NCBI GenBank assembly: GCA_004297765.1
Contig: SCTZ01000111.1
Location: forward strand, 1 to 64,000
Length of the DNA: 64,000 nucleotides
Direction of reading: 5' to 3'
Source of the DNA: Chloroflexota bacterium
GTDB taxonomy: Bacteria; Chloroflexota; Dehalococcoidia; FW602-bin16
The notes beneath the pieces are model-generated. The model was not told the DNA's origin, did no database searches, and saw only the letters and a list, made by a program, of their open reading frames with translations. The translations under genes and the position numbers were made by a program. Of this stretch, positions 1 to 64,000 are shown in pieces. How positions within the stretch are numbered: the stretch's first letter is position 1; every line of letters begins with the position of its first letter.

Positions 1-714
1 TACACCGGCTTAGACCCGACCACCGGCCTGATCGAGCAGTTTGACGGGTATTTCGACCTGGAACGCGTCGATCTCGAGGACTACGAGCCGCGTACAGCCC
101 CCATGGATGTTCTCCTCGGACGCGAGCGCATCACCCAGACACAGATCATCAAGCAACCCGACGTTGTTATGCTGATATATCTGCTCTGGGACCAATTCAC
201 CCCCGAGTTGCGTGAAGCTAACTTTCGTTACTACGAGCAACGTTGCGGACACGGCAGCTCACTTAGCCCTAGCATCCACGCCCTGGTCGCGGCCCGACTG
301 GGCGATCTTGCCCTTGCCGAGCGCTATTTCCGGCAGGCCGCGGAGATAGATCTGGCGGACAATATGGGCAACGCCGCCGGCGGCGTGCATGCCGCCGCAC
401 AAGGTGGGCTGTGGCAAGCCGCGGTCTTCGGATTCGCCGGCATGCGGCTACGCAACGATGGGCTGGCCTTCGATCCGCACCTTCTGCCCATCTGGCAGGA
501 TCTGAGCTTCCCCGTCGAGTGGCGCGGACGGCGTCTGCGCGTGTGCGCATGTCCGGCTCCGTCGCAGTTGGACGTACTCCTCGAGCGCGGAGAGAGCATG
601 GCTATAGCCGTCGGTCCGGACGCCGACGCAAAGGTCCGGGTAGAGCCGGGCAGGCGATACCGCACCGAGAAAGTCGACAGCATCTGGCGCCCGTGGCGGG
701 AGGTCCCCACATGA
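1..714 (+). CDS. Glycoside hydrolase family 65 phosphorylase, C-terminal part (5' truncated by window)
   Basis: The reading frame is open from base 1, so the gene begins outside the window and about 237 C-terminal residues are present. They resemble the end of the GH65 (alpha/alpha)6 barrel: a GLIEQFDGY-type stretch, then ITQTQIIKQPDVVMLIYLL, HGSSLSPSIHALVAARLGD and DNMGNAAGGVHAAAQGG, followed by the small beta-sheet C-terminal domain (FPVEWRGRRLRV). GH65 enzymes are mostly phosphorylases of trehalose, maltose, kojibiose or nigerose. The substrate cannot be read from this fragment. A TreT-type trehalose synthase at 9422-10777 makes trehalose phosphorolysis plausible, but that is inference. 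The stop overlaps the next start (ATGA), indicating translational coupling to the stress protein gene. Confidence 0.88.
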   Translation, partial: YTGLDPTTGLIEQFDGYFDLERVDLEDYEPRTAPMDVLLGRERITQTQIIKQPDVVMLIYLLWDQFTPELREANFRYYEQRCGHGSSLSPSIHALVAARLGDLALAERYFRQAAEIDLADNMGNAAGGVHAAAQGGLWQAAVFGFAGMRLRNDGLAFDPHLLPIWQDLSFPVEWRGRRLRVCACPAPSQLDVLLERGESMAIAVGPDADAKVRVEPGRRYRTEKVDSIWRPWREVPT

Positions 715-1646
715 GCAGGAAGCGAGGAGAATCCCGCAAGGCTCGGCAACCGCGGAGTCCGGAGCGCTTGCCTGGAGTGCTTTCGCCCGGCAGTGCCCCA
801 TTGATCGTCGTGCCTCTGGATGGCTCTCTGGAGGCTAAAGCCGCTTTGCCGGCTGCCCGCCTTATAGCACGGATCATCGGCGCCGCGGTCAACGTGGTCC
901 ACGCGACGGATGAGCACCTAGCCCATGGTGAGCTGTTGGCTAGGGTCAAGCTGGAACGAGAGGAGGCGCACGGACTCGTTGTCGATCAAGTGGCTGGGCC
1001 GCATGGTCAGGCGATTCTGCGACACGCGCAGAAGAAGCGCGCTACCCTCATCGCCGCCACCACACGCGGGCGCACAGCCTATCTCGGCCGCACCGTGCGA
1101 CCTGTTGTAGAGCAAATTATCCGCGAAGCACCTTGCCCGGTGCTCCTGGTGCGACCAGAAATCTACGAGTATGTGACAGGCATGAGCGAATTGCGCCGCA
1201 TTCTCCTGCCACTGGACGGCGCGCCATCCTCGGCCGCGGTGATCGGTCCGGCCGTGCAACTGGCCGCGGCAAGCGACGCCGAGATCGACATGTTGTACGT
1301 GGCCACCCAGTCCGCCCGGCCACAGGAAGCGGGCACGCTCGCTGCACCTCGTTATGTCGACCAACCACAGCACGAATGGCCGGCCTGGGCAGAGGAGTTC
1401 ATGAGCCGATGCTGCATCTGCGCAGGAGGATATCTGCCTACGACTCGCATGCATCTATTCCTTCGTCGCGGCGAGCCAGCTGCCGAGATCCTGGGCTTTG
1501 CCGCGGAGCGAGAACACGAGCTGATCGTCCTGGAATGGCGCGGACAGATGGACCCGGCCCACGCCAATGTCGTGCGCGGCGTCCTGACCAACGCTCCCTG
1601 CCCCGTGCTGCTCCTACGAACGTCTCCAAGCACTCCGACCGCCTGA
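711..1646 (+). CDS. Tandem-domain universal stress protein (UspA family)
   Basis: A 311-aa protein with two UspA-type folds. Domain 1 covers roughly residues 28-150 (PLIVVPLDGSLEAKAALPAA ... APCPVLLVRPE). Domain 2 covers roughly 163-305 (LRRILLPLDGAPSSAAVI ... APCPVLLLR). Both end in the typical APCPVLLxR strand. The nucleotide-binding glycine pattern (GxxGx9G[ST]) is degenerate in both halves, so ATP binding is uncertain. The start at 711 is chosen because it overlaps the GH65 stop; the frame is open further upstream, but that part only shadows GH65. A general stress role is known for the family. Pairing with a disaccharide phosphorylase gene suggests a link to stress or osmolyte metabolism. 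Confidence 0.85.
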   Translation: MSRKRGESRKARQPRSPERLPGVLSPGSAPLIVVPLDGSLEAKAALPAARLIARIIGAAVNVVHATDEHLAHGELLARVKLEREEAHGLVVDQVAGPHGQAILRHAQKKRATLIAATTRGRTAYLGRTVRPVVEQIIREAPCPVLLVRPEIYEYVTGMSELRRILLPLDGAPSSAAVIGPAVQLAAASDAEIDMLYVATQSARPQEAGTLAAPRYVDQPQHEWPAWAEEFMSRCCICAGGYLPTTRMHLFLRRGEPAAEILGFAAEREHELIVLEWRGQMDPAHANVVRGVLTNAPCPVLLLRTSPSTPTA

Positions 1647-1776
1647 TAATCGCTCATCGAGCTCTTCCCTCCATTGCAGCAGCGGCCGGGCTGAACAACA
1701 ATGGGAAGTACAAGCCACCGAGAGCTCTGAAACCTGGACAACCTCTCAGGAGACCATCGAGGAGGCCTTTCGCAAG

Positions 1777-2406
1777 ATGACGTGGAATAGGTTGAGCATG
1801 CGGCGTTTCGTCTTGTCTGTGCTGTTCATCACCTGGCTGTTGTCACCCCTGGCTACCGCGGCCGCCTCTGCCGCCGTGGAGCACTGCCGTTTTGTGCTGG
1901 GATTCAAGACCCTGCACGACCTGATCCCGGATGTTGTCGGGGATTGCAGGTTGTCCCTAATCACTTCATCCTTGTCCCTTTGGATCGCATATAACACATA
2001 CGATAGGCTACCGCCTAGCCCCGAGCCTTTGCTCAGACTCATGGAAGACGAAGCGACTGCAACGCGTAACGGGGATGTCGAATGGGCGATGAGCCTCTTC
2101 GCCCCGAACGCTGTCGTGCGGGACGCTGGCGGAGAAAACGGCAAGATCTTACAATGGTCCGGCCACACCCAAATCAGGCAACGCTATTCCAGCTTGCCAA
2201 GATTCAGTTCGCTGAATTATAACGGCGCGGTCGTGACTTTCGATGACACCAAGATAAGAGCGGCGGCAAGAGCTAGCACCAACGGCGAATACGTAGACGC
2301 TGAGGGCAAGGCCGTGCCCATCGCTAGCATTGATGGGGAGAGGTGTACCTTCAGGCAAATCGGCGGAGTTTGGAAGATAGTCAGTTTCGTTTACAATGCC
2401 CCATAG
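1777..2406 (+). CDS. Exported NTF2/SnoaL-like protein with a Chloroflexi-type FVLGFKTLHDLIP motif
   Basis: About 209 aa. The N-terminus is a probable signal peptide (basic start, hydrophobic FVLSVLFITWLLSPLATAAA). The next segment carries HCRFVLGFKTLHDLIPDVVG, a motif I know from many Chloroflexi exported proteins, where it normally continues into an NPANGD/WRKADNWTAFTDG stretch that is absent here. From about residue 85 the sequence looks like an NTF2-like alpha+beta fold (ATRNGDVEWAMSLFAPNAVV; ending RQIGGVWKIVSFVYN), the SnoaL/DUF4440 type of small binding or enzymatic domain. Start 1777 has GGAGG about 11 nt upstream. ATG 1798 would give a more typical signal peptide. No specific function is assigned. 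Confidence 0.6.
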   Translation: MTWNRLSMRRFVLSVLFITWLLSPLATAAASAAVEHCRFVLGFKTLHDLIPDVVGDCRLSLITSSLSLWIAYNTYDRLPPSPEPLLRLMEDEATATRNGDVEWAMSLFAPNAVVRDAGGENGKILQWSGHTQIRQRYSSLPRFSSLNYNGAVVTFDDTKIRAAARASTNGEYVDAEGKAVPIASIDGERCTFRQIGGVWKIVSFVYNAP

Positions 2407-2434
2407 TCTACGCACGAAAGAGCTGCTAGGACCG

Positions 2435-2554
2435 ATGAACATTGTCGAGCGTGGCAGAGCCTTTGTCCAGGCCCCCCGTGAACTAGCTAGCGGTTCTGCC
2501 GGGGACTGGCGATGCTGCTCGAAGTACGGAGAAACGGACACTTGCAGACGATGA
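2435..2554 (+). CDS. Candidate 39-aa Cys-containing precursor peptide for the adjacent radical SAM enzyme
   Basis: An ATG at 2435 opens a 39-codon frame ending TGA at 2552-2554. The product begins MNIVERGRAFVQAPRELAS and ends with a Gly/Ser-rich hinge and a core-like tail, GDWRCCSKYGETDTCRR (Trp25, Cys27, Cys28, Cys37). The TGA overlaps an in-frame ATG of the radical SAM gene at 2551 (ATGA), the arrangement expected of a coupled precursor/maturase pair. An AGGA lies upstream but only about 3 nt from the ATG, so the ribosome site is weak. If the enzyme starts at 2512 instead, the two frames overlap by 43 nt. I recall short CbpA-type precursors beside CbpB-type radical SAM maturases, but cannot confirm membership. 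This could be a chance frame. Confidence 0.42.
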   Translation: MNIVERGRAFVQAPRELASGSAGDWRCCSKYGETDTCRR

Positions 2555-5004
2555 TACGCCAATTGATGATCGTTCCGTCGCTGGCCTGTCCTGCAGGGTG
2601 CTCCTACTGCTTCGGACCGCACGATGGCGGGCCGACCATGCGCCTGGAAACGATTGACGCGATCGTTCGCTGGCAGAGCGCTTTTGACGGGGCCGACAAA
2701 CTGGATGTAACGTTCCACGGTGGTGAGCCGTTGGTCGCGGGGGCGGCGTTCTATCGTGCCGCGCTACGGCGTTTGCGCCGGGACCTGGCCTCGCGCCGCG
2801 TGCGCTTTTCACTGCAAAGCAACCTGTGGCTTCTCGACGACGAGTTGTGTGAGATATTCCAGGAGCACGGCGTTTCCATCGGCACCAGCCTCGACGGTCC
2901 CGAGCGCGTCAAAGACCCTCAGCGGGGCCAGGGATACTTCCGGCGAACCATGGCAGGGATCGAACGGGCGCGCCGCCGCGGCCTGTCAGTCGGCTGCATC
3001 TGCACCTTCACTTCTCGAACGGCCCCCTACGCTGAAGAGGTGTTTGACTTCTTTGCGCGGGAGGGACTCGGCTTCACGATCCACGCGGCGCTACCGTCGT
3101 TGCGCTACGGGCAAATCGGCGACTGGGCGCTTACGCCCGAGGCACATGGTGAGCTGCTGGTAGGAATGCTCGATCGCTATCTGCCCAACCTTAGCAAGAT
3201 CCGCATCGGCAGCCTGGACTCTCTGTGCAGGAGCGTCTCGGCCGGCCAGGGGGGCATCTGCACCTTCGGGGACTGCCTGGGCCGCTATCTCGCCGTCGGT
3301 CCGGATGGCGAGATCTACCCGTGCCAGCGCTTCGCGGGGATGTCGGAGTACGAGTTGGGCGACGTTCATGACTGTCCCTCCCAGGAAGCGCTGGGGACGG
3401 CGCCCGTCTGGCGGACCTTTGAGGAGCGACAGCGGCGTATCGCAGAGGAGTGCGGCGATTGCCCGAGCTTGGGCTTTTGCCGAGGCGGCTGCCCTTATAA
3501 TACACTCGCCGCCAACGGCGGCAGCTTTGACTTCACGTTGCGCGACCCGCATTGTGCTGCCTACCGGCGCGTCTTTACCCACATTACCGACCGAGCACTC
3601 GAGGAAGTCTTCTCCGAAGAGAATATGAAGGCGGTAGTGGCCGAGATCGACAACGAGGCCGGCATGCTGCGTCGTGGGCGGTTGGTCACGCTCATGCGCG
3701 GCGGCCCCCACCCGTACGAGACGGCCCAACACGCTCGTCAAACATTGATGGTGGTCGCGCTGGCGGCGGCCAACTCGGCAGAAGAGGCCGCACGCAAGCT
3801 CCAGTCCGCCGGCGTCGTGAGCAACCGCCAGCTTGACGAAGCCGCCTTGCGGTCGTTGCATTGGAGGCTGACGGAGCCTGCCACCGGACTGAACAACCTC
3901 TACCTGCACGTGACCTTCGCCTGTCCGTTGTGCTGCACGCACTGCTACGCTCGCGCTGGCACGGAGCGCAAGGGCACGTTGGCGGTTGCCGATATCGCTC
4001 GGGTTTGTCGGGAGGCCGTTGAGCTGGGCTTCCGCCACGCGGTGATCACCGGGGGCGAGCCACTCGTGCACCCACAGCGCGACGCGCTCCTCGACACGCT
4101 CGCCGGGCTGCGCCGCGAGGTGAAGCCATTACTGACGGTGATGCGCACTAGCCTCGCGTTACACGTGGACAACGATGTGCTTCACCAAATTGGCTATGGC
4201 ACCGACGAGGTGGTAGTCAGCGTGGACGGCGACCGGGCCACGCACGATGCCCGCCGAGGGACGGGCAGCTACGACCTCACGGTGGCTAACCTCCGGACGC
4301 TCATGGTGCTGGATCACAGCGCCGAGGTCTCGCTGGCGACGGTGCTACCAGCACACCTGGCAGCGGACGGGCCAGGGCAAGCAGTCCGGACGCTAGCGAA
4401 GGAGCTGGGCATCCGGCGGACACGATTTCGTCCGCTCCTTAGATTGGGTCGAGCGGCGGACGCGCAGTTCGACCTGACGCCCGAGAGCCTAAGGGCCCAC
4501 ATGCCTGTCCACGACCAACTCGCCCTCGGCTTCGGCCCCGTCGCCTCGTGCGGCATTGGGCAGAATCTATACGTGGAGCCAGACGGCTCGGCCTATCCGT
4601 GCTACGCCTGGCACGGCGAGGACTGGCTCTTGGGCAACCTCAACGGGATGGGGGGCTTGTCCAAGATCGTCACCTCCGATAGCTTCAGGGACCTCGGCAG
4701 ACACACGGTCAACAGCAACCAACAGTGCTGCCATTGCCCGTTGCGCTACCTATGTGGCGGGGCCTGTCGTGCGTGGAATCGGCCTGCAGAACAAGATCAG
4801 CCTGATCTGGACGCCGCACCGACGGATTGCTCGTCGCTGCACGCCCGCGCCCGGACGCTATTGATCGCAGCGCTGGAGCACGTCGGGGTGACCGTAGAGC
4901 GCTGGATCGATGCCGGACTGCCGCTGCCGGAGATGCCGCCCATAGTGAAGGAGCGGCGCGTTGGGCAGGACGTGGCGACCGTGAAGGCTGAGGAAGGAGG
5001 ATGA
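2512..5004 (+). CDS. Fused tandem radical SAM/SPASM peptide maturase-like protein
   Basis: An 830-aa protein with two complete radical SAM-SPASM units. Unit 1 has CPAGCSYC (Cys26, 30, 33 bind the SAM 4Fe-4S cluster), HGGEP near residue 70, and a Cys-rich SPASM domain at about 250-365 (CTFGDC ... YPCQ ... CGDC ... GFCRGGC). Unit 2 has ACPLCCTHC (Cys471, 475, 478), TGGEP, and a SPASM domain at about 680-790 (CGIGQ ... YPCYAW ... CCHC ... YLCGGAC). SPASM radical SAM enzymes modify ribosomal peptides or activate sulfatases. The precursor-like peptide next door favours the former. Start 2512 has GGGGA 6 nt upstream; ATG 2551 would leave the usual short stretch before the first Cys and overlap the peptide stop. 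The partner gene follows after 3 nt. Confidence 0.85.
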   Translation: MLLEVRRNGHLQTMIRQLMIVPSLACPAGCSYCFGPHDGGPTMRLETIDAIVRWQSAFDGADKLDVTFHGGEPLVAGAAFYRAALRRLRRDLASRRVRFSLQSNLWLLDDELCEIFQEHGVSIGTSLDGPERVKDPQRGQGYFRRTMAGIERARRRGLSVGCICTFTSRTAPYAEEVFDFFAREGLGFTIHAALPSLRYGQIGDWALTPEAHGELLVGMLDRYLPNLSKIRIGSLDSLCRSVSAGQGGICTFGDCLGRYLAVGPDGEIYPCQRFAGMSEYELGDVHDCPSQEALGTAPVWRTFEERQRRIAEECGDCPSLGFCRGGCPYNTLAANGGSFDFTLRDPHCAAYRRVFTHITDRALEEVFSEENMKAVVAEIDNEAGMLRRGRLVTLMRGGPHPYETAQHARQTLMVVALAAANSAEEAARKLQSAGVVSNRQLDEAALRSLHWRLTEPATGLNNLYLHVTFACPLCCTHCYARAGTERKGTLAVADIARVCREAVELGFRHAVITGGEPLVHPQRDALLDTLAGLRREVKPLLTVMRTSLALHVDNDVLHQIGYGTDEVVVSVDGDRATHDARRGTGSYDLTVANLRTLMVLDHSAEVSLATVLPAHLAADGPGQAVRTLAKELGIRRTRFRPLLRLGRAADAQFDLTPESLRAHMPVHDQLALGFGPVASCGIGQNLYVEPDGSAYPCYAWHGEDWLLGNLNGMGGLSKIVTSDSFRDLGRHTVNSNQQCCHCPLRYLCGGACRAWNRPAEQDQPDLDAAPTDCSSLHARARTLLIAALEHVGVTVERWIDAGLPLPEMPPIVKERRVGQDVATVKAEEGG

Positions 5005-5007
5005 GCG

Positions 5008-6468
5008 ATGCTGTTCTTCGGACCGCCCAACGTGGAGAAGATGGAGCAAAAAAGGGACGTCGCCGGGCTAATCAAGGCGCTACGATACAAGGCTGGTAGC
5101 AGTGCGCCTGAACATCTGCACCTACGCGGGAGAGCCGCCATGGCGCTAGGGCAGATCGGTGAAACGCGGGCCGTTGAGCCGTTGCTCGCTGTCTTGCGGG
5201 ACGATAATTCGGACGTGCGGGGGAGTGCTGCGGCGGCGCTGGGGAAGATCGGCGACGCGCGGGCCGTAGAGCCGCTCGTAGCTGCTTTGCGCAGCAACAG
5301 TTTGAACGTGCGCTCTAAGGCGACCGATGCGCTAGTGAAGATTGGCTCGCCCGCCGTAGAGCCGCTGACCGCTGCCTTGCGGGACGACGATTCGAACGTG
5401 CGCTGGATAGCCGCCGAGACGTTGTGGAAGATCGGAGACCAACTGGCCGTGGATCCTCTGGTCGCTGCCTTGCGGGACGATGATTCGGACGTGCGCTGGA
5501 TAGCCGCCGAGGCGCTGGGGAAGATCGGGGACCAACGGGTCGTAGAGCCGCTGGTCGCTGCCTTGCGGGACGGGAGTATGCGGGTCAGGAAAGGCGCCGC
5601 TAGCGCCCTCGATGCGCTGAGCTGGCGGCCAGGATTGGACGCAAGTGGAGCCTGGTACTGGGTGCTGAAAGAGCGCTGGGATCGCTGCGTCGAAATCGGC
5701 TCGTTGGCCGTAGAGCCTCTGGTCGCTGCCTTGCGGGACAACACTCCGGACGTGCGCAAGAGAGCCGCCAAAGCGCTGGGGCAGATCTGCGACGCACGGG
5801 CTGTGGAGCCACTGGTCACTGCTTTGCGGGATGGGGACAAGGGGGTCGGGAAAGGCGCCGCCAACGCCCTCAATGCGCTTGGCTGGCGGCCAGGACTGGA
5901 TGCAAGTGGAGCCTGGTACTGGGTGCTGAAAGAGCACTGGGATCGCTGCGTCGAAATCGGCTCGCCGGCCGTGGAGCCTCTGGGCGCTGCCTTGCGGGAC
6001 AACACTCCGGACGTGCGCGATAGAGCGGCCGAGGCGCTGGTAAAGATCGGCTCACCCGCAGTGGAGCCGCTGGTCGCTGCCTTGCGCGACAACGATTGGG
6101 ACGTGCGCTCAAGGGCCGCCAAGGCGCTGGGAATGATCGGGGACCATCGGGCCGTGGAGCCGCTGATCGCCGCCTTGCGGCACGACCGGAATGTGGGGGC
6201 TGCCGCCGAGGCGCTGGGGAAGATGGGCTCACCCGCAGTGAAGCCGCTGATCGCTGCCTTGTCGGACTTGGACTGGAACGTGCGATGGGGTGCCGCCAAG
6301 GCGCTAGTCGGCATGTTTCGCCGTGGCAACATGGACAACCGAGCGAAGAGAGAGATTGTTGTGATGCGAGGGACAATTGTCAAGGCGCACACGGATTACT
6401 ACGATTACAACGTGTGTGCGGGGTTTTGGCCCCCCCATGGGGACAGCGGCATTGGCGTGGAGTTCTGA
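5008..6468 (+). CDS. HEAT-like (PBS lyase type) repeat protein coupled to the radical SAM gene
   Basis: A 486-aa alpha-solenoid of about a dozen 31-residue HEAT-like repeats of the form VRxxAAxALGKIGDxRAVEPLVAALRD. Two insertions interrupt the array, each containing WRPGLDASGAWYWVLKE followed by WDRCVEIGS, at roughly residues 205-235 and 292-322. They are near copies at DNA level (5593-5772 and 5854-6033). Such scaffolds bind proteins or peptides, and some act as phycobilin lyases or chaperones. No bilin genes are present. The start lies 3 nt after the maturase stop and uses a GGAGG inside that gene's last codons, so the two are probably made together. A substrate-binding or scaffold role for the maturase is inference. 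Confidence 0.82.
   Translation: MLFFGPPNVEKMEQKRDVAGLIKALRYKAGSSAPEHLHLRGRAAMALGQIGETRAVEPLLAVLRDDNSDVRGSAAAALGKIGDARAVEPLVAALRSNSLNVRSKATDALVKIGSPAVEPLTAALRDDDSNVRWIAAETLWKIGDQLAVDPLVAALRDDDSDVRWIAAEALGKIGDQRVVEPLVAALRDGSMRVRKGAASALDALSWRPGLDASGAWYWVLKERWDRCVEIGSLAVEPLVAALRDNTPDVRKRAAKALGQICDARAVEPLVTALRDGDKGVGKGAANALNALGWRPGLDASGAWYWVLKEHWDRCVEIGSPAVEPLGAALRDNTPDVRDRAAEALVKIGSPAVEPLVAALRDNDWDVRSRAAKALGMIGDHRAVEPLIAALRHDRNVGAAAEALGKMGSPAVKPLIAALSDLDWNVRWGAAKALVGMFRRGNMDNRAKREIVVMRGTIVKAHTDYYDYNVCAGFWPPHGDSGIGVEF
5593..6033 (+). repeat. Internal duplication within the HEAT-repeat gene (two ~180-nt copies, 261-nt period)
   Basis: The segment at 5593-5772 recurs at 5854-6033 with most bases identical. 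Both encode the WRPGLDASGAWYW insertion plus one HEAT repeat (VEPLVAALRDNTPDVR). The 261-nt spacing is a multiple of three, so the duplication keeps frame. It looks like recent repeat-unit expansion by unequal recombination. Confidence 0.8.
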
Positions 6469-6581
6469 AACAAGCCGGCCAACCGTGCGAGAAAGGCGGG
6501 GTGACTGGGGGAACGGTGTTGCCCAGCGTTGACTGCGAGCCTATCGGGGTCGTGCTAAATACGATATGAGAAAGGATACCA

Positions 6582-8351
6582 ATGATGGGCATTCTCTCGA
6601 AACTGTTCGGTAGATCGGAACGGAGCCTGGAGAAAAGAAGGGAGCCGGCGTCACGCCGCGAAGGCGACCTTCAGCCCACAGGTGCAAGGCCAAACATTGA
6701 GTCGAAATCGATGCTTGAGATCAGCTACGGCACGTCGACGCCAACAGAAAAAGTCCTGTGCGCCAACTGCGGAGCCAAGATCCTTCCGGCAACCGCCAAG
6801 AAGTACAAGGGACTATGTGCCCCGTGCGCCAGTGGCCACACCGGCTCAAGACGACCGGTCAGGACTGCCGTCAAAGAAGTGAAGTGCTCTCTGTGCGGCA
6901 AGTCTTTGAAAGCGATGGGCAATACACTTGGAGATTTCGGAGTATCCCCGACGGATCAGAGTGGAGGATGGGATCAATGGCTAGGGACGGCCTGTAATGC
7001 TTGCGGCAAAGTGTACTGTCCAGATTGCTGCAACGCGACGGGAGGTCCCTGCCCCATATGCGGCCAAGATGTCAAACCTGCAATGGCCGCGTTTCTGCCA
7101 AATGATTCCCACGAAGGACAGAATCCGAAACACGTCTCCACGGACGCAGTAGCCGCTAGGATTCTACTCGCCCATACTGGTGAGACCCTTGCATCGCAGG
7201 ACGTTAACGAGATTCTGAAGTACGCGTGGGTTGGAAAGTTGGCCCCCGACGTAAAGATCACGTCCCACCCCCTCACACCAAATGCATGGATAAGCGACGA
7301 GCAGTTCGCTATTGCGTGGACTATGTGGAAACAGATGCTTCAACACAAGAACGGTGAACATCCCTACTGGGATGATCATGAGATACATGCCTTTAGAGGG
7401 ACGATTGCGCGGACGGGGCAACGGTTCTACGCGGAGATCTACTACCTTGCCACAGGCGCGAGACCAAACATCAAGTCGAAATCGATCCTCCAGATCAGTT
7501 ACGGCACGTCGACGCCAACAGAAAAAGTCCCGTGCGCCAACTGCGGAGCCAAAATCCTTCCGGCAACCGCCAAGAAATACAAGGGACTATGTGCCCCGTG
7601 CGCTAGTGGCCACACTGAGGAGAAGGCAACTGTTCAGGCTAATAGACCATCGGACACGGGTGACCGCGAGGAGCCGAGGAAGGTGTCCTGCATTCAGTGT
7701 GGGGCGAGGATCCTCCCGAGCACTACCAAGAAGACCGGGGGCGTTTGTATGCCTTGTTACCACGGGACGCGAAAAGTGCGGGCGTCAACCTCCGGAGCTT
7801 TCGAGGCCGACACATCTCATGACAACGCCTTGGGAGAATCGCAACAGCGGGTCGAGAGTACTCCTACACGAAGCGTGAACGCTGAGAAGGCGGACAAAGG
7901 TTTTTCAGAGGACACACAAGCGGGCATACCACAACTAGGTGAAACGTCTATTGAATTCGCGGATGGCACCATCGTCGCTCTAGCTGATGTCAAGGAAATC
8001 ACCGCTCCTGAAATCGCAATAGGCCATCCCAGTAGTCCTCTTTTCAAGGCCATCAACTCAGTACTGAAACAAGGTCATGGTTATGTATATCTCTTGTATG
8101 TCACAAAGGCTGGACCCTCAACGACGATCATCCCTACGGTGGATCGTGCTGCTGCTGTCGAGCTGGCCGAGCGGATAAAGGATGCCAAAGCCGCAGCCAA
8201 TAGGCAGACATCAGATAGAGTGATTGTGGGCGAGTGCACACAGTGTCACCGTAAGCTTCGTGTTAGAGCACATGCCGTAAGAACAGGAATGATTCTCACC
8301 TGCAAATGCGGGCAACAAAACAGGGTTCGTCAGATCCGGGATAGTTCATAG
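6582..8351 (+). CDS. Multi zinc-ribbon protein of unknown function with a duplicated Cys4 module
   Basis: A 589-aa protein rich in CxxC pairs. After a basic N-terminus (MMGILSKLFGRSERSLEKRR) comes module A at about 33-87: CANCGAKILPATAKKYKG then LCAPC. Next is a central zinc-finger region (CSLCGKSLKAMG; CNACGKVYCPDCC; CPICGQ). Module A recurs almost unchanged at about 290-345. A relative, CIQCGARILPSTTKKTGG then CMPC, lies at about 367. The C-terminus carries a last Cys4 ribbon (CTQCHRKLRVRAH ... CKCGQQN). There are no membrane segments. The family is not recognised beyond zinc-ribbon modules. ATG 6582 and 6585 share the AAAGGA ribosome site. It follows the HEAT gene after 113 nt and probably belongs to the same unit. 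Confidence 0.75.
   Translation: MMGILSKLFGRSERSLEKRREPASRREGDLQPTGARPNIESKSMLEISYGTSTPTEKVLCANCGAKILPATAKKYKGLCAPCASGHTGSRRPVRTAVKEVKCSLCGKSLKAMGNTLGDFGVSPTDQSGGWDQWLGTACNACGKVYCPDCCNATGGPCPICGQDVKPAMAAFLPNDSHEGQNPKHVSTDAVAARILLAHTGETLASQDVNEILKYAWVGKLAPDVKITSHPLTPNAWISDEQFAIAWTMWKQMLQHKNGEHPYWDDHEIHAFRGTIARTGQRFYAEIYYLATGARPNIKSKSILQISYGTSTPTEKVPCANCGAKILPATAKKYKGLCAPCASGHTEEKATVQANRPSDTGDREEPRKVSCIQCGARILPSTTKKTGGVCMPCYHGTRKVRASTSGAFEADTSHDNALGESQQRVESTPTRSVNAEKADKGFSEDTQAGIPQLGETSIEFADGTIVALADVKEITAPEIAIGHPSSPLFKAINSVLKQGHGYVYLLYVTKAGPSTTIIPTVDRAAAVELAERIKDAKAAANRQTSDRVIVGECTQCHRKLRVRAHAVRTGMILTCKCGQQNRVRQIRDSS
6677..7616 (+). repeat. In-frame duplicated zinc-ribbon segment (copies 6677-6842 and 7451-7616)
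   Basis: The 166-nt segment starting 6677 is repeated at 7451 with an offset of exactly 774 nt. By eye more than 90% of bases match. Both encode GTSTPTEKVxCANCGAKILP and KKYKGLCAPC. Such similarity inside one gene indicates recent duplication or gene conversion. Confidence 0.85.
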
Positions 8352-8529
8352 GATGACGATGAGCATCTTGGAAGCTAACCTGCCTTCAGGTGGTCCGTCG
8401 CCGCCAACCTATGGCGTTACGGTGCTACCCCTGGAGATGCGCCCCGCGCCAGCGCTGACGGCTATTGGCCCATCAACCGTACAGAGAACGCCTGCCTTGG
8501 CGGCAGGTGGACGCAGCGGAGGTTCTACC

Positions 8530-9273
8530 ATGAACTACCTTCGGCGGCTAATCGGACGTAAGAATAAAGACGGCGACCCTGGGACCGTTGGGCATACCCA
8601 ACGGCATGAGTCAAGTCTGGGAGCCACGGCCTCCGATAAGGCGCCTGGCAGGAGTCCACGACCAGCAGGGGAGATGGTAGAAAGCGGCTTGCCGCCCGAT
8701 GCGACGGACAATTCGGAAGCGATCCTCCGCACGAAATACAAGGTAAGCTTAGAGGTATTCGCTAAACAGTTAAAGCGTTGTGATGAAGCGATGACTGTCG
8801 AAGCTGTGGGATCCTTTGAGGTGGTTGGGCTTCTAGCCAGCTACAACGAGTTTTGGGAAAGACTCATCGCACTTCAGCAGGATGCCGACGCGGAGACTGT
8901 AGAGCATCTCAAGCACAAGACCGCTGAGCTGGCCTCCGATTGGGACGCACTTTCTGTTCGCCTCGATAACGTAGAACCCGCAATCTCCTGCAATGACAGA
9001 GGTGCCGAGTTCTTCGGAAAGGGACAGCATGATAGGGCAATAGCGGAGTACACCAAGTCCATTAGCCTACAGCCCAAGTACGCCCATGCGTATATGAACC
9101 GTGGGTCGGCCTGGGCCGAGAGAAGGGAGTACGACAAGGCAATAGCCGACTACGTGGAATGGCTGGCCAAGGCGATTGAAAAAGATGCAACATATCGAGA
9201 GTCCGCCAAGAACGAACCGGATTTTGTCTCCCTGCACGCCGATTCTCGATTTCTCACCCTGTTGGGACTCTAG
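8530..9273 (+). CDS. TPR-repeat protein
   Basis: About 247 aa from ATG 8530. The C-terminal half holds tetratricopeptide repeats (AEFFGKGQHDRAIAEYTKSI, then YAHAYMNRGSAWAERREYDK and IADYVEWLAKAIEKD). The middle is helical and charged. The N-terminus (MNYLRRLIGRKNKDGD) resembles that of the preceding zinc-ribbon protein, suggesting a shared membrane or partner contact. Start 8530 is chosen because GGAGG lies 7 nt upstream. The frame is open from ATG 8353, one base after the previous stop, which would add a Pro-rich 59-residue extension that looks non-coding. TPRs mediate protein contacts; the partner is not known. It appears to end the accessory operon. Confidence 0.72.
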   Translation: MNYLRRLIGRKNKDGDPGTVGHTQRHESSLGATASDKAPGRSPRPAGEMVESGLPPDATDNSEAILRTKYKVSLEVFAKQLKRCDEAMTVEAVGSFEVVGLLASYNEFWERLIALQQDADAETVEHLKHKTAELASDWDALSVRLDNVEPAISCNDRGAEFFGKGQHDRAIAEYTKSISLQPKYAHAYMNRGSAWAERREYDKAIADYVEWLAKAIEKDATYRESAKNEPDFVSLHADSRFLTLLGL

Positions 9274-9345
9274 CGCAACTTTGACAGTTACGCCGCCGTG
9301 TCGTTTACCTTAGCTACCGATACGCGGTGACGGAGCCGTTGGAGG

Positions 9346-9372
9346 TCGCCAGAGGCGAGTCGCCTCTGGCGA
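9346..9372. terminator. Hairpin between convergent genes (13-bp perfect stem)
   Basis: The arm 9346-9358 pairs perfectly with 9360-9372 around a single central base. It lies between the ends of the convergent TPR and treT genes, so it could act as a bidirectional terminator. No clear U-run follows. Confidence 0.5.
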
Positions 9373-9421
9373 GAGTAGTTGTGGCACACGACCCGCGACC
9401 TGTACAACGCGGAAGCCCGCA

Positions 9422-10777
9422 CTAGCCCGCGCGGGACATCGAGTCCAGCAGGTACCGGGATCGCGGCAGCGGCTCGCTGTGCACGTTGTCGACATCGATA
9501 GACATCGGCGGAACGCTGCAGGCAGCCGTCCCATGCGCCAACTTCTTGAACAGGGAGAGGTAATCCTCCAGATTGCGCGGCAGCAGGAACCACCGGCGAA
9601 CGTGCTCGCGGCCAGACTCACCCATCTGATCGGCCGCCGACGGACTCCGCAGCAACTCGATCACTCGATCGGCGCAGTCTTCGACAGAGTTGACGAGAAA
9701 GCCGGTTTGTCCATCAAGAACCTGGAGAGGAATACCCCCCACGGCCCCAGCGACCACCGGACGACCTTTCCACAGAGCCTCAGCCACGACCAGACCGAAG
9801 CCCTCCCGCAGGGATTTCTGAATCACGACGTCGGACGCGCGCTGAAAAGCGTTCACCTCCCAGTTGCCCACTCCTTGCAGGTTGGATAGCAGATGGATGT
9901 CCTCGTCCTCTCCGGCATGCCGGGCGGTACGCTCGTAGTACGACCAGCCCTCGGGATCATCATGCGCCATGGACGCCACCATCACGAGCTGAACGTCTGG
10001 GAATTCGCTTTTCACCTCGCGATACACGTCGATCACGCCCAGTGGGTCTTTCCAAGGGTCGAAACGACTCACCTGTGTGATGATCGGGCGCTTCGGATCC
10101 ACTCCATAGCGCTCCAAGATCTGCGTCACCCCGGCAGAGTCCAGATCAACGTTCTTTGAGGACAACGGATCGATCGAGGGCGGGATGATCGCAACCCGCT
10201 CCAGATTGAGATCCTCGCGCACGAACTGAGGCATGGTGAAGACGATCGCGCCGTGAAGCTGCACGAACGGGCGCAGGAAATCCCATACCTCCGGCTGAGC
10301 CTCGGTCAGATCGATGTGACAGCGCCAGGTCCATCGTCCCGGATCGACGACGCCGCGCTCACTGAGGTAGGAGAGCATTCCGGCTGTCTGTGGGTCGTGA
10401 GCAACAACGAAGTCGTACTCGCCGTCAAACAAATTGGCGTTTAGCTCGCTGAACTGCATCCATGTTTGCCACATTTCAGCCGTCCAGGCAATCGGCATGC
10501 CCTGCAGCGCGTTGTGGAAAGACTTGGTGACCTTGAAGAAGCTGTCGTCGCCGTGGATAACCCTCCACTCGGCTTGCACGCCGACATCACGCATCAGTGG
10601 AACCAACGTGGCCAGGATCTCTGCCACGCCACCACCAAAGGCCGTGGCATTAAGATGAAGCACCCGCGCATCGCGCAACGGCTCCGCGGCGGCGCGTATT
10701 CTGGCGACCCGATCATCACCGATGACCGAACCGTAATCTCCGAGACTCTTTGCTTGGATGGGAACCAGATCGAGCAT
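9422..10777 (-). CDS. treT: Trehalose synthase, glycosyltransferring (TreT-like, GT4 family)
   Basis: A 451-aa GT-B glycosyltransferase. The N-terminal Rossmann domain shows HLNATAFGGGVAEILATLVP and WRVIHGDDSFFKVTKSFHNA, both typical of TreT. TreT joins an NDP-glucose donor to glucose to form trehalose. The C-terminal domain carries QVSRFDPWKDPLGVI, a sugar-nucleotide-binding REGFGLVVAEALWKG motif and GGIPLQVLDGQTGFLV. The family has a close sibling, archaeal-type trehalose phosphorylase/synthase, so reaction direction is not certain. With the GH65 phosphorylase at the window start it suggests trehalose turnover. It is divergent from pyrF across about 210 nt. Confidence 0.85.
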   Translation of the reverse strand: MLDLVPIQAKSLGDYGSVIGDDRVARIRAAAEPLRDARVLHLNATAFGGGVAEILATLVPLMRDVGVQAEWRVIHGDDSFFKVTKSFHNALQGMPIAWTAEMWQTWMQFSELNANLFDGEYDFVVAHDPQTAGMLSYLSERGVVDPGRWTWRCHIDLTEAQPEVWDFLRPFVQLHGAIVFTMPQFVREDLNLERVAIIPPSIDPLSSKNVDLDSAGVTQILERYGVDPKRPIITQVSRFDPWKDPLGVIDVYREVKSEFPDVQLVMVASMAHDDPEGWSYYERTARHAGEDEDIHLLSNLQGVGNWEVNAFQRASDVVIQKSLREGFGLVVAEALWKGRPVVAGAVGGIPLQVLDGQTGFLVNSVEDCADRVIELLRSPSAADQMGESGREHVRRWFLLPRNLEDYLSLFKKLAHGTAACSVPPMSIDVDNVHSEPLPRSRYLLDSMSRAG

Positions 10778-10987
10778 GCGGCTAACTCCTGGCAGCTGAA
10801 TGTGATTCGGCGTTCACGCCCTTTACGTTAGCACCGCCAGACGTAATATGTCAACCACAAAAATGGCGTCCCTGTCGGATCGACGCCGAAAACGGGGTAG
10901 GACTTTTGTCCTAGTCAATATCATTCTTCCGATCGTCTGTGATATAGTGTCCCCTATGAGATCTGATGCGCAGGGGACCGTGTCCTA

Positions 10988-11830
10988 ATGAGCTTTCGAG
11001 CGCGTTTGACAGCCGCGGCCAGGACGAACAACAGTTGGCTCTGCGTTGGACTCGATCCCGACCCGACGCTCATGCCCCCGGTGTCGGTCTTGGAGTTCAA
11101 CAAGGCCATCATCGATGCAACCCGTGACCTCGTCTGTGCGTACAAGCCAAACGTGGCTTTCTATCAAGCGTTCGGTCCAGCAGGGCTCGAGATGCTATAC
11201 GAGACGGTGCGCTACATAGGTGGCGCGGTACCCGTCATCGCGGACGCCAAGTGTGCCGACGTCGGACATACGGCGGCGGCCTACGCACGCGGATTCCTAC
11301 AAACCTTCGGCTTCGATGCAGTCACCGTCAACCCGTACCTGGGCTACGATGGCGTGAAGCCCTTCCTGGAATTCGATGGCAAAGGCGTATTCCTGCTATG
11401 CCGGACCTCCAACCCCGGCGCGGCAGATGTGCAAGGGTTGCGCTGCATCGAGGCGACTCCAGGCGAACAAGCTGCAGCAGCAGACGGCGAGCCACTGTTC
11501 GAGGTGATCGCGAGAAAAGCAGCCTCCTGGGATAGCGGCGGACGCCTCGGCTTGGTGGTCGGAGCGACCAGCGTCGGTGAGCTCCAACGCGTGAGAGAGT
11601 TGTGCCCGGATATGCTGTTTTTGATACCCGGCGTCGGTCCGCAGGGAGGTGACCTGGAGGAGTCGATCCGGGTGGGAGTTGATTCATTCGGCGAGAGCGC
11701 GATCATCAACGCATCGCGCCAGGTCACATACGCTTCCAGGAGAGAGGATTTTCCAGCGGCCGCAAGAGCCGTCGCGCTGCACCTGCGTGACCGCATCAAC
11801 GCGCTGAGGAAAGGGATAAGTCGCAGCTGA
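10988..11830 (+). CDS. pyrF: Orotidine 5'-phosphate decarboxylase (type 2 PyrF)
   Basis: A 280-aa TIM-barrel protein that decarboxylates OMP to UMP, the last step of pyrimidine synthesis. Diagnostic stretches are LCVGLDPDP near the N-terminus, [19 protein letters not shown], the catalytic [16 protein letters not shown] (the conserved DAKxxDxxxT motif), [18 protein letters not shown] and the phosphate-binding [11 protein letters not shown]. Length fits the longer type 2 PyrF of actinobacteria and Chloroflexi. The 5' UTR holds a small hairpin (7-bp arms at 10950-10956 and 10973-10979) of unknown role. DUF951 follows directly. Confidence 0.95.
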
Positions 11831-11831
11831 C

Positions 11832-12020
11832 ATGGTGATGGAGATACGGGTGGGCGACGTGGTGCAGATGCGGAAGATCCATCCCTGCGGCAGCTACGAA
11901 TGGCGCGTGGTCCGCGTTGGCGCAGACATCGGCATCAAGTGCATGAAATGCGAGCGACGTGTGCTGCTGGAGCGCTCGATCTTCGAGCGCCGAGTCAAGC
12001 AGTTCCTTTCGCGGGGGTAG
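11832..12020 (+). CDS. DUF951 family small protein
   Basis: A 62-aa basic protein starting just after the pyrF stop (alternative ATG 11838). It matches DUF951: [20 protein letters not shown], then [20 protein letters not shown], and a basic C-terminus. A Cys-x2-Cys pair plus an upstream HPCG Cys suggest a possible metal or nucleic-acid site. The family is widespread in Firmicutes and Chloroflexi. Its biochemical role is not established. Confidence 0.9.
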
Positions 12021-12029
12021 GCAATTCAC

Positions 12030-13463
12030 TTGGCCGACGTCCCTTCAACCGATAAGCTCTCGATGCATGATAAGACTAGCAGTACAGCGGCCGTCCTAAA
12101 GAACCGTCATTTCCTGGCGCTCTGGATGGCCCAGGTACTCAGTCAGACCGCGCAAAACGCGATCCTGTACGTTTTGATGATCCTCGTCGAGGAACGCACC
12201 AGTTCCACCACTCACATGAGCTTCCTAGTCCTCTCGACGATCCTCCCCTCGGTCGTCTTCGGCATGGCAGCCGGCGTCTTCGTGGACCGCGTGAAGAAGA
12301 AAATGGTGCTGACCAGCACGAACTTCCTGCGCGCCCTGCTGGTGCTCTTGTATATAGTAGTTGAGCCCGCCTTCGCGCTGATCTACCTATTGAACCTAAT
12401 CTTCTCCACAGTGGGGCAATTCTTCTCGCCCGCCGAGGCCGCAACGATACCGCTGGTGGTCAAGAAGAAGCAACTCGTCACGGCCAACGGTCTGTTCAAT
12501 ATTACTTTCACCGTCTCACAGTTGGCCGGGTTCGTCCTGGTAGCTCCCCCACTGGTGAAGTGGCTAGGAATTGACACCACTTTCATTGTGATCGCTATTG
12601 CCTACGTCGTGGCCGGGATCCTGGTCGGTTTTCTACCTGACCATGAAGAGAGCACACGGCCGCTCCTGGGCTTTGGCGATCTGCGCGATTTCGTCTTGCG
12701 CCGTCAGCCCCGGTCGGGAGCGGACGCAGTGGCGGTCGAGGCCGTCGGGGCGATGGAGAAAACCATCGTGCGCAACTTCTTCGAGGAACTCCGGCAAGGC
12801 TGGGATCTCGTCAGAGGCGACCGCTTCATCGCGCTCTCGATGCTCTATCTGACCCTCATGAACACGCTGATGTTGGTCATGGCCACGCTGGCGCCTGGCT
12901 TTGCCGGCCGGGTCCTGGGAATAGCCCCGGACGACGTGATCTACATCTTCTCGCCCATCGGCGTAGGCATCCTGTTGGGGACCGTCATTCTACCTTCGCT
13001 GGCCGCCCGCATGGGCAAGCCACGCTTGGCCACCGCCGGACTAGTACTCATCGCGGCCGTGTGCCTCATCTTCGGTCTTCTGGGCCGGGGCGGGAGTGTC
13101 CTCTCAGACATCGTCTCCCTGTTGGGACTGCCGACCTCCCTTCTGGATGCCGTCAGCCTGGTATCCATCGTGATCGTCTTCGCCTTCCTGTCCGGCATCG
13201 CCTACGCCTTCGTGATCGTGTCATCACAGACGATCCTACAGGAGCGAGCACCCGCGTCGATGCGTGGCAAGGTCTTTGCAATCCAGCAGACCTTCGGCAA
13301 TCTCGTCTCCGTGCTACCCTTGATCTCCCTTGGAGCGCTCGCCGACATCATTGGTATCACGCGGGTTTTCAGCGTGATGGCCGGGATCCTCTTCTTGGCA
13401 GCTCTGATCGGTCTGCGCGAGACCCGCAAGACCGCCCCATCGATACAGCCTACCGAGGAGTAG
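12030..13463 (+). CDS. MFS transporter (MFS_3-like efflux family)
   Basis: A 477-aa integral membrane protein with about 12 hydrophobic segments and the MFS loop signature near residue 80 (FGMAAGVFVDRVKKKMVL, variant of GxxxDRxGRR). The layout AALWMAQVLSQTAQNAILY, then GQFFSPAEAATIPLVV matches the MFS_3/enterobactin-exporter-like group. Substrate is unknown; drug or metabolite efflux is possible. TTG 12030 follows GGGGGTAGG. ATG 12063 is an alternative that removes 11 residues. It sits 9 nt after DUF951 and is likely co-transcribed with pyrF. Confidence 0.85.
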   Translation: MADVPSTDKLSMHDKTSSTAAVLKNRHFLALWMAQVLSQTAQNAILYVLMILVEERTSSTTHMSFLVLSTILPSVVFGMAAGVFVDRVKKKMVLTSTNFLRALLVLLYIVVEPAFALIYLLNLIFSTVGQFFSPAEAATIPLVVKKKQLVTANGLFNITFTVSQLAGFVLVAPPLVKWLGIDTTFIVIAIAYVVAGILVGFLPDHEESTRPLLGFGDLRDFVLRRQPRSGADAVAVEAVGAMEKTIVRNFFEELRQGWDLVRGDRFIALSMLYLTLMNTLMLVMATLAPGFAGRVLGIAPDDVIYIFSPIGVGILLGTVILPSLAARMGKPRLATAGLVLIAAVCLIFGLLGRGGSVLSDIVSLLGLPTSLLDAVSLVSIVIVFAFLSGIAYAFVIVSSQTILQERAPASMRGKVFAIQQTFGNLVSVLPLISLGALADIIGITRVFSVMAGILFLAALIGLRETRKTAPSIQPTEE

Positions 13464-13518
13464 CGTCGCTGGCAGTGCGGCAGTGCACTCCCTCTGGCGC
13501 TCCAGGATAGGTCTGTGC

Positions 13519-13736
13519 TACAATTAGCCGAAGTGAAGAATGCCGTCACCCTGCCCCTACGGGGCGTTAGGTGAGGCGTCGGCGTGAATATACGCCACTG
13601 CCCAGAAACGTCGAGAGACGCCCACGGGTGTAACAGGTCTGGTCGAATTAAGGCTTGATCTAATGTGGCTCCAGCAATGAACGTCACGCCGCTGCCAAAA
13701 CTCGGACGAGTTCGGGACGGTTCATCGCAGGGATGC
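13519..13736 (+). promoter_or_regulatory. M-box (ykoK leader) Mg2+ riboswitch controlling mgtE
   Basis: The leader contains the conserved M-box blocks: CGTTAGGTGAGGCG at 13565-13578, then CACTGCCCAGAAACG and GAGAGACGCCCACGGGTG at 13596-13630, AACAGG, and the 3' block AATGTGGCTCCAGCAATG around 13662-13680. Order and spacing follow the Bacillus mgtE leader as I know it. A TACAAT at 13519-13524 may be the -10 box; its -35 is poor. A terminator follows directly and the next large gene is mgtE. High Mg2+ is expected to favour the compact fold and termination. Confidence 0.9.
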
Positions 13737-13774
13737 TGTGCCCCGCTCGAACGAGAGGGGCATTTTGTTGTGGT
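13737..13774 (+). terminator. Riboswitch expression-platform terminator
   Basis: TGCCCC at 13739-13744 pairs with GGGGCA at 13757-13762, extended by CTCG/CGAG inside. The hairpin is followed by TTTTGTTGTGGTTGTT. Position after the M-box fits a transcription-attenuation platform. Confidence 0.8.
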
Positions 13775-13799
13775 TGTTAAGTAGGAGGTGCCAGTCCGA

Positions 13800-13967
13800 A
13801 TGGACGCAGACCCGGGTAGTAGCGACCGTCGCTACAGGATACCAATCCGTATGCACACGCGCGTCTCGCGGCGACCGGTGGTGCACCTGGTAGAGATGTC
13901 GGACAACGACATGGACTCGGAACGCCAGGACGATGCCCACTCGCCCGCGGAGCGTCCCGCTTCCTGA
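13800..13967 (+). CDS. Possible 55-aa small protein between the M-box and mgtE
   Basis: ATG 13800 opens a 55-codon frame ending TGA 13965-13967. A strong AGGAGG lies at 13783-13788, 11 nt upstream, just beyond the riboswitch terminator. The product is charged (begins MDADPGSSDRRYRIPIRMHT, then EMSDNDMDSERQDD) with no membrane segment. It would be expressed with mgtE under Mg2+ control. No family is recognised. The acidic stretch could bind divalent cations, which is speculation. Confidence 0.4.
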   Translation: MDADPGSSDRRYRIPIRMHTRVSRRPVVHLVEMSDNDMDSERQDDAHSPAERPAS

Positions 13968-14243
13968 TCCCCCTCCTTTCCCCTTCTTAGTGTGGGCCGG
14001 GAGCGGATCAAAGCTGGACGCTCCCGCCGCGAAACGCCATCTTCCAGCAAGGCCGATCGATACTCGGCAGTGGCTCGCGCTGCACTAGACCATTTGTGGC
14101 CCGAGCTACGCATGCGGCGCGCACCACAGAGTGTGGGCCGATCCGGCTGGCAGAAAGAGCCTCTGCAGAAAAGGCGGAGGCATATCTTTCCGTGTCTCTC
14201 GATGGCTGCCAGCCACGACGCATGAACGAACGGAGGTGGCGCA

Positions 14244-16037
14244 ATGGTCTTCTTCAGCGATCTTGTCAAACGACCCGTCTACGATGCGCAGAATCGCAAG
14301 GTCGGTCACATTGCCGATCTTGTGGTCTCGTTGAGCGACGTGTTTCCACGCGTCGAGGCCCTGATGGTGGCCGCGCCCCGCGACGGGCGCATTCCCTTGC
14401 TGACAGACGTAGTCTACGTGCACTGGCAGGACGTGACCAACCTGGAGGAGCCGCAAATCTACCTGCGCGTCGCGCGGGATAACCTGCAGCCATACGCCAT
14501 GGAGAATGGTGAGTTGCTGCTAGGTCGTGACATCATGGACAAGCAGATCGTCGACACTCTCGGCCGACGGATCGTGAAAGTCAACGACCTGAAGCTGGCC
14601 CAGATCGGCGGCGTGGCTAGATTGATCGGGGCAGACATCAGCCTCCGCGCGTTCCTCCGGCGGCTGGGAGCGGAGCGCCTCACCAACCTGCTGCGCCTTC
14701 CACTACCGGAGCGCCTGATTACCTGGAACTACGTCGAGCCGCTGGGCACAGAGATGACCGACGTCAAGCTCGTCGTACCCCGGACGAAGCTGGGAGAGCT
14801 CCATCCGGCCGACATCGCCGACATCCTGGAGCAGATGGAAGCCGACGAGCGCGCCGCTGTGCTGCAAGACCTCTCTGACACGGTCGTGGCGGATGCGATC
14901 ACTGAGTTGGAGCAGCCGATCCAGACCAGCGTCATGAGCGAGTTGGATAGCGAGCGTGCATCGGATCTCCTGGAGATCATGCCACCCGACGACGCGGCGG
15001 ATATTCTGGGCTCGCTGCCGCCAGAGAAAGCCTCGGAGTTGCTCTCTCGCATGGACGTCGAGGAGGCCCGCCAGGTCCAGCAGCTCCTCCAGTACCCAGA
15101 GGATACGGCCGGCGGCATAATGACCAGCGATGTCTTCGTGCTGGAGTCCACGCTGACCGTTGACGATGCCATCGCGAAGCTGCGTCGTGAGGCGCCACCC
15201 AAGGAGTCGATCTACTATCTGTTTGTGGTCGACTCTGACGAGCGCTTGATCGGGGTCGTATCGCTGCGCGATCTGGTGGCCGCCAGTCCTCAGACAAGGA
15301 TCGAGGAGGTCTTGGACCGCGACGTCGTGAAGGTCCGGGTAGACGACGACCAGGAAAAGGTCGCCGGCATGATGGCGCATTATGACCTGCTGGCCGTACC
15401 CGTGGTAGACCCGGCAGGACACCTACTCGGCATCGTGACCGTCGACGACGTTCTGGACGTGGTACACGAAGAAGCCAGCGAGGACCTGTCGCAGATGAGC
15501 GGCATCACGGTGGACGATCTGGAGCGCCGGGGCTCGCTGTGGAAAGCCGCTCTCGCCCGCCTGGAATGGCTGCCGGCGGCGCTCATCGGCGGAACACTCG
15601 CTGGGGTGGTCCTGCAGGTCTATGCGCCATCAATCGACCCGCTAATCTTCTTCGTACCCCTACTGCTGATCGTCGTGGCGACAGTGGGTGGTCAATCTCT
15701 GGCCGTGGCGAACCGGGCCATCTCGTTGGGACTCGGGCACGACATGATCCTACGCGAGATGGCCATCAGCGGGCTGGTCAGCGTGGTCTGCGGCTTGGGG
15801 GCGGGGCTGGTGACTTTGCTGTGGCTGGGTCAGCTACAGATAGCATTGGTGATGGGAATCAGCCTGTTCGCGACGCTTGTCATATCGGCCACAGTGGGCA
15901 CGCTCTTGCCCCTCGCCCTTGGCCGCCTCGAGGCCAGTCGAGCGTTGATGAGCGCCCCAATGCTGTACCCAGTGATCGCGGCTTTGAGCATCTTTGCCTA
16001 CGTAACCCTGGCTACCTATACGGGACCGCTGAAATAG
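14244..16037 (+). CDS. mgtE: Magnesium transporter MgtE with N-terminal PRC-barrel-like extension
   Basis: A 597-aa protein, longer than the usual ~450 aa. Residues about 1-165 look like PRC-barrel-like segments (VYDAQNRKVGHIADLVV; IVDTLGRRIVKVNDLKL). Then comes the MgtE N domain of helical repeats (LHPADIADILEQMEADER ... MPPDDAADILGSLPPEKAS), the YPEDTAGGIMTSD motif, two CBS domains (about 295-415), a connecting helix, and five membrane helices from about 430 to the end, with PLLLIVVATVGGQSLAVANR holding the pore. MgtE is a homodimeric Mg2+ channel gated by cytosolic Mg2+. The M-box upstream gives a second layer of Mg2+ sensing. The start has GGAGGTG 7 nt upstream. Confidence 0.95.
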   Translation: MVFFSDLVKRPVYDAQNRKVGHIADLVVSLSDVFPRVEALMVAAPRDGRIPLLTDVVYVHWQDVTNLEEPQIYLRVARDNLQPYAMENGELLLGRDIMDKQIVDTLGRRIVKVNDLKLAQIGGVARLIGADISLRAFLRRLGAERLTNLLRLPLPERLITWNYVEPLGTEMTDVKLVVPRTKLGELHPADIADILEQMEADERAAVLQDLSDTVVADAITELEQPIQTSVMSELDSERASDLLEIMPPDDAADILGSLPPEKASELLSRMDVEEARQVQQLLQYPEDTAGGIMTSDVFVLESTLTVDDAIAKLRREAPPKESIYYLFVVDSDERLIGVVSLRDLVAASPQTRIEEVLDRDVVKVRVDDDQEKVAGMMAHYDLLAVPVVDPAGHLLGIVTVDDVLDVVHEEASEDLSQMSGITVDDLERRGSLWKAALARLEWLPAALIGGTLAGVVLQVYAPSIDPLIFFVPLLLIVVATVGGQSLAVANRAISLGLGHDMILREMAISGLVSVVCGLGAGLVTLLWLGQLQIALVMGISLFATLVISATVGTLLPLALGRLEASRALMSAPMLYPVIAALSIFAYVTLATYTGPLK

Positions 16038-16079
16038 TGCTGTGTTTGCCCTGGGATCATCGCTGGTTATCGAATCCAC

Positions 16080-16116
16080 CTAGACCGACTCGGTTTCCGA
16101 AACCGAGTCGGTCTAG
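16080..16116. terminator. Perfect 18-bp-arm palindrome after mgtE
   Basis: Arms 16080-16097 and 16099-16116 (CTAGACCGACTCGGTTTC and its complement) are perfect around one central base. The RNA would form a long hairpin 42 nt after the mgtE stop. No U-run follows, so it may be a 3'-end stabiliser, a weak terminator or a repeat element. Confidence 0.6.
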
Positions 16117-16313
16117 AGCATCCATCCATCGGCTAGATCCTTTGTTGTAGACGGCAGACAGGGGCATGGAACATGCAATTTACCTCTGTGTATCATGCCG
16201 ATTGCGCGGCATTATGCGAGGTGCTCTTCCCTACCCTAATTCCCGGGTAGAGAAGTCCCGGATCTGGGTGATCGCTGAACGTTGGCAGAATCGACGCGTG
16301 AGGAGTCCCGCTC

Positions 16314-17147
16314 TTGCTCATAACATTGTCCACAGCCTCGCTCATGATTTATCCTCTGGGCTACGTCTTCGCGCTGGCGGCGGAGGCTGGCTTCGACGGA
16401 GTCGAGTTGGCGATTAGCCCACAGGTCACCTTGCGTGGAGTTGCACACGTTCGGCAGCTTTCTAGGTCGCACGAACTGCCGGTCATTAGCGTTCACCCGC
16501 CCCTGCATCGGCTCCCACATTGGATCAGCCAACGCGACACATTCGTACGCTCGGTCGAGCTAGCCAACGAATTGTCCGCTCGCGTCGTGACCTTTCACGG
16601 ACCCTTGGTCCGATCGTTCGAGGACCACGAAGCACGTCGCTGGCGACAAGACATGCTCCTGGCCAAAGAGAGATGCAGCCCCAATCTGCGCATCGGTATG
16701 GAGAACCATGCCTTGTTCGGTCCTCCCCCGAGGGTCTTCCCGACTGTGGCGGTAGATCCACGCCATTGGGACAGCTTCCTGGAAGAGCACGATCTCGGCA
16801 TCACGCTGGACACGGCCCATGTGGGTAGCGTGGGGCTCGACCTACTCACGGTGGTCCGCGCGATTCGGCCTCGGTTGGTTAACATCCATCTAAGCAACGT
16901 GTCCGATCGTCGCTTTCCGATCCGCCACCCGATCGCATACTCACTCGTGGTACAGCATCAACTTCCGCAGCGCGGTCTTCTGCCGCTGGCAGATATACTC
17001 GCCAGCCTGGCGGATACTGGCTTCCCAGGACCAATCACGCTGGAGTTGTCGCCTCTGGCCGTGCATTTCTGGGATCCGCGCGAGGTTCGGAAGCTGCTCA
17101 CGGAAGCCGTGCGCTTCTGCCGCCAAGCAGCCGCGATTGCGCGGTGA
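16314..17147 (+). CDS. Sugar phosphate isomerase/epimerase-like TIM-barrel protein
   Basis: A 277-aa member of the AP endonuclease 2/xylose isomerase-like TIM-barrel family. Typical strands are AAEAGFDGVELAIS, LPVISVHPPLHRLP, SARVVTFHGP, LRIGMENHALFG, LGITLDTAHVGS, LVNIHLSNVSD and GFPGPITLELS. The His, Glu and Asp at strand ends (HPP, EN, DTAH, HLSN, ELS) would form the metal site. Substrate is not predictable. The TTG start at 16314 has GAGGAG about 8 nt upstream. It stands alone between the mgtE hairpin and the promoter of the next gene. Confidence 0.78.
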   Translation: MLITLSTASLMIYPLGYVFALAAEAGFDGVELAISPQVTLRGVAHVRQLSRSHELPVISVHPPLHRLPHWISQRDTFVRSVELANELSARVVTFHGPLVRSFEDHEARRWRQDMLLAKERCSPNLRIGMENHALFGPPPRVFPTVAVDPRHWDSFLEEHDLGITLDTAHVGSVGLDLLTVVRAIRPRLVNIHLSNVSDRRFPIRHPIAYSLVVQHQLPQRGLLPLADILASLADTGFPGPITLELSPLAVHFWDPREVRKLLTEAVRFCRQAAAIAR

Positions 17148-17215
17148 GAAACAGGAGGTCCCACCTGATAGCGCCCTCCCAGCCCCTAGCCCCAACAACG
17201 CCAGGGCGCTCAATG

Positions 17216-17245
17216 TTGACACTGCCCCTGGGCAGCCGGTACAAT
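17216..17245 (+). promoter_or_regulatory. Sigma70-type promoter for the bifunctional nuclease gene
   Basis: TTGACA at 17216-17221 and TACAAT at 17240-17245 are separated by 18 nt, 33 nt before the start codon. A TTAGGAG ribosome site follows at 17267-17273. Confidence 0.75.
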
Positions 17246-17277
17246 TAACCAAGAATCGGTGCTAGTTTAGGAGTGCT

Positions 17278-17817
17278 ATGATGCGGGAGATGGTCGTTGA
17301 GAGCATCAGGATGAGCCTGATGAACTATCAGCGGGTGGTCATTCTGAAAGAGAAGATCACCGAGCGCTATCTCCCTATTTGGATTGGTCCCGCAGAGGCC
17401 GATGCGATAGCGATTGAGCTACAGCAGGTCTCTGTCGCGCGACCCTTGACACATGACCTGCTTCGTAATATCCTCGCCGAGCTTGGAGCCACCGTCACTT
17501 CCATCGTCGTCAACGACCTCGCCAACGACACGTTCTACGCCAGGATTCTGATGGACGTGAATGGACGGCATGTGGAGATCGATTCTCGCCCGAGCGATGC
17601 CATCGCTCTAGCAGTGCGGGTCAAAGCCCCCATCTTCGCCGAAGAATCCGTCCTGGACAAGGCGGGAATCCTGCTCGACTCCGAGACCACCAAGAAGGTC
17701 GAAGCCGGCGAGACAGACGAAAAAGACGCTGAGAAGCTTTCCCTCTTTCGCGACTTCATTAACAGCCTGGATCTCGAGGACTTCGAGCCGGGCCAAGGGG
17801 AGTCCAAGGGGTCCTGA
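17278..17817 (+). CDS. Bifunctional nuclease family protein (BFN, DUF151)
   Basis: A 179-aa protein. The BFN domain spans about residues 3-130: MNYQRVVILKE, then YLPIWIGPAEADAIAIEL, RPLTHDLLRNIL, VVNDLANDTFYARILM and IDSRPSDAIALAVRVKAPIF, the conserved SRPSDAIALA hallmark. The charged C-terminal tail resembles the UVR-like extension of many bacterial members. Plant BFN proteins have DNase and RNase activity; bacterial roles are poorly defined. It has its own promoter and strong ribosome site. A small zinc-ribbon gene follows. Confidence 0.9.
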   Translation: MMREMVVESIRMSLMNYQRVVILKEKITERYLPIWIGPAEADAIAIELQQVSVARPLTHDLLRNILAELGATVTSIVVNDLANDTFYARILMDVNGRHVEIDSRPSDAIALAVRVKAPIFAEESVLDKAGILLDSETTKKVEAGETDEKDAEKLSLFRDFINSLDLEDFEPGQGESKGS

Positions 17818-17876
17818 GCGACCAGGGCGCATAGTCCAGGTAATCCTCAGCACATCTGACCGACGAGGGTGATGCG

Positions 17877-18200
17877 ATGCAGGATCGCTATATCAAGCGC
17901 CTGGTTGCCAGGGCGAAGTGCGGCGTATGCGGCGCACCGTACAAGGCCGACAACGTCAGCGTACTCGGCCACGAAGAAGAGTTCTGGTTCCTTTCCATCT
18001 TCTGCGAGACATGCCGGAACGATAGGCTGGTGGCAGCTCTGATCAAACCCGACCGGGCCCGCGAGGAAGCTCCACCAAAGAGGAGCGTTCCGAAAGAATT
18101 CACACCGATCGGGTATGACGACGTCCTGGAGATGCATGCCTTCCTGCAACAGTTCGACGGCGATTTTCGTCGGCTCTTCAGGCGGGAACGCGAGGGGTAA
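17877..18200 (+). CDS. Small zinc-ribbon-like hypothetical protein
   Basis: A 107-aa protein with two Cys pairs, CGVCGAPY near residue 15 and FCETCRND near 43, which could hold one zinc ion, followed by a hydrophilic tail (FTPIGYDDVLEMHAFLQQFD). That tail pattern, ending in a helix with a DFRRLF motif, is common in small Chloroflexi proteins downstream of various genes. Family not recognised. It starts 59 nt after the nuclease gene on the same strand. Confidence 0.65.
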   Translation: MQDRYIKRLVARAKCGVCGAPYKADNVSVLGHEEEFWFLSIFCETCRNDRLVAALIKPDRAREEAPPKRSVPKEFTPIGYDDVLEMHAFLQQFDGDFRRLFRREREG

Positions 18201-18625
18201 GGGACCACCGCGATTGCCCCTATCCCAACCCGCTCTTCTAATCTACGCGCCAGGCCACCTGTCCCGACCACCAAGCCTCCTGCCCGCAGACATGCCGTAC
18301 ACGACGCCATTTTTGCGCAACACTCCAACTGAAGACGAGCTTCGCTGCTCGCGGTCCGAAGCAGACTCCTGGCTGGTCAATAGAGTTCGACCTGGCTCTA
18401 ATTGTCTCTCCTTAATCGCTTGTCACGTTTGTCATCCCGAGCGCCGCCCAACTTTCTGTCATTCTGACTCGCCTGAGGCGAGGAAGAATCTCCCCGTTGG
18501 TCGTCTCAGCACAACCCTTCTCTTATGGCAAATCCCATTGCCCGCTCCAACCGGGAGATCCTTCGCTGCGGCTATCGAGAAACTTCAAGTTCGAGAGGCT
18601 CGTATTTTCTCGGCGAATCAAACCG
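18201..18625. other. Intergenic stretch with degenerate repeat remnants
   Basis: No convincing gene. It holds GTCATTCTGACTCGCCTGAGGCGAGG followed by AAGAATCTCC near 18457-18495 and GGGAGATCCTTCGCTGCGGC near 18553-18572. These resemble decayed arms of a common dispersed repeat (cattctgag...gaagaatct / gagatccttcg). Frames through this stretch have no ribosome site or recognisable protein similarity. Confidence 0.5.
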
Positions 18626-18655
18626 TTGATTTTGCCTGAAAGCCTATGCTATAAT
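18626..18655 (+). promoter_or_regulatory. Promoter of the ATP synthase operon
   Basis: TTGATT at 18626-18631 and a perfect TATAAT at 18650-18655, spacer 18 nt, lie 31 nt before the first operon gene. GGGAGG follows at 18674-18679. Confidence 0.8.
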
Positions 18656-18685
18656 ACCGACGGCCCGCGAGCCGGGAGGCATGCG

Positions 18686-18913
18686 ATGAAACGTCAGCAG
18701 ATCGGTGCATTGCAGTTGATCGGCCTCGGGTGGTACGTAGCTATCTGTATCACCCTGGGCATTCTCGGCGGGTTATGGCTGGATTCCGCGTTGGGTCTCC
18801 TTCCCCTTTTCACATTGTTGGGGCTCTTCGCGGGTCTGGGGGCTGCGTTTTACGGCGTCTACCGCATGGTGCTCACGGCCACCCAGAATGACAAGAACGA
18901 GGAGGATGCGTAG
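18686..18913 (+). CDS. atpI: ATP synthase accessory subunit, AtpI/AtpZ-like
   Basis: A 75-aa protein with two membrane helices (LIGLGWYVAICITLGILGGL and LFTLLGLFAGLGAAFYGVYR), matching the small AtpZ/AtpI-type membrane proteins that head F-ATPase operons and help c-ring assembly or cation handling. The start at 18686 is set by GGGAGG just upstream. The frame extends further 5' but lacks coding character. The AtpI versus AtpZ label is not decisive. atpB starts 8 nt after the stop. Confidence 0.82.
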   Translation: MKRQQIGALQLIGLGWYVAICITLGILGGLWLDSALGLLPLFTLLGLFAGLGAAFYGVYRMVLTATQNDKNEEDA

Positions 18914-18921
18914 CAGGTAAG

Positions 18922-19881
18922 ATGTCTACCAAGACAATGATCGTCGTCGGTGCCCTGGTCGCAGTCATCCTGGCTGTCCTGTCCAGGATCCTCGTCCCAG
19001 TCCCCATGCCAGAGATCCTTCTCCCGGCAGAGAAGATCGTCGACCTCGGTTTCATGGCAATTTCGAATTCCATTTTGGCTACGTGGCTGACCATCATCGT
19101 TCTCGTGGTGATGTTCTGGCTGGCCACGCGCAAGATGGAGATGATCCCGTCCGGATTGCAGAACTTCGCGGAGGCCATAGTGGAGGCCGCGCTCTCGTTT
19201 ATCGAGGGCATCGCCGGCAAGGAGAACGGACGCAAGTTCTTTGCTCTGGTCGCCACGATCTTCTTGTTCGTGATCACTTCCAACTGGCTAGGGTTGTTGC
19301 CAGGCTTCGGCACCATTGGGCTCTTCGAGCACAAAGACCATGGAGTAGTCGCAACCCAGGTCGGACCGCTAGCGCTAATCGTCCCCGGGCAAGACCAACC
19401 CAGCGCGGAGGCCCAGAACGACCATGGCCCAGCAGTCCAAGAAGGCGATACCGTCATGGGCGTGATCGTTCCCTTCTTCCGAAGTGCCAACACCGATCTG
19501 AACACCACCCTGGCACTGGCTCTCGTCGCCTTCCTCATGATCGAGTGGTGGGGCGCCAAAGCGCATGGCGTTTGGAAGTACAGCAGCAAGTTCATCAATG
19601 TCAAGGGCGGTCCCATCGGTTTTGTGGTGGGAATCATCGAACTCGTCACGGAGATCGCACGTATCATCAGCTTCAGCTTCCGACTTTTCGGCAACGTCTT
19701 CGCGGGCGAAGTGCTGCTGGCGGTGCTCATGTTCCTAGTGCCGTGGCTGGTCGTCGTGCCTTTCTTTGGGCTGGAGCTCTTTGTCGGCTTTATTCAGGCT
19801 CTCGTATTCGCAATGCTCACCCTGGTCTTCTCGGTGGTGGCCTGTGCTGGCCACGGCGAGGAGCACGCTAAAGCGCACTAG
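18922..19881 (+). CDS. atpB: F1Fo ATP synthase subunit a
   Basis: A 319-aa membrane protein of the Fo stator. Conserved parts are LFVITSNWLGLLPG (helix 3), ELVTEIARIISFSFRLFGN with the essential Arg facing the c-ring, and FFGLELFVGFIQALVFAML near the end. Residues about 132-185 form a long hydrophilic loop (EHKDHGVVATQVG ... EAQNDHGPAVQEGD), longer than in E. coli, resembling other Chloroflexi/Actinobacteria a subunits. It is the second gene of the operon. Confidence 0.95.
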   Translation: MSTKTMIVVGALVAVILAVLSRILVPVPMPEILLPAEKIVDLGFMAISNSILATWLTIIVLVVMFWLATRKMEMIPSGLQNFAEAIVEAALSFIEGIAGKENGRKFFALVATIFLFVITSNWLGLLPGFGTIGLFEHKDHGVVATQVGPLALIVPGQDQPSAEAQNDHGPAVQEGDTVMGVIVPFFRSANTDLNTTLALALVAFLMIEWWGAKAHGVWKYSSKFINVKGGPIGFVVGIIELVTEIARIISFSFRLFGNVFAGEVLLAVLMFLVPWLVVVPFFGLELFVGFIQALVFAMLTLVFSVVACAGHGEEHAKAH

Positions 19882-19910
19882 TGCGCACCGCCTTCCTGGT
19901 TGGAAACTAA

Positions 19911-20285
<375 letters not shown>

Positions 20286-20485
20286 CACCTTCGATGCCGC
20301 CCGCGGCCGGACCGCGGCTGAAACCAGGCGGAGCCGCCTCATCGACAGACCATGGCGTGAGCCGCGCGGTCAGGTGGTCCGGGTCGCGGCGACGGAACTA
20401 GAAGAAGGTGTGACGACATTTGACAGGGACTCGTCCCGCGCTATGGGTCAGGCTCGCCTGCGGCACAATCAACAAGCCAGGCAGC
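20286..20485. other. Non-coding gap between atpE and atpF
   Basis: About 200 nt without a gene between atpE and the promoter before atpF (whole gap 328 nt). It contains GC-rich stretches including GGCGGAGCCGCC. This is unusual inside an atp operon. Confidence 0.6.
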
Positions 20486-20515
20486 TTGAGTGTTATGCCT
20501 GCGGTACGCTATAAT
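20486..20515 (+). promoter_or_regulatory. Second promoter inside the atp operon, before atpF
   Basis: TTGAGT at 20486-20491 and TATAAT at 20510-20515 with an 18-nt spacer, about 100 nt upstream of atpF. It would allow atpF-H-A-G-D-C to be expressed apart from the Fo genes a and c. Confidence 0.7.
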
Positions 20516-20613
20516 ATGGCGTTCCGCGCGTTGGCGGACACGACGAGGTGCTGTAGTGCGCGGTCTGCGGGCCGCGTGAGAATCGCAGCCAACAAACCAG
20601 GGAGGGTACACGG

Positions 20614-21114
20614 TTGGAAGCGCTAGGCATCAATGTGCCAGGCCTGATCGCCCAGATTATCAACTTCGTGATTCTGCTGGCCCTTCTGCGCCTGGTCGCC
20701 TACAAGCCGATCCTCTCCATGCTGGAGAAGCGCTCGACCAAGATCAGGGAGAGCATGGAGGCCGCCGAGCGCATCAAGCAAGAGATGACCAAGAGCCAGC
20801 AGGACTTCGAGGTCCAGTTGGAGGCCGCGCGCAAAGAGGGACAGGCGATCATCGCCCAGGCTAACCAGATCGGCGACCGGATGAAGCAAGAGGCACGTGA
20901 GGAAGCCCAGAAAGAGGCCACAGCCATCATCGCCAAGGCCCGGGGCGAGATCGAGCTCGAGCGCGACAAGGCCATCGGCGAGCTGCGGCAGCAATTCGCC
21001 GATCTGACGATCCTGGCCGCGGGCAAGGTCATCAATCGTACCTTGGATCCGGCGTCCCACAAGAAGTTGATCGACGAGATCCTGGTAGAGGCCGGGGACC
21101 TGGCCAAGAATTGA
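20614..21114 (+). CDS. atpF: F1Fo ATP synthase subunit b
   Basis: A 166-aa stator stalk protein. One N-terminal membrane helix (GLIAQIINFVILLALLRLVA) is followed by a long charged coiled coil from about residue 35 to 135 (RIKQEMTKSQQDFEVQLEAA) and a C-terminal delta-binding region (LTILAAGKVINRTLDPASHK). The start is TTG at 20614 with GGAGGG 8 nt upstream; no ATG fits. It has its own promoter. Confidence 0.95.
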   Translation: MEALGINVPGLIAQIINFVILLALLRLVAYKPILSMLEKRSTKIRESMEAAERIKQEMTKSQQDFEVQLEAARKEGQAIIAQANQIGDRMKQEAREEAQKEATAIIAKARGEIELERDKAIGELRQQFADLTILAAGKVINRTLDPASHKKLIDEILVEAGDLAKN

Positions 21115-21140
21115 GTCGCCGGTGTAGGAGATAGGTAGCG

Positions 21141-21680
21141 GTGCAGAGGAACGCTATTGCGAAGCGATATGCCCAGGCGGTCTTCGACATCGCCCGGGAG
21201 AACAAGCAGTTCGACCGCTGGATGGCGGACCTGCGTGAGATGGCCGCTGTTGTGGACGAAGAGGAGTTGGCAGCCCTGCTGGAGAACCCGAAGGTCCGGC
21301 TTGAGAACAAGAGCCGCCTCCTCCGCTCCCGCCTGGCGGGCATTGCTCCCCTGGCTCTCAACCTTGCTCTGCTGCTGGCTACCAAGGACCGCTTTTTCCT
21401 TGCGAGCCAGATACGAGACGAATACGAAAAGCTGTTGAACGACCATCTCGACGTAGCGGTCGCCGAGGCGACCACCGCGGTGGAGCTCAGCGAGGCTGAG
21501 CAGGCGAAACTGGCGACACGGCTGGGTCAGTTAATGGGCAAGCGCGTCGTGCTGCGGACCAAGGTTGATCCCGCCATCGGAGGTGGACTCCTGGCCAGGA
21601 TCGGCGACAAGGTCATCGACGGCACTATTCACACCCGTCTCGCCATGTTGCGCGACAAGCTGGTCGACCGCTCTCTGTAG
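21141..21680 (+). CDS. atpH: F1Fo ATP synthase subunit delta
   Basis: A 179-aa OSCP/delta subunit linking the b stalk to the alpha3beta3 head. It shows the N-terminal IAKRYAQAVFDIARENKQ, internal LLATKDRFFLASQIRDEYEK, and the C-terminal signature RTKVDPAIGGGLLARIGDKV, then IDGTIHTRLAMLRDKL. The start is GTG at 21141 preceded by GGAGATAG. Confidence 0.95.
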   Translation: MQRNAIAKRYAQAVFDIARENKQFDRWMADLREMAAVVDEEELAALLENPKVRLENKSRLLRSRLAGIAPLALNLALLLATKDRFFLASQIRDEYEKLLNDHLDVAVAEATTAVELSEAEQAKLATRLGQLMGKRVVLRTKVDPAIGGGLLARIGDKVIDGTIHTRLAMLRDKLVDRSL

Positions 21681-21753
21681 GAAGGTTTGGCCGCGTGTGG
21701 CGCGAGAGAGGGACACAACAGCATTCGCAGCACCCGACTCGGCGGCGGGGTGA

Positions 21754-23328
<1,575 letters not shown>

Positions 23329-23372
23329 ATAGGATCGTGGTCGCGGCCGTGTGGACGTGATAGGTCACGTGT

Positions 23373-23430
23373 GGGCGTGATAAATCACGCCCCTACGACC
23401 CGGACCGTAGGGGCGCGATTTATCACGCCC
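23373..23430. repeat. MITE/REP-like inverted repeat between atpA and atpG
   Basis: Arms 23373-23397 and 23406-23430 (25 bp, one mismatch) begin GGGCGTGATAAATCACGCCC and enclose an 8-nt loop. Each arm is itself partly palindromic. A partial related string (gtggacgtgataggtcacgt) lies just before at 23351-23370. It resembles a dispersed genomic repeat rather than a gene-specific terminator. Confidence 0.75.
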
Positions 23431-23463
23431 TCGCAGGAGAAGACAGCTAGCCGGGAGGTTCCA

Positions 23464-24327
23464 GTGATCAGCGTACGTCTGGTCAGAAGGCGCATCCGCA
23501 GCGTCCAGAATACACAAAAAGTAACCAACGCCATGCAGATGATCTCAGCATCCAAGATGCGCCGCGGGCAGGCCAGAGTGCTGGCCACGCGCCCGTACGC
23601 CGAGAAGATGCGCGAGGTGCTGGCTGACCTGGCCTCTGTGCCGCGGACGGAGAGCGATATCCATCCGCTTCTCGAGGAGCGCGAGGCCCGGCGCATCGGT
23701 GTGGTCCTGGTCACCAGCGATCGCGGCTTTTGCGGCGGCTTCAATGGCAACATGAATCGGCGCGCCGCGAGCTTCATGCTCGAGCAAAGCGTGCCTTCAT
23801 CTGTCATCGCCGTCGGACGCAAGGGACGCGACTTCATGGTCCGCTACCGGCGGGACCTGATGGCCGACTTCACCGGATTGGGTGATCAGCCGTCCTTCCT
23901 GGACACGCTCCCGATCTCGCGAATCGTGATCGACGAGTACACCGCTGGCAACCTGGACCGCGTATACCTGGCGTATACGCGCTTCCAGAGCCTGGCCGTC
24001 CAACGCCCCGTTATCCAGCAGCTTCTCCCGATCCAGCCCCCGGCTGGATTCGAGACCCAACAGCGCCACACGGACTACATCTACGAACCCAATCCGCAGG
24101 CCGTCCTCGCGGCCCTGCTGCCCAGGTACGTGGAGATGCAGGTCTACCATGCCGTGCTGGAGTCCGTGGCCAGTGAGCACTCCGCCCGCATGGTGGCCAT
24201 GCGCAACGCCACGGACGCCGCGGAGGAAATGGTGCAGGAACTAACGCTTGTCATGAATAAGGCCCGCCAGGAGCAGATCACAAAAGAGCTGCTCGAGCTC
24301 GCGGGCGGAGCGGCGGCTCTCGCATAA
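23464..24327 (+). CDS. atpG: F1Fo ATP synthase subunit gamma
   Basis: A 287-aa rotor shaft protein. The N-terminal coiled coil carries RIRSVQNTQKVTNAMQMISA, then SKMRRGQARV. The central Rossmann-like part has VLVTSDRGFCGGFNGNMNRR. The C-terminus has HSARMVAMRNATDAAEEMV and ITKELLELAGGAAAL. The start is GTG 23464 (GGGAGG 7 nt upstream); the frame runs upstream through the inverted repeat, which is not coding. Confidence 0.96.
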   Translation: MISVRLVRRRIRSVQNTQKVTNAMQMISASKMRRGQARVLATRPYAEKMREVLADLASVPRTESDIHPLLEEREARRIGVVLVTSDRGFCGGFNGNMNRRAASFMLEQSVPSSVIAVGRKGRDFMVRYRRDLMADFTGLGDQPSFLDTLPISRIVIDEYTAGNLDRVYLAYTRFQSLAVQRPVIQQLLPIQPPAGFETQQRHTDYIYEPNPQAVLAALLPRYVEMQVYHAVLESVASEHSARMVAMRNATDAAEEMVQELTLVMNKARQEQITKELLELAGGAAALA

Positions 24328-25788
<1,461 letters not shown>

Positions 25789-25804
25789 GCTACGAGGAGC
25801 AGGC

Positions 25805-26227
25805 ATGGCCAAGTTAAACCTGGACATCGTGACCGCCGAACGCGTGGTCTTCTCTCAGGAAGTCGACTCCGTCGTGGCACCGGGCGTCGAAGGGGAGCTG
25901 GGCATCTTACCTCGACATGCGCCTCTGCTGACCGCCTTGAAGTTGGGTGAGCTTCGCATCAAGACTGGAGGCGAAGAGATCCAGATGGCCATCGGAGGAG
26001 GATTCCTCGAGGTCATGCCCGACAAGGTCGTCGTCTTAGCCGATTCCGCGGAGCGCGCCGACGAGATCGACGTTGCCCGCGCGCAAGAGGCAAAACGTCG
26101 GGCCGAGCAGCGGCTCCAGGAGAAGACGACTGATATCGACCTTGCCCGCGCGGAATCGGCTATGGCTCGCGCCCTGCTGCGCCTGAAAGTTGCCGAGCGC
26201 CGCCGGAGAGGTCGATCCCCACAATGA
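25805..26227 (+). CDS. atpC: F1Fo ATP synthase subunit epsilon
   Basis: A 140-aa protein with the N-terminal beta sandwich ([59 protein letters not shown]) and a C-terminal two-helix domain that may inhibit ATP hydrolysis. It is the last atp gene. Its stop overlaps the murA start by 4 nt, linking energy and cell-wall genes in one transcript. Confidence 0.95.
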
Positions 26228-27576
26228 CGAAGCAGCGGCATTCTATTACAGAAGAGACCTGGCGGCCTGATCGGTCTCTCGAGACGCCAGAGGCTGCCGA
26301 ACTGGAATACGAAGAGTATTTCCGCATCGAGGGAGGGCGGCGCCTATCAGGCGCCGTCACTATTAATGGCGCCAAGAACGCGGTGCTGCCCATGCTAGCG
26401 GCATCCCTCTTGACGGCCGAACCGGTCACCATCGAGGATCTTCCGGATATCGACGACGTGCACATTCTGCTCGAGGTGCTGCGCCAGTTGGGAGCAGCGG
26501 TCGAGTGGATTGGTCCCCGCACCGTCACGGTGTGCGCCGCCGACATTCGCAGCCTCACCGCCCCCAGCGAGTTGGTCCGCAAGATGCGCGGCAGCTTCCT
26601 GGTGATGGGACCATTGCTGTCCCGGTTCGGCGAAGCCCGCTCATGCCCACCAGGCGGCGACGTGATCGGTCAGCGACCGATCGACGTTCATCTGGTGGGC
26701 TTCACGGCGCTGGGAGCCAAGATCCGATCGGAGGGCGACCAGTACGTCGCCCAGGCCTCCCGGCTCCAGGGCAGCGAGATTTTTATGGATTACCCCAGCC
26801 ACATCGGGACGGAGAACCTCCTCATGGCCGCGGTTCTGGCCGCCGGCACGACGGTTATCAAGAACGCGTCCTGTGAGCCCGAGGTCGCCGATTTGGCAAG
26901 CCTTCTCAACAAGATGGGCGCCCGTATCTTTGGCGCAGGCAGCAACACCATTATCGTGGACGGCGTCGATGAACTCGGCGGAGCACGCCACCGCGTCATC
27001 CCAGATCGCATCGTCGCGGGAACCTTTGCGGCCGCGGCCGCGATCACAGGCGGTGACGTCCTTCTGGAGAACGTCGAGCATAATCATCTGGACTCGCTGA
27101 TTTGGAAGCTCAAAGAGGCCGGTGCAGAAGTGAAGCGCGGCGAGGGAATCCTCCACGTCCGGAGACAGCATCCCTTACAGGCTGTCAACGTGCAAGCCCT
27201 GCCCTATCCCGGCTTCGCGACCGATCTGCAATCGGCCGTGGGGGTCCTGTTAACCCAGGCCCACGGACAGAGCACCGTCCACGAGCGCGTCTACGATCAG
27301 CGTCTGACCTACTTCAGCGAGCTACGCAAGATGGGTGCAGACGTCGAGGTGCGGGGACAGACAGCGGTCATTCGTGGACCGCGGAAGCTCGTCGGCACGC
27401 GTGTCAGAGCTCTGGATATCCGCTCGGGTGCCGCGCTCATCCTGGCCGGACTGGTGGCCGATGGATACACCGACGTCATGGATATTTATCATCTCGACCG
27501 CGGCTATGAAGGCGTCGACGTCAAGCTCCGTGAACTGGGGGCGAGGATCGAGAGGGGATGTTTCAAAAGCACGTAG
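26224..27576 (+). CDS. murA: UDP-N-acetylglucosamine 1-carboxyvinyltransferase (MurA), Cys-to-Asp active-site variant
   Basis: A 450-aa two-domain EPSP-synthase-fold enzyme that adds enolpyruvate to UDP-GlcNAc, the first committed step of peptidoglycan synthesis. [20 protein letters not shown] near residue 49 holds the conserved Lys. The active-site loop reads [18 protein letters not shown], with Asp146 (codon 26659-26661) where E. coli has Cys115 (PGGC). Asp at this site is known from Mycobacterium, Chlamydia and Borrelia and gives fosfomycin resistance. A ~30-residue acidic N-terminal extension precedes the usual start. It overlaps atpC and mreB. Confidence 0.95.
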
Positions 27577-28568
27577 GAATTGATCTCGGTACAACTAACG
27601 TCCTCGTCTACGTCAAGGGGAAAGGCATCGTCTTTAACGAGCCAAGCGTGGTCGCCCTGGGCGTCAAGGACAATCGACTACTATATGTTGGCAACGAAGC
27701 GCGGGACATGATCGGTCGCACCCCCCAGAGCATCAACATAGTCTATCCTGTGCGCGATGGGGTGATTGCCGACTTCCTGGTCACCGAGCGGCTGCTACGA
27801 CATTTCCTGTCTGAGGTGACCAGGGGGCTCAACCTCCTGCGGCCCCAAGTCATGATTTGCGTCCCCGCGGGGATCACCAGTGTCGAGCAGCGCGCGGTCA
27901 AAGCCGCGGCTGAGCAGGCTGGCGCCAAGAGACCCGCACATCTCATACCCGAGCCTCTAGCGGCCGCCCTGGGAGCCAAGATCCCCATCGGCACCCCTAG
28001 CGGCAACATGGTGGTCGCTATCGGTGGCGGCACGACCGACGCGGCGGTGATCTCCATGTACGGCATCGTCTGCGCCCGTTCCTGCCGCATCGGCGGCAAC
28101 AAGATCGACGAGTCCATCATCGCCTACCTCAAGCGCAAGCACAATCTCGTGATCGGTGAGCGCACCGCCGAGGAGGTCAAGGTCGAGATCGGCAGCGCCG
28201 TGCCGCTGGAGGACGAGCTGTCCATGGAGGTCCGCGGCCGAGATCAAGTAACGGGCATGCCCCGCACCATTCTCGTGACATCCAAAGAAGTCGCCGTGGC
28301 GATCGCAGAGCCGCTCAACGGCATCGTGGCCACGGTTAAGGCGCTGTTGGAAGAGACTCCTCCAGAGCTCGCTTCGGACATCATCGATCGTGGCATCATC
28401 CTGACGGGTGGCGGCGCACTCCTGCGCAACATCGATCGTCTACTGGCCGAGGAGTCCGGAGTGCCCTGCTACGTGGCCGACTCGCCTACGAGCTGCGTAG
28501 CCGTCGGCGCTGGGTTGGCCCTCGAGCATCTGGACGTGATCAAGCGGAATCTGCCCAACGAGGACTGA
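27558..28568 (+). CDS. mreB: Rod-shape protein MreB/Mbl (bacterial actin)
   Basis: A 336-aa actin-fold protein: phosphate 1 motif [40 protein letters not shown], phosphate 2 motif [19 protein letters not shown], and the adenosine motif [20 protein letters not shown]. It polymerises under the membrane and guides sidewall synthesis. It overlaps the murA 3' end by 19 nt. No mreC/mreD follow, which is unusual, so a separate locus is expected. Confidence 0.95.
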
Positions 28569-28610
28569 CGTGGGAGCTAGGGACTAGGGGCTGGGGACTA
28601 GGGGAAGAGG

Positions 28611-28645
28611 AGAAAGGGGAAAGACAGGTATGTTTTCCCCTTTCT
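28611..28645. terminator. Hairpin after mreB in a purine/pyrimidine-rich repeat
   Basis: AGAAAGGGGAAA at 28611-28622 pairs perfectly with TTTCCCCTTTCT at 28634-28645 around 11 nt. It sits in a longer spacer whose ends (ggggctggggac... and ...cccccagcccc) are also loosely complementary. Probable terminator and member of a dispersed hairpin family. Confidence 0.55.
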
Positions 28646-28714
28646 TGCCCTTTTCACCTTTTCGCCCTGCCGTTCCGCCCCCAACCCCTAACCCCCAGCC
28701 CCCCAACACGGAGC

Positions 28715-29974
28715 ATGCCCGACATGAAGCCGCTGAGCACCGCACAGATCCTGCTCTATAGCGCGGCCAGTCTGGGCGCCAACCTCGTCTACATGTTCAC
28801 CAACGCGGCCTTTCCGCTCTTCCTCTCCGCCTACCCTGTCTCCAACATGATGGTAGGCTTCCTGGCGCAGGAAAGATCGTTCGTTGGCGGATTCGTTCAG
28901 CCGGTGGTTGGCGCTATCTCAGATCGCCTGCCACCAAATCGTCTGGGGCGGCGCCGCCCGTTCTTCTTGATCGGCGTGCCGCTGACCGCGGCTGCTCTTA
29001 TACTCCTTTCCACACGCCCTCCTTTGTGGTCTGTGGTCGCTATATTGACCGTCTTCTCGTTCTTCCTTGCCGTGGCCAGCGACCCCTACATGGCTATGCT
29101 CCCCGAGATCACCACTCACGAGCAGCGAGGGCGTGTCGGCGGATTCATGGCCCTTTTCAACATGTTGGGCGCCATCATGGCCATCGCTCTCGCCTTTCTG
29201 CTGTGGGACAGTAACCAATCCCTCGTATTCTGGCTAGTGTCCGCCGGGCTTGTCGCGGCCTTCGCGATCACGTTCTTCACAATCAAGGAACCACCCTTGT
29301 CAGCCGTGCGAGAGCGACACAAGTCGCGCATCTCCGTCGGGGCTTACCTGCGTGACCTCTTCGAGCGGCGGGAGCTCATCAAGTATCTCGCGGCCGTCTT
29401 CTTCTTCTGGCTGGGGAACGGGGGCATCACGCCCTTCGTGACCCGCTTCGGGGTGCAGATCCTGGGAGTGGAAGAGAACGTCTCTTTTCTCCTCGTGCTA
29501 CCGGCCATCGTGGGGGCGGCCATCTTCGCAGTCCCCGCGGGTCTGCTGACTGAGCGTCTCGGAAAGAAGCGTGTCCTGACCGCCGGTATGTTCCTGTTCG
29601 GGCTAGTCACCTGTGTCGGCGCGCAGATCGTGCGCAACGTACCGCAAGCCATTCTGCTTATGGCCCTCGTCGGGATAGCGAACGCCGTCACCACAGCCCT
29701 GCTCGCTCCCCTATTGGCGGACATCATCCCGCGCGAGCGCGCTGGAGAGTTTACCGGCTTGGGCGCTCTCGTGTGGTCCCTGGCTCAGCCGTTGGGTGCC
29801 ATGGCAGCCGGCAGCATGGCCGATGCCACCGGCACTCTGCGCTGGGCGTTTACGGCAGGCGGATTCGCTATGCTCGTCGGCTTCGCGGTCATGCTAAGCG
29901 TCCATCCTGAGCGATCAACGTCGCCCGACGAGCGCGAGCCAGTAGTGGTTACTATCGGGGCACGGGGCGGGTAG
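28715..29974 (+). CDS. MFS transporter, glycoside/sugar-cation (SLC45/MelB-like) type
   Basis: A 419-aa membrane protein with 12 predicted helices. The N-half carries FVQPVVGAISDRLPPNRLGR, then RRPFFLIG, the DR..GRR(R)P loop typical of the sugar/H+ symporter group related to MelB and SLC45 sucrose carriers. It continues PYMAMLPEITTHEQRGRVGG and, in the second half, GLLTERLGKKRVL. Substrate is unknown; glycosides or sugars are likely. Start 28715 has CGGAG close upstream; ATG 28724 is an alternative. Confidence 0.82.
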   Translation: MPDMKPLSTAQILLYSAASLGANLVYMFTNAAFPLFLSAYPVSNMMVGFLAQERSFVGGFVQPVVGAISDRLPPNRLGRRRPFFLIGVPLTAAALILLSTRPPLWSVVAILTVFSFFLAVASDPYMAMLPEITTHEQRGRVGGFMALFNMLGAIMAIALAFLLWDSNQSLVFWLVSAGLVAAFAITFFTIKEPPLSAVRERHKSRISVGAYLRDLFERRELIKYLAAVFFFWLGNGGITPFVTRFGVQILGVEENVSFLLVLPAIVGAAIFAVPAGLLTERLGKKRVLTAGMFLFGLVTCVGAQIVRNVPQAILLMALVGIANAVTTALLAPLLADIIPRERAGEFTGLGALVWSLAQPLGAMAAGSMADATGTLRWAFTAGGFAMLVGFAVMLSVHPERSTSPDEREPVVVTIGARGG

Positions 29975-29986
29975 ATAGGAACTGGT

Positions 29987-30817
29987 TTACTGCTGGACCT
30001 GACGCTCCCGCAAGACATCCGCGTGGGCTCCCCACAATCGTGGCGGGAGAAGTCGGCCGATCGCGATCATGACCTCCCGGCCGGCCCAGGTGTCGAGATC
30101 TTCCTCCGCACGTGTCGAACTATCCTCCAGCCGAAAAGGCTCGCCAAAGCGGATCACCAGGGTTCCGTCCTCCTGGAAGACGCCAACCGGTAGCAGGCAC
30201 ACACCTCGGCTGCTGATACGATGCAGGAATGCCCCGACGCCCGGACGCGGCTCCTCGAGAGAGGTCGTGGCCTTGCCCTCCGGGAAAATGCCGACCGGAA
30301 CCGGTCGGGCATGGTCTGCTTGTGGACGACATCCCAGTGCAGATAGGATCTGCATGGCGGCGCGAGCGCGGCCGGCAACGTTGGCTGGACGCGCCGGAAT
30401 CGGGATCATCCCCCAAACTTGACTGGCGCGCAGAAAAAGCGCCGACGCAAGGGGATTGGGCACCCAGTGCCCGGCCAGCTCAAACAAGCGCGGCTCAGAC
30501 AAGATCGCCCAGCGGAGGTCTCTCTCATCTCCCGCCCGCACGCCGGCCAACGCGTTGGTAATAGCCGCAACAACCCAGCCAATCCACAAGCCCTGCACCT
30601 GGTAATGATTCGCGACAAGCACGAAGGGACCATGCACAGGCACCAAATGAAGGTTGACTACCCTGGGAGGGGGCTGGAATAGCACCATGACGCGGGCCAC
30701 GTCCGCGGTGAGCGACCTCGGCGTGCCGGCCCAAACAGCGCACAGCGCTTCCAATAGAAGGTGCGGACCTATGCCAACCAGCGCGTGCAAGAGCGCGAGC
30801 ATGCCGCTATCTGCCAT
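29987..30817 (-). CDS. PlsC-like acyltransferase lacking the catalytic Asp of HX4D
   Basis: A 276-aa protein with the layout of 1-acyl-glycerol-3-phosphate acyltransferases. An N-terminal hydrophobic part is followed by FVLVANHYQVQGLWIGW, where the usual NHxSxxD reads His71 ... Gly76, so the charge-relay Asp is replaced. The second motif VGIFPEGKATTSLEEPRPGV keeps the Glu-Gly of EGTR-type motifs. Normally the enzyme acylates lysophosphatidic acid at the membrane; with the Asp missing, activity is doubtful or the substrate differs. It is convergent with the MFS gene, 12 nt apart. Confidence 0.72.
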   Translation of the reverse strand: MADSGMLALLHALVGIGPHLLLEALCAVWAGTPRSLTADVARVMVLFQPPPRVVNLHLVPVHGPFVLVANHYQVQGLWIGWVVAAITNALAGVRAGDERDLRWAILSEPRLFELAGHWVPNPLASALFLRASQVWGMIPIPARPANVAGRARAAMQILSALGCRPQADHARPVPVGIFPEGKATTSLEEPRPGVGAFLHRISSRGVCLLPVGVFQEDGTLVIRFGEPFRLEDSSTRAEEDLDTWAGREVMIAIGRLLPPRLWGAHADVLRERQVQQ

Positions 30818-30893
30818 CTTAACCTCGGACCGTTTCCCCGCAGGTGCAGGCTAGTGCGCCGTCAGCCCGACAGGTTATGAGTAGAGATAAGTC

Positions 30894-31382
30894 TCACTGC
30901 TTGTCTACCCGCACCGTGACGAGGTCCCCTACTTGAATATTATTGCGCGTGAAGAAGCCCTGGCCCATTTCCAGGGCATACATGAAGTCGGAACTGGCAA
31001 GATGGAGATCCTCTGAGAGAGGCTCCATGTCCTGAATATCTACCACCCGGCCGTTGGCGTCGATGAATGCAATCGAAAGCGCCACCAACGTGTCCTTCAT
31101 CCAGAACGGAGTCCGCCCTTCCCCTGGGAATACAAAAAGCATCCCACCGTCCATGGGCAACTCAGATAGTCCCGAGAGACCTTTGGTCCTCTGCGCATCC
31201 GTTTGCGCCACGGACACCCGCAACTCGATCGTCTTGCCTCGGCTGTCCACCAACCGCACGTTCCAGTCTTTCTCCTGTCTGGAACAGGCGCTCAGCACCA
31301 CCAGAGCCACCAGACCCAAGAGTGCGACCCACAGCACCACGCTCCGGTCCAGGCAGGTCCGACTACCTCCGCTACACTCCAT
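30894..31382 (-). CDS. DUF192 lipoprotein
   Basis: A 162-aa protein with a long N-terminus, a hydrophobic segment and lipobox LSAC (LVALVVLSAC), so probably a surface lipoprotein. The DUF192 domain follows: RVSVAQTDAQRTKGLSGLSE, GGMLFVFPGEGRTPFWMKDT, ALSIAFIDANGRVVDIQDME and YALEMGQGFFTRNNIQVGD. Function of DUF192 is unknown. It starts 24 nt after the YfhO-like gene and is likely co-transcribed with it. Confidence 0.88.
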   Translation of the reverse strand: MECSGGSRTCLDRSVVLWVALLGLVALVVLSACSRQEKDWNVRLVDSRGKTIELRVSVAQTDAQRTKGLSGLSELPMDGGMLFVFPGEGRTPFWMKDTLVALSIAFIDANGRVVDIQDMEPLSEDLHLASSDFMYALEMGQGFFTRNNIQVGDLVTVRVDKQ

Positions 31383-31406
31383 CGGTCACCTCTGGGCAAT
31401 TACCCG

Positions 31407-33839
31407 TCATGCTACCATGGCGGAACCAGAACGACGCCGAGCATGGGTCACGATCAGCCAGATCATGGCTCCAATGACGCACGCCACACCGGCCAAGCTG
31501 ACGGCAAGTCCGATCGATAGGATGCGAGGCTGGAACCAGAATCGCACCTGATGGTCGCCCGGAGAGACCTCGACGGCACGAAAGGCGTAGTTGGCTCGAT
31601 AGATGCGGGTCTCGCTGCCGTCGACGTACGCCCGCCAACCGGGATACATGACGTCGCTCAGCAGCAGATAGCCCGCCGTGTTGGCGTGGAGCTTGATAAG
31701 TACCTCGTTCGGCGTCGGATACTGCACCGACGATACGTCCCCAATCGGGGCGGACGCGTTATCGCCGCTAGACACGGGCGCGTCGATGAGCACCACCTGT
31801 GTTGGATCAAAGCCGCGCCGCCGCAGCCGAGCTAGAGCGGCATCCCCACTTGCCATCTCGGCCTGTGGCACCAGCAACGCACGCGGAAGGGCCCGTGTAT
31901 TGCGATAGATATTCAACCGTGGAAAGCTGCCTGCCTCCAGCATGAACTTGCTCCAGTCCAGATCCACGTCCTTCCTGGCCAACAGGAATCTTGCCCCGAG
32001 CAGATCGTACGCCGCATTGCTACGACTTCCCAGATTCTCCCAGTAGCGTCGGTACTCCCGCAAAAACAGCGGCTTGTCCAGCCCCATAACGTCGGGAAGC
32101 CTATAGATCAGGGATGTATTGGGTTGCCAGAGATCCGGGATACCCGTGGCCGCATCGAGCCGAAACCTATTGTCATTGGCAGATAGAAAGCTCGCAATGC
32201 TATCCTGAGCGTAGCCCCGCACAGGATTCTCGTCCGTCACGTTGAAGCCGGCATTCGCACTGAACAGGTCGAGAAAGATGACGATGCCGGCCAAGACCGC
32301 GATGATCTGCGCTCGCCTGCCGGCGTAGCGATATAGAACCAGCACCACAACGCTAAGACCGAGAAAGAGGGCGGAGATGTTCAAGCTGCTGATGGACGTG
32401 CCGATCCGCTGAACGATAACCGCGTCTTTGTCCTGGCTGGTTAGGAGAGCATAGTAGAAGAAAGGCACCACGAGGAGAACCACAGTGCCCAGCACCACGC
32501 TGAGCACAAGCAGGACGCGTCTCAGCGGACGACGCCAGAACGCGGGCAGAGGCCGCATCATCGTCTCAAGCCCCAGGGCCGCCAACGCGGCCAGAGCGAA
32601 ATCCACGAACATCAGAAAACGTCCGGCCGCCCGCAGCTTACTTAGGCCGGGAACAAACCGATACGTCAGCACCTGCAGAATCGTGTTTTCTCCCATGGAG
32701 AGGAGAAGAAACACGAGAACGATCGCTGCAAACAGCAGTACGAGGGCGCGACGCTTGCGTGCACAAGTCAGCGCCAGAAGACCGAAAACCAGCGTCGAGA
32801 TGCCGGCATACCCGTAGACCTCGACCAGCCCGCTCTTCACGCCCCAATGCTCGGCCGGTCCATCGCCGAAGAAATGTGGCACCAGGAACATGACCAAACC
32901 CATCGGCTCGACTGAAAAAGCGGACGCACGATCCAGTGATAGGTCTGCCCCTCGGACCGAAAGAGCGGACAACTGCGCGCTGGGAAGCAACTGCACAGCA
33001 GCCACCCCGCCGGCCAAGACCGCCACTAGAACCAACAGCGCCGCGTATCTCTTCAAAGGCAAGGACTGGCTAGCCCCGGATGAGCGCTGTTCTCGCCTCA
33101 GCAAATACAGCCGCAGGGCCCCGTAGAAGACGAAGAAGAGAGCGAAGTAGATCGGAACCTGAGGATGAGCTCCCAGCGCCACGATACCACACAGCACCCC
33201 GGCACAGACGGCATCCAGCAGACGTCGGCGCAGGATGACGCGATCGAGGAAGCACATGATCCAGGGCAGCCAGACCACGCCGAGTAGGATATTCGCGTGT
33301 CCCAGGCGAGCCGTATTGAACCCACTGAAAGCAAAAACGAGCCCCGATACGAAGGACGGGAGGCGCGACAGTCCCAAGCTGCGGGTATACACGTACATAC
33401 CAGCCGCCGCTATCACGTAGTGACCAATGAGCAGAACCTCTACGGCACGATAGGTGACGACCGGAACGAACACGTGGAAGACGAGGTTCAGAGGATACAG
33501 AGCGGACGCCTCGATATCCGCTAGGAACGGGTTACCCGAATAAAGATAAGGGTTCCACAGTGGAAGGATGCCCGCGTGCAGCATCTCCGACAGATAACGG
33601 TACGTGGGATAGTAGTAGGAGCTGAGATCGCCCCCGCCCCCCCTGGGCATGTAGAAGCCAGATGCGAACAGCGGAAGCCAGAAGAACACCGCCGCCACCG
33701 GCACATAGGCGCTCACCAGCAGTGCGTCGCCAAACGGTCCGGAGAGACGCTTGCCAAATTGCCGGAAGACGACCACGAGTCCGATCAGCCAGACCGGAAC
33801 GAGGGGAGCAATGGCTTCTCTGGCCAAACCGCCCATCAT
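31407..33839 (-). CDS. YfhO-family membrane protein
   Basis: An 810-aa multi-pass protein. Early residues show GGGDLSSYYYPTYRYLSEML and GILPLWNPYLYSGNPFLAD, the DxxxxF/Y...PLWNP..ysG.P pattern of YfhO and related GT-C-like proteins. About 12 helices follow, then a soluble domain from about 560 and a last helix near the C-terminus (LSIGLAVSLAGVACVIGAMI). YfhO is needed for lipoteichoic acid glycosylation in Bacillus; here a polyprenyl-linked sugar transfer is a reasonable guess. It lies between lepA and the DUF192 gene. Confidence 0.83.
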   Translation of the reverse strand: MMGGLAREAIAPLVPVWLIGLVVVFRQFGKRLSGPFGDALLVSAYVPVAAVFFWLPLFASGFYMPRGGGGDLSSYYYPTYRYLSEMLHAGILPLWNPYLYSGNPFLADIEASALYPLNLVFHVFVPVVTYRAVEVLLIGHYVIAAAGMYVYTRSLGLSRLPSFVSGLVFAFSGFNTARLGHANILLGVVWLPWIMCFLDRVILRRRLLDAVCAGVLCGIVALGAHPQVPIYFALFFVFYGALRLYLLRREQRSSGASQSLPLKRYAALLVLVAVLAGGVAAVQLLPSAQLSALSVRGADLSLDRASAFSVEPMGLVMFLVPHFFGDGPAEHWGVKSGLVEVYGYAGISTLVFGLLALTCARKRRALVLLFAAIVLVFLLLSMGENTILQVLTYRFVPGLSKLRAAGRFLMFVDFALAALAALGLETMMRPLPAFWRRPLRRVLLVLSVVLGTVVLLVVPFFYYALLTSQDKDAVIVQRIGTSISSLNISALFLGLSVVVLVLYRYAGRRAQIIAVLAGIVIFLDLFSANAGFNVTDENPVRGYAQDSIASFLSANDNRFRLDAATGIPDLWQPNTSLIYRLPDVMGLDKPLFLREYRRYWENLGSRSNAAYDLLGARFLLARKDVDLDWSKFMLEAGSFPRLNIYRNTRALPRALLVPQAEMASGDAALARLRRRGFDPTQVVLIDAPVSSGDNASAPIGDVSSVQYPTPNEVLIKLHANTAGYLLLSDVMYPGWRAYVDGSETRIYRANYAFRAVEVSPGDHQVRFWFQPRILSIGLAVSLAGVACVIGAMIWLIVTHARRRSGSAMVA

Positions 33840-33927
33840 TGACTACGCCACGCCACGGAGTTGCGGGATACCGATCGGATCCACGCATGATAAGGCACGC
33901 AGAGGATATCACATCGGTCACAGACGG

Positions 33928-35775
33928 TCAATCCAGCTTGAGGACCGCCAGGAAAGCCTCCTGTGGAACGTCCACGTTGCCCAGCCGCTTCATCCGTTTC
34001 TTGCCTTCGGCCTGCTTATGAAGGAGCTTCCGCTTGCGCGTGATGTCTCCTCCGTAGCACTTGGCGGTCACGTTCTTTCGCATGGCGGAGATCGTCTCGC
34101 GAGCGATCACTCTGCTCCCGATCGCAGCCTGGATGGCGACCTCGAACAACTGGCGTGGGATAGCTTTCCGCAGCTTCTCGACCATCGCCTTCCCATGCGC
34201 GTATGCCTTGTCCTGGTGAGTGATGGTCGAGAGAGTATCCACCGGTTGCCCGTTGAGCAGGATGTCCAGCTTGACAAGGTTTCCGGTGCGATATTCGGAG
34301 AAAGCATAGTCTAGCGACGCATAGCCCTGGGTACGCGACTTCAGCTCATCGTAGAAATCCACCAGGATCTCCGCGAGAGGAATGTCGTATTGCAGCAAGA
34401 CGCGCGCGTCGGACTCGGAGGGCGCGATCTTCCCGGCCTCGCTCGCGTCCCCGCGCTGGCTATCCAGGTATTCGAGACGCTTGAACTGCCCGCGACGCGT
34501 AGAGACCAGCTCCATCAGCGCGCCGATATAGCGGCCCGGCGTCACTACGCTGATGGTCATCCAGGGCTCCCGGATCTCCTCGATCTCACCGGGAGACGGC
34601 AAATTGGTCGGGTTGGAGACCACAACCTCCTCTCCGGTCTGGCGAACGGCGATGTACTCGACGTTGGGCGGCGTCGCCAGCAGATCGAGCCCGTACTCGC
34701 GTTCGAGTCGCTCGCGCACGATCTCCATGTGTAAGAGCCCGAGGAACCCACAGCGAAAGCCGAAACCGAGCGCGGCGCTGGTCTCCGGCTCGTAGAGCAA
34801 TGAAGCATCGTTGAGCTTCAGCTTGTCCAGAGCGTCGCGCAGCAGGAGGTAGTCGTTACTGTCCAGAGGATACAGACCCGCAAAAACCATGGACTTGGCC
34901 GGGCGATATCCAGGCAGCGGCTCGACAGCGTCTTCATTGGCCAGGGTAATAGTATCACCAACCTGGCACTCCTTGACGTTCTTGAGCCCGGTGGCCACGT
35001 AGCCGACCTCTCCCGCACTCAATTCGGTCATGGGCGTCAGCGACGGGCGGAAGGCCCCTATCTCCAGCGCCTCCGCCGTTCGATCGGTGGCTATCATCCT
35101 CAGTCGATCGCCGCGGCAGACCTTCCCATCTACCACCCGCACGTAGGCGATCACACCTTTGTACGGGTCATACTTCGAGTCGAAGATAAGCGCCCGGAGC
35201 GGCGCCTTCTCCCGGCCCGTCGGCGAGGGGATAAGCCTGACAATCGACTCCAGAATCTCGTCTGTCCCTGTGCCGTCTTTGGCCGACGCCAGGATGATCT
35301 CCGATTGCGGTAGCCCCAACACCTCGTTGATCTCGAGCGCCACGCGCTCGGGTTGCGCGCTGGGCAAATCGATCTTGTTTACCACGGGGATGAGGGTCAG
35401 GTCGTGCTCCATAGCCAGATAGACGTTCGCCAGGGTCTGCGCCTCTATGCCCTGTGACGCGTCCACCACCAGCACGGCTCCCTCGCAGGCGGCCAGGCTC
35501 CGCGAGACCTCGTACGCGAAATCGACGTGGCCAGGCGTATCGATCAAGTTCAACTCGTACTCTACGCCGGACCGGCTGGTGTACATCATCCGCACAGCCT
35601 GGGCTTTAATCGTGATACCTTTCTCGCGCTCTAGATCCATCTGGTCGAGCATCTGCTCTTCCATGTCGCGCGCGCTGACGGTGCCGGTCCGCTCGAGCAG
35701 CCGATCCGCCAGCGTCGACTTGCCATGGTCTATGTGTGCGATAATACAAAAATTCCTAATATGTGTCTGATTCAT
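33928..35775 (-). CDS. lepA: Elongation factor 4 (LepA)
   Basis: A 615-aa ribosome-binding GTPase of standard length. The G domain has [19 protein letters not shown] (G1), [20 protein letters not shown] (G3) and [13 protein letters not shown] (G4). EF4-specific parts are [20 protein letters not shown] and the C-terminal [20 protein letters not shown], then [21 protein letters not shown]. It promotes back-translocation or aids initiation under stress. It is first of a minus-strand run with the YfhO and DUF192 genes. Confidence 0.97.
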
Positions 35776-35854
35776 TTAGTTCCGTTCTCCACGAAGCGGC
35801 ATCGCCGGTCGTATACTAACACAGTGCTGAACGCGGTCGCAAACAACAACCAAT

Positions 35855-35889
35855 CCTGGGAGCGCGGGCATCCTGCCCGCGCTCCCAGG
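35855..35889. repeat. Perfect 16-bp-arm hairpin repeat between lepA and mutM
   Basis: CCTGGGAGCGCGGGCA at 35855-35870 pairs perfectly with 35874-35889 around TCC. It lies between divergent genes, so it is not a terminator of either. The GGGAGCGCGGGCATCCTGCC string resembles a common dispersed repeat. Confidence 0.7.
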
Positions 35890-36036
35890 TTGGCGGACTT
35901 CCCCACCGCTATCACCACGTCTCACTTGAGCTGTTGCACAACCACTGTTGACCGTGCTACATTGGCAGAGGCATCATGCGCTCCCGCGTGAGCCCGCTGC
36001 AAGCCAGCGCACCCAAGCCATCTACCGAGGGATAAC

Positions 36037-36828
36037 ATGCCAGAGCTGCCCGAGATCGAAACGTTGTCCCGCGAGCTGAAAGACAGGATCGTCGGCAAGG
36101 CAATAGCCGACGTCGACTGTTCGCAGCCCAAGATGATAAACCTGACTCTGCAAGACTACCGCCAGAGGGTGCATGGTCCGATCGTCGGTGCAGCACGCCG
36201 AGCGAAATCGGCCATTCTGACGCTAGAGCAAGGTAACCTCTGGCTGCACCTCGGTCTGAGAGGGGAGGCACGTTACTTCCCCTCTGGAGCGCAGGCACCC
36301 ACCGCGTCAATCACGTTCCATCTGGAGGACCGCGCCCGACTGGCGCTGATCGGCGTCTTCATGGGCCATGCGCACTTCTGGTCGCCCGAGGAGCATCAGT
36401 CCCGCTGGAATCAGTTCGGAATAGACCCACTGGAGCCCGACTTCAGCCTGCACGCGTTCCGGGCCGTGCTGCAGTCCAAGCCTCGACTCGACGTGAAGGG
36501 ACTCTTGATGGAGCAAACCCTCATCGCCGGCATTGGAAACACGTACTCCGATGAGATACTCCTGGCCGCGCGATTGCACCCGGCCAGGACGGCGGATTCT
36601 CTAGCCGACGAGGAAAGTGAGAGGCTTCACACCTTCGTGGTCTCCGTGCTAAAAGAGGCCGTGCGCCTGGGTGGAGAATCAAGCTACGTGGACCTGGACG
36701 GCACTCACGGTCGATACCAGCCATCCATTCACGGCCGCGACCGATGTCCCGTCTGCGGAGGATCGACGCAGGTCGCCAAGTTCCGCGGCCGCACCGCCTA
36801 CTTCTGCCCTCAATGCCAGGCTAGGTAG
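36037..36828 (+). CDS. mutM: Formamidopyrimidine-DNA glycosylase family protein (Fpg/MutM or Nei-like)
   Basis: A 263-aa base-excision repair enzyme. MPELPEIETLSREL gives the N-terminal Pro nucleophile and Glu. ARRAKSAILTLE carries the conserved Lys. The helix-two-turn-helix is DVKGLLMEQTLIAGIGNTYS. The C-terminal zinc finger is CPVCGGSTQVAKFRGRT then FCPQC, with the phosphate-binding Arg. It removes oxidised purines and cuts the strand. Fpg versus Nei-type specificity is not resolved; the void-filling loop diverges from E. coli Fpg. Confidence 0.9.
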   Translation: MPELPEIETLSRELKDRIVGKAIADVDCSQPKMINLTLQDYRQRVHGPIVGAARRAKSAILTLEQGNLWLHLGLRGEARYFPSGAQAPTASITFHLEDRARLALIGVFMGHAHFWSPEEHQSRWNQFGIDPLEPDFSLHAFRAVLQSKPRLDVKGLLMEQTLIAGIGNTYSDEILLAARLHPARTADSLADEESERLHTFVVSVLKEAVRLGGESSYVDLDGTHGRYQPSIHGRDRCPVCGGSTQVAKFRGRTAYFCPQCQAR

Positions 36829-36841
36829 GAGTTAGACACCC

Positions 36842-36895
36842 AGGGGTTGGTCCTTCCGCGGAAGGATGGGGACCAGCCCCCTTCCCCTAGCCCCT
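36842..36895. repeat. Intergenic hairpin repeat between mutM and the cupin gene
   Basis: A perfect 16-nt palindrome TCCTTCCGCGGAAGGA at 36851-36866 is embedded between GGGGTTGG and AGCCCCCTTCCCCTAGCCCC. A similar element lies at 53521-53575. It sits between convergent genes and may end both transcripts. Confidence 0.65.
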
Positions 36896-36901
36896 ACTGC
36901 A

Positions 36902-37357
36902 CTATCCATTCTTGAGCGACCAATCAAAGGGGATGGTTGGCGTATCCCAGGGCACCCTATACTCGTCGGGCTCGGACCTGTTGTAGAGGCGCGTCGGGAA
37001 GTTAATCAGCAGGGAGGGCTCGACACCGATTGTCTTGTACCCATGCATCACACCGACCGGTATCTTCACAAGGACGTTATTGCGCTCTCCCTGGAAAACC
37101 TGCTGCACCTGGCCGTAAGTCGGCGAGTCCTCGCGCGCGTCATACAGGCCCACCTTGACCATACCCTTCACGACCACGAAGTGGTCTGTCTGCAGCTTGT
37201 GGTAGTGCCAGGCTCTTACCACCCCGGGATAGTTCAGCGCAACGTAACTCTGCCCGAAACGCTCGAAGATCTCATCGTCTTCCCGCAGCATTTCCATCAG
37301 GTAGCCACGCTCGTCAGCGTTGACCGTCAATGGCTTGATCACGATGCCTTCGATCAT
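36902..37357 (-). CDS. RmlC-like dTDP-sugar epimerase/isomerase cupin
   Basis: A 151-aa single-domain cupin. VNADERGYLMEMLREDDEIF, then GQSYVALNYPGVVRAWHYHK and FVVVKGMVKVGLYDAREDSP match dTDP-4-dehydrorhamnose 3,5-epimerase and the related sugar 3,4-ketoisomerases. VPVGVMHGYKTIG and FPTRLYNRSEPDE fit the RmlC C-terminal part. It is shorter than typical RmlC (about 180 aa) and no rmlA/B/D genes are nearby, so the exact sugar is open. It lies 24 nt after gyrB on the same strand. Confidence 0.75.
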   Translation of the reverse strand: MIEGIVIKPLTVNADERGYLMEMLREDDEIFERFGQSYVALNYPGVVRAWHYHKLQTDHFVVVKGMVKVGLYDAREDSPTYGQVQQVFQGERNNVLVKIPVGVMHGYKTIGVEPSLLINFPTRLYNRSEPDEYRVPWDTPTIPFDWSLKNG

Positions 37358-37381
37358 GAAGGGATGCCCTCCAGTATTCTG

Positions 37382-39768
<2,387 letters not shown>

Positions 39769-39955
39769 CCCTCTCCCTTCGCGAAGGGAGAGGGCGAGGG
39801 TGAGGGTTCAGCCCCTGACTCCGATTTACCGCCGATCGAAACCAATGACGGGTAGATCAGATCCAACCAAGGAATCTGTGGTGGAGGCCATCTTACAGGC
39901 AGTGGCAGGGGGGCCCTCACCCTAGCCCTCTCCCTTCTGCGGAAAGGAGAGGGAG
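39769..39955. repeat. MITE-like element with 23-bp inverted arms
   Basis: A perfect small hairpin (CCCTCTCCCTT / AAGGGAGAGGG) lies at 39769-39794. The arm 39784-39806 is complementary, with one mismatch, to 39915-39937, enclosing about 110 nt. A second small hairpin (CTCTCCCTTCTGCGGAAAGG then AGAG) closes the right end. The pattern is that of a common dispersed repeat rather than a gene. Confidence 0.7.
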
Positions 39956-40057
39956 TTGACGCACCTCCACCCCCAGCCATCGACACAGATAGCTCCAACC
40001 GTCACGCACGAACACATCCGCGCTCTCCAGAGGAGTCCAAACGATCAGCGTCAGGTC

Positions 40058-40357
40058 CTACTGCGCCCGGCGCCGCTTCGCGGCCGCGTCGGTTCTACGA
40101 ACTCTGGGCCAATAGCCACACAGATAGGACCCCGCGAGCTGTCCCACCACCGAGCTGGCGAAGAACAGGGGTATGTAGGCAAAGGAGAGTTCCATACCCT
40201 GCCGCATGGCGAAAATCGCGGGAATCGGCAGATGAATCGCCAGGAACCACTGCCAGCTGAACTTCTTCACCTGGCGGCGCCAGTAGCCCATCGGCAGGTT
40301 CACCAGAACAGCCACTGCCGCCGCACCCGCGATTGCCCAAACGCCCACAGCCCCCAC
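40058..40357 (-). CDS. Small hypothetical membrane protein downstream of sucD
   Basis: About 99 aa with three hydrophobic segments (VWAIAGAAAVAVLVNLPMGY, WFLAIHLPIPAIFAM, YIPLFFASSVVGQLAGSYL) and a basic C-terminal tail (RVRRTDAAAKRRRAQ), suggesting an inner-membrane protein with its tail in the cytoplasm. The start is a GTG; no ATG is available. It begins 12 nt after sucD and may be the last gene of the sucCD unit. No family is recognised. Confidence 0.6.
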   Translation of the reverse strand: MGAVGVWAIAGAAAVAVLVNLPMGYWRRQVKKFSWQWFLAIHLPIPAIFAMRQGMELSFAYIPLFFASSVVGQLAGSYLCGYWPRVRRTDAAAKRRRAQ

Positions 40358-40369
40358 CTGGTCCCGATC

Positions 40370-41248
40370 TCAGCCGCGCGCAGCTAAAGCGCGTTGCATG
40401 GTTTCGCCCACATCAGCCGGGTTATCCACCACCGTGACGCCGGCCGCCTGGAGCGCCTGTGCCTTCTCCGCAGCGGTACCGCTGGATCCGGAGATGATGG
40501 CACCTGCGTGTCCCATGCGCCTGCCGGGAGGAGCGGTCCGTCCGGCGATGAACGCCACCATGGGCTTGTTCACGCTGGTCCGAATATACTCGGCGGCTTC
40601 CTGCTCAGCCGTGCCGCCGATTTCACCGATCATCACGATCGCTTCCGTCTCAGCATCCTGCTGGAACATCTTCAGCACGTCCACGAAGCTCAGCCCAATC
40701 AGCGGATCCCCACCAATGCCGATGCAGGTGGACTGACCCAGTCCCACAGACGTCAATTGCTCCACGATCTCGTATGTCAAGGTGCCTGAGCGCGAGACAA
40801 CCCCGACCGGGCCGCGTTTGTGGATTTGTCCAGGCATGATCCCCATCTTGCACTTGCCCGGCGAGATTATGCCCGGGCAATTGGGTCCGATCAGCCTGGT
40901 TGGGCTGCCTTCCAGATACCGCAAGACTCCCACCATATCCAGCGTGGGGATTCCCTCGGTGATGCAGGCCACGGTCTGCATGCCTGCATCTGCGGCCTCG
41001 AGAATCGAATCCGGCGCGGCGGCGGCGGGGACGAAGATCAGACTGGCGTTGGCACCCGTTGCGCGGGCGGCGGCGTCCACCGTGTCGAAGATCGGGACCC
41101 CGAGGTGCGTAGTGCCGCCCTTGCCCGGGGTCATCCCCGCCACGATCTTCGTTCCGTACTCCAAACATTGCTGCGCGTGGAACGTGCCCTCACGACCTGT
41201 CATGCCATGCACGACCACGCGGGTGTTTTCGTCTACTAGTATGCTCAC
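40370..41248 (-). CDS. sucD: Succinyl-CoA synthetase (ADP-forming) alpha subunit
   Basis: About 292 aa. CoA-binding domain: [20 protein letters not shown] and [20 protein letters not shown]. Ligase domain: [35 protein letters not shown] and the active-site His region [20 protein letters not shown]. Together with SucC it makes ATP and succinate from succinyl-CoA, or runs in reverse. The start is GTG 41248 (AGGAG about 11 nt upstream); a further in-frame GTG at 41281 is possible. It is 80 nt after sucC. Confidence 0.95.
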
Positions 41249-41328
41249 GTGCGATCGTCTCCTCTTCAGCGCGTCGGCCACCGATGCTGGCGCGGTGCTC
41301 CCGACTCAAGCAGATTACACAACTAAGG

Positions 41329-42492
41329 TCACTTCGCAACGCCGACAGCAACGACTTTCTGAGCCGCCTCGGCCAAGCCGGACGCTAGTTCCAGGCGCAA
41401 CCCGGAGTTCGCCAGGATAGCGCGCCCTTCCTCCACGTTGGTGCCCACCAGTCGAACAACCATCGGCGCCCGCAGGTCGACCCGCTTCGCGGCCTCGACA
41501 ATGCCGTTGGCAACGACGTCGCAGCGCGTGATACCGCCGAAGATATTGATGAGCACAGCGCGCACGTTGGGATCGCTGAGGATAATTCGGAAGGCATTGG
41601 TGACCTGATCTGCGTTCGCCCCACCGCCGACGTCCAGGAAGTTGGCCGGCTCACCCCCATAGTATTTGATCAGGTCCATGGTCGCCATAGCCAGCCCGGC
41701 CCCGTTGACCATACAACCGACCGATCCGTCCAGCTTGATGTAGTTGATACCGTAACGGGAGGCTTCGACCTCGAGCGGCGCCTCCTCGCCCGTATCGCGC
41801 AACTCTTTTATCTCGGGATGGCGAAAGAGCGCGTTGTCATCGAAGTTGAGCTTGGCGTCCAGGGCCAGCACTGAGCCCGCACCCGTGACGACCAGCGGGT
41901 TTATCTCCGCCAACGAGCAGTCAAGGTCGGTGAAAACCCGGTACAGGTTGCCCACAAGCTTCACCGCAGCCTTGGCCTGATCCCCAGACAGGCCAATACC
42001 GTAGGCAAGCTTGCGGCCGTGGAATGGACGAAAACCGGTGGCAGGGTCCACCCAGGCCTTGACGATCTTCTCCGGCGTGGTGGCGGCAACCTCTTCGATC
42101 TCCATGCCGCCTGCCGCGCTCGCCATCAGAACGGGCATCCCGCGCTGCCGGTCCAGGACGATGCCCAAGTATAACTCTTTGGAGATGGCCATGGCCTCCT
42201 CCACCAGCACCGCCCGAACTCGCACGCCCTCCGCGGTTGTCTGGGGTGTGACCAGCGGCTTTTCGAACATGTCACTGGCGCGCGCCACGGCGTCGTCTAC
42301 GCCGTCCACCACCTTCACACCGCCACCCTTGCCGCGGCCGCCCGCATGAACCTGCGCTTTGACAACTACGCGGCCGCCTAGATCGGCAGCCGCAGTGCGC
42401 ACCTCATCAAGGGTCCAGGCGGGCCGCCCCTTGGGGATCGGTACGTCGTACCGCGCCAGGATCTCCTTGGCCTGATACTCGTGGATCTTCAT
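41329..42492 (-). CDS. sucC: Succinyl-CoA synthetase beta subunit
   Basis: A 387-aa ATP-grasp subunit of standard length, starting [20 protein letters not shown] at ATG 42492 behind GGAGGT. Conserved parts are [20 protein letters not shown] (nucleotide binding), LEINPLV-like [12 protein letters not shown], and [20 protein letters not shown] with [13 protein letters not shown]. It forms the nucleotide-specific half of the enzyme with SucD. Confidence 0.97.
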
Positions 42493-42739
42493 CGTACCTC
42501 CATCGCTGCGAGCCTTTGACTCCGCATGTACTCGCCCGACACGAGTCAATGCGTGCCCACCGTGCCACGGCACGCTGTGCCGCATTATTTTACCATCTGA
42601 TAACTCTTTCGGCTAGTTGGCCAATCCACTGCGCAGGATCGGTCTTCAGTCCTTTGACACACCATCAGGTGCTATGTTAAGCTAGGGCAAATTCGGAGGA
42701 CGCCCAACTGCCGCACTTTTGCTACGTAAACTGGAGACA

Positions 42740-44893
42740 ATGCGCAGGTACCGGTCCGCCTTCTCGTTCTGGCTAATCCTTCTGGTTCTTGGCATACCTC
42801 TAGCGCTTGTGTTACGCCCAAACATCGAGGCCAGCCAGCCTAAGATGGAGCAAGCGGTAGGTAGTCAGGCACTTATCGTGCTGCCCACGTCCTGGCGGGA
42901 TGACGCGGCCGTGAGCCTGGCCGCCTCTGATCTGTCGGCTCTGCTCGCTAGCGCGTACCAGTTTCAGCCCACCGTGGTCTACGACACCGATGTGACGTCC
43001 CTGGGTCCCTTTGCCTTCGTGATCGGTGATGCGTCCAACACCTGGCTCTCCACTCTGGAGAACGCTCAGGCCTCCTCCGGGATTCAGATGCCCGCGGAAG
43101 GCTTTCACATCGTGCAGGAGATGCACGGCGTCGCGTCGGTGACCAGGATCCAGGGCGCCGACTTGCTGGGCAGCGTCTATGGCGTCTTCCATCTTATCGA
43201 TCTGTTGCGCTTGAATCGGCAAACGCTGTTCGAGCCTCTCGATATCATGCGCAGCCCACAGATGACACTGCGCGCCGTCTCCGATCCCACCGGATCTACC
43301 ATGTACCCGTCCCCGGAGGACGCCCTGCGCGCAGGATACAACACTGTCTTCATCGAACCGTGGCCTGGTCTCATCTCGTACGCTGACTTCGATCCAGCTA
43401 TTACTGCTCCAGACAAGTACGCCTCGTATACCGCATGGGTCGAGCAAAACCGCAAGAAGGCTGGAGATGAGATAGCCCGTGCTCGGCAGCTACACTTGAG
43501 GATCGCCACCATGGGAGACGTGATCAGCTTTCCCAGGCAGACCCTGTCCATTTACAGGACACAGGCCACCTACGATGACGATCTGACACGCTTCTGCATC
43601 GCTAAGCAAAGAACGCGCGACCTGCTATCGTACTCGCTGGACAACCTTCTGACAACCCTTCCGGAGATCGACTATGTCATGGTGCGAACCGGCGAGAACT
43701 ACTCCTCGGGCCCCCTGACAGGCAACAATCCCGCAATCGGCAACAAAGCGGCCTGTGGGAATCTGGACGACGTCCGGCGCCTGCAATTGGTAATTAACAC
43801 GGTCTACGATCAGGTAGTAACACGACACGGCAAGACATACATCCACCGAGCCTGGGACCTGGGCGAGAACGGGTTCCATGCCAACCCCGACTATGCCAGG
43901 GCTGTGCTGAGCGGCGTCCCCAACCGAGATAAGCTGATCGTCTCCTTCAAACAGACCAAGACCGATTACTGGCGGTTCAACGGCATGAACCCCAATATCG
44001 GCACGCAGGACGTCAGCCAGATGATCGAGGAACAGGTCGCGCGAGAGTACGAGGGCAAGGGGGCCTTCCCCAACTACGTCGGCGGACTGATCGCGGACGG
44101 CGGGGAGGAGGATCGCCCACCGGCTGGTCTGGAGTACGCGTACCAGCACGGGGTGCGAGCCGTATGGGTTTGGGCCAAAGGTGGAGGATGGGGCGGACCC
44201 GAGCTACGCTCCACGGTGTGGCTTGATGCCAACTTCTATGCGGTGAGCCGCCTGATCTGGGACACTCAAGCTTCGCCGGAGGTGCTGGCACAAGACTGGG
44301 CCACACTTCGGTTCGGACCGAAGGCCGCCAGCAAAGTGGCCGAGGTGCTCATGAAATCTGACGACGTAGTACTCGGCGCCCTGTACGTTGGACCATTGGG
44401 CAACAAGCGTCGCGGCTGGACACCGAATCATCTCTGGGTCAGGGACGATATTATCCAGGGCGGAGACGCTCTCACCCAGATCTACCAGGCTACCAAGGAC
44501 GACAAGGATTTCCAGGCCACGCTGCGTGAAAAAGCGGTCGCATTGGAGCTGCTGGACAGTATGATCGCCGACTACAAGGAGGCGATGCCGCTAGCGGAAG
44601 ACCGCGAGCTGGCAGAACGGGTCCTCAATACCCTGACGTACGAGAGATCCCTCGTCGAGACACTTAACCATTACCTCATCGGCATGCTACACTATTACCG
44701 CTGGCTGGACTCCAACAAGAAGAACGCCACGGAGCGTGCCGCCGCGACGACGGAGCTGCGAAGCTGGCAAGACAGCTGGACCCACTACACCACCGTGGTC
44801 GCTGCGCTTCCAGGGGTCGCCACGCCCTATCGTGATTCCGGAATGGTGAAGACCGCCACATCGGCTCTTCAGCAGTTACAAGAGGTCAAGTAG
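42740..44893 (+). CDS. Exported glycoside hydrolase-like protein with alpha-glucuronidase (GH67)-like N-terminal fold
   Basis: About 717 aa with an N-terminal membrane anchor or signal (FSFWLILLVLGIPLALVLRP). Residues about 45-165 resemble the carbohydrate-esterase/hydrolase N-terminal domain that precedes GH67, GH20 and GH84 barrels (FVIGDAS..., AEGFHIVQEMHGVASVTRIQ, GADLLGSVYGVFHLIDLLRL). Then comes a barrel-like part with TYIHRAWDLGENGFHANPDY, KLIVSFKQTKTDYWRFNGMN and GVRAVWVWAKGGGWGGPELR. Catalytic acids cannot be assigned by eye. Acting outside the membrane on plant or microbial polysaccharide is likely. ATG 42740 is preferred to the upstream TTG 42719. Confidence 0.6.
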   Translation: MRRYRSAFSFWLILLVLGIPLALVLRPNIEASQPKMEQAVGSQALIVLPTSWRDDAAVSLAASDLSALLASAYQFQPTVVYDTDVTSLGPFAFVIGDASNTWLSTLENAQASSGIQMPAEGFHIVQEMHGVASVTRIQGADLLGSVYGVFHLIDLLRLNRQTLFEPLDIMRSPQMTLRAVSDPTGSTMYPSPEDALRAGYNTVFIEPWPGLISYADFDPAITAPDKYASYTAWVEQNRKKAGDEIARARQLHLRIATMGDVISFPRQTLSIYRTQATYDDDLTRFCIAKQRTRDLLSYSLDNLLTTLPEIDYVMVRTGENYSSGPLTGNNPAIGNKAACGNLDDVRRLQLVINTVYDQVVTRHGKTYIHRAWDLGENGFHANPDYARAVLSGVPNRDKLIVSFKQTKTDYWRFNGMNPNIGTQDVSQMIEEQVAREYEGKGAFPNYVGGLIADGGEEDRPPAGLEYAYQHGVRAVWVWAKGGGWGGPELRSTVWLDANFYAVSRLIWDTQASPEVLAQDWATLRFGPKAASKVAEVLMKSDDVVLGALYVGPLGNKRRGWTPNHLWVRDDIIQGGDALTQIYQATKDDKDFQATLREKAVALELLDSMIADYKEAMPLAEDRELAERVLNTLTYERSLVETLNHYLIGMLHYYRWLDSNKKNATERAAATTELRSWQDSWTHYTTVVAALPGVATPYRDSGMVKTATSALQQLQEVK

Positions 44894-44906
44894 GCAGGAG
44901 GACTGG

Positions 44907-45680
44907 ATGCTACTCGTTATCGATATCGGCAACACTAACGTCGTGACTGGCCTCTTTCAGCAAGATAAGCTGGTGGCCACGTGGAGGATGGCCACCCAGG
45001 TGCACAAAACCTCCGACGAATACATGGTCCTTCTGGCCAGCTTCTTCTCGTATCGAGGGCTGGGCGCACGAGACGTTCAATCGGTCGTCATTGCCTCCGT
45101 CGTTCCGCCGCTGATCCCTGTCTTCGAGGATGTGTGCCGGCGCTATCTCCAGCAGACGCCTCTCGTCGTCGGTCCCGGCATCAGGACCGGCGTCCGCATC
45201 CTGTACGAGAACCCCAAGGAGGTCGGAGCAGACCGTATCGCCAACGCGCTGGCAGCCTACAAGCTTCACGGTGGACCAGCCATCATCATCGACTTTGGCA
45301 CGGCCACGACCTTCGACGCCATATCCCGCGAGGGCGACTACCTCGGAGGAGCCATCGCGCCCGGCATCGAGATCGCCAGCGAGGCCCTTTTTGAACATAC
45401 TGCCAAGCTCCCCCGCGTAGAGCTGTCTCGCCCCAAGCAAGCCATTGGCAGGAACACCGTAGCCAGTATGCAATCCGGTATTCTCTTCGGCTACGTCGGC
45501 TTGGTGGAGGGGATGGTTGCGCGCATCAAGCAGGAGCTTGGGGGGACCGCTAAGGTCCTGGCTACCGGCGGTCTAGCGGATATAGTGGCACGAGAGAGCC
45601 GTGTCATCGAAGTGGTCGATCATCACATCACCCTCATCGGCCTGCGGCTCATGCACGAGCTTCAGGAGCATAGGACGTAA
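44907..45680 (+). CDS. coaX: Type III pantothenate kinase
   Basis: A 257-aa ASKHA-fold enzyme for the first step of CoA synthesis. MLLVIDIGNTNVVTGLF (phosphate 1), PLVVGPGIRTGVRILYENPK and VGADRIANALAA (the GADR motif), IIDFGTATTFDAIS (phosphate 2) and VLATGGLADIVARES are present. Type III enzymes need a monovalent cation and are not feedback-inhibited by CoA. It begins a short cluster with ubiX and fni; GGAGGA precedes the start. Confidence 0.95.
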   Translation: MLLVIDIGNTNVVTGLFQQDKLVATWRMATQVHKTSDEYMVLLASFFSYRGLGARDVQSVVIASVVPPLIPVFEDVCRRYLQQTPLVVGPGIRTGVRILYENPKEVGADRIANALAAYKLHGGPAIIIDFGTATTFDAISREGDYLGGAIAPGIEIASEALFEHTAKLPRVELSRPKQAIGRNTVASMQSGILFGYVGLVEGMVARIKQELGGTAKVLATGGLADIVARESRVIEVVDHHITLIGLRLMHELQEHRT

Positions 45681-45699
45681 CGGCAATGAGGTTCGTCGG

Positions 45700-46311
45700 T
45701 TGAGGAACGATGCAGCAAGCGAACCGGTGCGCATTATCATCGGCATGTCCGGCGCGACTGGCGCAATCTATGGCATCCGGCTTCTCGAGGTACTGGCCCA
45801 ACGCCCGGAGATCGAGACCCATCTGGTGATCAGCAACCCGGCCCACCGTACCATCGCCCTGGAGACCGATTTCGACATCAAGCATGTGGAGTCTTTGGCC
45901 AAAGAGGTCTACGATGTGAGCGACGTGGGAGCCCGCATCGCCAGCGGCTCCTTCAAGACCGACGGCATGGTTATCGCGCCCTGTAGCGTGAAGACGCTCT
46001 CGGCCATCGCCAACTCTTACAACGATAATCTGCTCGTCCGGGCTGCAGACGTCTGCCTGAAGGAGCGGCGCAGGCTCGTCCTCGTGTTTCGGGAAACGCC
46101 CCTCCACTCCGGCCATATTCGGCAGATGCTATCAGTTTCCGAGATGGGCGGCATCCTTCTCCCCCCCATGCCAGCCTACTACCACCGTCCCCACACCTTG
46201 GACGACATGATCAACCATACGGTCGGCAAAATGCTGGACATGTTCGACATCGAGCACAACCTCTTCAAGCGTTGGGGCAGCCCTGAGCTGATGACCGAGA
46301 GGACCACCTGA
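45700..46311 (+). CDS. ubiX: Flavin prenyltransferase UbiX
   Basis: About 203 aa. The flavoprotein fold shows IIIGMSGATGAIYGIRLLEV, HLVISNPAHRTIALETD, SGSFKTDGMVIAPCSVKTLS, NLLVRAADVCLKERRRLVLV and FRETPLHSGHIRQML. UbiX joins a dimethylallyl unit to FMN, making the prenyl-FMN cofactor of UbiD decarboxylases. Start TTG 45700 has GAGG 8 nt upstream; GTG 45727 (MRIIIGMSG) is equally compatible with family alignments. The stop overlaps the fni start (TGATG). No ubiD lies in the window. Confidence 0.93.
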   Translation: MRNDAASEPVRIIIGMSGATGAIYGIRLLEVLAQRPEIETHLVISNPAHRTIALETDFDIKHVESLAKEVYDVSDVGARIASGSFKTDGMVIAPCSVKTLSAIANSYNDNLLVRAADVCLKERRRLVLVFRETPLHSGHIRQMLSVSEMGGILLPPMPAYYHRPHTLDDMINHTVGKMLDMFDIEHNLFKRWGSPELMTERTT

Positions 46312-47351
46312 TGCATGCCGATCGTAAGCTCTCCCACTTGAGGATCTGCCTGGAGGAGGACGTACAGTTCGAGCACATCCGAGCTGGCTTCGAGGAGTAC
46401 CATTTCGTCCACCAGGCCGTCCCCAACGTGAATCTGGATGACGTGAATCTGGCTACCACCCTATTCGGCAAGCTTCTGCGGTCCCCGCTCATCGTCAGCT
46501 CGATGACCGGAGGCACACCGGAGGCCCGCCAGATCAATCGAAACCTGGCCGCCGCGGCACAGCGTATGGGCGTGGCGATGGCACTTGGCAGCCAGCGAGC
46601 CGCCCTGGAAGACCCCTCTCTGATATCCACCTTCCAGGTGCGCGACCTGGCACCCGATATCCTCCTCCTGGCAAACCTGGGCGCCGTTCAGCTCAACTAT
46701 GGCTATGGGCCGCGGGAATGCGCGACCGCCGTGGAAATGCTGGAGGCCGACGCACTGATTCTCCACCTCAATCCGCTCCAGGAGGCCCTCCAGCCCGGGG
46801 GAGACACCAACTTCGCCGGGTTGCTTCCCAAGATCGAGCGCGTCTGCCGAGAGCTATCCGTCCCTGTCGTCGCCAAAGAGGTCGGCTGGGGCCTATCCCG
46901 AGAAGCGGCTCGTCAACTGAAAGAGGCGGGAGTCGCCGCCCTCGATACCGGGGGCTCGGGCGGAACCAACTGGGCCGCGGTGGAGGCCCACCGCAACGAG
47001 AATACAACCTTGCGTATGGCGGCTCAGGCCTTTGCCCAGTGGGGCATCCCCACCGCCGAGTCAATCATAGCCTGCCGCGAAGCGGCTCCCGATCTGCCCC
47101 TTATCGGCAGCGGAGGCATCCGAACGGGACTGGACGCGGCCAAGGCCATCGCGCTGGGAGCTGATCTAGCTGGACTAGCCTGGCCTCTCCTGCGTCCCGC
47201 CACCATCTCACCGGAAGCGGTCGAAGATGCCCTGCAACAGCTCATCCAGGAGCTGCGCATCGCCGCCTTCTGCACCGGCGCGGCATCCTTGCGTGAGCTG
47301 CGGGAGGGCAAGCCCGTCTATCGGCCGTCATTCCGCGCAAGTGTTGTGTGA
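46311..47351 (+). CDS. fni: Isopentenyl-diphosphate delta-isomerase type 2
   Basis: A 346-aa FMN-dependent TIM-barrel enzyme that interconverts IPP and DMAPP. Typical parts are [96 protein letters not shown] and [20 protein letters not shown]. The start overlaps the ubiX stop, so the enzyme that supplies dimethylallyl units is coupled to the one that uses them. Confidence 0.95.
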
Positions 47352-47414
47352 CTGCTGAACTGATGCGAATCCGCCGAATCCGACCGATCAGTCCGATCGG
47401 ACCGATCCGACCGA
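47344..47414 (+). repeat. 70-bp dispersed repeat, copy 1 (3' of fni)
   Basis: Begins at the fni stop (TGTGTGACTGCTGAACTGAT), continues GCGAATCCGCCG and a run of GATCCGACC-like palindromic units. The reverse complement of 49373-49442 is closely similar. Both copies lie directly after a gene and read in that gene's direction. Confidence 0.75.
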
Positions 47415-47454
47415 CGCGCACGTGTTCGCCTGTCAGCTCACGAGCCACAAAGCA

Positions 47455-48453
47455 CTAGCTAGAAAAGCCCACCAATTGATCAATCGTGAGCCCCATGCCC
47501 ATCCCACGCTTCACGCTGCCCGAGCGCGATCCACGCTTGCGGCCGCGTTTCGAGCTCGACGGAAGAGGCTGGGCTTTGCTGCCGGCCGCACCTGAGGATT
47601 TCTCCCGCCCACTCGTCGTAGCTGACCTCGGCGTACCTTTCTCGAAGACCTCGTTGAAGAAGGACTCCGCCTGGTCGGCCAGCAGGTCGTGAAAATCACG
47701 GAACAGCGACGCCGCCTCGTGGCCAAGCCAATTATCCGGCAGCAACTCGCGCGGAAGCTGTGGATCGATGTAGGGGAACTTGCGGTACTCGTGGACGACC
47801 ATGACACGTTGGACGAAACACTCTCTGAACTCTACAGGCTCGCCGCTCTCTAGCCTGAGACGCAGATTCTCGTACGCCGGACGATACTTCGACAGGAAGG
47901 CTGCGTACATCTTGTTGATCCCAGCAAGATCCCAGCAATGGGCCACCAGGGCGCGCCCATCCGCAAAGCCGGCATACTGAGCCTCGAAGAGCTGAACTCG
48001 ATCCGTTATCTGAAGCGAATCCACCAGGCTGGCGACCTCTGAGCGAAGATCATAACAGGAGATCCAGGTGGCGTTGCTCAGTAGCCCAAAGCCCAGCCAG
48101 GCAAGTTCCTTGCGCAAACGATCGCGCAGGTGGCGCTTCTGCTCTGGGATGAAGTACGTGAGGAGATACCACTTGCCTTGCCATCTGGTATCACGCGGCT
48201 CCAGGAGCCGACGGCCGCCCTCGGCGTACAGCTTCTTACTCTTGCTGGTCAACGAGTAATAGCTGCGGTTGCCGACCTTCCTGACCTTCAGCCAACCGGT
48301 ACTGCACATCCGGGACAGCGCCGAGCGGATCGCCTGCTCGGAGAGCCCGAAGCACTCCAGCAGCTCGATGATACTGCCCACCCAGATCTCCTCTCCGCGC
48401 TTGCTGACGTAGTCCCCAAAGAAGGTGAAGATCATCGATCTCGGACGCAGCAT
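47455..48453 (-). CDS. PaaX-family transcriptional regulator
   Basis: A 332-aa regulator. N-terminal winged helix: PRSMIFTFFGDYVSKRGEEI, GSIIELLECFGLSEQAIRSA, LSRMCSTGWLKVRKVGNRSY. The central PaaX domain has WYLLTYFIPEQKRHLRDRLR and a C-terminal domain with CFVQRVMVVHEYRKFPYIDP. The last ~60 residues form a basic, Ser/Arg-rich low-complexity tail (KRGRKRGSRSGSVKRGM) not typical of the family. Known PaaX binds phenylacetyl-CoA. Start 48453 has GAGAGGAAG upstream. It is divergent from the MaoC-like gene. Confidence 0.85.
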   Translation of the reverse strand: MLRPRSMIFTFFGDYVSKRGEEIWVGSIIELLECFGLSEQAIRSALSRMCSTGWLKVRKVGNRSYYSLTSKSKKLYAEGGRRLLEPRDTRWQGKWYLLTYFIPEQKRHLRDRLRKELAWLGFGLLSNATWISCYDLRSEVASLVDSLQITDRVQLFEAQYAGFADGRALVAHCWDLAGINKMYAAFLSKYRPAYENLRLRLESGEPVEFRECFVQRVMVVHEYRKFPYIDPQLPRELLPDNWLGHEAASLFRDFHDLLADQAESFFNEVFEKGTPRSATTSGREKSSGAAGSKAQPLPSSSKRGRKRGSRSGSVKRGMGMGLTIDQLVGFSS

Positions 48454-48517
48454 CTTCCTCTCAGTCCTTTCCGCTGTGGGATAGACCGTCACTACGACTG
48501 CCAGACCTGCCTCGTTC

Positions 48518-48619
48518 AGTCTAGCATGGGAGCGAATCATATGTCAATACTAACGTATCGCGTGCTGAATATGCACCAAGATAACGGTTACGCGGCGGTC
48601 GTGAGGCGATTGACATATG
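48518..48619. promoter_or_regulatory. Divergent promoter region with 11-bp dyad, likely regulator operator
   Basis: CATATGTCAAT at 48538-48548 and its perfect complement ATTGACATATG at 48609-48619 flank 60 nt. On the minus strand TTGACA (48547-48542) and TAGACT (48523-48518), spacer 18 nt, make a good promoter for the PaaX gene. On the plus strand TTGACA at 48610-48615 has no clear -10. The arms include both -35 boxes, so a bound dimer could block transcription. Confidence 0.55.
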
Positions 48620-48757
48620 CTTGAGGAAGTATCGGTAGCGTTTCTTCTTTTGAAATATCACGCTTGGGCTTCGGAGCCCCGCAACCAGACACGCAACCAG
48701 AACCGGGTTGACAGGCCCGGTCGCGTCTGATAGCCTCCGCCGAGACGGAGGTTACGT

Positions 48758-49204
48758 ATGTCACAATCAGCCAGGTACATCAACTGGGCCGACATGGCAC
48801 CCGGGCACGTGCTCGAGCCATTCGTCTGGAGAGTTGGACCTCAGGAAATGTCAGCCTACGTGGAAGCCGTAGAGGACGGGGCGGTGGCGGGCGTGCGGAT
48901 CGTGGGCGAAAGGGCCGCGTCCGGTTCGCCCGTCGCACCACCAATGCTGGCCGCGGTGTACTGTCTGCGATCGTTCGTGCCGGACGGGCTGGAGCTGCCA
49001 CCGGGCGGAATCCATCTACGCCAGAGATTCGATTTCCATGCCGTTGTCCTGGCCGGGGACACGCTCACCACCACAGCCACGGTCGAGCAGTGCCGCCCTC
49101 GGGGTGACAAGATCTGGGTAACGCTCTCGACCAACACCGTCAACCAGGACGGCATTCAAGTCGCCACCAGTCGCTTCACCGGCGTCTGGCCCCGCGAAGG
49201 CTAG
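48758..49204 (+). CDS. MaoC-like hotdog-fold dehydratase protein
   Basis: A 148-aa protein with the features of the MaoC/FAS1-like hydratase family: INWADMAPGHVLEPFVWRVG, QEMSAYVEAVEDG, SPVAPPMLAAVYCLRSFVPD, GIHLRQRFDFHAVVLAGDTL and TTTATVEQCRPRGDKIWVTL. The Gly-rich substrate loop AGDTL is conserved, but the Asp/His catalytic pair of true enoyl-CoA hydratases (D..H in the hot-dog helix) is not evident. Acyl-CoA substrate is likely. It is controlled from the PaaX intergenic region. Confidence 0.75.
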   Translation: MSQSARYINWADMAPGHVLEPFVWRVGPQEMSAYVEAVEDGAVAGVRIVGERAASGSPVAPPMLAAVYCLRSFVPDGLELPPGGIHLRQRFDFHAVVLAGDTLTTTATVEQCRPRGDKIWVTLSTNTVNQDGIQVATSRFTGVWPREG

Positions 49205-49223
49205 TTGAGACACCCGGCCGCTC

Positions 49224-49284
49224 CTGGGAGGGCGCGCGTCTCGCCCGTGCGGGGCTCTCTCGGACGAGACGCGCGCCCTCCCAG
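49224..49284 (+). terminator. Strong 20-bp-arm hairpin after the MaoC-like gene
   Basis: CTGGGAGGGCGCGCGTCTCG at 49224-49243 is perfectly complementary to 49265-49284 around a 21-nt loop, starting 20 nt after the stop. No U-run follows. It shares the CTGGGAG start with the 35855 hairpin. Confidence 0.65.
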
Positions 49285-49372
49285 AATTGTGACCAGGTTT
49301 CGGATAACTCGGTGAGCGCCTTTGCTAGTGCAGTGTTACTCGTAATGTGACAGGCGAAGAGCTGCGGGGCCT

Positions 49373-49442
49373 ATCGAATCGGTCGGATCTGACCGATCGG
49401 TCAGATCCGGCGGATACGCATCACTTCATCAGTCACACAGTA
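49373..49442 (-). repeat. 70-bp dispersed repeat, copy 2 (3' of DUF5808 gene)
   Basis: Inverted copy of 47344-47414. It contains a perfect 22-nt palindrome at 49386-49407 (half-site GATCTGACCGA). It begins immediately after the DUF5808 stop in that gene's reading direction. Confidence 0.75.
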
Positions 49443-49733
49443 CTAATGCGCACAGTACTCCTGGTATAGCTCCTTTAGGCGGCTGAACAGGGCGGGGAAG
49501 TTCACGCCCCAACCCAGGCCGAATGCACGCTCGGTGAAAACGCGCGGGTTGTCGGGGTCCCAGTAGGCCTCCCGCAACCGCTCGACCGTCGGCACGCGGT
49601 AATCGTATGGCACGAAGCCCGCGACCTTGCCATGCCAGGTGCGCTCTTCCGGCGGCTTGCGCAACTCCTGCGCGATCGAGGCGGCCACCAGCGTAACGGC
49701 GGCCAAGCGGATCATATTGGCTAGCTTCTTCAT
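49443..49733 (-). CDS. DUF5808 domain small protein
   Basis: A 96-aa protein with a hydrophobic N-terminus (MIRLAAVTLVAASIAQEL) and a C-terminal part REAYWDPDNPRVFTERAFGL, GWGVNFPALFSRL, which fits the DUF5808 pattern (YWxPDDPRLFVPKRFGxGWTxNF). GGAGGAT precedes the start. It is divergent from a PadR regulator, and DUF5808 proteins are often next to regulators and membrane genes. Role unknown. Confidence 0.72.
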   Translation of the reverse strand: MKKLANMIRLAAVTLVAASIAQELRKPPEERTWHGKVAGFVPYDYRVPTVERLREAYWDPDNPRVFTERAFGLGWGVNFPALFSRLKELYQEYCAH

Positions 49734-49934
49734 CGCCTATCCTCCCCTTGTGAGTCTTGGTTTCCAGGCTTGGGAACTCCTGGTCATGGGTCCACAACCG
49801 CATAGTAGGCGGCGCCACGGAATACCCCAATGGCGCAGCACCCGCGACACGACCACGCCAGGCTCCAATACAGACCATACCGTATTTGCGCCCCCGAACG
49901 CAAGCCTGCGGACGGATGAAAAGCCCCCACCCCC

Positions 49935-49989
49935 TTGACACAACCCGCTCCTAACGGCATAATTAGAATATCGCGATATATCGCGATAT
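49935..49989 (+). promoter_or_regulatory. padR promoter with perfect 22-nt operator palindrome
   Basis: TTGACA at 49935-49940 and CATAAT at 49958-49963 are 17 nt apart. A perfect palindrome at 49968-49989 (half-site ATATCGCGATA) covers the expected transcription start. Downstream operators overlapping +1 are typical of autorepressing PadR proteins. Confidence 0.85.
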
Positions 49990-50016
49990 AGCAGTACCGC
50001 ACGGAGGAAGTGTGCC

Positions 50017-50604
50017 ATGACGAAATCGTGGTTCTGGGAACGCGCGCGGGGGAAGTTCTTCGAGCGCGGCGATATGAAGTACATGATCCTATCACTGCTG
50101 CAGGACAAGCCCAAGCACGGCTACGAAATCATCAAGGACCTGGAGCAGCAGTTCGGCGGGTTCTACTCACCTAGCCCGGGATCGATCTATCCGACCTTGC
50201 AGATGCTCGAGGATCAGGGCTACGTGACCTCGATGAGCCAGGACGGCAAACGGGTCTACAGCATCACGGACGAGGGACGCGCCTTCTTATCACAGCGCGA
50301 GGACGTCTTCGAGGACGTCCGAGTGAAGTGGGAGCGCGATTGGGCCCCGCGCGTCCGACACGAGGCGCGTAACCTGGCCCGGGAGTTTCGTGACCTCGGT
50401 CAGACCGTCTTCCAGGGCACGCGCAACGTGCGCACGGAGCCGGATCGACTGGCCCGCATCCGCGACGTGCTCGCCCGCGCCCAGCGCGAGATCTTCGACA
50501 TCCTGGGCGAGGAGCCCAAGAAGAAGCAGGAGCCGGCCCAGACGGCCGAACACGAATCTCAGCCGAGCTCTGAACAGGAACCCCGGCACGGCTTCGAGCA
50601 GTAG
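50017..50604 (+). CDS. PadR-family transcriptional regulator
   Basis: A 195-aa protein. The N-terminal winged helix-turn-helix reads RGDMKYMILSLLQDKPKHGY, EIIKDLEQQFGGFYSPSPGS, IYPTLQMLEDQGYVTSMSQD, followed by GKRVYSITDEGRAFLSQRED, the PadR hallmark. The C-terminus is a helical Vir-like dimer domain and a Glu/Gln-rich tail. Ligand unknown. It is preceded by its own operator and AGGAAG ribosome site, and is divergent from the DUF5808 gene. Confidence 0.93.
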   Translation: MTKSWFWERARGKFFERGDMKYMILSLLQDKPKHGYEIIKDLEQQFGGFYSPSPGSIYPTLQMLEDQGYVTSMSQDGKRVYSITDEGRAFLSQREDVFEDVRVKWERDWAPRVRHEARNLAREFRDLGQTVFQGTRNVRTEPDRLARIRDVLARAQREIFDILGEEPKKKQEPAQTAEHESQPSSEQEPRHGFEQ

Positions 50605-50640
50605 CGATCCGTTGAGGGCGAATAGGGAAATAGGGCACGA

Positions 50641-50676
50641 GGGGAAAAGGGGTGAGCCGAGAATCCCCTTTTCCCC
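50641..50676 (+). terminator. Terminator-like hairpin after padR
   Basis: GGGGAAAAGGGG at 50641-50652 pairs perfectly with CCCCTTTTCCCC at 50665-50676 around 12 nt and is followed by a pyrimidine-rich, T-containing tract (ATTCTTCCCATTTTGCC). It resembles the hairpin after mreB. Confidence 0.65.
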
Positions 50677-50735
50677 ATTCTTCCCATTTTGCCTTTTTCC
50701 CTTTTCGCGCCTGCTTGTCTGCTCGCCTGTCGCGC

Positions 50736-50764
50736 TTGACAGGCTTCGCCGTAAAGGGTATCAT
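50736..50764 (+). promoter_or_regulatory. Promoter of the acs methyl-branch operon
   Basis: Perfect TTGACA at 50736-50741, 17-nt spacer, TATCAT at 50759-50764. It lies 378 nt before the acsD start, implying a long leader. Confidence 0.75.
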
Positions 50765-51142
50765 GGTTTTCCGGAATGCGCATTAATTACGCCATGTCCC
50801 GCACCTGCACCGGACCGTACGCTTCCGCGCATACACGCCTCCGGTGACCGCCGAGCAAGCGCTATCTCTTTACCCAGACGGTAAGGAAGCAAGGTTGTAC
50901 AATGATGTCGGCCCTCGCTCGGGCCACCCTGCTTTGCCCAGCATCTGCGTGCCGCGCGTCGAGGCTTCTTTTCTGGTCGCGCGATGGGGGCTGCTTTCCT
51001 CCCGAGGACTCCCGCAAGAGATCCGCGCTGCCTCTGGTCTCCACATCGCTCCCTCTCGGTCGAGAGTGCTCAACTCGGACACCTCCCCGAAGGCGGGCTC
51101 GAACGATCGTCGGTCTATCATATGAAAGGAGAGAGGTTCTCT
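50765..51142 (+). other. Long untranslated leader upstream of acsD
   Basis: Between the promoter and acsD there is no convincing gene. Frames at 50844-51125 and 50902-51291 lack good ribosome sites or recognisable similarity. No cobalamin, SAM or THF riboswitch consensus was seen. The leader could hold an unrecognised control element. Confidence 0.4.
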
Positions 51143-52093
51143 ATGCCTGCAATTCAGGTACCCAGCCCCGCCGAGAAATGGGCAGGACAAATCCGAGAGG
51201 TCACGCTGGGTGGCAACGGCCGCAAGACCGTCACCATCGGTGGCGAGACCACGCTGCCGTTCCTCCAGTACGAGGGCGCCATCCCGCATAAGCCCGTTGT
51301 GGCAATCGAGGTCCGCGACATGGTCCCCCCCGACTGGTCGCCCGTCATCCGGAAGGCCTGGGGCGACGTCATGGACGATCCCGTGCTATGGGCCAAAAAG
51401 GCCGTGGAGCTTGGCGCCGATATCGTCGCCGTGGCCCTCACTAGCGCCCATCCCGACATGAAGAACACCGGCGCCGCCGAGGCAACCGAGTTGACCAAGC
51501 GACTTCTGGACGCGGTGGACGTTCCGCTGATCTTCTACGGGCCCGAGGTCGCTGAGAAAGACAACGAAGTTCTGGTGGCCGTGGCCGACGCGGGCAGTGG
51601 CGCCGGATTCGCCCTGGGCTACTGCGAGGAGAAAAACTACCGGACCATCGTGGCCTCCTGTATCGCCAACGGCCACGTCGCCATCGGGCGCGCTCCCATC
51701 GAGATCAACATGCAGAAGCAACTGAACATCCTCATGAGCGACATGGGGCTGCCCAAGGATCGCATCCTGATGGATCCGACCACCGGCGCCCTGGGCTACG
51801 GTCTCGAGTACACCAACACGATCATGGAGCGTCTGCGCCTGGCCGGTCTGCAAGGCGATGCCATGGCGGCGCTGCCGATGATCAACACGGTCGGCAACGA
51901 GTCCTGGCGCCAGAAGGAGTCCAAGGCGGCTGAGGGCGTCCCCGTTGCCTGGGGCGCGCTGGAGGATCGGGCCGAGGTATGGGAGGCCGTCACGGCCCAA
52001 ACCCTGCTCAACGCCGGCTCCGACATCCTGGTCCTGCGCCATCCCAAGACCGTTTCCCTGATCAAGAAGAGCATCGACGCCCTCATGGGCTAG
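51143..52093 (+). CDS. acsD: Corrinoid iron-sulfur protein small subunit (acetyl-CoA synthase complex delta subunit)
   Basis: A 316-aa TIM-barrel subunit of CoFeSP, which carries the methyl group from methyl-THF to acetyl-CoA synthase. Conserved parts are GGNGRKTVTIGGETTLPFLQ, YEGAIPHKPVVAIEVRDMVP, IVAVALTSAHPDMKNTGAAE, VPLIFYGPEVAEKDNEVLVA, ILMDPTTGALGYGLEYTNTI and SWRQKESKAAEGVPVAWG. Start 51143 follows AGGAGAGAGG; ATG 51122 in frame is possible. It is the first gene of acsD-acsC-acsV-acsE. Confidence 0.95.
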   Translation: MPAIQVPSPAEKWAGQIREVTLGGNGRKTVTIGGETTLPFLQYEGAIPHKPVVAIEVRDMVPPDWSPVIRKAWGDVMDDPVLWAKKAVELGADIVAVALTSAHPDMKNTGAAEATELTKRLLDAVDVPLIFYGPEVAEKDNEVLVAVADAGSGAGFALGYCEEKNYRTIVASCIANGHVAIGRAPIEINMQKQLNILMSDMGLPKDRILMDPTTGALGYGLEYTNTIMERLRLAGLQGDAMAALPMINTVGNESWRQKESKAAEGVPVAWGALEDRAEVWEAVTAQTLLNAGSDILVLRHPKTVSLIKKSIDALMG

Positions 52094-52141
52094 CCGGCGA
52101 AAAGCCGCGTGAGACCCGTCATTTGAAAGGAGATATCGGCA

Positions 52142-53506
52142 ATGGCCTTGTCGGGTATTGAGATCTACAAGCATCTCCCCAAGACAAACTGCAAGAAGTG
52201 CGGCTTTCCCACCTGCCTGGCTTTCGCCATGAAGCTGGCGCAGAAAGGCATCGAGCTCTCGGCGTGTCCGGACCTGTCCGACGCCGCCAAACAGGCGCTC
52301 GAGGCCGCCTCTCGTCCACCTATTCGTCTGGTCACCATCGGCAACAACGACAAGAAGCTAGCCGTTGGTAACGAGACCGTGATGTTCCGCCATGAGAAGA
52401 CGTTCATCAATCCGCCCGGACTCCTGCTGCGCGTGAAGGACACCGAGTCCGCGAACGACATCGCGGAGAAAGCCAAGAGCGTCCAGGATTACGCGGTTGA
52501 GCGCGTGGGCTTCACGCTCACCATGAACGGCGTCGCGGTCGACAACGCCTCGGGCGACAAAGCGACCTTCGTGAAGGCCGTCGAAATCGTCTCCGAGCAC
52601 ACTGATCGTCCTCTGGTCCTCATGGCTAAGGATCCCGCCATCATGGAAGCGGCTCTCGAGAAGGTCGCGACCAGCACACCGTTGATTTACGCGGCGACCA
52701 AAGACAACGCGGCGGCGATGGCTCAGTTGGCGCTGAAGTACAAGTGCCCGCTGGCCGTCTACGATGCGGGCGGACTCGAGGAGCTGGCCGGTCTGGCGCA
52801 GGAAGTCGCCAATGCGGGTGTCGAGGACATCGTGCTCGATCCCGGCGCGCGCGACTTCCGCGGCTCGCTCATCAACCTGACCCAGATCCGCAAGTTGGCC
52901 CTCAAGAAGGGCTTCAAGGACCTGGGCTACCCTATTATCACCTTCCCGGGTGAGCAGGCGGCGGATCGCGCCGAGGAAGTGGCCCTGGCCGCTCAGCATA
53001 TCGCTAAGTACGCCGGGGTCATCGTTCTCGACACCTTCGATCCCGCCGTGGTCTACCCGCTGGTGACCCTGCGTCTCAACATCTACACCGACCCGCAGAA
53101 GCCCATCCAGATGCAGCCGGGCCTTTACGAAGTGGCTGGTAATCCCAAGGCGGACAGCCCGCTCTTCGTCACGACCAATTTCTCTCTCACCTACTTCTCG
53201 GTGGTGGGCGAGATCGACGGCAGCGGCGTCGCCTCCTGGCTGGTTCTTCCCGACGCCGAGGGACTGTCTGTGCTAACTGCGTGGGCCGCCGGCAAATTCG
53301 ACGGCGAGCGCATCGGCAAGGCTATCAAGGCCTCGGGCGTGGCTGACAAGATCAGCCACAAGAAGGTCATTATCCCCGGCCACGTCGCGGTGCTCCGCGG
53401 CGAGATCGAGGATGAGCTCCCGGGTTGGGAAGTCATAGTCGGTCCCAAGGACGCCGTGGACATCCCAGGCTTCCTGAAGAAGATCTGGACGCTAACGCCG
53501 GCGTAG
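52142..53506 (+). CDS. acsC: Corrinoid iron-sulfur protein large subunit (gamma subunit)
   Basis: A 454-aa subunit. The N-terminal 4Fe-4S domain has Cys17, Cys20, Cys25 and Cys42 (TNCKKCGFPTCLAFAMKLAQ). A TIM barrel follows, and a C-terminal corrinoid-binding domain begins near residue 330 (SPLFVTTNFSLTYFSVVGEI; WLVLPDAEGLSVLTAWAAGK; VIIPGHVAVLRGEIEDELPG). The cobalt centre accepts the methyl group from AcsE and delivers it to ACS. It starts 48 nt after acsD with AAAGGAGA upstream. Confidence 0.96.
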   Translation: MALSGIEIYKHLPKTNCKKCGFPTCLAFAMKLAQKGIELSACPDLSDAAKQALEAASRPPIRLVTIGNNDKKLAVGNETVMFRHEKTFINPPGLLLRVKDTESANDIAEKAKSVQDYAVERVGFTLTMNGVAVDNASGDKATFVKAVEIVSEHTDRPLVLMAKDPAIMEAALEKVATSTPLIYAATKDNAAAMAQLALKYKCPLAVYDAGGLEELAGLAQEVANAGVEDIVLDPGARDFRGSLINLTQIRKLALKKGFKDLGYPIITFPGEQAADRAEEVALAAQHIAKYAGVIVLDTFDPAVVYPLVTLRLNIYTDPQKPIQMQPGLYEVAGNPKADSPLFVTTNFSLTYFSVVGEIDGSGVASWLVLPDAEGLSVLTAWAAGKFDGERIGKAIKASGVADKISHKKVIIPGHVAVLRGEIEDELPGWEVIVGPKDAVDIPGFLKKIWTLTPA

Positions 53507-53520
53507 CCGGCTGCGCCGGC

Positions 53521-53575
53521 AGGGGTTGGGGCGTTAGTCCTTCTGCGGAAGGACAGCCCCTAACCCCCAACCCCC
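53521..53575. repeat. Intergenic hairpin repeat between acsC and acsV
   Basis: Outer arms GGGGTTGGGG (53522-53531) and CCCCAACCCC (53565-53574) enclose an inner stem GTCCTTC/GAAGGAC (53537-53543, 53548-53554). The same architecture occurs at 36842-36895. Confidence 0.7.
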
Positions 53576-53589
53576 ACGCAGAGGACTAC

Positions 53590-55539
53590 ATGCAAGAGAC
53601 CTACACTGTCACATTCCAGCCATCCAATCTAACAGCGAGTGTTCCGGCGGGGACGCTGCTACACGAGGCCGCTGAGCTGGCCGGTGCGGCGATCTCCGTG
53701 CCATGCGGCGCCCAGGGGCGCTGTGGGCGCTGCAAAGTCAAGATCGAAAGCGGAACGGCCGATTGTCCTCAGAGCAGGCACCTGCCTCCTGAGCAGCGCG
53801 AACAGGGCTGGGTTCTGGCCTGCGCCACGCCGGTCGAAAGCGATCTGGTCGTCACTATACCGCCGCCCAAGGTGAAGGAGAAGGTCGTCGAGACCCCGGC
53901 AGCCCTGGCAGCCTCCGCCCTGACCATGGATTGGCCGATCGAGCCGCGTGTCCGCAACATTTATGTCGAGCTGCCTCCGCCCAGCCTGGAGGATAACGCA
54001 AGCGACCTGGATCGTCTGCGCCGCGAGCTGTCCAACCAGCAGGGCATCACAGATTTCACGCTCGGGCTGAACGTTTCTCGTAAGCTCTATAGCGTTCTGC
54101 GGGATGGCGACTGGAAGGTCACGGCCGTGCTCCAGACAGTGTCCGGCGGACGCCAGTTGGAGACGCCCTGCCTGATCGACCTGCGACCGGGTGATCGCAC
54201 CGCGCGTTCTCTCGGCGTGGCCATCGACGTGGGGACCACCACGGTGGTCATCGACCTGGTGGACCTGCGTACCGGAGCCGTTCTCGACCAGGCCTCTACC
54301 TTCAACAAACAGATCACGCGCGGCGAGGATGTCATCTCTCGCATCATCTTCAGTCAGAAGGGCAAGGGGCTAGAGACGCTCCAGTCGCTGGCTGTGGAGA
54401 CCATCAACGAGGTGATCGCGGAGCTGGCCAAGCGCAACGGCGTTGATCCGCTGGAGATCGACGACGCCGTGGCCGCCGGCAACACCACCATGTCCCACCT
54501 GCTGCTCGGCTTGCAGCCGCGGACCATTCGCGAGGAGCCCTACGTGCCCGCGATGACGCACTTCCCACTAGTGACCGCCGCCGAGCTGCACATCAACATT
54601 AACCCCAACGCCCAGATAGACGTGCTGCCCTGCGTGGCCGCCTACGTAGGCGGGGACATCACGGCGGGCGTGCTGGCCTCCGGCGTCTTCAAATCAGACA
54701 AGCTCACGATCTTCATGGACGTGGGAACCAACGGCGAGATCGTCCTAGGCAACGCCGACTGGATGATGACGGACGCCTGCAGCGCTGGTCCGGCCTTCGA
54801 GGGAGCCGGAGTTCAGTGTGGCATGCGTGCCACCGCCGGAGCCATCGAGGACATTCGGATCGACTCCCGCACACTTCAGCCAACGATTCGGGTCATCGGC
54901 GGCGTGGTCCCGATGGGCATCTGCGGCTCAGGGATGATCTCCGGATTGGCCGAGTTCTTCATCACAGGCATCGTCGAGAAGTCCGGCAAGATGGATCTGG
55001 ATCGCCTCCGCACCCGCATGGCAGAGCCAGAGCGCCTGCGGGTGGGCGAGCACGGCAAAGAGTACGTGATCGTCTGGTCCAAAGACTCCGGCACAGGACA
55101 GGACATCGTCCTGACAGAGACGGACATCGATAATCTGATCCGCGTCAAAGCCTCCATCTACGCCGGCATCGCGGCCATGGTCAGGAACGTGGGCATTGAC
55201 GTGAGCATGGTAGAGCAAGTGCTGATCGGCGGGGCCTTCGGACAGCACATCAACGTGGAGGAAGCCATCGAGATCGGTCTGCTGCCCGATCTGCCCTGGG
55301 ATCGTTTCAAATTCCTGGGCAACACGTCCGCCGAGGGTGCCCACCGCGCATTGGTGAGCCAATCGGCACGCCAGAAGGTCGATCAGATTGCCGGTCAGAT
55401 GACCTACCTCGAACTGATCGCCGACGTCTCGTACATGGACGACTACACCTCCGCGCTGTTCCTGCCTCACACCGATCTGACGGCTTTCCCGTCGGTGCAG
55501 GCCCTGCTGGATAAGCAGGTGGCGACACGCACTAGTTGA
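53590..55539 (+). CDS. acsV: Reductive activator of the corrinoid iron-sulfur protein (RACo, AcsV)
   Basis: A 649-aa protein. An N-terminal plant-type 2Fe-2S domain has Cys39, Cys45, Cys48 and Cys78 (PCGAQGRCGRCKV ... VLACATPV). A linker and middle domain follow, then an ASKHA ATPase from about residue 210: GVAIDVGTTTVVIDLVDLRT, AVAAGNTTMSHLLLGL, FMDVGTNGEIVLGNADWM and VEQVLIGGAFGQHINVEEAI. It uses ATP to drive one-electron reduction of inactive Co(II) CoFeSP to Co(I). Start ATG 53590 lies past the repeat; the open frame extending into acsC is not coding. Confidence 0.95.
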   Translation: MQETYTVTFQPSNLTASVPAGTLLHEAAELAGAAISVPCGAQGRCGRCKVKIESGTADCPQSRHLPPEQREQGWVLACATPVESDLVVTIPPPKVKEKVVETPAALAASALTMDWPIEPRVRNIYVELPPPSLEDNASDLDRLRRELSNQQGITDFTLGLNVSRKLYSVLRDGDWKVTAVLQTVSGGRQLETPCLIDLRPGDRTARSLGVAIDVGTTTVVIDLVDLRTGAVLDQASTFNKQITRGEDVISRIIFSQKGKGLETLQSLAVETINEVIAELAKRNGVDPLEIDDAVAAGNTTMSHLLLGLQPRTIREEPYVPAMTHFPLVTAAELHININPNAQIDVLPCVAAYVGGDITAGVLASGVFKSDKLTIFMDVGTNGEIVLGNADWMMTDACSAGPAFEGAGVQCGMRATAGAIEDIRIDSRTLQPTIRVIGGVVPMGICGSGMISGLAEFFITGIVEKSGKMDLDRLRTRMAEPERLRVGEHGKEYVIVWSKDSGTGQDIVLTETDIDNLIRVKASIYAGIAAMVRNVGIDVSMVEQVLIGGAFGQHINVEEAIEIGLLPDLPWDRFKFLGNTSAEGAHRALVSQSARQKVDQIAGQMTYLELIADVSYMDDYTSALFLPHTDLTAFPSVQALLDKQVATRTS

Positions 55540-55566
55540 GAGAATCAAGAAGGGGGAGATAAACCG

Positions 55567-56490
55567 ATGATCATTATCGGCGAGTGCATCCACGTACTAT
55601 CCAAGAAGGTCAAGACCGCCATCGAGACGCGCGATGCCGCCACGATTCAGGAGCTGGCTGCAGCGCAAGCCAAGAACGGCGCCCAGGTAATCGACCTTAA
55701 CATCGGTCCGTCGCGCAAGACGGGCGTAGAGGTCATGCAGTGGATGGTGGAGATCGTCCAGGAGGCCGCCCCGGGCGTGCGGCTTTCGCTTGATACCACC
55801 AACGCCGCGGCCATCGAAGCCGGCCTCCAGCGCGCCAAGGTCCGCTGCATCATCAACAGCACGGACGCCACCGAGGCCCGTCTCAACGCCATGATGCCCC
55901 TGGCCGCCAAGTACGACGCCGATATCATCGCGCTGACGCTGGGCGATGTCGGGCTGCCCACCTCGGCCGATGCCCGTATCGCCTTGGCCGTCGAGCGCAT
56001 CATTCCTGCCGCCATGGAGCACGGTGTGCCCATGGAGAACATCTACTTCGATCCCCTCGTGATGACCATCAACGGCAACCAGGACCAGGCGCTGGAGACC
56101 ATCAACGCGGTGCGTTTCTTCAAGCAGATAAGTGATCCGCCGCCGATGACCACCTGCGGTCTGTCCAACATCTCCAATAGCGCACCCAACGAGATGCGCC
56201 CGCTGATCAACCGCGTCTTCCTGGCCATGATGCTGGGCGCCGGCCTCGACTCGGCCATCATCGACGCCCTGGACGGCGACATGCTGGAAGTCATCCGCAT
56301 CCTGGACCAGCGCGACGCCTCGACCCCGATGGGCAAGCTCTACCTGGGCATCTTCGACGCCTACGCCGCCGGCGAGTTGTTCGACAACAGTGGCGTCGAC
56401 CTGACCAACGAAGACCTCCGCGCGGTCGCCAAGACGGTCGAGGCCCTGGAGAACAGGTGGATCTACGCGCACTCCTACCTGCGGCTGTGA
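55567..56490 (+). CDS. acsE: Methyltetrahydrofolate:corrinoid iron-sulfur protein methyltransferase
   Basis: A 307-aa pterin-binding TIM barrel (DHPS-like). MIIIGECIHVLSKKVKTAIE, GAQVIDLNIGPSRKTGVEVM, VRLSLDTTNAAAIEAGLQRA, IIALTLGDVGLPTSADARIA, PMENIYFDPLVMTINGNQDQ and TTCGLSNISNSAPNEMRPLI are characteristic, with Asn and Asp residues for folate N5 protonation. It transfers the methyl of methyl-THF to Co(I) of CoFeSP. At 307 aa it is longer than the ~262 aa Moorella enzyme, with a C-terminal helical extension. GGGGGAG precedes the start; last gene of the operon. Confidence 0.95.
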   Translation: MIIIGECIHVLSKKVKTAIETRDAATIQELAAAQAKNGAQVIDLNIGPSRKTGVEVMQWMVEIVQEAAPGVRLSLDTTNAAAIEAGLQRAKVRCIINSTDATEARLNAMMPLAAKYDADIIALTLGDVGLPTSADARIALAVERIIPAAMEHGVPMENIYFDPLVMTINGNQDQALETINAVRFFKQISDPPPMTTCGLSNISNSAPNEMRPLINRVFLAMMLGAGLDSAIIDALDGDMLEVIRILDQRDASTPMGKLYLGIFDAYAAGELFDNSGVDLTNEDLRAVAKTVEALENRWIYAHSYLRL

Positions 56491-56527
56491 TCTAAGCGAA
56501 GTAGAGTTTTCGTACTTAGGTGCTTTC

Positions 56528-56555
56528 GGGCGGACCTAATGGGTCCGCCCGTTTT
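56528..56555 (+). terminator. Rho-independent terminator of the acs operon
   Basis: GGGCGGACC and GGTCCGCCC form a stem around TAATG, followed by GTTTTGG, 38 nt after the acsE stop. Confidence 0.88.
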
Positions 56556-56725
56556 GGTGTGCGCGGATGGCGCAGACGGCTCTGTCGGGGAACTGCCGGT
56601 CCCGGGGCCCCGGACCAACCGACTTGCTCAGAATCGCGACATGGGGGTTGGCCGGAGAAACTGTCAACGGATTCTGTCTCCCGTAGTCCCCTTCCGGCAA
56701 CTCAGTCGACATGCATGCCGATCGC

Positions 56726-57043
56726 CTAAGCGGTCTTTCCGTGCCCTCTTCTGAGATGTTCTAGGATCCACATACGAACGAGTGTAGAAGGACCAATACC
56801 CTTCTGTTGTGCCTCTCTGGCAAGATCAGCCAATGCTTCCTCCGGTAGCCGGACGGTGATAGCTTTCTTGGGTCGGCCTCTGGTGACCACAAACCGGACA
56901 TCTCTTACTTCTTCGAATTCGTCCTCAAACTCGGTCGTGGAGTGAGTATCCCAGAACTCCGCCTCTTCCTCGACACTTCTGAAGGTGGAGATCTGACTCT
57001 TGGCTCGATCTTTTGGTGATGTGTTTCGTTCTACTTTTGCCAT
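56726..57043 (-). CDS. CopG/BrnA-like antitoxin
   Basis: A 105-aa protein. STFRSVEEEAEFWDTHSTTE near the N-terminus is typical of CopG-type antitoxins. KKAITVRLPEEALADLAREA and GPSTLVRMWILEHL form a ribbon-helix-helix DNA-binding domain. It begins 4 nt after the upstream toxin-like gene, the toxin-first order of brnTA systems. It would neutralise the toxin and repress the pair. Confidence 0.82.
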   Translation of the reverse strand: MAKVERNTSPKDRAKSQISTFRSVEEEAEFWDTHSTTEFEDEFEEVRDVRFVVTRGRPKKAITVRLPEEALADLAREAQQKGIGPSTLVRMWILEHLRRGHGKTA

Positions 57044-57047
57044 GATA

Positions 57048-57320
57048 TTAGTCTCTCCGATGCCGTTGGTACAGACGCCGCTCGGCCTGATCTGCTTCTC
57101 TGGCGGTGACCAGGCCGTACACTCCGTCCCCTCGGAAACCTACGATGACTGTCAAGTACCGACCAGCGGCGGTTTGCCCAATCAACCGATGATAACGCTG
57201 GCGGGTGCGGCTGATGAAAGGATTGCCAGAGGTTATATCCTCCACTTCCGCAACAACGACGCCATGGCGAGCGATATGATCTTCCCGGTCTGGTTCGATG
57301 ACAAGCTCATAGATTCTCAT
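57048..57320 (-). CDS. BrnT-like toxin
   Basis: A 90-aa protein with a BrnT/RelE-like layout: EDHIARHGVVVAEVEDITSG, RYHRLIGQTAAGRYLTVIVG, GVYGLVTAREADQAERRLY. The IARHGV..EVE, GRYL.V.., TARxAxxxERRxY pattern matches BrnT ribonuclease toxins. Its promoter probably includes TACAAT on the minus strand near 57340. The adjacent CopG-type gene supports a toxin-antitoxin pair, though either could also be a relic. Confidence 0.75.
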   Translation of the reverse strand: MRIYELVIEPDREDHIARHGVVVAEVEDITSGNPFISRTRQRYHRLIGQTAAGRYLTVIVGFRGDGVYGLVTAREADQAERRLYQRHRRD

Positions 57321-57758
57321 CGCATCTTTTCGATTCTATTGTAACACAAGAGAGCACCCATTTGTCGTGCCCCATTGACGGACTGATACCGGCCAAGTGA
57401 CCTTCGTCAATGTCCTCGACCGACCGCACGAGCTGCGCAAGGACGATTGATTGTTGGCAACTCGTCAGGTGCTCAAGGTCGCCGACTGGGCGCCTGATAC
57501 CGGCAAGCCCTGGGATGCCGTCGTTGCAGCCCAACAGACAGTAATCCCGCTCTGTCGAAGGGCGCGGTCAATCTGGTCTGGCTGCCCGATCTGCAATGTT
57601 GGAGTCGGGTACATGAGTCTTCACCCGAACCGTGATTGCCCAAGAGAGCCCTACCAAGCAGGAAAGCTCGTGAGAAGTCAGATCCAGCACACAGTGCCCC
57701 GGTCCGAGCGCCTGCTCCGCGCCCAAATTCCGCATTCCGAATTCCGCAATCCCAACTC
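57321..57758. other. Intergenic stretch between the toxin gene and mutL
   Basis: About 440 nt without a supported gene. It holds the toxin promoter side and the mutL 3' flank. Frames through it show no recognisable protein; a decayed gene is possible. Confidence 0.4.
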
Positions 57759-59570
57759 CTACTGCCGCCCGAACTCCCGCTCCAACTGGGCCGAGCTCAG
57801 CATGATCATGGTCGGCCGCCCGTGTGGACACGTCCGTGGCATGGCGGTGGCTTCGAGCTGGCGTACTAGCTCGCGCATCTCGTCCAGGCTGAGGGTCTGG
57901 CCGGCGCGGATGGCGCCATGGCAGGCCAGGCTCGCGATGAAGCGGTGGATCCAATCCTGGCCCGAGCCCTGGTCCACTATCGACTCCAGCACCTCGCTGA
58001 CAGTCTGGCTCAGCTCGCTGCCGTGGAGCAGGCTAGGCACCGCCCGCAGCAGGTAGCTGTTCTCCCCGAACGCCTCTAGGTGGAAGCCCAGTTGCGATAG
58101 CTCGTCCAGTTTGTCGACAATGGCCTCCGACTGTCGCGTCGACATCTCCAGGACGAGAGGCTCCAGCAAGCCCTGCATCTCCACCTTGCGCGCCTGGTGG
58201 GCCGCCTTGTGCCGGTCGTACAGGACGCGCTCGTGGGCCGTGTGCTGATCGATCAGGTAGAGTCCCTCAGGCCCCTCGGCCACGATCCACAGGTTGGACA
58301 ACTGCCCGACCACGCGCAGGATGGGCAGCGAGACCGGGATGGGCGGAGCAGGTATCGCGGACGGAGCCGACGCGCGCAGCGAGGATTCGCTCCCGAACGG
58401 CACGTTCATGGTCCAACCGCCCATCTCGAAGGCGCTGGACTGCGTGCCAGCGCTGAACCCCTGCGCCGGGGGCACGAAGGGACGCGCACGCATCTCCGGA
58501 ATGGGCGCCAGTTGCCCTAACGCCTGGCGTACGGCCCCGAAGACCGCTCCATACACCTCGCGCTCGCGCAGGAACTTGACCTCCCACTTGGCCGGATGAA
58601 CGTTGACGTCCACCGTATCGGCCGGAACAGACACGGTGAGGGCCGCGATGGGGAACTTCCCTTCCGGCAGAACACTGCGGCAGGCGTCGGTCACCGCCCG
58701 GCTGAGCATTCCGCTGCGAATCCAGCGCCGGCAAGGCCGGCCACCGCTCCAGATGGAGGGTTCAGCTCCCTCGCGCGTAGACAGGAAGAAGCTCAGATTG
58801 GTGCGCGTGGCCCGCGCGATGGCCGGCGGACTGACGAATCCCTCCACCTCAACGCCCGCGCTGGTCCGTGACTCCTCAGCGGTCTCGGTCGCCCCGGGAT
58901 AGCGGATCTCCAGCAGCTTGCTGGCCACGTCGGTGTTGTAGGTCTTAGCCAGCGCGTCCCTAAGGGACCCGTTGCCCGTCGATTGGAAGGCCACGCGTCC
59001 CTCGATGTGCAACGAGAAGCGCACGTCCGGGTAGGCCAGAGCGTAGTGGGTCACCAAGAGTGTGACATTGTTGTTCTCAGTGGGCGTTGACTTGAGGAAC
59101 TTCAGCCGCGCCGGCACGGACTGGAACAGGTTATGGACTGTCACGGTCGTCCCCAGTGGAGAGGCGCAGTGCCCCTGCTCTACCTGCTCGCCAGCAGCGC
59201 GAACCAGAGTGCCGGCTTCATCTTCCGCGCGCCTGGTCGCCAGAGTCATCTCCGCGACGGCCGCGATGCTGGGAAGCGCCTCGCCCCGGAAGCCCAGCGT
59301 GCTGATGCGCTGTAGATCCGCGAGGTCGCTCAGTTTGCTGGTGGCATGCCGTTGAAAGGCCAGGCTCGCCTCGTCCGGCGCGATGCCACAGCCGTTGTCG
59401 ACGACCCGAATAAGCTGGACCCCACCGCCGCGAATCTCCACGATGATACGCGTCGAGCCCGCGTCCAGCGCGTTCTCGATCAGTTCCTTGACGACGGACG
59501 ACGGCCGCTCAATGACCTCGCCAGCCGCTATCTTTGCGGCCACATCGGTGGCCAGAACGCGAATGGGCAT
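57759..59570 (-). CDS. mutL: DNA mismatch repair protein MutL
   Basis: A 603-aa GHKL ATPase. N-terminal motifs are IAAGEVIERPSSVVKELIEN, RVVDNGCGIAPDEASLAFQR, HATSKLSDLADL and STLGFRGEALPSIAAVA. The C-terminal endonuclease region has IDQHTAHERVLYDR, in place of the family DQHAxxExxxxE (last Glu is Asp), plus ACHGAIRAGQTLSLDEM and CPHGRPTMIMLSS. It couples mismatch recognition to strand cleavage. No mutS lies in the window. It is convergent with nothing nearby and divergent from the glycosyltransferase gene. Confidence 0.95.
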   Translation of the reverse strand: MPIRVLATDVAAKIAAGEVIERPSSVVKELIENALDAGSTRIIVEIRGGGVQLIRVVDNGCGIAPDEASLAFQRHATSKLSDLADLQRISTLGFRGEALPSIAAVAEMTLATRRAEDEAGTLVRAAGEQVEQGHCASPLGTTVTVHNLFQSVPARLKFLKSTPTENNNVTLLVTHYALAYPDVRFSLHIEGRVAFQSTGNGSLRDALAKTYNTDVASKLLEIRYPGATETAEESRTSAGVEVEGFVSPPAIARATRTNLSFFLSTREGAEPSIWSGGRPCRRWIRSGMLSRAVTDACRSVLPEGKFPIAALTVSVPADTVDVNVHPAKWEVKFLREREVYGAVFGAVRQALGQLAPIPEMRARPFVPPAQGFSAGTQSSAFEMGGWTMNVPFGSESSLRASAPSAIPAPPIPVSLPILRVVGQLSNLWIVAEGPEGLYLIDQHTAHERVLYDRHKAAHQARKVEMQGLLEPLVLEMSTRQSEAIVDKLDELSQLGFHLEAFGENSYLLRAVPSLLHGSELSQTVSEVLESIVDQGSGQDWIHRFIASLACHGAIRAGQTLSLDEMRELVRQLEATAMPRTCPHGRPTMIMLSSAQLEREFGRQ

Positions 59571-59685
59571 GTTCTATCATCCGAGGTGTTTTGCCATATT
59601 CTAGCATATCGCCCCGGGCAGGGCGGCATTTGCGAGCGGCTCATGCCCTTGCTTTGACCTGTTGGCCACCGTACAATAGAGCCCG

Positions 59686-61635
59686 ATGGGATCTACACGT
59701 ACGCGAGCTCGGGCCCTGGATCTGGCGGTTGCCGTTCTATCCGTGGGATTGGCTTTCGCCATCTATCGCGATAGCCTTACCTTCCCGTTCTTCTTTGACG
59801 ATCCTCTGGATCTGGTGCGGGGTCAGGGTCGCTCCGTCCTCTCGCTCCTAATGTCCTCTCAGGAGTATGGATACTACCGGCCACTCCCATTCTTGATATG
59901 GGAAGCTCTCCACAAAGTGCTAGGTCGCTACGACCAGACGATTTTGCACCTGCTACCGGTGGTGCTGCACGGACTTAACGGCTTGCTTGTATACTCGCTC
60001 GGGAGTCGATTGATCTCCGCAACGGGCGCGATCGCGGCCGCCTTGCTTTTTATCCTGTTTCCCTTCACGTACCAGGTTGTGCCGTGGGCCGGGGCCCTGT
60101 TTCATCCTCTTGTGGCCTTCTTCGTTCTGACCGCCCTGTTGCTCTACTGGACCGCCCGATGTGACGGCAGCGCGCTCGCATTGGTCGGCTCGCTGTGCGC
60201 GGCTGCGCTGGCGATGCTCACACACGAATACGGCGTGGTTCTCCCGCTTCTGGCGGTCGCCCTGGAGCTCACCATCCTCCAGGGAACACGGACCCTCAGA
60301 CGGCTACTGGTCACTACGCACTTCGGCCTCGTCGGGTCCTATATCGCCCTGTGGCTGGCGGTTCCGAAATGGGACACTTCGCTCACCATCGACCCGGAGT
60401 CACTGCGCTCGAATGGACTCTACTTCCTACAGGGTCTGGTCTATCCGATCTCCGGCCTGCTCCCGCGAACAACTGAGGTTTCGGATCAGGCTGCGGTCAC
60501 TCTGCTTCCCTGGGCGGCCGCGGCCGCGCTTGCCTTCCTGACTCTATTGTACCTGTATGCGCGGCAGGCGAGAGTAGTCGTCCTTCTTCTGGTCTGGTTC
60601 GTCATCGCGGTTGCGCCCGCCTGGGCCACTTTGCCCTGGTCATATGTGGTCGACGGGCCCCGTCTGCTGTACCTGGCGGGGGTGCCCGTGTCTCTGCTCT
60701 GGGGCGGTGCGTTCGGCTTACTCGCTCACAGGCTCAAACCCGCACCGCTGGGCACAGGTGCGGCCATACTCGGAATCGCGCTGCTATCATGGCAAAGCAT
60801 CGGCATCCTCGGCCCGCGGTTGGAGATGTACCGCGCGGGGATGGACGTTGTCCGCCAACTCGTCGATCTCATGCCGCCCAGGCAAGAACGCCCAGTGCTC
60901 GTGGTCAACCTGCCCACCTGGCTCGCCCCCAAACAGAACCCCTATCCGCTGGGGCACTGGGGCGTGACCATGGCCCCCACGTACGTTGGGCTGGATCAGT
61001 TGGTCTCCGTCAATGCGGGCTCGGCGCCGCCCGTGCTTTCCGCGTCCTATCCGCCCAGTCTGCGGGATTGGGACTACTTCTACGCACCTCACGGCCTGCC
61101 ACAATCTGTCGAACAGTTAGCACCTGCGGTGCGCTCCGCCGAAAGAGTCATCGTGACCGACTATTCAGCATCCACCCTGCGCCTGCGTGACGTGGGCACT
61201 GTCTCGACAGCACAGCCGCCAGAGCTGTCGACGAGCGATCTTGTCGCCAGTTTTGGAGATACGCTGCGACTACGCAGAGCCCGCGTCACACATCAGTCGA
61301 CCGAGCTTATGGTGACGCTCGTCTGGGAGTGTCTCGCGGCCGAGCCGACTGACCGCACGATCTTCGTGCACGTGTACGGGCCACCGGGGCCTCCCGTGGC
61401 CCAGGGAGATGGATACGCGCTCCTGGCACTCTACCCAACGCGGCTGTGGCGCTCCGGCGAGTTCATTGTCGATCGACGTCCGATCGCCATACCATCCAAC
61501 CTTCCCCCCGGTCAGTATAGGGTGACAGTGGGACTTTACGATCGGGCGACCGGGGAACGATCTGTCGCCACGGACCGGGACGGACGACCGGTGACAGATA
61601 ACCTGGTGATCCTGGAAACAGGGCGACTTCCCTGA
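59686..61635 (+). CDS. Multi-pass membrane glycosyltransferase-like protein (PMT/GT-C type)
   Basis: A 649-aa protein. About 10-12 helices in the first 430 residues follow a GT-C layout: SLTFPFFFDDPLDLVRGQGR with an acidic DD loop near residue 38, then YGYYRPLPFLIWEALHKVLG and LHLLPVVLHGLNGLLVYSLG. A soluble domain covers about 430-640 (YVGLDQLVSVNAGSAPPVLS; RPIAIPSNLPPGQYRVTVGL, YDRATGERS). Transfer of sugar from a lipid-linked donor at the outer membrane face is likely; acceptor unknown. The serine hydrolase gene follows after about 30 nt. Confidence 0.72.
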   Translation: MGSTRTRARALDLAVAVLSVGLAFAIYRDSLTFPFFFDDPLDLVRGQGRSVLSLLMSSQEYGYYRPLPFLIWEALHKVLGRYDQTILHLLPVVLHGLNGLLVYSLGSRLISATGAIAAALLFILFPFTYQVVPWAGALFHPLVAFFVLTALLLYWTARCDGSALALVGSLCAAALAMLTHEYGVVLPLLAVALELTILQGTRTLRRLLVTTHFGLVGSYIALWLAVPKWDTSLTIDPESLRSNGLYFLQGLVYPISGLLPRTTEVSDQAAVTLLPWAAAAALAFLTLLYLYARQARVVVLLLVWFVIAVAPAWATLPWSYVVDGPRLLYLAGVPVSLLWGGAFGLLAHRLKPAPLGTGAAILGIALLSWQSIGILGPRLEMYRAGMDVVRQLVDLMPPRQERPVLVVNLPTWLAPKQNPYPLGHWGVTMAPTYVGLDQLVSVNAGSAPPVLSASYPPSLRDWDYFYAPHGLPQSVEQLAPAVRSAERVIVTDYSASTLRLRDVGTVSTAQPPELSTSDLVASFGDTLRLRRARVTHQSTELMVTLVWECLAAEPTDRTIFVHVYGPPGPPVAQGDGYALLALYPTRLWRSGEFIVDRRPIAIPSNLPPGQYRVTVGLYDRATGERSVATDRDGRPVTDNLVILETGRLP

Positions 61636-61664
61636 ACCAGCAGATAAGGAGACACTTGGGATCT

Positions 61665-62819
61665 ATGCAGCAGAGCACCTACACCTGGTTACTTATTTTC
61701 GCTCTGGCAATCGGGGCAACTCTGCTGGGATGCGCTCCACGCGAGGCGGCTGAGGCGCTTCCCCCACCCCAGAACGCGGCCGGGAACGCCACTGAGTCGC
61801 GCTCGGTCCCCGGGTCTTCGCCCACCCCGTCCGCGCCCAGTTCTGTGGCACTCTCGCCGACACCGCAGAAGACGCCTACTCCGATGAGGACGGCAACCCC
61901 GGTCGGAACGCCGACGCCGGTCGCCCAAAGGCTCCGCGGACCGCAGTCGGTTCAGCCCTCGCCACGATACCAGCCGCTGCCGCTGACCAGGGACAGCACT
62001 CTCGACAACCGCATTCGACAGCAGTTAGGCACCCGGATCACCAGCTACGGAGTGGTGGTCAAACGGCTCGCGGACGGAAGAGGAACAGTAATCAATCCCG
62101 ATCAGGAGTTCTACGCGGCGAGCGTGTACAAGCTCTTTGTGATGTTCGAGGTCTTCAAGCAGCGCGAGCTAGGACTTCTAAGCTTTGACGAGGTTCTCAC
62201 GGTGACACCTCCTTACCAGGAGTTCCAGATCGGCGACCTGCGGTGGCCGCTGTGGACCGAGGTCTCCATCCGAAACCTGCTGGAGGCCATGGTCACTGAG
62301 AGCGACAACGTGGCCGCCATGATGCTGTACGACAAGACCGGCGGTCGGAACATGGCCCAGGAGCTGACATCGATAGGGCTGACGCACACAGACGTCAACA
62401 CGGATCGCCTGCCAACGTCGGCCGGGGATGTGGCTATTCTGCTGGAAATGATCGCTCGAAAGCAGGCCATCAATGCTGCGGCAAGTCAGGAGATGATCGA
62501 CCTGCTCAGCCGTCAGAAGATCGACGGCGGATTGCTAACCCTCCTACCAAAAGAAACCAAGGTGGCCCACAAGACGGGCAGTTGGGACAACGCGTCCCAT
62601 GACGTTGGCGTCGTCTACGCCCCCAGCGGAGCGTACGTGATCGCGATGCTGTCAGACCGAGCGGGAGAACTCAAGCCGATCGCCGAGCTGTCTCGGCTAG
62701 TCTACGACTACTTCGCGGGGACCAGGCAAGATCCCCCGGGGAACCTTGGCGGAGCAAGCCGGACACTCACACCCACGCCGGTACGGCAATCGACGCCGAC
62801 GCCTGCCCCGCGGAGGTGA
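61665..62819 (+). CDS. Class A beta-lactamase-like serine hydrolase lipoprotein
   Basis: About 384 aa. A signal peptide ends in a lipobox (ATLLGC), followed by a Pro/Thr/Ser-rich linker of about 80 residues. The catalytic domain has AASVYKLFVM (Ser-x-x-Lys), TESDNVAAMMLYDKTG (SDN motif) and VAHKTGSWDNASHDVGVV (KTG motif). The full active site suggests a real serine hydrolase. The Glu166-type omega-loop residue is not obvious, so it may be a D-Ala-D-Ala carboxypeptidase or other hydrolase. Start ATG 61665 is preferred to TTG 61656. Confidence 0.82.
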   Translation: MQQSTYTWLLIFALAIGATLLGCAPREAAEALPPPQNAAGNATESRSVPGSSPTPSAPSSVALSPTPQKTPTPMRTATPVGTPTPVAQRLRGPQSVQPSPRYQPLPLTRDSTLDNRIRQQLGTRITSYGVVVKRLADGRGTVINPDQEFYAASVYKLFVMFEVFKQRELGLLSFDEVLTVTPPYQEFQIGDLRWPLWTEVSIRNLLEAMVTESDNVAAMMLYDKTGGRNMAQELTSIGLTHTDVNTDRLPTSAGDVAILLEMIARKQAINAAASQEMIDLLSRQKIDGGLLTLLPKETKVAHKTGSWDNASHDVGVVYAPSGAYVIAMLSDRAGELKPIAELSRLVYDYFAGTRQDPPGNLGGASRTLTPTPVRQSTPTPAPRR

Positions 62820-62915
62820 CTTCACATACCCAGCTTGTCGATTGCACCTCCTGCCCTGGTTCAGCTCACGATTTGGAACGAAAGTTGCCGACGATTCGTG
62901 AGAGGAGTACACCTG

Positions 62916-63839
62916 ATGGGTCTACAGACATCGGGGCAAATCGGCAACAAACTCCGCCTGGCCGTGGCGTTGACGGTGGGGATACTGGTGGCAGAAGCTG
63001 TCGGCGGCTATCTGGCCAATAGTCTGGCCCTGCTCTCCGACGCAGGCCATGTATTCACCGATATCCTGGCCCTGGTGCTCAGTTGGGTCGGCGTACTGCA
63101 GGCCCAGAGACCGGGGACAGCAGCTATGACCTTCGGCTTCCACAGGGTCGGCGTCCTCATCGCCCTGATCAACGCGGCCAGCCTGGCGCTGATAGCCGGG
63201 TTTATCGTCGTGGAAGCCTATCACCGCCTCCAGCAGCCAGAGGCCGTGGATACTCGGCTGATGCTCGGGGTAGCCTTGGCCGGATTGGCAGTCAACATGG
63301 TGATCATCCTGCTGCTCCGCCGCGACCAGCAACACAGCATCAACATTCACAGCGCCTTTCTGCACGTCCTGGGCGACGCGCTGGCCTCGATCGGAGTGAT
63401 CGTGGGCGGGCTGATCATCATGGCCACCAACTGGTTCTGGGCGGATCCGCTGATCAGCCTGCTGGTAGCGGGCATCATAGCAGTCGGGTCATGGGGCATC
63501 ATCCAGGAAGCGGTGGGAGTGTTCCTGGAGGCCACGCCTCCCCACGTCAACCTTCACGAGCTGCGCCAGGCCATGGAGAGCGACTCCGATATCGTCAACG
63601 TGCACGACCTGCACGTCTGGAGCATCTCACCGGATCTACACATGCTGAGCTGCCACGTCCTATCGCACGACCTGACGGTAGCTCAGACGGAAGAGGCCCG
63701 GGCCCGCCTCGATAAGATGCTTGCCGAGCGCTTTGCCATCGCGCACACCACTATGCAGTTCGAGTGCGCAGAATGCATCGCTAACGCGCCAAGCTGCCCG
63801 CTCGCCTTCGGCAACCCGGATCAGACCAAGGCGTCTTAG
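62916..63839 (+). CDS. Cation diffusion facilitator (Zn2+/Co2+/Cd2+ efflux)
   Basis: A 307-aa six-helix transporter. Helix 2 has SDAGHVFTDILALVLSWVG (Asp42, His45, Asp49) and helix 5 HVLGDALASIGVIVGGL, the two HxxxD Zn-site pairs of ZnT/CzcD. The C-terminal cytosolic domain has HDLHVWSISPDLHMLSCHVL, with metal-binding His residues, and ends Cys-rich (FECAECIANAPSCPLAF). It exports Zn2+ by proton exchange. Start 62916 has GAGGAG 8 nt upstream; an extension from 62835 is unlikely. Confidence 0.92.
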   Translation: MGLQTSGQIGNKLRLAVALTVGILVAEAVGGYLANSLALLSDAGHVFTDILALVLSWVGVLQAQRPGTAAMTFGFHRVGVLIALINAASLALIAGFIVVEAYHRLQQPEAVDTRLMLGVALAGLAVNMVIILLLRRDQQHSINIHSAFLHVLGDALASIGVIVGGLIIMATNWFWADPLISLLVAGIIAVGSWGIIQEAVGVFLEATPPHVNLHELRQAMESDSDIVNVHDLHVWSISPDLHMLSCHVLSHDLTVAQTEEARARLDKMLAERFAIAHTTMQFECAECIANAPSCPLAFGNPDQTKAS

Positions 63840-63841
63840 GA

Positions 63842-64000
63842 CTACTGCTCGGCACCCAAGCGAAATGGGTTGCGGACGACGATGCCATCATAGCGCTGTC
63901 CATCGCCGAGATCCTCAGACCAGATCACCGCTGCATCTGCTTTCCTGGCAGCAGTCAGCACCATCGCATCCCAGAACGACACCCGCCAGCGTAGAGCCCC
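63842..64000 (-). CDS. PIN-domain protein (VapC-like), C-terminal fragment
   Basis: Reading the minus strand from 64000 gives 52 residues: LRWRVSFWDAMVLTAARKAD, AAVIWSEDLGDGQRYDGIVV, RNPF, ending in a stop at 63842. WDAxxxxxA and SEDLxxGQxYDGIxVxNPF are the C-terminal PIN-domain signatures, with conserved Asp/Glu of the Mg2+ RNase site. The N-terminal part and any VapB antitoxin gene lie beyond the window edge. Confidence 0.85.
   Translation of the reverse strand, partial: GALRWRVSFWDAMVLTAARKADAAVIWSEDLGDGQRYDGIVVRNPFRLGAEQ

Follow-up and report, generated by a model that had tools for sequence, protein, structure and literature searches.

A double radical SAM/SPASM enzyme and an adjoining HEAT-repeat protein with a conserved C-terminal tail in a Chloroflexota genome: a candidate protein-tail modification system

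Most SPASM enzymes have short precursor peptides as substrates. The family TIGR04083 (rSAM_pep_methan; 'TIGR04083 family peptide-modifying radical SAM enzyme' of NCBIfam) carries the model label hypoth_equivalog and a name from which no substrate can be read; in the control set it is matched by Methanosarcina acetivorans. No paper naming TIGR04083 or Mhun_1560 was found in the open-licence literature. TIGR04081 was considered as a target peptide of the TIGR04083 enzymes and set aside, since it is listed as selenobacteriocin in a 2026 review.

Triceptide-forming SPASM enzymes link an aromatic residue at position i, His included, to the C-beta of residue i+2, with Asp among the partners (PMC11002830). 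PapB and QhpD form Cys-Asp thioethers, the substrate of QhpD being a protein subunit (PMC8172795). The radical SAM clusters 59 and 115, characterized by an Asp-Cys motif, have short precursor peptides as substrates (PMC9062424). In CbpA/CbpB (TIGR04163), a SPASM enzyme is likewise peptide-modifying.

The double enzyme and its distribution

The window, the whole stretch of 64,000 nucleotides that was analysed, contains a gene of an enzyme with two tandem units:

2551–5004, + strand: double radical SAM/SPASM enzyme, 817 aa (ORF, family profiles, AlphaFold model, fused homologs)
2563–3645, + strand: N-terminal unit, TIGR04083 radical SAM/SPASM (2.8e-141, 470.7 bits)
3889–4830, + strand: C-terminal unit, second radical SAM/SPASM domain (CPLCCTHC and its own SPASM Cys set)

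The union of two complete radical SAM/SPASM units within one polypeptide, reported in an earlier note made from the sequence alone, is a conserved architecture: the chain contains two CxxxCxxC radical SAM motifs, CPAGCSYC at residues 13–20 and CPLCCTHC at 458–465, Pfam Radical_SAM and SPASM each match two stretches, Cys of the SPASM auxiliary cluster are present in both units, and fused homologs exist. Among the SPASM models, that of TIGR04083 assigns the N-terminal half to its family above the cut-off of 300 bits, over model positions 2–359 of 376, and the genome-wide profile search places the TIGR04083 match at the same site. The unit is thus a member of the family by score and differs in being fused here to a further radical SAM/SPASM unit. 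For the C-terminal half, the matches to several SPASM families all stayed below the cut-offs. The AlphaFold model of the enzyme (mean pLDDT 82.9) has anSMEcpe (4k36, E 6.4e-17) as its best structural match, followed by other SPASM enzymes, including ChlB.

The similarity of the enzyme to the triceptide-forming enzymes (3-CyFE: OscB/GrrM, XncB, FxsB/MscB, YxdB, HaaB, YhhB) is weak, and the family cut-offs are missed for GrrM (106.5 of 310 bits), FxsB (107.1 of 370), YhhB (126.8 of 445) and AmcB (129.8 of 425), as well as for QhpD (120.4 of 453) and PapB (160.5 of 340). The link to CbpA/CbpB-type pairs, which the note had raised, is not supported: the N-terminal half reaches 150.2 bits with CbpB TIGR04163 (cut-off 375), against 470.7 bits with TIGR04083, and no CbpA-like peptide was found. 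The only PADLOC matches, to radical SAM (viperin) and to HEAT, were weak; nothing marks the cassette as a defence system.

The set of TIGR04083 genomes comprises 17 genomes from two phyla, Chloroflexota and Bacillota. At E ≤ 1e-70, the family was found in 5 of the 400 sampled Chloroflexota genomes, and further ones were obtained in targeted classes; four TIGR04083 genomes belong to the phylum of Peptococcaceae MAGs (Bacillota), with G1136 just under the cut-off. The enzyme is absent from the 99 nearest genomes, all of which are no closer than class. The double enzyme is encoded in the genomes G000, G252, G298, G773 and G855 and in G1136 (Bacillota), while in G699 both halves are present and the first ORF is interrupted. 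The N-terminal half only was found in nine genomes besides G954, and H-x-D motifs are retained in the tails (described below) of these nine. A separate copy of the C-terminal half was absent from the ten single-unit genomes searched, and its homologs at E ≤ 1e-20 were fused enzymes only (13 genomes searched). The tree of the N-terminal half requires three changes for the double form, which would agree with the second unit having been lost more than once. The single enzyme of G860 ends in PSVSD, like the double enzyme of G855, and looks, judging by sequence, as if it were the product of an internal deletion. Searches of plasmids and viral contigs gave no SPASM relatives other than distant ones.

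Elsewhere in the window, the product of positions 52142–53506 resembles, by eye, the corrinoid iron-sulfur protein of the acetyl-CoA pathway. Such a protein would be in keeping with an anaerobic host, as suits radical enzymes sensitive to oxygen.

The short ORF upstream of the enzyme

According to the earlier note, the locus is a RiPP-like cassette with a Cys-containing peptide encoded directly before the enzyme:

2435–2554, + strand: 39-aa ORF proposed earlier as precursor; probably no gene (no family match, no counterpart, chance rate)

The coordinates of both frames and the TGA/ATG overlap were confirmed. The ORF (MNIVERGRAFVQAPRELASGSAGDWRCCSKYGETDTCRR) forms the 3' part of a longer ORF, which starts at position 2396 and has 52 codons, and its TGA overlaps the ATG at 2551. 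Its existence, the ATGA overlap with the enzyme and the three Cys that it carries would agree with a role as RiPP precursor, its Cys/Trp being modified by the double enzyme, a reading that is very improbable in view of its lack of counterparts at homologous loci, the lack of a family match, the rate at which such frames arise by chance and the better-supported partner that the enzyme has in the HEAT protein described below. ORFs of at least 39 codons end at 55 of the 408 ATGA sites of the window (13.5%), which bears out the reservation of the note that the peptide could be chance. No NCBIfam match and no Pfam match was found for the peptide. Nor is the frame conserved: no similar ORF was found upstream of the enzyme homologs examined. 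In G252, G342 and G954, the upstream gene stops 18–27 nt before the aligned enzyme start, and in G298 the neighbouring gene is divergent. A possible alternative start of the enzyme is ATG 2512, which is preceded by a better ribosome site (GGGGA-like); with this start, the argument from ATGA coupling would weaken.

Since the frame is unconserved upstream of orthologs and another gene family is clearly the candidate substrate, the outcomes that the note itself had named as refuting its reading, the 39-aa ORF was rejected as precursor with high confidence, and it probably represents chance. A small precursor ORF conserved beside the enzyme, the classical RiPP criterion, was not found. Of the cassette proposed in the note, what stands is an unusual double enzyme of the peptide-modifying type in a cassette of the maturation type; the 39-aa precursor is not supported, the HEAT family being the more probable partner.

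The HEAT-repeat neighbour and its tail

The gene of a HEAT-repeat protein begins 3 nt past the stop codon of the enzyme:

5008–6468, + strand: HEAT (PBS-lyase-like) repeat protein, 486 aa, proposed substrate/carrier (HEAT_2, HEAT_PBS; conserved neighbour)
6388–6465, + strand: proposed core, C-terminal tail HTDYYDYNVCAGFWPPHGDSGIGVEF (invariant H-x-D, DNA pattern)
6388–6396 and 6436–6444, + strand: H-x-D motifs of the tail
6415–6417, + strand: Cys codon of the tail
6448–6465, + strand: GIGVEF of the tail

The product matches Pfam HEAT_2 (1.3e-87, 288.6 bits) and HEAT_PBS (2.6e-52, 169.7 bits), both above the gathering scores. In 16 of the 17 TIGR04083 genomes, a HEAT or repeat-like protein is encoded whose C-terminus carries two to four H-x-D motifs, in most cases with G-I-G-V-[DE]-F after them; it adjoins the enzyme in 13 of the 17 and is located elsewhere in the genome in three (G298, G853 and G953), and no tail protein was found in G954, a MAG of 1.8 Mb. 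The HEAT bodies diverge, with 23–56% identity to the window protein, while the C-terminal ends agree, reading HTDYYDYNVCAGFWPPHGDSGIGVEF in the window, HRDEYPYGSHEDSGIGVDFPD in G859, HSDGSSCGGHDDNGGIGVDFPL in G252 and HMDHSEVFDEDPDLAEHEDYGIGVEL in G1062 (Bacillota), where the gene is located upstream of the enzyme. In the alignment of 19 proteins, H461, D463, H477 and D479 make up four of the seven invariant columns.

Within the tails, 46 of 56 His residues lie inside H-x-D (shuffle mean 7.2, maximum 18 in 20,000 shuffles), a statistic that is partly circular because the tail set was collected partly with the tail profile and partly beside the enzyme. Support independent of collection by the tail profile comes from the adjacent genes and from a DNA pattern searched in the 400 genomes. 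The pattern HxDxGIGV[DE]F occurs in one of the 400 Chloroflexota genomes, five of which have TIGR04083, namely in this genome at window positions 6436–6465; being strict, it misses variants such as G252 and so measures specificity, not sensitivity. Of eight genomes that lack the enzyme, three share a genus with positive ones; in all eight, the tail profile gave HEAT-repeat matches or nothing, and no tail was detected.

In G847, the enzyme ORF itself (L034, 8546–10228, minus strand) ends in CQVHTDEGIGVEFPT, a tail of the HEAT type; the linker is present and the second unit absent, which looks like the result of a deletion that fused the enzyme to the substrate tail. In G1136, a downstream protein of 316 aa ends in HIDETSYGACYFEWSSYQVAYEDDSHTD plus 18 residues; for this protein and two other H-x-D neighbours, no Pfam HEAT match was obtained. 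These two other neighbours (L073, 4553–5695 and 10247–11548, minus strand) carry H-x-D near their C-termini (MHVDHGDEDDHGD and LHVDLPE) and are not recognisable as HEAT proteins; the first of them (4553–5695) resembles its DUF2225-like neighbour.

Accordingly, the comparison of sequences indicates a strong association of the enzyme with a protein bearing an H-x-D tail. Gene adjacency is no proof of a substrate. We consider it likely, with a probability of about 0.68, that the locus encodes a protein-tail modification system with the HEAT protein as substrate.

The AF2 model of the HEAT protein (pLDDT 88) predicts the tail as a low-confidence hairpin with strands 462–465 and 477–480, so the conservation of H-x-D could reflect metal binding or structure. 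The tail would then be an unmodified hairpin, and the enzyme would modify another residue or another protein of the pathway. His, Asp and Cys are metal ligands, and the model pairs both H-x-D segments; nevertheless, this explanation is unlikely, as it does not account for the occurrence of the tail only with the enzyme, the G847 fusion and the appearance of Cys with the second unit.

Among the other neighbours, genes of AAA_28-type NTPases are located directly behind the HEAT genes in G252 (L017, 12669–13268 and 14857–15537) and G699 (L030, about 8060–8650); one copy matches Pfam AAA_28 with 1.6e-17, and these NTPases are a possible third component. In G847 (L034), the enzyme and the HEAT gene are separated by a gene in minus orientation that appears, by eye, TIR-domain-like. 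The upstream genes in L031, L034 and L036, all from one genus, resemble by eye those of glutamate formimidoyltransferase and imidazolonepropionase (histidine degradation), which probably reflects shared gene order. In the window, positions 6582–8351 encode a protein of 589 aa with an internally duplicated CxxC-rich segment (SYGTSTPTEKVxCANCGAKILPATAKKYKGLCAPCASGH) and no Pfam match.

The second unit, the tail cysteine and the proposed modification

A Cys between the H-x-D motifs of the tail was found in 7 of 7 double-enzyme genomes, the split G699 included, versus one of nine single-unit genomes (G342; G954 excluded), with an uncorrected Fisher p of 0.0014; this correlation is suggestive, because it comprises just two or three phylogenetically independent contrasts. 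A strict one-to-one rule, by which the second unit would equal Cys, was rejected, since it is broken by G342, where Cys occurs with a single-unit enzyme. In G855, the tail adjacent to the enzyme has no Cys, and a second HEAT protein with Cys is encoded elsewhere in the genome.

The low number of contrasts and the Cys of G342 would also agree with one unit alone being catalytic on the tail and the second serving as a docking or electron-transfer partner, the correlation with Cys reflecting shared ancestry. This is somewhat unlikely: the second unit of the window retains CxxxCxxC and the SPASM Cys set, and the contrast is visible inside one genus, where G855 retains both.

For the tail-modification reading, we infer a mechanism in which the HEAT solenoid would serve as recognition and carrier domain, in the role of a RiPP leader, and the core would be the C-terminal tail, which is flexible and has at least two H-x-D motifs. 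The TIGR04083 half would act on the H-x-D motifs; the second half, likewise radical SAM/SPASM, would modify the single Cys that lies between them, e.g., by forming a thioether; this assignment follows from the fit of H-x-D to triceptides and of a lone Cys beside Asp to PapB/QhpD. The i to i+2 spacing of aromatic-x-Asp suggests a His-to-Asp C-beta crosslink, perhaps a three-residue cyclophane. At the level of the motif, what triceptide-like enzymes require is present, namely an aromatic residue at i and a C-beta acceptor at i+2, invariant at two tail sites in the 19 proteins; the triceptide substrates are short precursor peptides, whereas here they would be repeat proteins of about 260–650 aa. 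QhpD is similar in having a protein rather than a short precursor as substrate, and the tails here also contain Cys and Asp; unlike the case of QhpD/PapB, they contain one Cys or none, and the candidate substrate is a HEAT protein. The Asp-Cys motif of clusters 59 and 115 is likewise seen in 6 of 10 tails from double-enzyme genomes.

No conserved protease/peptidase or exporter was noticed beside the enzyme, the neighbours differing among genomes, and the modified tail may consequently stay on the protein, where it would form an intracellular cross-linked or metal/redox-active element. The same lack of a conserved peptidase or exporter argues against release of the tail by cleavage as a RiPP natural product of the classical kind, with the HEAT solenoid as an oversized leader. 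The core-like C-terminal position, the hypervariability between the motifs and the two paralogous HEAT genes present at times (L017, L030) would agree with cleavage, which we nonetheless regard as fairly improbable. A retained tail would suggest, tentatively, an intracellular modification class in which dual radical SAM enzymes would introduce His-Asp (and Cys) crosslinks into the tails of HEAT scaffolds, the product being a permanent cross-linked or redox/metal site and not a secreted peptide. In the open-licence literature searched, no radical SAM enzyme acting on a HEAT-repeat protein was found described.

Searches for precursors restricted to short ORFs beside the enzyme can pick the wrong ORF. 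For the TIGR04083 enzymes, whose name in NCBIfam states no substrate, the HEAT protein provides a candidate. In both Chloroflexota and Bacillota, the evidence makes the flexible tail of a large protein of helical repeats the likely target, and the two tandem units of the enzyme would correspond to two types of residue.

Follow-up and report, generated by a model that had tools for sequence, protein, structure and literature searches.

Leader peptides of the MgtL and MgtQ type cause ribosome drop-off at low Mg2+, an effect that is counteracted by L31. The mgtA leader, which encodes MgtL, is not known to contain an M-box, and its transporter is of the MgtA type. According to the accessible part of PMC11282234, two acids in the EPDP motif of MgtL, Glu2 and Asp4, lead to ribosome dissociation at low Mg2+, and this alters the fold of the leader so that mgtA is transcribed. 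Asp2 and Glu5 of MgtQ act likewise on the translation of mgtB, as described in the accessible part of PMC8092293. The mgtE gene of M. abscessus is preceded by an M-box and a ribosome-protected uORF, a homologue of vcgB (PMC4974804, accessible part). The published case closest to the one considered here, by its description, is the mycobacterial Mbox-uORF2 (Rv1805A, Rv1535A; PMC12810186); the peptide is called mycobacteria-specific and its role unclear there, and MgtL is not named in the text.

The window, that is, the whole analysed stretch of 64,000 nucleotides, covers positions 1-64,000 of contig SCTZ01000111.1 from the assembly GCA_004297765.1 of a Chloroflexota bacterium (Dehalococcoidia; FW602-bin16). 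The estimated contamination of this assembly is 8.95%. The window contains an M-box, a terminator, an AGGAGG box, an ORF of 55 codons and an mgtE gene encoding a PRC domain, in this order (Table 1). The M-box is the sole Rfam match at or above the gathering score across the window, and the only match to RF00380 in the 5.6 Mb genome. The assignment to this family relies on a score above the threshold (44 bits for RF00380) and on an expression platform, the terminator T1, and both are present. As described for the ykoK M-box of B. subtilis (RF00380), the aptamer is combined with an intrinsic terminator. The T1 hairpin (-16.8 kcal/mol) is followed by a U-rich tail and was identified by a hairpin-plus-tail rule; it was absent from the output of a simpler terminator scan of the window. 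The product of mgtE matches TIGR00400 with 304.7 bits. What sets the arrangement apart from a plain M-box is the leader ORF inserted between riboswitch and gene, often accompanied by a second terminator-like hairpin. In a search of 100 genomes the M-box was found in the source genome alone, the 99 relatives without a match being no nearer than the same class. Given the estimated contamination of the assembly, its presence in this one genome may be due to transfer or to a foreign contig.

Table 1. Features of the M-box-mgtE region, in positions of the window
Feature	Position	Strand	Basis or remark
M-box (ykoK) Mg2+ riboswitch aptamer	13556-13719	+	Rfam RF00380, 131.9 bits, E 2.1e-29
T1, intrinsic terminator of the riboswitch	13738-13771	+	hairpin 13738-13763, then TTTGTTGT
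Ribosome-binding site AGGAGG of the leader ORF	13783-13788	+	sequence; duplex energy -10.6
Leader ORF, 55 aa + TGA, MDADPGSSDRRYR...	13800-13967	+	acidic/Pro start D2, D4, P5
Early in-ORF hairpin (ORF nt 16-44)	13815-13843	+	-10.6 kcal/mol
Candidate region 2, end of leader ORF, GGAGCGTCC	13949-13957	+	10 nt upstream of the stop codon's last base
Candidate hairpin CGGGAGCG...CGCTCCCG	13998-14026	+	read from sequence
T2 candidate, GCCTCTGC-AGAAAAG-GCGGAGGC	14159-14181	+	-13.5 kcal/mol, poor U-tract
mgtE	14244-16037	+	Pfam: PRC-barrel, MgtE_N, two CBS, MgtE

The sequence-only reading had assigned the strong AGGAGG box after the riboswitch terminator to the short ORF rather than to mgtE, and this assignment stands. 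The box is the strongest ribosome site in the spacer between the M-box and mgtE and lies 11 nt before the ATG at 13800; mgtE starts further downstream, as had also been stated, at the ATG at 14244 with a separate GGAGG at 14232-14236. Since the ribosome site behind the riboswitch serves the short ORF, the latter is under M-box control.

The leader ORF starts with MDADPGSS, and arginine residues follow after Asp2, Asp4 and Pro5. With leaders of the MgtL/MgtQ type it shares its place as a short ORF with its own ribosome site before an Mg2+ transporter gene, and the acidic residues and proline within the first five codons (MDADP). MgtL of E. coli and Salmonella is likewise a short ORF in the leader of an Mg2+ transporter gene, and D2 and D4 of the window ORF occupy the positions of Glu2 and Asp4 in MgtL, with an adjacent proline (accessible part of PMC11282234). 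However, the window ORF has 55 codons, many of its relatives have one acid, and the Rho terminator belongs to MgtL. Salmonella MgtQ, encoded between mgtC and mgtB (PMC8092293, accessible part), has a similar acidic start and also precedes an Mg2+ transporter gene; it is described there with ribosome destabilisation and alternative stem-loops. Unlike the window ORF, MgtQ has 8 codons and, according to the same part of that paper, controls the translation of mgtB inside an operon. The likeness to the enterobacterial peptides would be one of working principle only, as peptides of this size are too short for homology. The mycobacterial uORF2 is also a conserved short ORF behind an M-box; it is translated, and its conservation is mainly N-terminal, with a fixed proline. 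On the other hand, this proline is at position 7 (Pro5 in the window), and a translational platform and Rho take the place of the intrinsic T1 of the window.

The leader ORF is only weakly coding-like, at 0.03 bits per codon; real-gene stretches of the window average 0.22, and 86% of them equal or exceed the score of the ORF. This score is also attained by 2.6% of the off-frame stretches, by 8.6% of the intergenic ones and by 25.8% of those on the reverse strand. The score is borderline, and codon usage by itself decides little. The ORF has no match in Pfam or NCBIfam and no second copy in its own genome, and tblastn with the 55-aa peptide found no homologue in the first 68 loci. Six weak matches to designed or consensus ankyrins among PDB sequences (best E 0.027) were taken as chance. 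The pattern SD..ATGGACGCNGAY has two other matches in the genome, opening frames of 489 aa and 26 aa; neither is beside an M-box, since the genome has a single one. A 26-aa ORF MDADISNTTIVEVYDLEESDSCFSFG with a good ribosome site was observed in the same genome at position 1511 of locus L122 (G000:C193), some 400 nt upstream of a frame that, by eye, resembles a methyltransferase. This ORF might encode the precursor of a modified peptide.

Counterparts of the leader ORF were collected by RF00380 searches in four overlapping samples: 400 Chloroflexota genomes from the whole phylum (43 with a match), 150 genomes of one class (24), 47 of another (11), and 151 of one order (7). The matches, the window and two loci on contigs labelled actinobacterial (L015, L017) yielded 56 distinct M-box loci; L082, with a truncated M-box match, was left out. 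At 47 of the 56 the space between the M-box and the transporter gene contains a short ORF, and for nearly all of these ORFs a ribosome site is visible. The ORF is missing at nine loci (L015, L017, L040, L041, L044-L047, L083), seven of which have no more than about 150 nt between the M-box and the gene start. The leader ORFs encode 22-67 aa, and the likeness between leaders of different loci is confined to about the first 8-9 codons. Outside the window the leaders begin with MDAGPSSS, MDDDSHK, MDEGGHRS, MEEGGSH, MDTDHSP, MDSDSKR, MSDGSN, MDVSSHS and others, mostly M-D/E/S followed by more Asp, Gly or Pro. By Pfam, the genes downstream of ten M-box leaders encode NRAMP (three), MgtE (three), ABC permeases (two) and MgtC (one), and the tenth protein (L058, 91 aa) has no Pfam match; further MgtE genes follow the leaders of L078, L100 and L105. 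About 25 downstream gene starts were set by hand as spacer ends, several being off by at least one base.

The leader also occurs apart from the riboswitch. All 17 mgtE loci of Ktedonobacteria that were collected (L002-L014, L016, L018-L020) have a start of the form MDAGPS[SHY]S[RH]... behind AAGGAGG, 402-629 nt before mgtE. No M-box was found at these 17 loci at the Rfam gathering score, nor at E<=1 in ten loci (six of the 17 and four pattern-match loci). The 18-base start pattern ATGGACGCNGGNCCNAGT occurs in 34 of 400 genomes, once in each, and the reversed pattern has 2 matches. Thirty of the 34 loci were examined: 21 leaders precede MgtE genes, four NRAMP genes and four ABC permease genes, some of the queries for these genes coming from the same loci (self matches), and in one case the contig ends after 28 nt. 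Since the leader precedes mgtE without an Rfam M-box at 17 of 17 loci, it can function independently, and to judge by these arrangements it is a unit that can be combined with an M-box or be free-standing. In the genomes G586 and G649 an M-box without a leader precedes an NRAMP gene (Pfam Nramp; L046 and L044), and a leader precedes mgtE elsewhere (L132 and L133); one M-box was found per genome. The two devices are split within one genome here, the M-box alone being at NRAMP and the leader alone at mgtE.

Two more elements were observed in the Ktedonobacteria leaders. CTTACTCGATGAG...TCGAGTAAGG, an element conserved in nine aligned loci (L002-L004, L006, L009, L010, L014, L016, L018), lies approximately 120-260 nt past the leader start and often has TGCCAGTAAGTCC behind it; it has no Rfam match at the gathering score. 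Just before the leader ATG in L002, L003, L007-L012, L014 and L018, a GGGC precedes AAGGAGG and is complementary to GCCC of codons 4-5; pairing of the two would leave the ribosome site in a loop.

The 47 M-box leader starts were placed by eye with the motif known, and include a TTG start (L100) and a start with a weak ribosome site (L079). The counts for the 64 curated leaders (M-box and Ktedonobacteria sets) therefore lean towards the motif: at least one acid in residues 2-5 is present in 63 leaders, a single one in 41, and of the 31 distinct start hexapeptides 30 contain an acid and 18 two or more. At least two acids in residues 2-5 are present in 22 of the 47 M-box leaders, including that of the window. 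To avoid this bias, starts (ATG or GTG, 15-129 aa) were also chosen by the strongest Shine-Dalgarno pairing in the spacers of at least 150 nt, available at 48 of the 56 loci. By this rule Asp or Glu was found at codon 2 in 26 and within codons 2-5 in 36 of the 48 spacers. Dinucleotide shuffles (1892 picks) yielded 4.7% and 18.7%, respectively, and 413 natural windows taken from ahead of these M-boxes, 5.3% and 21.8%. The formal P against the natural windows, 7e-21, is too small because the loci are related, but the effect is large. As the sets also overlap, the pattern matches sharing species with the 56 and the 17 loci, none of these counts are independent.

The remainder of the peptide behaves differently. 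In nine groups of relatives, compared as equal-length ungapped sequences over the whole ORF from codon 2, the variable sites are distributed over codon positions 1, 2 and 3 as 31/37/31, and 56 of the 73 variable codons are non-synonymous and 17 synonymous (raw counts, without a neutral expectation). Without three more diverged pairs there are 10/14/14 sites, and 19 of 29 codons are non-synonymous. Thus the body of the peptide gives no sign of coding constraint in these relatives.

On the other hand, in the 26 MDAGP leaders Asp2 is always encoded by GAC, Ala3 by GCT and Ser6 by AGT (26/26), whereas Pro5 uses all four codons and Gly4 two. As codons 2, 3 and 6 are fixed in nucleotides, part of the constraint may be on the RNA. 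RNAalifold predicts a weak helix between codons 3 and 6 in a 12-row alignment, A1 (11 of the 17 Ktedonobacteria loci and L131; L007, L008, L014 and L018, which lack the strong hairpin described below, were left out). A hairpin starting near ORF nt 16-30 is stronger than in shuffled sequences (63 leaders, mean z -1.05, z<-1 in 52%); the same test 45 nt further on gave a mean z of -0.06 and z<-1 in 24%. In 13 of the 17 Ktedonobacteria leaders this hairpin is a strong stem (z <= -2.4) that begins around nt 20-22 and has up to 12 pairs; of the 16 pairs predicted in the 12-row alignment, 3 have changes on both sides. The corresponding hairpin of the window is no better than shuffles (z 0.17), although it is supported across relatives.

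T1 was identified by the hairpin-plus-tail rule at 39 of 46 loci. A second terminator-like hairpin between the leader and the gene, T2, was found at 28 of 46 loci under each of two rules, compared with 8.4 expected from shuffles under the higher-stability rule and 13.0 under the stricter-tail rule. The T2 candidate of the window passes the former and fails the latter; the simpler terminator scan that missed T1 did list it. Pairing between the leader and T2 in the 28 loci with T2 has a mean z of -1.18, nine loci being at p<=0.05; the test under the stability rule used the strongest T2, and in L072 and L073 the true T2 is probably another hairpin. The window is among the nine, and its partner lies after the ORF. 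In five loci (L058, L059, L086, L088, L089; p 0.005-0.025) the 5' arm of T2 pairs with the last part of the leader ORF, 3-5 nt upstream of the final base of the stop codon. This arrangement would resemble an antiterminator hidden by the terminating ribosome. Exact complementarity between a leader stretch of 8-13 nt (CTCATCGAGTA type) and an arm further downstream was observed in 12 of the 17 Ktedonobacteria loci, compared with 2.6 expected for shuffled sequences, and 11 of the 17 loci reach p<=0.05; the arm is able to form its own hairpin too (nine of the 17 loci, alignment A2). Exact complementary k-mers were also considered as a general antiterminator signal of the M-box loci; only 6 of 45 loci are at p<=0.05, with about 2 expected, and this candidate was rejected as weak. 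Candidate region 2 of the window is an exact 9-nt complement of 14016-14024, with p 0.119 against shuffles, and this pairing is suggestive only; the candidate hairpin following the ORF would compete with region 2 for the same arm. It seems that antiterminator pairing is present in subsets of the relatives and is not general among M-box loci.

These observations suggest that the leader ORF is probably a second, ribosome-based Mg2+ sensor and not a small protein that has an independent function. Specifically, we lean towards a cis-acting leader peptide gene that forms a second Mg2+ checkpoint behind the M-box and is read by ribosome drop-off. The M-box, T1, the Shine-Dalgarno site, the ORF and the recurrent acidic start are supported by the sequence, as are T2 and the alternative pairings in subsets of loci; translation, drop-off, dependence on Mg2+ and the readout at mgtE are what we infer from them. 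At high Mg2+ the aptamer would fold, and T1 would stop the transcript ahead of AGGAGG. At low Mg2+ RNA polymerase would read past T1, and ribosomes would initiate at the leader ORF. With Met-Asp-Ala-Asp-Pro, acids and a proline would then be inside the ribosome as elongation begins, a stage at which 70S ribosomes with too little Mg2+ tend to come apart by intrinsic ribosome destabilisation (IRD); a hairpin meeting the ribosome front at approximately codons 6-9 would perhaps aid the drop-off. If the leader is completed, the ribosome would mask the end of the ORF, while the RNA that follows would take the stop form, which would be the second terminator in many relatives and the weak T2 or possibly Rho in the window. 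After an early drop-off the uncovered leader RNA would pair with the downstream arm, and transcription would get to mgtE.

Among the explanations considered, the drop-off leader peptide is the best supported because of the acidic start, the peptide body that shows no visible coding constraint, the Mg2+ transporter downstream and the second terminators of the relatives. It has to be set against the 26 MDAGP-type leaders, whose single acid makes a weak IRD motif and whose codons 2, 3 and 6 are fixed in nucleotides, against the nine M-box loci that lack the ORF and the limited spread of antiterminator pairing among the others, and, in the window, against the poor U-tract of T2, the z of the in-ORF hairpin and the p of region 2. 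A cis-acting leader whose signal is not driven by acids (ribosome occupancy, stalling at a hairpin or codons, or translation keeping Rho off a long leader) is next in rank, though rather unlikely. It would account for the nucleotide-invariant codons 2, 3 and 6, for the hairpin from about ORF nt 20-22 in Ktedonobacteria and for the 41 of 64 leaders with a single acid, and the case of M. tuberculosis is linked to Rho (PMC12810186). However, acids in 30 of 31 curated hexapeptides would not be expected from a codon or RNA signal by itself, and the target is often MgtE, just as MgtL and MgtQ act on genes of Mg2+ transporters.

The sequence-only reading had pointed to small regulatory proteins such as MgtS and MgtR, noting that the ORF is not hydrophobic. 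The latter remark is correct, as no hydrophobic stretch, and hence no transmembrane segment of the MgtS/MgtR type, is visible by eye in the translation. A protein acting in trans on MgtE or Mg2+ homeostasis, like MgtS, MgtR or the proposed role of Rv1805A, would fit the strong ribosome site of the ORF and its recurrent start; moreover, a mycobacterial counterpart is well expressed in reporter fusions, and it is present at an M-box-free locus as well (PMC12810186). Yet the peptide body without any sign of coding constraint, with its even spread of variable sites and the predominance of residue-changing codons, argues against this, as do the range of lengths, the alikeness of only some 8-9 codons and the lack of a family match for the window ORF, so that such a protein is improbable. 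A chance ORF behind a chance AGGAGG is less probable still. The borderline codon score agrees with it, as does the lack of a whole-ORF homologue in the own genome, the first 68 loci, Pfam, NCBIfam and PDB sequences. However, the same place and kind of start recur at 47 of 56 M-box loci, and acids at codon 2 are frequent even when starts are chosen by ribosome-site strength; it is the position and first codons of these counterparts that argue for a real ORF and make a chance frame unlikely. The initial observation is confirmed and its interpretation partly supported, for the ribosome site and the M-box control but not for a regulatory protein of the MgtS or MgtR kind. Comparison of the region between the M-box and the transporter gene, proposed there as a check, retains the short ORF and its start and does not retain the peptide body.

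A wider reading, which we put forward tentatively and hold somewhat less probable than its converse, is that in Chloroflexota a phylum-wide family of acidic-start leaders uses the elongating ribosome as an Mg2+ sensor for MgtE, NRAMP-type and ABC genes, often stacked with an M-box, and that the mycobacterial Mbox uORFs are the same device. The peptide of the latter would then perhaps have no role in trans, the translation of its first codons being the signal, which bears on the question posed in PMC12810186. The 18-base pattern is a practical annotation marker, being followed by MgtE, NRAMP or an ABC permease in 29 of 30 loci. Among the literature matches listed, mostly open-access, no paper addresses Chloroflexota leaders of this kind, to judge by title and beginning of the abstract, and Mg2+ sensing by ribosome destabilisation is described for enterobacteria only. 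If the proposed mechanism is true, such sensing extends to another phylum, where it is combined with a riboswitch, and one gene is gated in series by two Mg2+ sensors of different nature, the RNA aptamer and the ribosome.
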